Source of the DNA: Actinomycetospora sp.
GTDB taxonomy: Bacteria > Actinomycetota > Actinomycetes > Mycobacteriales > Pseudonocardiaceae
Assembly (NCBI GenBank): GCA_025925615.1
Contig: JAICLN010000120.1
Coordinates: 1 to 10,434, forward strand
DNA length: 10,434 nt
Direction: 5' to 3'
Numbering within the stretch: position 1 is the first letter of the stretch; every line of letters begins with the position of its first letter. The position numbers and the translations under genes were made by a program. The notes below the pieces were generated by a model. It saw nothing but the letters and a program-made list of their open reading frames with translations. It was not told where the DNA came from and ran no database searches. This document shows positions 1 to 10,434 of this stretch, one piece after another.

Positions 1-558
1 CTCGACGACGGCTCGCACGGCCACGACGCGGCCCGCCGCGCGCTCGACGAGAGCCTGCGCCGGCTGGGCACCGACTACGTCGACCTGTACCTGATCCACC
101 GGCCGGGCGAGGCCGACGTCGAGACATGGCGGGCGTTCGCGGCGCTGCGCGCCGACGGCCGGGTGCGCTCCGTCGGGGTCTCGAACTTCGGCCGCCGGGG
201 GATCGCGGAACTGACGAGAGCGACCGGCCTCGTACCCGCGGTCAACCAGATCCGCGTCAACCCGCGCACCCCGCACGCCGCGATGCAGCGCTGGCACCGG
301 CGTCGGGGCATCACGACGGAGTCGTGGGGGCCGCTGCGCGAGGGCCGGTTGACGACGCACCCGACGGCGCGGCGGGTCGCCGCCCGCGTCGGGCGCACCC
401 CGGCCCAGGTGATCCTGCGCTGGCACCTGCAGCGCGGCGTCGTCGTGTTCCCGAAGTCGGTCGACCCCGCACGGCTCGCCGAGAACCTCGGCGCCACCGA
501 CTTCGTGCTCTCCCGCCGCGACCTCACCGCGATCGACCTGATGCGCCGCCGACCCTGA
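1..558 (+). CDS. Aldo/keto reductase, AKR5-like, 3' part (5' end outside window)
   Basis: The reading frame is open from base 1 to the TGA at 556-558, giving 185 residues; the start lies upstream. It would be an NADPH-dependent cytosolic oxidoreductase acting on aldehydes or ketones, of the 2,5-diketogluconate reductase type. Seen: LGTDYVDLYLIHRP at 22-35, whose His33 matches the fourth member of the AKR catalytic tetrad (Asp, Tyr and Lys would be upstream); VGVSNF at 58-63; VNQI at 81-84; GVVVFPKSV at 146-154 followed by R158 and E161-N162. The Lys152-Ser153...Arg158 spacing is what AKR5 enzymes use to bind the 2'-phosphate of NADPH. One oddity is VNQIRVNP where the family usually has VNQIExHP. 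About 90-100 N-terminal residues are missing if the length is normal (270-280). It converges with the P450, leaving 7 bases between the stops. The family is sure; the substrate is unknown. Confidence 0.93.
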   Translation, partial: LDDGSHGHDAARRALDESLRRLGTDYVDLYLIHRPGEADVETWRAFAALRADGRVRSVGVSNFGRRGIAELTRATGLVPAVNQIRVNPRTPHAAMQRWHRRRGITTESWGPLREGRLTTHPTARRVAARVGRTPAQVILRWHLQRGVVVFPKSVDPARLAENLGATDFVLSRRDLTAIDLMRRRP

Positions 559-565
559 GCCCGCC

Positions 566-1735
566 TCAGGACACGGTCACCTCGAGGTGCTCCAGCCCCC
601 GCAGCCCGTTGTTGAGCAGCGGGCGGGATCCGACGACCTCGAACCGCTCGACCCGGTCGGCCAACCGCTCCAGCAGCGCCGACATCTCCAGCCGCGCGAG
701 GTGCATGCCCACGCACACGTGCTCGCCGCGGCCGAACGCGAGGTGGTCGGAGGGCTTGCGGGTGATGTCGAACCGGTCCGGGTCGGGGTACTTGCGCTCG
801 TCGCGGTTGGCCGAGCCGTAGAGCAGGGCGACCCGGCTGCCGGCGGGCAGCGGCACCCCGTCGATCTCGTGGTCCTCGGTGAGCACGCGCGTGAACTGCG
901 GGACCGAGGTCTCCATGCGCAGCGACTCATTGATCGCGTGCGGGATCCAGGAGCGATCGGCGCGCAGGAGTTCCCACTGGTCGGGGTGCGCCGCGAACAG
1001 CGCGATCATCGAGGTGATCCCGAGGATCGTGGTGTCCAGGCTCGGGGTGACGTAGTCGAGCATCATCACCGGGCACTTCTCGCGGGGCATCTCGCCCCGG
1101 TCGGCCGCCTGGTAGAGGTGCGCGGCCCAGCCGTCGGGGTCGATGTTGCCGGGGACGGCCTCGTTCTGGGCGTACGCGAGGAACTCCTCGACCTGCGGCA
1201 TCGCGTCCTGGAAGCGCTGGTTGGCCGGGCCCTGGACGTCCCAGATGGCCTCCGCCCACTGGAGCATCTTGCCGCGATGGCCCTCGCCCAGGCCGACGAG
1301 CTTGGAGACCACCGTTGACGGCAGGTGCTCGGCCAGCTCCGTCGCGACGTCGAAGCGCCCCCGCGCCACGAGCTTCCCGACGACGTGGTCGGCCTCCTCC
1401 TCGATCGTCGGCGTGATCTCGCGCATCCGGTCCGGGCGGAGCGGCCGGCCGAGGACCGAGCGCATCATCGTGTGGTCCGGCGGGTCGCTGCACAGCGTGA
1501 TGCCCTCGAGCGTGGCGTTCAGGCCCTCGTCGACGAAGACGCTCTTCGCCGAGGAGAACGTCTTCCAGTCCATGAGCGCCGCGCGCACGTCGGCGTACCG
1601 CGGCAGCGCGTAGTGCCCGTGGCGGGCCATCTCGACGACGGGCCCGAGGTCCCGCAGCGTCCGGTAGATCGGGTACGGGTCGATGCGGGCGTCGTCGGCG
1701 AACAGGTCGACGTCGCTGACCGGGATGTCCGGCAC
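566..1735 (-). CDS. Cytochrome P450, bacterial class I type (first of two)
   Basis: A complete 389-residue soluble heme monooxygenase, normal in length for bacterial P450s. It would hydroxylate a small hydrophobic substrate with electrons from a ferredoxin and reductase, neither encoded here. Seen: the I-helix stretch DYVTPSLDTTILGI at 227-240; the ExxR motif E270-S-L-R273; the heme loop FGRGEHVCVG at 334-343, with Cys341 as the axial ligand. The usual (A/G)Gx(D/E)T of the I-helix is here P231-S232-L-D234-T235, keeping the acid-alcohol pair but not the glycine. The start is GTG at 1733-1735, with CGGAGG (1740-1745) only four bases upstream. It is divergent from the antiporter gene and convergent with the reductase, so it is probably transcribed alone. 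The P450 assignment is certain; subfamily and substrate cannot be told from sequence alone. Confidence 0.96.
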   Translation of the reverse strand: MPDIPVSDVDLFADDARIDPYPIYRTLRDLGPVVEMARHGHYALPRYADVRAALMDWKTFSSAKSVFVDEGLNATLEGITLCSDPPDHTMMRSVLGRPLRPDRMREITPTIEEEADHVVGKLVARGRFDVATELAEHLPSTVVSKLVGLGEGHRGKMLQWAEAIWDVQGPANQRFQDAMPQVEEFLAYAQNEAVPGNIDPDGWAAHLYQAADRGEMPREKCPVMMLDYVTPSLDTTILGITSMIALFAAHPDQWELLRADRSWIPHAINESLRMETSVPQFTRVLTEDHEIDGVPLPAGSRVALLYGSANRDERKYPDPDRFDITRKPSDHLAFGRGEHVCVGMHLARLEMSALLERLADRVERFEVVGSRPLLNNGLRGLEHLEVTVS

Positions 1736-2029
1736 GGGGCCTCCGAAAGGTGGTCGGTGTCACCATCGTGCGGCCTCGGGCCGTCGGTCGGAACGGTCTT
1801 CCCGTCCGGCGGAAGGCGCGGGGCGCTGACCAGAGAGTGGCTGCGGGCCGAACGGATCTCCATCCTCCGTGCACCGGCTCCCTGATCATCGGTCCGTGTC
1901 GCGGGGTGGACCCGGTTCCGGCCGCCCAGGCCCAAGACCTGGCTGGCCTGCACCCGCGGGGGCTGATCGGTCGGGTGCGCGGGCTTAGGCTCAGCCGTCG
2001 GCCCGCGCGTCGGAGGAGGACCAAGTCCG
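1736..2029. promoter_or_regulatory. Divergent intergenic region between P450 and antiporter
   Basis: These 294 bases hold no convincing gene and should carry both promoters. On the + strand, TAGGCT at 1986-1991 fits a TANNNT -10 element about 40 bases before the antiporter start; a weak -35 candidate, CTGATC, lies at 1963-1968. CCAGG at 1926-1930 and CCTGG at 1938-1942 form a short inverted repeat that could be a weak hairpin or an operator half-site pair. I see no clear -10 on the - strand for the P450. The promoter assignments are inference from position and loose consensus. Confidence 0.35.
2012..2020 (+). promoter_or_regulatory. Ribosome binding site of the antiporter
   Basis: GGAGGAGGA ends nine bases before the GTG at 2030. 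It is the strongest Shine-Dalgarno stretch near the gene and fixes this start, which also gives a normal hydrophobic first membrane segment. Confidence 0.8.
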
Positions 2030-3601
2030 GTGAACGAATCGCTCGCGGTCCTGCTGGCGGTGCTCGTCGGATCCCTCGCGCTGACGGTTCTGTCACGCAA
2101 GTTCCGCGTCTCCCCGCCCCTGGCCCTCGTCGTCGTCTTCCTCGGGGTGTCCTTCATCCCGGGGATGCCGGAGGTGCGCCTCGATCCGGAGCTGGTGCTG
2201 CCGCTGGTCCTGGCGCCGCTGCTCTACTCGGCCGGGCTGCAGAGCTCGCCGCGCCGGCTGCGGGAGAACCTCCGGCCGATCGCGCTGCTCGCCGTCGGGC
2301 TGGTGCTGTTCACCGCGGCGGTCGTGGGGGTCGTGGCGTGGTGGCTGCTGCCCGGCCTGCCGCTGATCAGCGCGCTCATCCTCGGCGCGATCATCGCCCC
2401 GCCCGACGCGGTCGCCGCTGCCTCGATCGGTCGCCGGCTCGGGCTGCAGCGCCGCGTCATGGCGATCCTCGAGGGCGAGAGCCTGCTCAACGACGCAACG
2501 GCGCTGACGCTGCTGCGGATCATGCTCGCGGCCGCCGTGGGCGGGGCGGCGACGCCGAGCGTGCTGAGCGGGCTGGGGCAGTTCGTCCTCACGGCGGCGG
2601 GCGGCGTCGTCGTCGGCGGTGTCATCGGGTGGGTCGTGCACCGCATCCGGATGAAGTTGAACGACGCCGTGATGGAGAGCGCGCTCGGCCTCGTCATCCC
2701 CTTCGCGACCTACGTCCTCGCCGAGGACTTCCTGCACGTCTCCGGGGTCCTCGCCGTCGTCATCGCGGGCCTGTACCTCGGGCACAAGTCCAGCGAGAGC
2801 GGGTTTGCCTCCCGGCTCCAGGACGAGGCCGTGTGGGCCGGTCTGGACACCGTGCTCGAGGCGTTCGTGTTCGCGCTCATCGGGCTCCAGCTCGCCGTCG
2901 TCGTGAACGAGCTGCGCTCCGGGATCGGGGCGGTCCTCGTGGCCGCCCTCGCGGTGCTCCTCGCGACCGTGCTGGCGCGCATCGTCTGGGTCTTCCCGAT
3001 GACCTACGTCGCACGGCTGGTGCCCCGGATCCGCGCCCACGAGCCGCGCCGACCACCCTGGCGAGTGCCCGCCGTCATCTCGTGGTCCGGCATGCGCGGC
3101 GTGGTCACGCTCGCCGCCGCCTTCGCGGTGCCCGACGACGTCGCCGGCCGCGACCTGATCATCTTCCTGGCGTTCGTCGTGACCGTGGGGACGCTGCTCC
3201 TCCACGGCCTGACGCTGCCGTGGGTCATCCGGCGGCTGCGGGTGTACGACACCGGCGCGCAGCACGACGCGCTCGAGGAGGCCGCCGCGAAGCAGGCCGC
3301 CGCGGAGGCGGCGATGCGCCGGCTCGACGAGGTGACCGAGGACGGCACCCCCGAGCACATCACCACCCAGCTGCGCTCCTGGGCCGAGCAGCGGGCCAAC
3401 GGGGCCTGGGAGCGGCTCGGGCGCCCGATCGAGCAGGTCGGGGAGGCGCCGACCGCGACGTTCTCCCGGCTGCGCCGCCAGATGCTCGCCGCCGAGCGGG
3501 AGACGTTCGTGACCTTCCGGGACCAGGGCCGGCTCGAGGACGGCGTGTTCGTGGAGATGCTCCGCGAGATCGACCACGAGGAAGCGATGCTGGAACGGTA
3601 G
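2030..3601 (+). CDS. Na+/H+ antiporter, CPA1 family (YjcE/NhaP-like)
   Basis: A 523-residue inner-membrane protein that would exchange cytoplasmic Na+ (or K+) for H+ and so help control pH and salt. Seen: hydrophobic segments across about residues 5-400, consistent with 12 or so membrane helices; IIAPPDAVAA at 121-130; EGESLLNDATALTL at 148-161, containing the Asn154-Asp155 pair typical of CPA1 ion sites; SWSGMRGVVTLAAAFAVP at 351-368, a family hallmark. The last 120 residues are polar and helical. They include an Ala/Glu-rich stretch (413-436) that may form a coiled coil and should lie in the cytoplasm. Length and tail match the bacterial a_cpa1 group. The gene stands alone on the + strand, diverging from the P450, with a hairpin 10 bases after the stop. 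Family confidence is high; ion preference is unknown. Confidence 0.95.
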   Translation: MNESLAVLLAVLVGSLALTVLSRKFRVSPPLALVVVFLGVSFIPGMPEVRLDPELVLPLVLAPLLYSAGLQSSPRRLRENLRPIALLAVGLVLFTAAVVGVVAWWLLPGLPLISALILGAIIAPPDAVAAASIGRRLGLQRRVMAILEGESLLNDATALTLLRIMLAAAVGGAATPSVLSGLGQFVLTAAGGVVVGGVIGWVVHRIRMKLNDAVMESALGLVIPFATYVLAEDFLHVSGVLAVVIAGLYLGHKSSESGFASRLQDEAVWAGLDTVLEAFVFALIGLQLAVVVNELRSGIGAVLVAALAVLLATVLARIVWVFPMTYVARLVPRIRAHEPRRPPWRVPAVISWSGMRGVVTLAAAFAVPDDVAGRDLIIFLAFVVTVGTLLLHGLTLPWVIRRLRVYDTGAQHDALEEAAAKQAAAEAAMRRLDEVTEDGTPEHITTQLRSWAEQRANGAWERLGRPIEQVGEAPTATFSRLRRQMLAAERETFVTFRDQGRLEDGVFVEMLREIDHEEAMLER

Positions 3602-3607
3602 GTGCGC

Positions 3608-3798
3608 TCAGGAGGCCGAAGGCCACCTCCGGCCCATGTCGACCCGTACACGGGCAGCGAGATCGTCACGTCGTCGCCGGAGTTCGTGACGCGGTTGATG
3701 TCGCCGGGCGGGAGGAGACCGGTCCCGGGGCCGGCGATCGCGGTGCCGTCGACGACGGGGCGCCCGTCCTCGAGCCGGTACCGGGTCACGTGCTCCTC
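3608..3798 (-). pseudogene. Decayed 3' fragment of a cysteine-dioxygenase-like cupin
   Basis: Read on the - strand from 3798, the frame gives EEHVTRYRLEDGRPVV, then AGPGTGLLPPGDINRVTNSG and VTISLPVYGS. This is the C-terminal half of a cysteine dioxygenase-type cupin, where intact relatives read roughly PPGDIHRVxN...SLHVYG. No N-terminal half with the HxH metal motif can be seen upstream; a repeat array begins at 3799. Two key histidines are replaced. The third metal ligand is Asn (codon 3694-3696), and the His of SLHVYG is Pro (codon 3652-3654). After VYG the similarity continues in the next frame (VDMGRR) to a TGA at 3608-3610, implying a one-base slip. The fragment has no plausible start. 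It ends 7 bases from the antiporter stop. The evidence is motif recognition only; a dead or dying gene is the best reading. Confidence 0.62.
3611..3630 (+). terminator. Candidate terminator hairpin after the antiporter
   Basis: GGAGG at 3611-3615 pairs with CCTCC at 3626-3630. The interior can instead fold as GGCC-GAA-GGCC, extending the stem. It begins 10 bases after the antiporter stop. There is no T-run, which is common for actinobacterial hairpin terminators. The same bases are also the end of the cupin remnant on the other strand, so the hairpin could be a by-product of that sequence. Confidence 0.35.
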
Positions 3799-3897
3799 GG
3801 GCGGCAGCCGCGGGGGTCCACTCGGGGTCGGGTGGTGGGACTTGGTGCGGTCGAGTGGACCGCGAGGGCTGGGGCGGCAGCCGCGGGGGTCCACTCG
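3799..3897. repeat. 26-bp direct repeat with an inverted partial copy between
   Basis: An exact 26-base direct repeat occurs at 3799-3824 and 3872-3897; each copy ends in GGTCCACTCG. Between them, TCGAGTGGACC at 3851-3861 is the exact reverse complement of 3888-3898, and ten of its bases also pair with the first copy. The middle unit can therefore form a stem with either flank, giving two mutually exclusive hairpins. The middle unit is also a perfect 6-bp stem by itself (3847-3852 with 3858-3863, five-base loop). There is no sign of coding here. The function is unknown; a dispersed intergenic repeat is one option. Confidence 0.75.
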
Positions 3898-4037
3898 ATC
3901 CTCGCGACTACCCCTCCCGATCGAGCCGTCCATCACCAGCCCGAGGGCGTGATCGCGACTCCGGCGGCGCGTCCGAGCGTCAGTTGGGCGTGTCGCCGCC
4001 GAGATCGTGATCATGCCGGGTGCCGGCCGCCGGCCCC

Positions 4038-4170
4038 GAGCGCGTTCGAGCGAAGGGCACCCTCGCTCGATGGAGCCGCCCGTGGGTGCCCCTCGCCGGT
4101 ACGCCGACCGTCGAGCGCGTTCCGACGGTGGGCGCCCCTCGGTGATCTGGTCGAGTGAAGGTGCCCTTCG
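4038..4170. repeat. Cluster of short inverted and direct repeats
   Basis: CGAAGGGCACCCTCGCTCGA at 4051-4070 and the reverse complement of 4151-4170 match at 18 of 20 bases, exactly 100 bases apart. The first copy is itself a hairpin (4046-4070, 11-bp stem with one bulged A). Between them, GTGGGYGCCCCTCG occurs at 4082-4095 and 4128-4141 (13 of 14), GAGCGCGTTC occurs at 4038-4047 and 4113-4122, and ACCGTCG at 4107-4113 pairs perfectly with 4123-4129. The cluster sits between converging transcription units, so it might terminate transcription from both sides or be the remains of a small repeat element. No target duplication is seen at its edges. Confidence 0.7.
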
Positions 4171-4242
4171 TCCAGTACGCGGCCCCGCGCGCACGACACA
4201 CCCGCCCGACCTGCTCGCCCGCGGCCGTGCGTTGCAACGGGC

Positions 4243-4587
4243 CTACAGCGGGATCGGCCCGGTGGGTGCTGACAGCTCGGCGAGCACCGCGGTGTGCACG
4301 CCGCTCGCGGTCGCCGCCGGCCAGCCCCTCGCCCAGCGGCCCGGGGTGGCCCGCGGCGCAACGGTTCCAACATCTGGGGCGCGACGAGGTCCTCGCACGC
4401 CCCGGTCAGGATCGGGGCCCGACCCGACGCGACGCGCAGGAACGGCCGGACGACGCTGGCCTTCCCGATCCCGGCCGGCCCGGACAGCAGCACGACCCCC
4501 CGCGCCCGCCGTGGCCGCGTCCAGCGGGGCGTCGAGTGCGCCGAGCTCGGGCTCCCGCTTCTGCAACGCCCCCGACACCCGGATCAT
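4243..4587 (-). pseudogene. Decayed N-terminal fragment of a LuxR/AfsR-type ATPase regulator
   Basis: From the ATG at 4587 the frame reads LQKREPELGALDAPLDAA, the usual lead-in of large LuxR-family ATPase regulators. It then slips at a run of six C (4496-4501; G on the coding strand). The next frame gives VVLLSGPAGIGKASVVRPFL and ILTGACEDLVAPQMLEPLR, which is a Walker A region and the motif following it. The frame changes again near 4357 (GHPGPLGEGLAGGDRER) and near 4300 (VHTAVLAELSAPTGP), ending at a TAG (4243-4245). Each single-frame stretch resembles the same protein in order, so this was one gene with three frame changes. It lacks the rest of the ATPase, the helical repeats and the DNA-binding domain. 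The Walker A also ends GKA where GKT or GKS is usual. No working product is expected. Confidence 0.72.
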
Positions 4588-4664
4588 GCTGACACCGCGC
4601 ACGGCCCCTGCACAGGGCAAACGGGACCAACGGCTCCGAGAGAACCACCAGGTGCGCAGCGCTC

Positions 4665-5807
4665 CTACAGTCCGCCGCGCTTGACCAGCTGGGCGGCGAT
4701 GACGTTGCGCTGGATCTCGTTGGTGCCCTCCCCGACGATCATCAGCGGGGCGTCGCGGAAGTAGCGCTCGACGTCGTACTCCGTCGAGTAGCCGTACCCG
4801 CCGTGGATGCGCACCGCGTTGAGCGCGACCTCCATCGCGATCTCCGAGGTGAAGAGCTTGGCCATGCCGGCCTCCATGTCGCTGCGCTCCCCGGCGTCGT
4901 ACTTCTCGGCCGCGTGCAGGATCAGCTGGCGCGCAGCGGTGATCTTGGTGCCCATGTCCGCGAGGTAGTTCCCGATCGACTGGTGCTGCCAGATCGGCTT
5001 TCCGAACGCCTCGCGCTGCTGGGCGTAGGCCAGCGCGTCCTCGAACGCCGCCGTCGCGACCCCGAGGGCGCGGGAGGCGACCTGGATGCGGCCGGTCTCC
5101 AGGCCCCGCATCATCTGGGTGAAGCCGCGGCCCTCGATCCCGCCGAGCACCGCGTCGGCCGGCACCTCCATGTCGGTGAAGGCGAGTTCGCAGGCCTCGA
5201 CGCCCTTGTAGCCCAGCTTGCCGAGGTCCTTGGAGATCTCCAGACCCGGGCCGTGCTCGACGAGCAGGATCGACACGCCGCGGTGCTTGGGCTCCGCGGC
5301 GGGGTCGGTCTTGACCATCAGCGCGATCAGGCCGGAGCGGCGGGCGTTGGAGATCCAGGTCTTGGCCCCGTTGACGACGTAGGCGTCCCCGGACCGCCGG
5401 GCGGTGGTGGTCATGGCCTGCAGGTCGGAGCCGCCGCCGGGCTCGGTGAGCGCCATCGTGGCGCGCAGCTCGCCGGTGGCCATCCGCGGCAGGTAGCGGT
5501 CCTGCTGCTCGCGCGTGCCGAACTCCACGAGCAGCTTCGACACGACCGTGTGCCCGCCCATCGCCCCGGCCAGCGACATCCAGCCGCGGGCGAGCTCGGT
5601 GGTGACCAGCGCGTAGCAGGGCATCGACACCGGCGCCTCGCCCCACGGCTCGGGGACGGCGAGCCCGAAGATGCCGAGCTCCTTCATCGCCTCGATCAAC
5701 GCCTCCGGGTAGGTGTTGGCGTGCTCGAGCTCCGACACCACCGGCTTGACGTCCTTGTCGACGAACGCCCGGACCGTCTCGACGACGAACCGCTCCTCCG
5801 GATCCAC
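4665..5807 (-). CDS. Acyl-CoA dehydrogenase
   Basis: A 380-residue FAD flavoprotein of normal family length. It would be cytoplasmic, probably tetrameric, oxidising an acyl thioester to its 2,3-enoyl form and passing electrons to ETF. Seen: the family signature ALTEPGGGSDLQA at 119-131; NGAKTWISNA at 146-155; the R265-EAFGKPIWQHQSIGNYLADM region of the C-terminal helical domain; RIHGGYGYSTEYDVERYFRD at 333-352; GEGTNEIQR at 359-367, where Glu360 is the catalytic base position. I chose GTG 5805-5807 because AGGAAGGGA lies nine bases upstream and the protein then starts DPEERF. The frame is open to a GTG at 5852, but that adds a basic 15-residue leader not typical of the family. The gene follows the small ORF by 41 bases on the same strand. 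It could serve fatty or branched-acid catabolism or the adjacent pathway; the sequence does not show which. Confidence 0.95.
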   Translation of the reverse strand: MDPEERFVVETVRAFVDKDVKPVVSELEHANTYPEALIEAMKELGIFGLAVPEPWGEAPVSMPCYALVTTELARGWMSLAGAMGGHTVVSKLLVEFGTREQQDRYLPRMATGELRATMALTEPGGGSDLQAMTTTARRSGDAYVVNGAKTWISNARRSGLIALMVKTDPAAEPKHRGVSILLVEHGPGLEISKDLGKLGYKGVEACELAFTDMEVPADAVLGGIEGRGFTQMMRGLETGRIQVASRALGVATAAFEDALAYAQQREAFGKPIWQHQSIGNYLADMGTKITAARQLILHAAEKYDAGERSDMEAGMAKLFTSEIAMEVALNAVRIHGGYGYSTEYDVERYFRDAPLMIVGEGTNEIQRNVIAAQLVKRGGL

Positions 5808-5816
5808 AGCCTGATG

Positions 5817-5825
5817 TCCCTTCCT
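5817..5825 (-). promoter_or_regulatory. Ribosome binding site deciding the acyl-CoA dehydrogenase start
   Basis: On the - strand AGGAAGGGA is followed nine bases later by GTG at 5805-5807. The longer option, GTG at 5850-5852, overlaps the upstream stop but lacks a comparable site. Confidence 0.7.
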
Positions 5826-5848
5826 CGGACGGGTGCGACGGCGGGCCC

Positions 5849-6079
5849 TCACCGGGCCCGGTAGGCCTGCAGCGCGACACGCCGAGCTCCGACCAGGACC
5901 AGCTCGCGCCAGCTCGGCTCCAGTCGCGCCTCGCGCCGGAGGACCTCGCCGAGGTCCCGGTACGCGGCGAACACGTCGGGCAACACCTGCTCCAGCATGC
6001 CGGTGAATCCCGGCTCGCGGGCCTCGAGGTCGTCCCAGGAGCGGTGAACATCAGGAACGCCGGGACAGGACGGCCCCAT
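5849..6079 (-). CDS. Small ORF, possibly truncated AhpD/carboxymuconolactone decarboxylase-like protein
   Basis: A 76-residue frame from an ATG at 6079 to a TGA at 5849-5851. The stretch LPDVFAAYRDLGEVLRREARLEPSWRELVLVGARRVALQAY resembles the first helices of the AhpD/CMD fold, which normally continue into a CxxC or Glu/His active site. Here the protein stops at AYRAR before any such site. From about residue 12 the third codon positions are strongly GC, as in real genes of this window; the first ten codons are less so. An internal ATG at 5996-5998 could be the true start. GGGAG abuts the first ATG, too close for a good site. The gene is 90 bases downstream of the GNAT gene and 41 bases before the dehydrogenase start, so it is probably cotranscribed. 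It may be a gene remnant; the family call is tentative. Confidence 0.4.
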   Translation of the reverse strand: MGPSCPGVPDVHRSWDDLEAREPGFTGMLEQVLPDVFAAYRDLGEVLRREARLEPSWRELVLVGARRVALQAYRAR

Positions 6080-6169
6080 CTCCCGGACCGAGGGTGAACA
6101 CCTTCGGCGGCAGCCTGTCCGAGGGTCGCCTGCACGGGATGGGGCACCTCATCGAGGCGGTGAGGCCAC

Positions 6170-7316
6170 CTACATGAAACTGGCGTCCCCGTCGTACTCC
6201 GACGGATCCCAGACGTCCGGCGTCGCCAGCTCGGCCTCGAGCTGCGGGTCCGAGGTGAGGTAGTAGAACGACCACGCGGCCTTCGTGATCCGGTACGGCG
6301 CGGCCCGGTCGAAGGCCGCGAACTTCGGGAGGTCGCAGCCGTTGTGCTCCAGCAGGCCGAAGCCCTCGCGGGCGGAGCGGGCCGCGGCTGCACGGACCAG
6401 GCCGGGCAGCAGGTCGACCGCAGTGTCCACCGTCTGGTAGTCGACGATCTTCATGCTGCGCATGCCCGACGGGCGGTCGTACACCGTGACCACGCAGAAA
6501 GCCCGGATCTTCCCGGCCCGTTCGGCGGTGTAGACCCACAGCCGCCCGGAGCGCAGCAGGAGCCGGTAGTGCCACTCGAGGGTCGCGCGGTCCCGCACGG
6601 CGAGCAGCGTGTCGGGGTCCCGGTCCCGGAGCTCCTCCCAGAAGGCGTCGAAGCGGTCGTCGAAGCCGCGGCGCTCGACGACGTCGACACCGGCGGGCGT
6701 GGCCGGGAGCGAGCGCGTCCGCACTCCCTCCTTGACCGCGAGCGCCGCGGCGGCCGGCAGCGCGAGGGCTCCGGCGGCCGGGACCCCCTTCATCGACAGC
6801 ACCTCCCGCGCGAAGGCGCGGCGGTTCGTCACCAGGTACGCCGCCCGGCCCCAGTCACCGAGCGGCACCGGGGTGCCGTAGGCCTGGCCAGATCGGGGTC
6901 GCCCCGGCGCCGACGTTGGAGCTCAGGACGACGTCGGCGCCGTCCTGGTTGAAGTACTCGTCCATCAGCAGCGCCGCGTAGCTGCGGTGCTCGGCCGTGG
7001 CCGCCCACGCGAGCCCGGTGGCGCCGATCTTCTCCTCGCCCCGGTGGACGTAGGGCGAAGGCACGTTGGTGACCGATCCGACGACGGCCCCGTCGGCGTC
7101 CTCCAGGACCCACCCCACCGGCCAGTGCCCCGCGAGCCGCGGCCACAGGGGGTGCTCCTCGAACAGGGCGCGCCGGTCCTCGGGCGTGAAGATGTTCTTC
7201 AGGTACGCCGACTCCAGCCGGTACATGGCGGGGAAGTCGTCGAACGTGGCCTCCCGCAGTTCCGGGGGTTCGACGACGGGTGCGGGTGCCGCCGCCGTGG
7301 TGGGTTCGGTGCTCAC
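6170..7316 (-). pseudogene. GNAT-family acyltransferase split by a frameshift
   Basis: The gene starts at GTG 7314-7316, overlapping the P450 stop by GTGA. Its first frame gives 143 good residues: LREATFDDFPAMYRLESAYL, HPLWPRLAGHWPVGWVLEDA, YVHRGEEKIGATGLAW and SSNVGAGATPIW. It then runs into nonsense and a TGA at 6855. The second frame resumes at 6886 with QAYGTPVPLGDWGRAAYLVT and continues 238 residues to the TAG at 6170. Joined, they make one protein of about 381 residues. The total is 1147 bases, one more than a whole number of codons, which fits a one-base insertion near 6884-6890 (TGG-C-CAG). The first half has the GNAT look: VVGSVTNV strand, then GLAW...EHRSYAALLMDEYF in place of the acyl-CoA binding loop. 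The donor and acceptor are unknown; the context suggests acylation or release of the carrier-bound amino acid. A sequencing error would make it intact. Confidence 0.8.
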
Positions 7317-8557
7317 GTGCCCGACACCGCCAGGGGGAGAGCGGTGAGTCCGCGCAGCCCGAGGTTCTCCCGCCAGGTCAGCGGTTCGTCGATGAGCTCG
7401 ATGTGGGGGAGCCGCCGCAGCAGGGTCTCGAAGCCGATCCGGCCCTCGAGGCGGGCCAGTCCCGCTCCGAAGCAGAAGTGCGCGCCCCACGCGAACGCCA
7501 CGTGGCGGTTGTCGGGGCGGGCGAGGTCGAGCCGGTCGGGGTCGTGGAAGCGGTGCGGGTCGCGGTTGGCCGATCCCATCACCGCGATCACGGCCTGCTT
7601 GTGCCCGATCTGTTTGCCGCCGAGCTCGAGGTCCCGCGGCGCGAGGCGTGCGGTGTGCTGGCTGGGGCTCTCGAAGCGCAGCAGCTCCTCGACCGCGGAG
7701 TCCGTCAGCTCGGGCGAGGCGCGCAGCCGGGCCAGGGCTTCGGGGTCGCGCAGCAACGCGAGCAGACCGTTGCCGAACAGGTTGGTGGTGGTCTCGAGAC
7801 CGCCGACCATGGTGACGATGCAGTTGGCGACGATCTCCTCGGTGCTGAACCGGTCGCCGTCGACCTCGGCGGCGATGTAGGCCGACACCAGCCCGTCGAC
7901 GGGCTGCTCGCGCTGCGCCTCGACCTCGGCGGTGAAGTAGGCGACGAGGTTCTGCACGGCCTCGAGCACGCCGCCGAGCCGTTCGGGGTTGTGCTGGAAG
8001 TTGCCCAGCATCTCGGCGAACGTCGTCGACCACCGCTTGAGGGCCATGTGGTCCTCGACCGGCACCCCGAGCAGGTCGGTGGTGACCATGGCGGGCAGCG
8101 GGTCGGCGAAGTCGGCCATCAGGTCCATGCGGCCGTCGCCGCGGGCGAGGACGTCGTCGAGTAGCTGCTCACCGATCTCGGCGATGCGCCCGTCGAGGAC
8201 CGCCACCCGCGCCGGGGTGAACGCCGCGCTCGCGAGCCGCCGGACCCGGGGGTGCTCCGGGGCGTCCATGAACAGCATCATCCGCACCATCAGCTCGGCG
8301 ACCGGCGCGACCTCGGGGACCCCGAGCAGCTCGAAGTACTCCGGCGGCGGGGTGCGCCGCGCCGAGAACCGCTTGAGCACGGTCGTGACGTCGTCGTAGC
8401 CGGTGACGATCCATGCGTGCAGGTAGGGGTCCCAGTGCACCGGGTCGGTGGTGCGCAGGTTCTCGTAGAGCGGGTACGGGTCGGCGAGGACCTCGGGGTC
8501 GAGCAGCTCGGCGTAGCTGCGCGTCTCCTTCACCACGGCGCCACCCGGCTCGGTCAC
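7313..8557 (-). CDS. Cytochrome P450 coupled to the NRPS didomain gene
   Basis: A complete 414-residue P450. Seen: MDAPEHPRVRRLASAAFTPA at 97-116 (C-helix region); I-helix VGGLETTT at 251-258, with Glu255-Thr256 as the acid-alcohol pair for oxygen activation; E291-L-L-R294; heme loop FAWGAHFCFG at 355-364, with Cys362 as the ligand and Ala where Gly is usual after Phe. The start is GTG 8555-8557, which overlaps the NRPS stop (GTGA). AGGAGGT lies six bases upstream, inside the NRPS gene. Its own stop overlaps the GNAT start in the same way, so the three genes should be translated together. From known systems (NovH/NovI, the nikkomycin and skyllamycin P450s) I infer hydroxylation of the aminoacyl group held on the upstream carrier domain. 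A product-tailoring role is the alternative. The partner ferredoxin is not in the window. Confidence 0.96.
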   Translation of the reverse strand: MTEPGGAVVKETRSYAELLDPEVLADPYPLYENLRTTDPVHWDPYLHAWIVTGYDDVTTVLKRFSARRTPPPEYFELLGVPEVAPVAELMVRMMLFMDAPEHPRVRRLASAAFTPARVAVLDGRIAEIGEQLLDDVLARGDGRMDLMADFADPLPAMVTTDLLGVPVEDHMALKRWSTTFAEMLGNFQHNPERLGGVLEAVQNLVAYFTAEVEAQREQPVDGLVSAYIAAEVDGDRFSTEEIVANCIVTMVGGLETTTNLFGNGLLALLRDPEALARLRASPELTDSAVEELLRFESPSQHTARLAPRDLELGGKQIGHKQAVIAVMGSANRDPHRFHDPDRLDLARPDNRHVAFAWGAHFCFGAGLARLEGRIGFETLLRRLPHIELIDEPLTWRENLGLRGLTALPLAVSGT

Positions 8558-10380
8558 GGGGTGACCTCCTGCGCGCGGGTGATCTCGGTGGCGAGCGCGG
8601 AGACGGTGGGTCCGCGGAACAGCTGGCGCAGCGCCAGCTTCACCCCGTACCGCTGCCGGATCCGGGAGATCACCTGCATGGCGAGCATGGAGTGTCCGCC
8701 GAGCAGGAAGATGTTGTCGTCCACGCCGATCTCGGGCAGGTTCAGCAGCCCGGCGATCAGCTCGCCCAGCCACGCCCGGACCTCGACGACGTCCTCGCCC
8801 GCCGACGACACGGCCGGCGCCGCTGCGGCGACGGGCTGCGGGAGCGCCGCCCGGTCGAGCTTGCCGTTCGGCGTCGTCGGCAGGGCGTCGAGGGCGACGA
8901 CGTGGGCGGGCACCATGTAGTCCGGCAACTGCGCCGCCAGGAACCCGCGCACGTCGGCCGCCGACGGTGGCGCCGCCGGGTCGGACGCGACGACGTAGGC
9001 CGCCAGCTCCCGCTCCCCGGACTCGTCGCCGGTCACGGCCACGGTCCCGGCCCGGACCCCGGGAGCCTGGGTCAGCCATGCGGTGATCTCGGCCGGCTCG
9101 ATCCGATAGCCACGGATCTTGACCTGGTCGTCGAGGCGGCCGAGGAACACCAGCCGGCCGTCGTCGAGGCGACACACCCGATCCCCGGTGCGGTACCCGC
9201 GCACCGCCGACCCGCCCGTCTCGCCGGCCGGGACGTGCACGGTGACGAACCGGTCCGCGGTCCGCGCCGGGTCGTGCCGGTAGCCGCGGCCCACGTGCGG
9301 GCCGATCAGGACCAGCTCCCCGGGCTCGCCGTCGGCGACCGGTGCCAGCGCCTCGTCGCACAGCAGCGCCACGGTGCCCGGGATCGGGCGACCGATCGAC
9401 GGCGGGCCGGTGTGGTCACCCTGTGGGGCGACCACCCCTGACGTCGCGACCACCGTGGCCTCGGTCGGGCCGTAGTTGTTGACCACCGTGAACGGCAGAC
9501 CCGGTACCGGGCGGCGGGTGAGCCGCTCCGCCCCGGTCAGCAACGTGCGCAACGCGGTCCGCTCGGGCCAGTCGGCGACCATCAACTGCTCGGCCAGCAA
9601 CGTCGGCGCGAACCCGATCGTGATCCGCTGGGCGACCAGCCAGTCCTGCAGCAGCGCCGGCGAACGGTGGGTCCCCTCGTCCGCGACGTGCAGCGCCGCC
9701 CCCACGGCCAGCGGCGGCCAGATCTCCCACACCGCCGCGTCGAACCCCAGCCCGGCCACCTGCGAGGCACGGTCGTCGGCGGTCACCCCGAACGCCGCGT
9801 TGTGCCAGTCGACCAGGTGCGCCAGGTTCGCGTGGGTGATCTCCACGCCCTTCGGGCGCCCGGTGCTGCCCGAGGTGTAGATGACGTAGGCCAGGTCGTC
9901 GGGCTCCGACGGCGCCGCGACCGGCGGCCCGGCCGCCGCGGCGTCCGCCCCGTCCACCTCGATCACCGACCACGACCCCCGCGGGACCGCGCCCGCGTGG
10001 TCGCGGTCGGTCAGCACCGCCGCCGCGGCGGCGTCACCGAGGATGTAGGCGATCCGGTCGGCCGGCGTCGCCGGGTCCAGCGGCAGATACGCCGCCCCGG
10101 CCCGCATGGCCGCGAGGGCCGCAACGACGTAGCGCGCGCCCCGCGGCAGCAGGACGGCCACGCACGAGCCCTGACCGGCGCCCGAGGCGCGCAGCGCCCT
10201 CGCCCACCGGTCGGCCTGCGCGTCGAGCTCGGCGTAGGTGAGCTGCCCGTCCGCCGCCACCAGCGCGGGGCGGTCGGCCACGCTCTGCGCGAGGACCGCG
10301 ACGCGGGCCGGTACGGACGCGAAGGTCCCCGCGTCCGGCGTGCTCGAGGTGCTGGATCCCGCGATCGTCCCCGTGCTCAT
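8554..10380 (-). CDS. NRPS adenylation-peptidyl carrier didomain protein, leucine-type code
   Basis: A 608-residue cytosolic enzyme that adenylates an amino acid with ATP and loads it on its own phosphopantetheine arm. Adenylation motifs seen in order: LTYAELD 47-53; RAGAAYLPLDP 93-103; YTSGSTGRPKGVEITH 168-183; FDAAVWEIW 213-221; NNYGPTEATV 301-310; YRTGD 396-400; GRLDDQVKIRGYRIEPAEI 414-432; PNGKLDR 504-510. The carrier domain has LLGGHSMLAMQ at 559-569 with Ser564 as attachment site. By alignment to PheA I read the pocket as D214 A215 W218 F257 L281 G283 N302 V310 V311 K507, which I remember as a leucine code. There is no condensation, epimerisation or thioesterase domain; after a 20-residue leader it is A-T only. 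The ATG at 10380 has only weak GGCGG upstream. It is the first gene of the visible operon, with the P450 start overlapping its stop. Confidence 0.97.
   Translation of the reverse strand: MSTGTIAGSSTSSTPDAGTFASVPARVAVLAQSVADRPALVAADGQLTYAELDAQADRWARALRASGAGQGSCVAVLLPRGARYVVAALAAMRAGAAYLPLDPATPADRIAYILGDAAAAAVLTDRDHAGAVPRGSWSVIEVDGADAAAAGPPVAAPSEPDDLAYVIYTSGSTGRPKGVEITHANLAHLVDWHNAAFGVTADDRASQVAGLGFDAAVWEIWPPLAVGAALHVADEGTHRSPALLQDWLVAQRITIGFAPTLLAEQLMVADWPERTALRTLLTGAERLTRRPVPGLPFTVVNNYGPTEATVVATSGVVAPQGDHTGPPSIGRPIPGTVALLCDEALAPVADGEPGELVLIGPHVGRGYRHDPARTADRFVTVHVPAGETGGSAVRGYRTGDRVCRLDDGRLVFLGRLDDQVKIRGYRIEPAEITAWLTQAPGVRAGTVAVTGDESGERELAAYVVASDPAAPPSAADVRGFLAAQLPDYMVPAHVVALDALPTTPNGKLDRAALPQPVAAAAPAVSSAGEDVVEVRAWLGELIAGLLNLPEIGVDDNIFLLGGHSMLAMQVISRIRQRYGVKLALRQLFRGPTVSALATEITRAQEVTP
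8564..8570 (-). promoter_or_regulatory. Ribosome binding site for the second P450, inside the NRPS gene
   Basis: AGGAGGT on the - strand, six bases before the GTG at 8555-8557. It lies in the last codons of the NRPS gene. The frame is also open far upstream, antisense to no gene but out of frame with the NRPS, so this site is what defines the P450 start. Confidence 0.85.
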
Positions 10381-10434
10381 CGAACCGCCGTGCCGCAGAT
10401 CGCGTGGCTCGTGCGTGCGATCGACTTGAATTCA
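10381..10434 (-). promoter_or_regulatory. Upstream region of the NRPS operon (partial)
   Basis: These 54 bases precede the NRPS start and run to the window edge. No clear promoter is visible. The edge has TTGAATTCA (10426-10434), an AT-rich near-palindrome unlike the rest of the window, which could be part of an operator or promoter continuing outside. This is position-based inference only. Confidence 0.2.

Follow-up and report, generated by a model that had tools for sequence, protein, structure and literature searches.

A leucine-type adenylation–carrier didomain, a cytochrome P450 and a tandem-GNAT gene form a recurrent bacterial cassette with a possible role in aminoacyl transfer

Introduction

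In NovH/NovI and NikP1/NikQ, adenylation–carrier (A-T) and cytochrome P450 enzymes form pairs in which the P450 acts on the carrier-bound amino acid. In D-alanylation, the adenylating enzyme and carrier DltA/DltC supply an aminoacyl group to a surface polymer, with DltB/DltD as the transferases. Proteins of the GNAT fold usually take acyl-CoA. For polyoxypeptin, discrete adenylation, carrier and P450 proteins (PlyC/PlyQ/PlyR/PlyS) have been proposed to make β-hydroxyleucine, which a thioesterase is proposed to release for a large non-ribosomal peptide synthetase (NRPS), according to the excerpts of PMC3943440 drawn on here, where NikQ is also named. Mycothiol synthase is named as a tandem GNAT in an excerpt of PMC12219266.

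Here we describe a three-gene cassette within a 10,434-nucleotide stretch of DNA (the window) from Actinomycetospora sp. It shares with NovH/NovI and NikP1/NikQ a free-standing A-T didomain and a P450 predicted to act on the carrier-bound amino acid, but differs in having a leucine pocket, no thioesterase and a GNAT as its third gene; in the polyoxypeptin proposal, the corresponding place is taken by the thioesterase. As in the Dlt system and the exosortase-A-associated TIGR03098/TIGR03099 modules, an adenylating enzyme and a carrier would supply an acyl or aminoacyl group; those modules, however, have no P450 and use other transferases (DltB/DltD and FemAB-like proteins, respectively). The two fused GNAT domains recall N-myristoyltransferase, MAB_4324 and mycothiol synthase, although identity to the first two is 9–12% and the donor proposed for the cassette GNAT is a carrier thioester. 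Carrier-bound oxidation is already known from NovH/NovI. Its combination with leucine loading is likewise known, as the polyoxypeptin proposal in the excerpted PMC3943440, and the new part is the GNAT ending. In the open-access literature we found neither that ending nor the four-phylum spread, the exchange with a condensation module and the glycan link described below. We consider the chances about even that the cassette encodes a self-contained aminoacyl-transfer pathway, in which the carrier receives leucine, the P450 oxidises it there and the GNAT passes it on to an amine acceptor.

Results

Gene layout and a frame break in the third gene

Contig C171, which the window covers in full, belongs to an assembly of 3.5 Mb in 382 contigs that is 60% complete. 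The cassette lies on the minus strand in the order A-T didomain, P450, GNAT-type gene, and the contig ends only 54 bases before the A-T start.

8554..10380, minus strand: A-T didomain, 608 residues (PF00501, PF13193, PF00550; carrier serine in GGHSML)
7313..8557, minus strand: cytochrome P450, 414 residues (PF00067)
6170..7316, minus strand: tandem-GNAT acyltransferase gene (assigned from its frames, profile matches to both parts, relatives and a model of the sister protein)
4665..5852, minus strand: acyl-CoA dehydrogenase (Pfam), judged to lie outside the cassette

The first-pass annotation had described three genes joined by GTGA overlaps. Both overlaps are present, at 8557–8554 (A-T/P450) and 7316–7313 (P450/GNAT), and the order recurs in five other loci, which makes the arrangement more than chance. 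The acyl-CoA dehydrogenase was rejected as a fourth gene: in genome G010, which carries an intact Actinomycetospora copy of the cassette, its closest match is on contig C1 and the cassette is on C10. Between the dehydrogenase and the GNAT stop, an open frame at 5849–6148 has no Pfam match. Further away, the window holds a second P450 gene (566–1735, minus strand; sharing about 28% identity with the P450 of the cassette) and a dispersed repeat at 4020–4190 with inverted arms at 4051–4070 and 4151–4170. Copies of this repeat (74–78% DNA identity) occur in sister genomes and on no fewer than seven other contigs of the same assembly.

The same annotation had placed a GNAT third. A GNAT-type gene is indeed present there, but its frame is broken near 6885, which had gone unnoticed. 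The part starting at 7316 stops at 6855 and the part running down to 6170 lies in another frame; a profile of intact relatives matches 7313–6885 as positions 2–144 and 6886–6173 as positions 144–381. A single frame change near 6885 thus interrupts what would otherwise be a complete protein of about 382 residues. In both halves, differences from the sister gene amount to 0.31–0.35 at third codon positions and 0.11–0.17 at first and second positions; with the coding pattern so kept, the break is either recent or an assembly error. Unless it is the latter, the window copy may not complete the pathway. The window copy could also be a decaying remnant, with a GNAT pseudogene and an A-T/P450 pair of no use here, as the frame change itself might suggest, together with the scarcity of the GNAT, for which matches were found in two of 61 genomes around the window, its own included, both among the 18 genomes searched of the genus. 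Against this stand the coding pattern of both halves, a P450 that is 92.5% identical to the sister gene and the possibility of a one-base slip in an assembly of 382 contigs, and we regard a remnant as very unlikely.

The cassette recurs in four phyla

The same gene order had been proposed as something to look for in other actinobacteria. The named close relatives of the window GNAT and P450 belong to Actinomycetospora, and a scan with one genome per species returned nine GNAT loci (L003 and L004, being one Actinomycetospora locus, enter the count a single time). In five of the nine, the three genes are adjacent, on the same strand and in the same order, and these five cassettes, one of them from Actinomycetospora, span four phyla. 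Identities to the window were as follows.

L004, Actinomycetospora: P450 94%, A-T 72%
L005, Roseomonas: P450 61%, A-T 47% (part at a contig end)
L007, Bryobacterales: P450 62%, A-T 48%
L008, Isosphaeraceae: P450 70%, A-T 55%
L009, an acidobacterium: P450 54%, A-T 50%

A split version occurs at L048 (genome G989), where about 4 kb separates the A-T/P450 pair from a GNAT encoded on the opposite strand and a condensation gene adjoins the P450. This stand-alone condensation gene has no HHxxxD match. At L010, a separate carrier and adenylating enzyme lie beside the GNAT and no P450 match was obtained. The remaining GNATs, L006 and L011 (on contigs shorter than 5 kb) and L012 (27% identity, searched within 18 kb), gave no match for either A-T or P450 in the available sequence, and this is a point against the transfer pathway proposed here.

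The didomain carries a leucine code

Pfam shows adenylation and carrier domains only in the window didomain, and no condensation or thioesterase domain, in agreement with what had been noted from the letters alone. With GrsA numbering used to place the ten pocket positions, the code is DAWFLGNVVK in the window and in L004, L008, L009 and L048 (five of the six fully readable copies), and DAWFLGNVLK in L007; the readable part of L005 is NVVK. In the excerpts available of two reports, DAWFLGNVVK is the code of four scytocyclamide synthetase domains predicted to take leucine, one code possibly being gapped (PMC7524897), and comes first among the commonest codes of Leu, Ile and Val domains in a survey of 2,051 A domains (PMC12283262). 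The leucine-type pocket suggested earlier therefore coincides with a published leucine code. The carrier motif is also kept across the aligned relatives. Taken together, predicted loading of leucine by the didomain is well supported.

The P450 probably hydroxylates leucine

In alignment with its relatives, the window P450 retains the heme-cysteine, ExxR and ETT I-helix (acid–alcohol pair) motifs, and it shares 54–94% identity with the P450s of the five other cassettes. With the gene adjoining the A-T didomain, the A-T/P450 pairing recognised at first pass stands. Against the PDB, P450BioI was the top match, and no amino-acid β-hydroxylase is named among the best 60 of 422 matches, which counts against the favoured explanation. 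The family is large: 1e-100 is passed by 7,817 of the 8,000 candidates scored, and each of the 120 listed has at least 66% identity. The P450 of the Roseomonas cassette matched 1,262 plasmid records, the ten listed having 40–45% identity; the first is encoded on a Nostoc plasmid, flanked by an AMP-binding gene on one side and PKS/NRPS genes on the other. The enzyme is likely to hydroxylate leucine.

The GNAT seems to take the place of a condensation module

A larger NRPS with the cassette at its edge had been named at first pass as a refuting finding; independence from an NRPS is supported in two clear cases. In G010, condensation domains were found on C45 only, with the cassette on C10, and the Roseomonas genome returned no condensation matches, so that for these two an NRPS edge is not supported. 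At L008, however, NRPS genes lie about 9 kb from the A-T, and at L048 the condensation gene is adjacent. An NRPS edge may accordingly still apply to the L008 contig and to the missing side of the window.

A P450 search of 199 Acidobacteriota genomes at a limit of 1e-120 gave eight places in seven genomes, namely L009, L048 and six others, L073–L078; in 246 Planctomycetota, the same search gave only the L008 pair. In all six additional places (6/6) an A-T adjoins the P450 and has the identical code DAWFLGNVVK, with 46–50% (A-T) and 59–65% (P450) identity to the window. These lines thus share the A-T/P450 pair and the code with the cassette, but continue with a C-A-T-TE, C-T-TE or C-A-T series instead of a GNAT, for which their stretches gave no match.

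L074, L075, L077: next domains C-A-T-TE
L076: P450-C-A-T-TE fusion
L078: next domains C-T-TE
L073: next domains C-A-T (read by eye from the frame)

L074–L077 represent a recurring acidobacterial two-module line, A-T(Leu)/P450/C-A-T-TE, the second A code being DAMYVGGVSK in L074, L075 and L077. G989 carries two A-T/P450 pairs, L048 near a GNAT and L078 with C-T-TE. The fusion in L076 is consistent with a P450 that works on the assembly line itself.

In the A-T tree (12 rows; the partial L005 left out), one branch splits five GNAT-type from six NRPS-type rows, with a support of 93/98 that is below the starred level; L048, with its condensation gene and nearby GNAT, groups with the NRPS side. The P450 tree requires two changes and does not separate the types cleanly, L009 having a long branch.

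The same leucine-loading and oxidising pair is thus followed either by a condensation module or by a GNAT, which makes leucyl transfer the likeliest job of the latter. From this comparison of gene content, the GNAT seems to stand in for a condensation and release module. An explanation closer to NovH/NovI would have the pair make hydroxyleucine for an NRPS elsewhere, with the GNAT as an acetyltransferase in an accessory or resistance role. In its favour, C-A-T-TE modules follow close relatives of the pair, condensation domains occur elsewhere in genomes G010, G455, G456 and G457 as well as next to the pair in L048, and the Ply proteins are a published proposal of this kind (excerpts of PMC3943440). 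Yet there are no condensation matches in the Roseomonas genome, nor any condensation domain in the window genome at 60% completeness, and a GNAT adjoins the pair in five loci of four phyla; we therefore think supply of a distant NRPS distinctly unlikely.

Fold and rarity of the GNAT protein

The model of the intact sister protein, P0007, shows two GNAT domains in one chain, and both halves have sub-threshold Pfam GNAT matches. By structural alignment (VIA-align; 50 entries listed, and blind to folds missed by Foldseek), it matches N-myristoyltransferase and MAB_4324 over its whole length at 9–12% identity; FemX and mycothiol synthase are not among these best 50 entries. Membership of the N-myristoyltransferase family by sequence was rejected, as neither P0007 nor the L008 GNAT matched an NMT model (NCBIfam at 1e-3, Pfam at 1), in keeping with this low identity.

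The closest fold among the entries listed, that of N-myristoyltransferase, was solved with acyl-CoA, and the P-loop G-x-A is partly kept. Given the usual use of acyl-CoA by GNATs, acyl-CoA is a possible donor here too. The GNAT could then N-acylate carrier-bound hydroxyleucine, or the freed amino acid, to give a small N-acyl-hydroxyleucine released by hydrolysis or another enzyme, a reading with which the sub-threshold GNAT matches of P0007 also agree. Less easily reconciled with it are the lack of a release domain in the three genes, the glycan-related character of many neighbouring genes and the distant GNATs whose neighbours include adenylating and carrier genes but no P450, and we judge N-acylation rather unlikely. 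Of the two outcomes left open at first pass, 'N-acylated or transferred', it is transfer that the exchange of the third gene and these distant GNATs favour.

A protein search with the C-terminal part of the GNAT (8,000 best candidates scored) gave at least 83 proteins, including the window's own piece; every name listed is 'hypothetical protein', and a Pfam domain is absent from 82 of the 83. Among 396 Actinomycetota genomes there was one close match, the window itself, and 16 distant ones in a single family, f32. Three matches were obtained in 343 Planctomycetota (one close), three in 396 Acidobacteriota genomes and two in 299 genomes of the Roseomonas family (one close). The L008 GNAT had no match in 72,556 plasmid records. 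The GNAT family is rare.

From f32, seven of 16 genomes were fetched. A module with a distant GNAT, a carrier, a ligase and a PLP decarboxylase, and no P450, is found in L040, L041, L043, L044 and L046, with FemAB-like proteins in L041, L044 and L046 (read by eye except in L046). The modules lie near exosortase-A-associated families, including TIGR03098/TIGR03099.

Glycan genes near the cassettes

Flanks were examined by a Pfam scan of chosen genes. Glycosyltransferase or polysaccharide genes lie near all six cassettes outside the window (L004, L005, L007, L008, L009 and L048). A GT4 gene is directly upstream in L007, L008 and L009 (46–48% mutual identity); the others are listed below.

L004: glycosyltransferase diverging from the A-T
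L005: export, UDP-sugar dehydrogenase, MurJ-like flippase and Wzz-type genes on the opposite strand
L008: also Wzz-type, flippase and glycosyltransferase genes
L048: PIG-L deacetylase and two glycosyltransferases next to the GNAT

A sugar transferase and a Wzz-type gene occur at the GNAT-only loci L006 and L011, and in L005 the GNAT is immediately followed by a gene for a phosphopantetheinyl transferase. Pfam found no glycan gene in the window, whose contig ends just upstream of the cassette. Sugar genes are seemingly also near the NRPS-type pairs L073, L075 and L076 (by eye, from protein starts), and the glycan link is therefore not exclusive to the GNAT type.

Discussion

In the aminoacyl-transfer pathway that we favour, the A domain would activate leucine and load its own carrier domain, a step for which the inference is strong. 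The P450 would then oxidise the carrier-bound leucine, most probably by β-hydroxylation, which we consider likely. The tandem GNAT would take over the oxidised leucyl group and attach it to an acceptor amine, a role that falls to condensation and release domains in the sister systems. An amino sugar in an exopolysaccharide, or in some other glycan of the cell surface, may be the acceptor, a weaker suggestion drawn from the neighbouring genes. Going further, and more tentatively than for the pathway itself, with chances somewhat short of even, the GNATs may constitute a previously unnamed family of carrier-dependent tandem-GNAT aminoacyltransferases with an NMT-like fold, which replaced a condensation and release module and puts hydroxyleucine on amino sugars of surface polysaccharides in several phyla; the fixed C-terminal end may provide the catalytic base.

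If this is true, NRPS-type chemistry, in which an amino acid is loaded and oxidised on a carrier, would serve glycan decoration, with a GNAT replacing the condensation domain, and a protein family now called hypothetical would gain a function. Hydroxyleucyl conjugates would also become accessible by a compact route of three enzymes, and the natural swap behind the same A-T/P450 pair would lend itself to the study of assembly-line rewiring.
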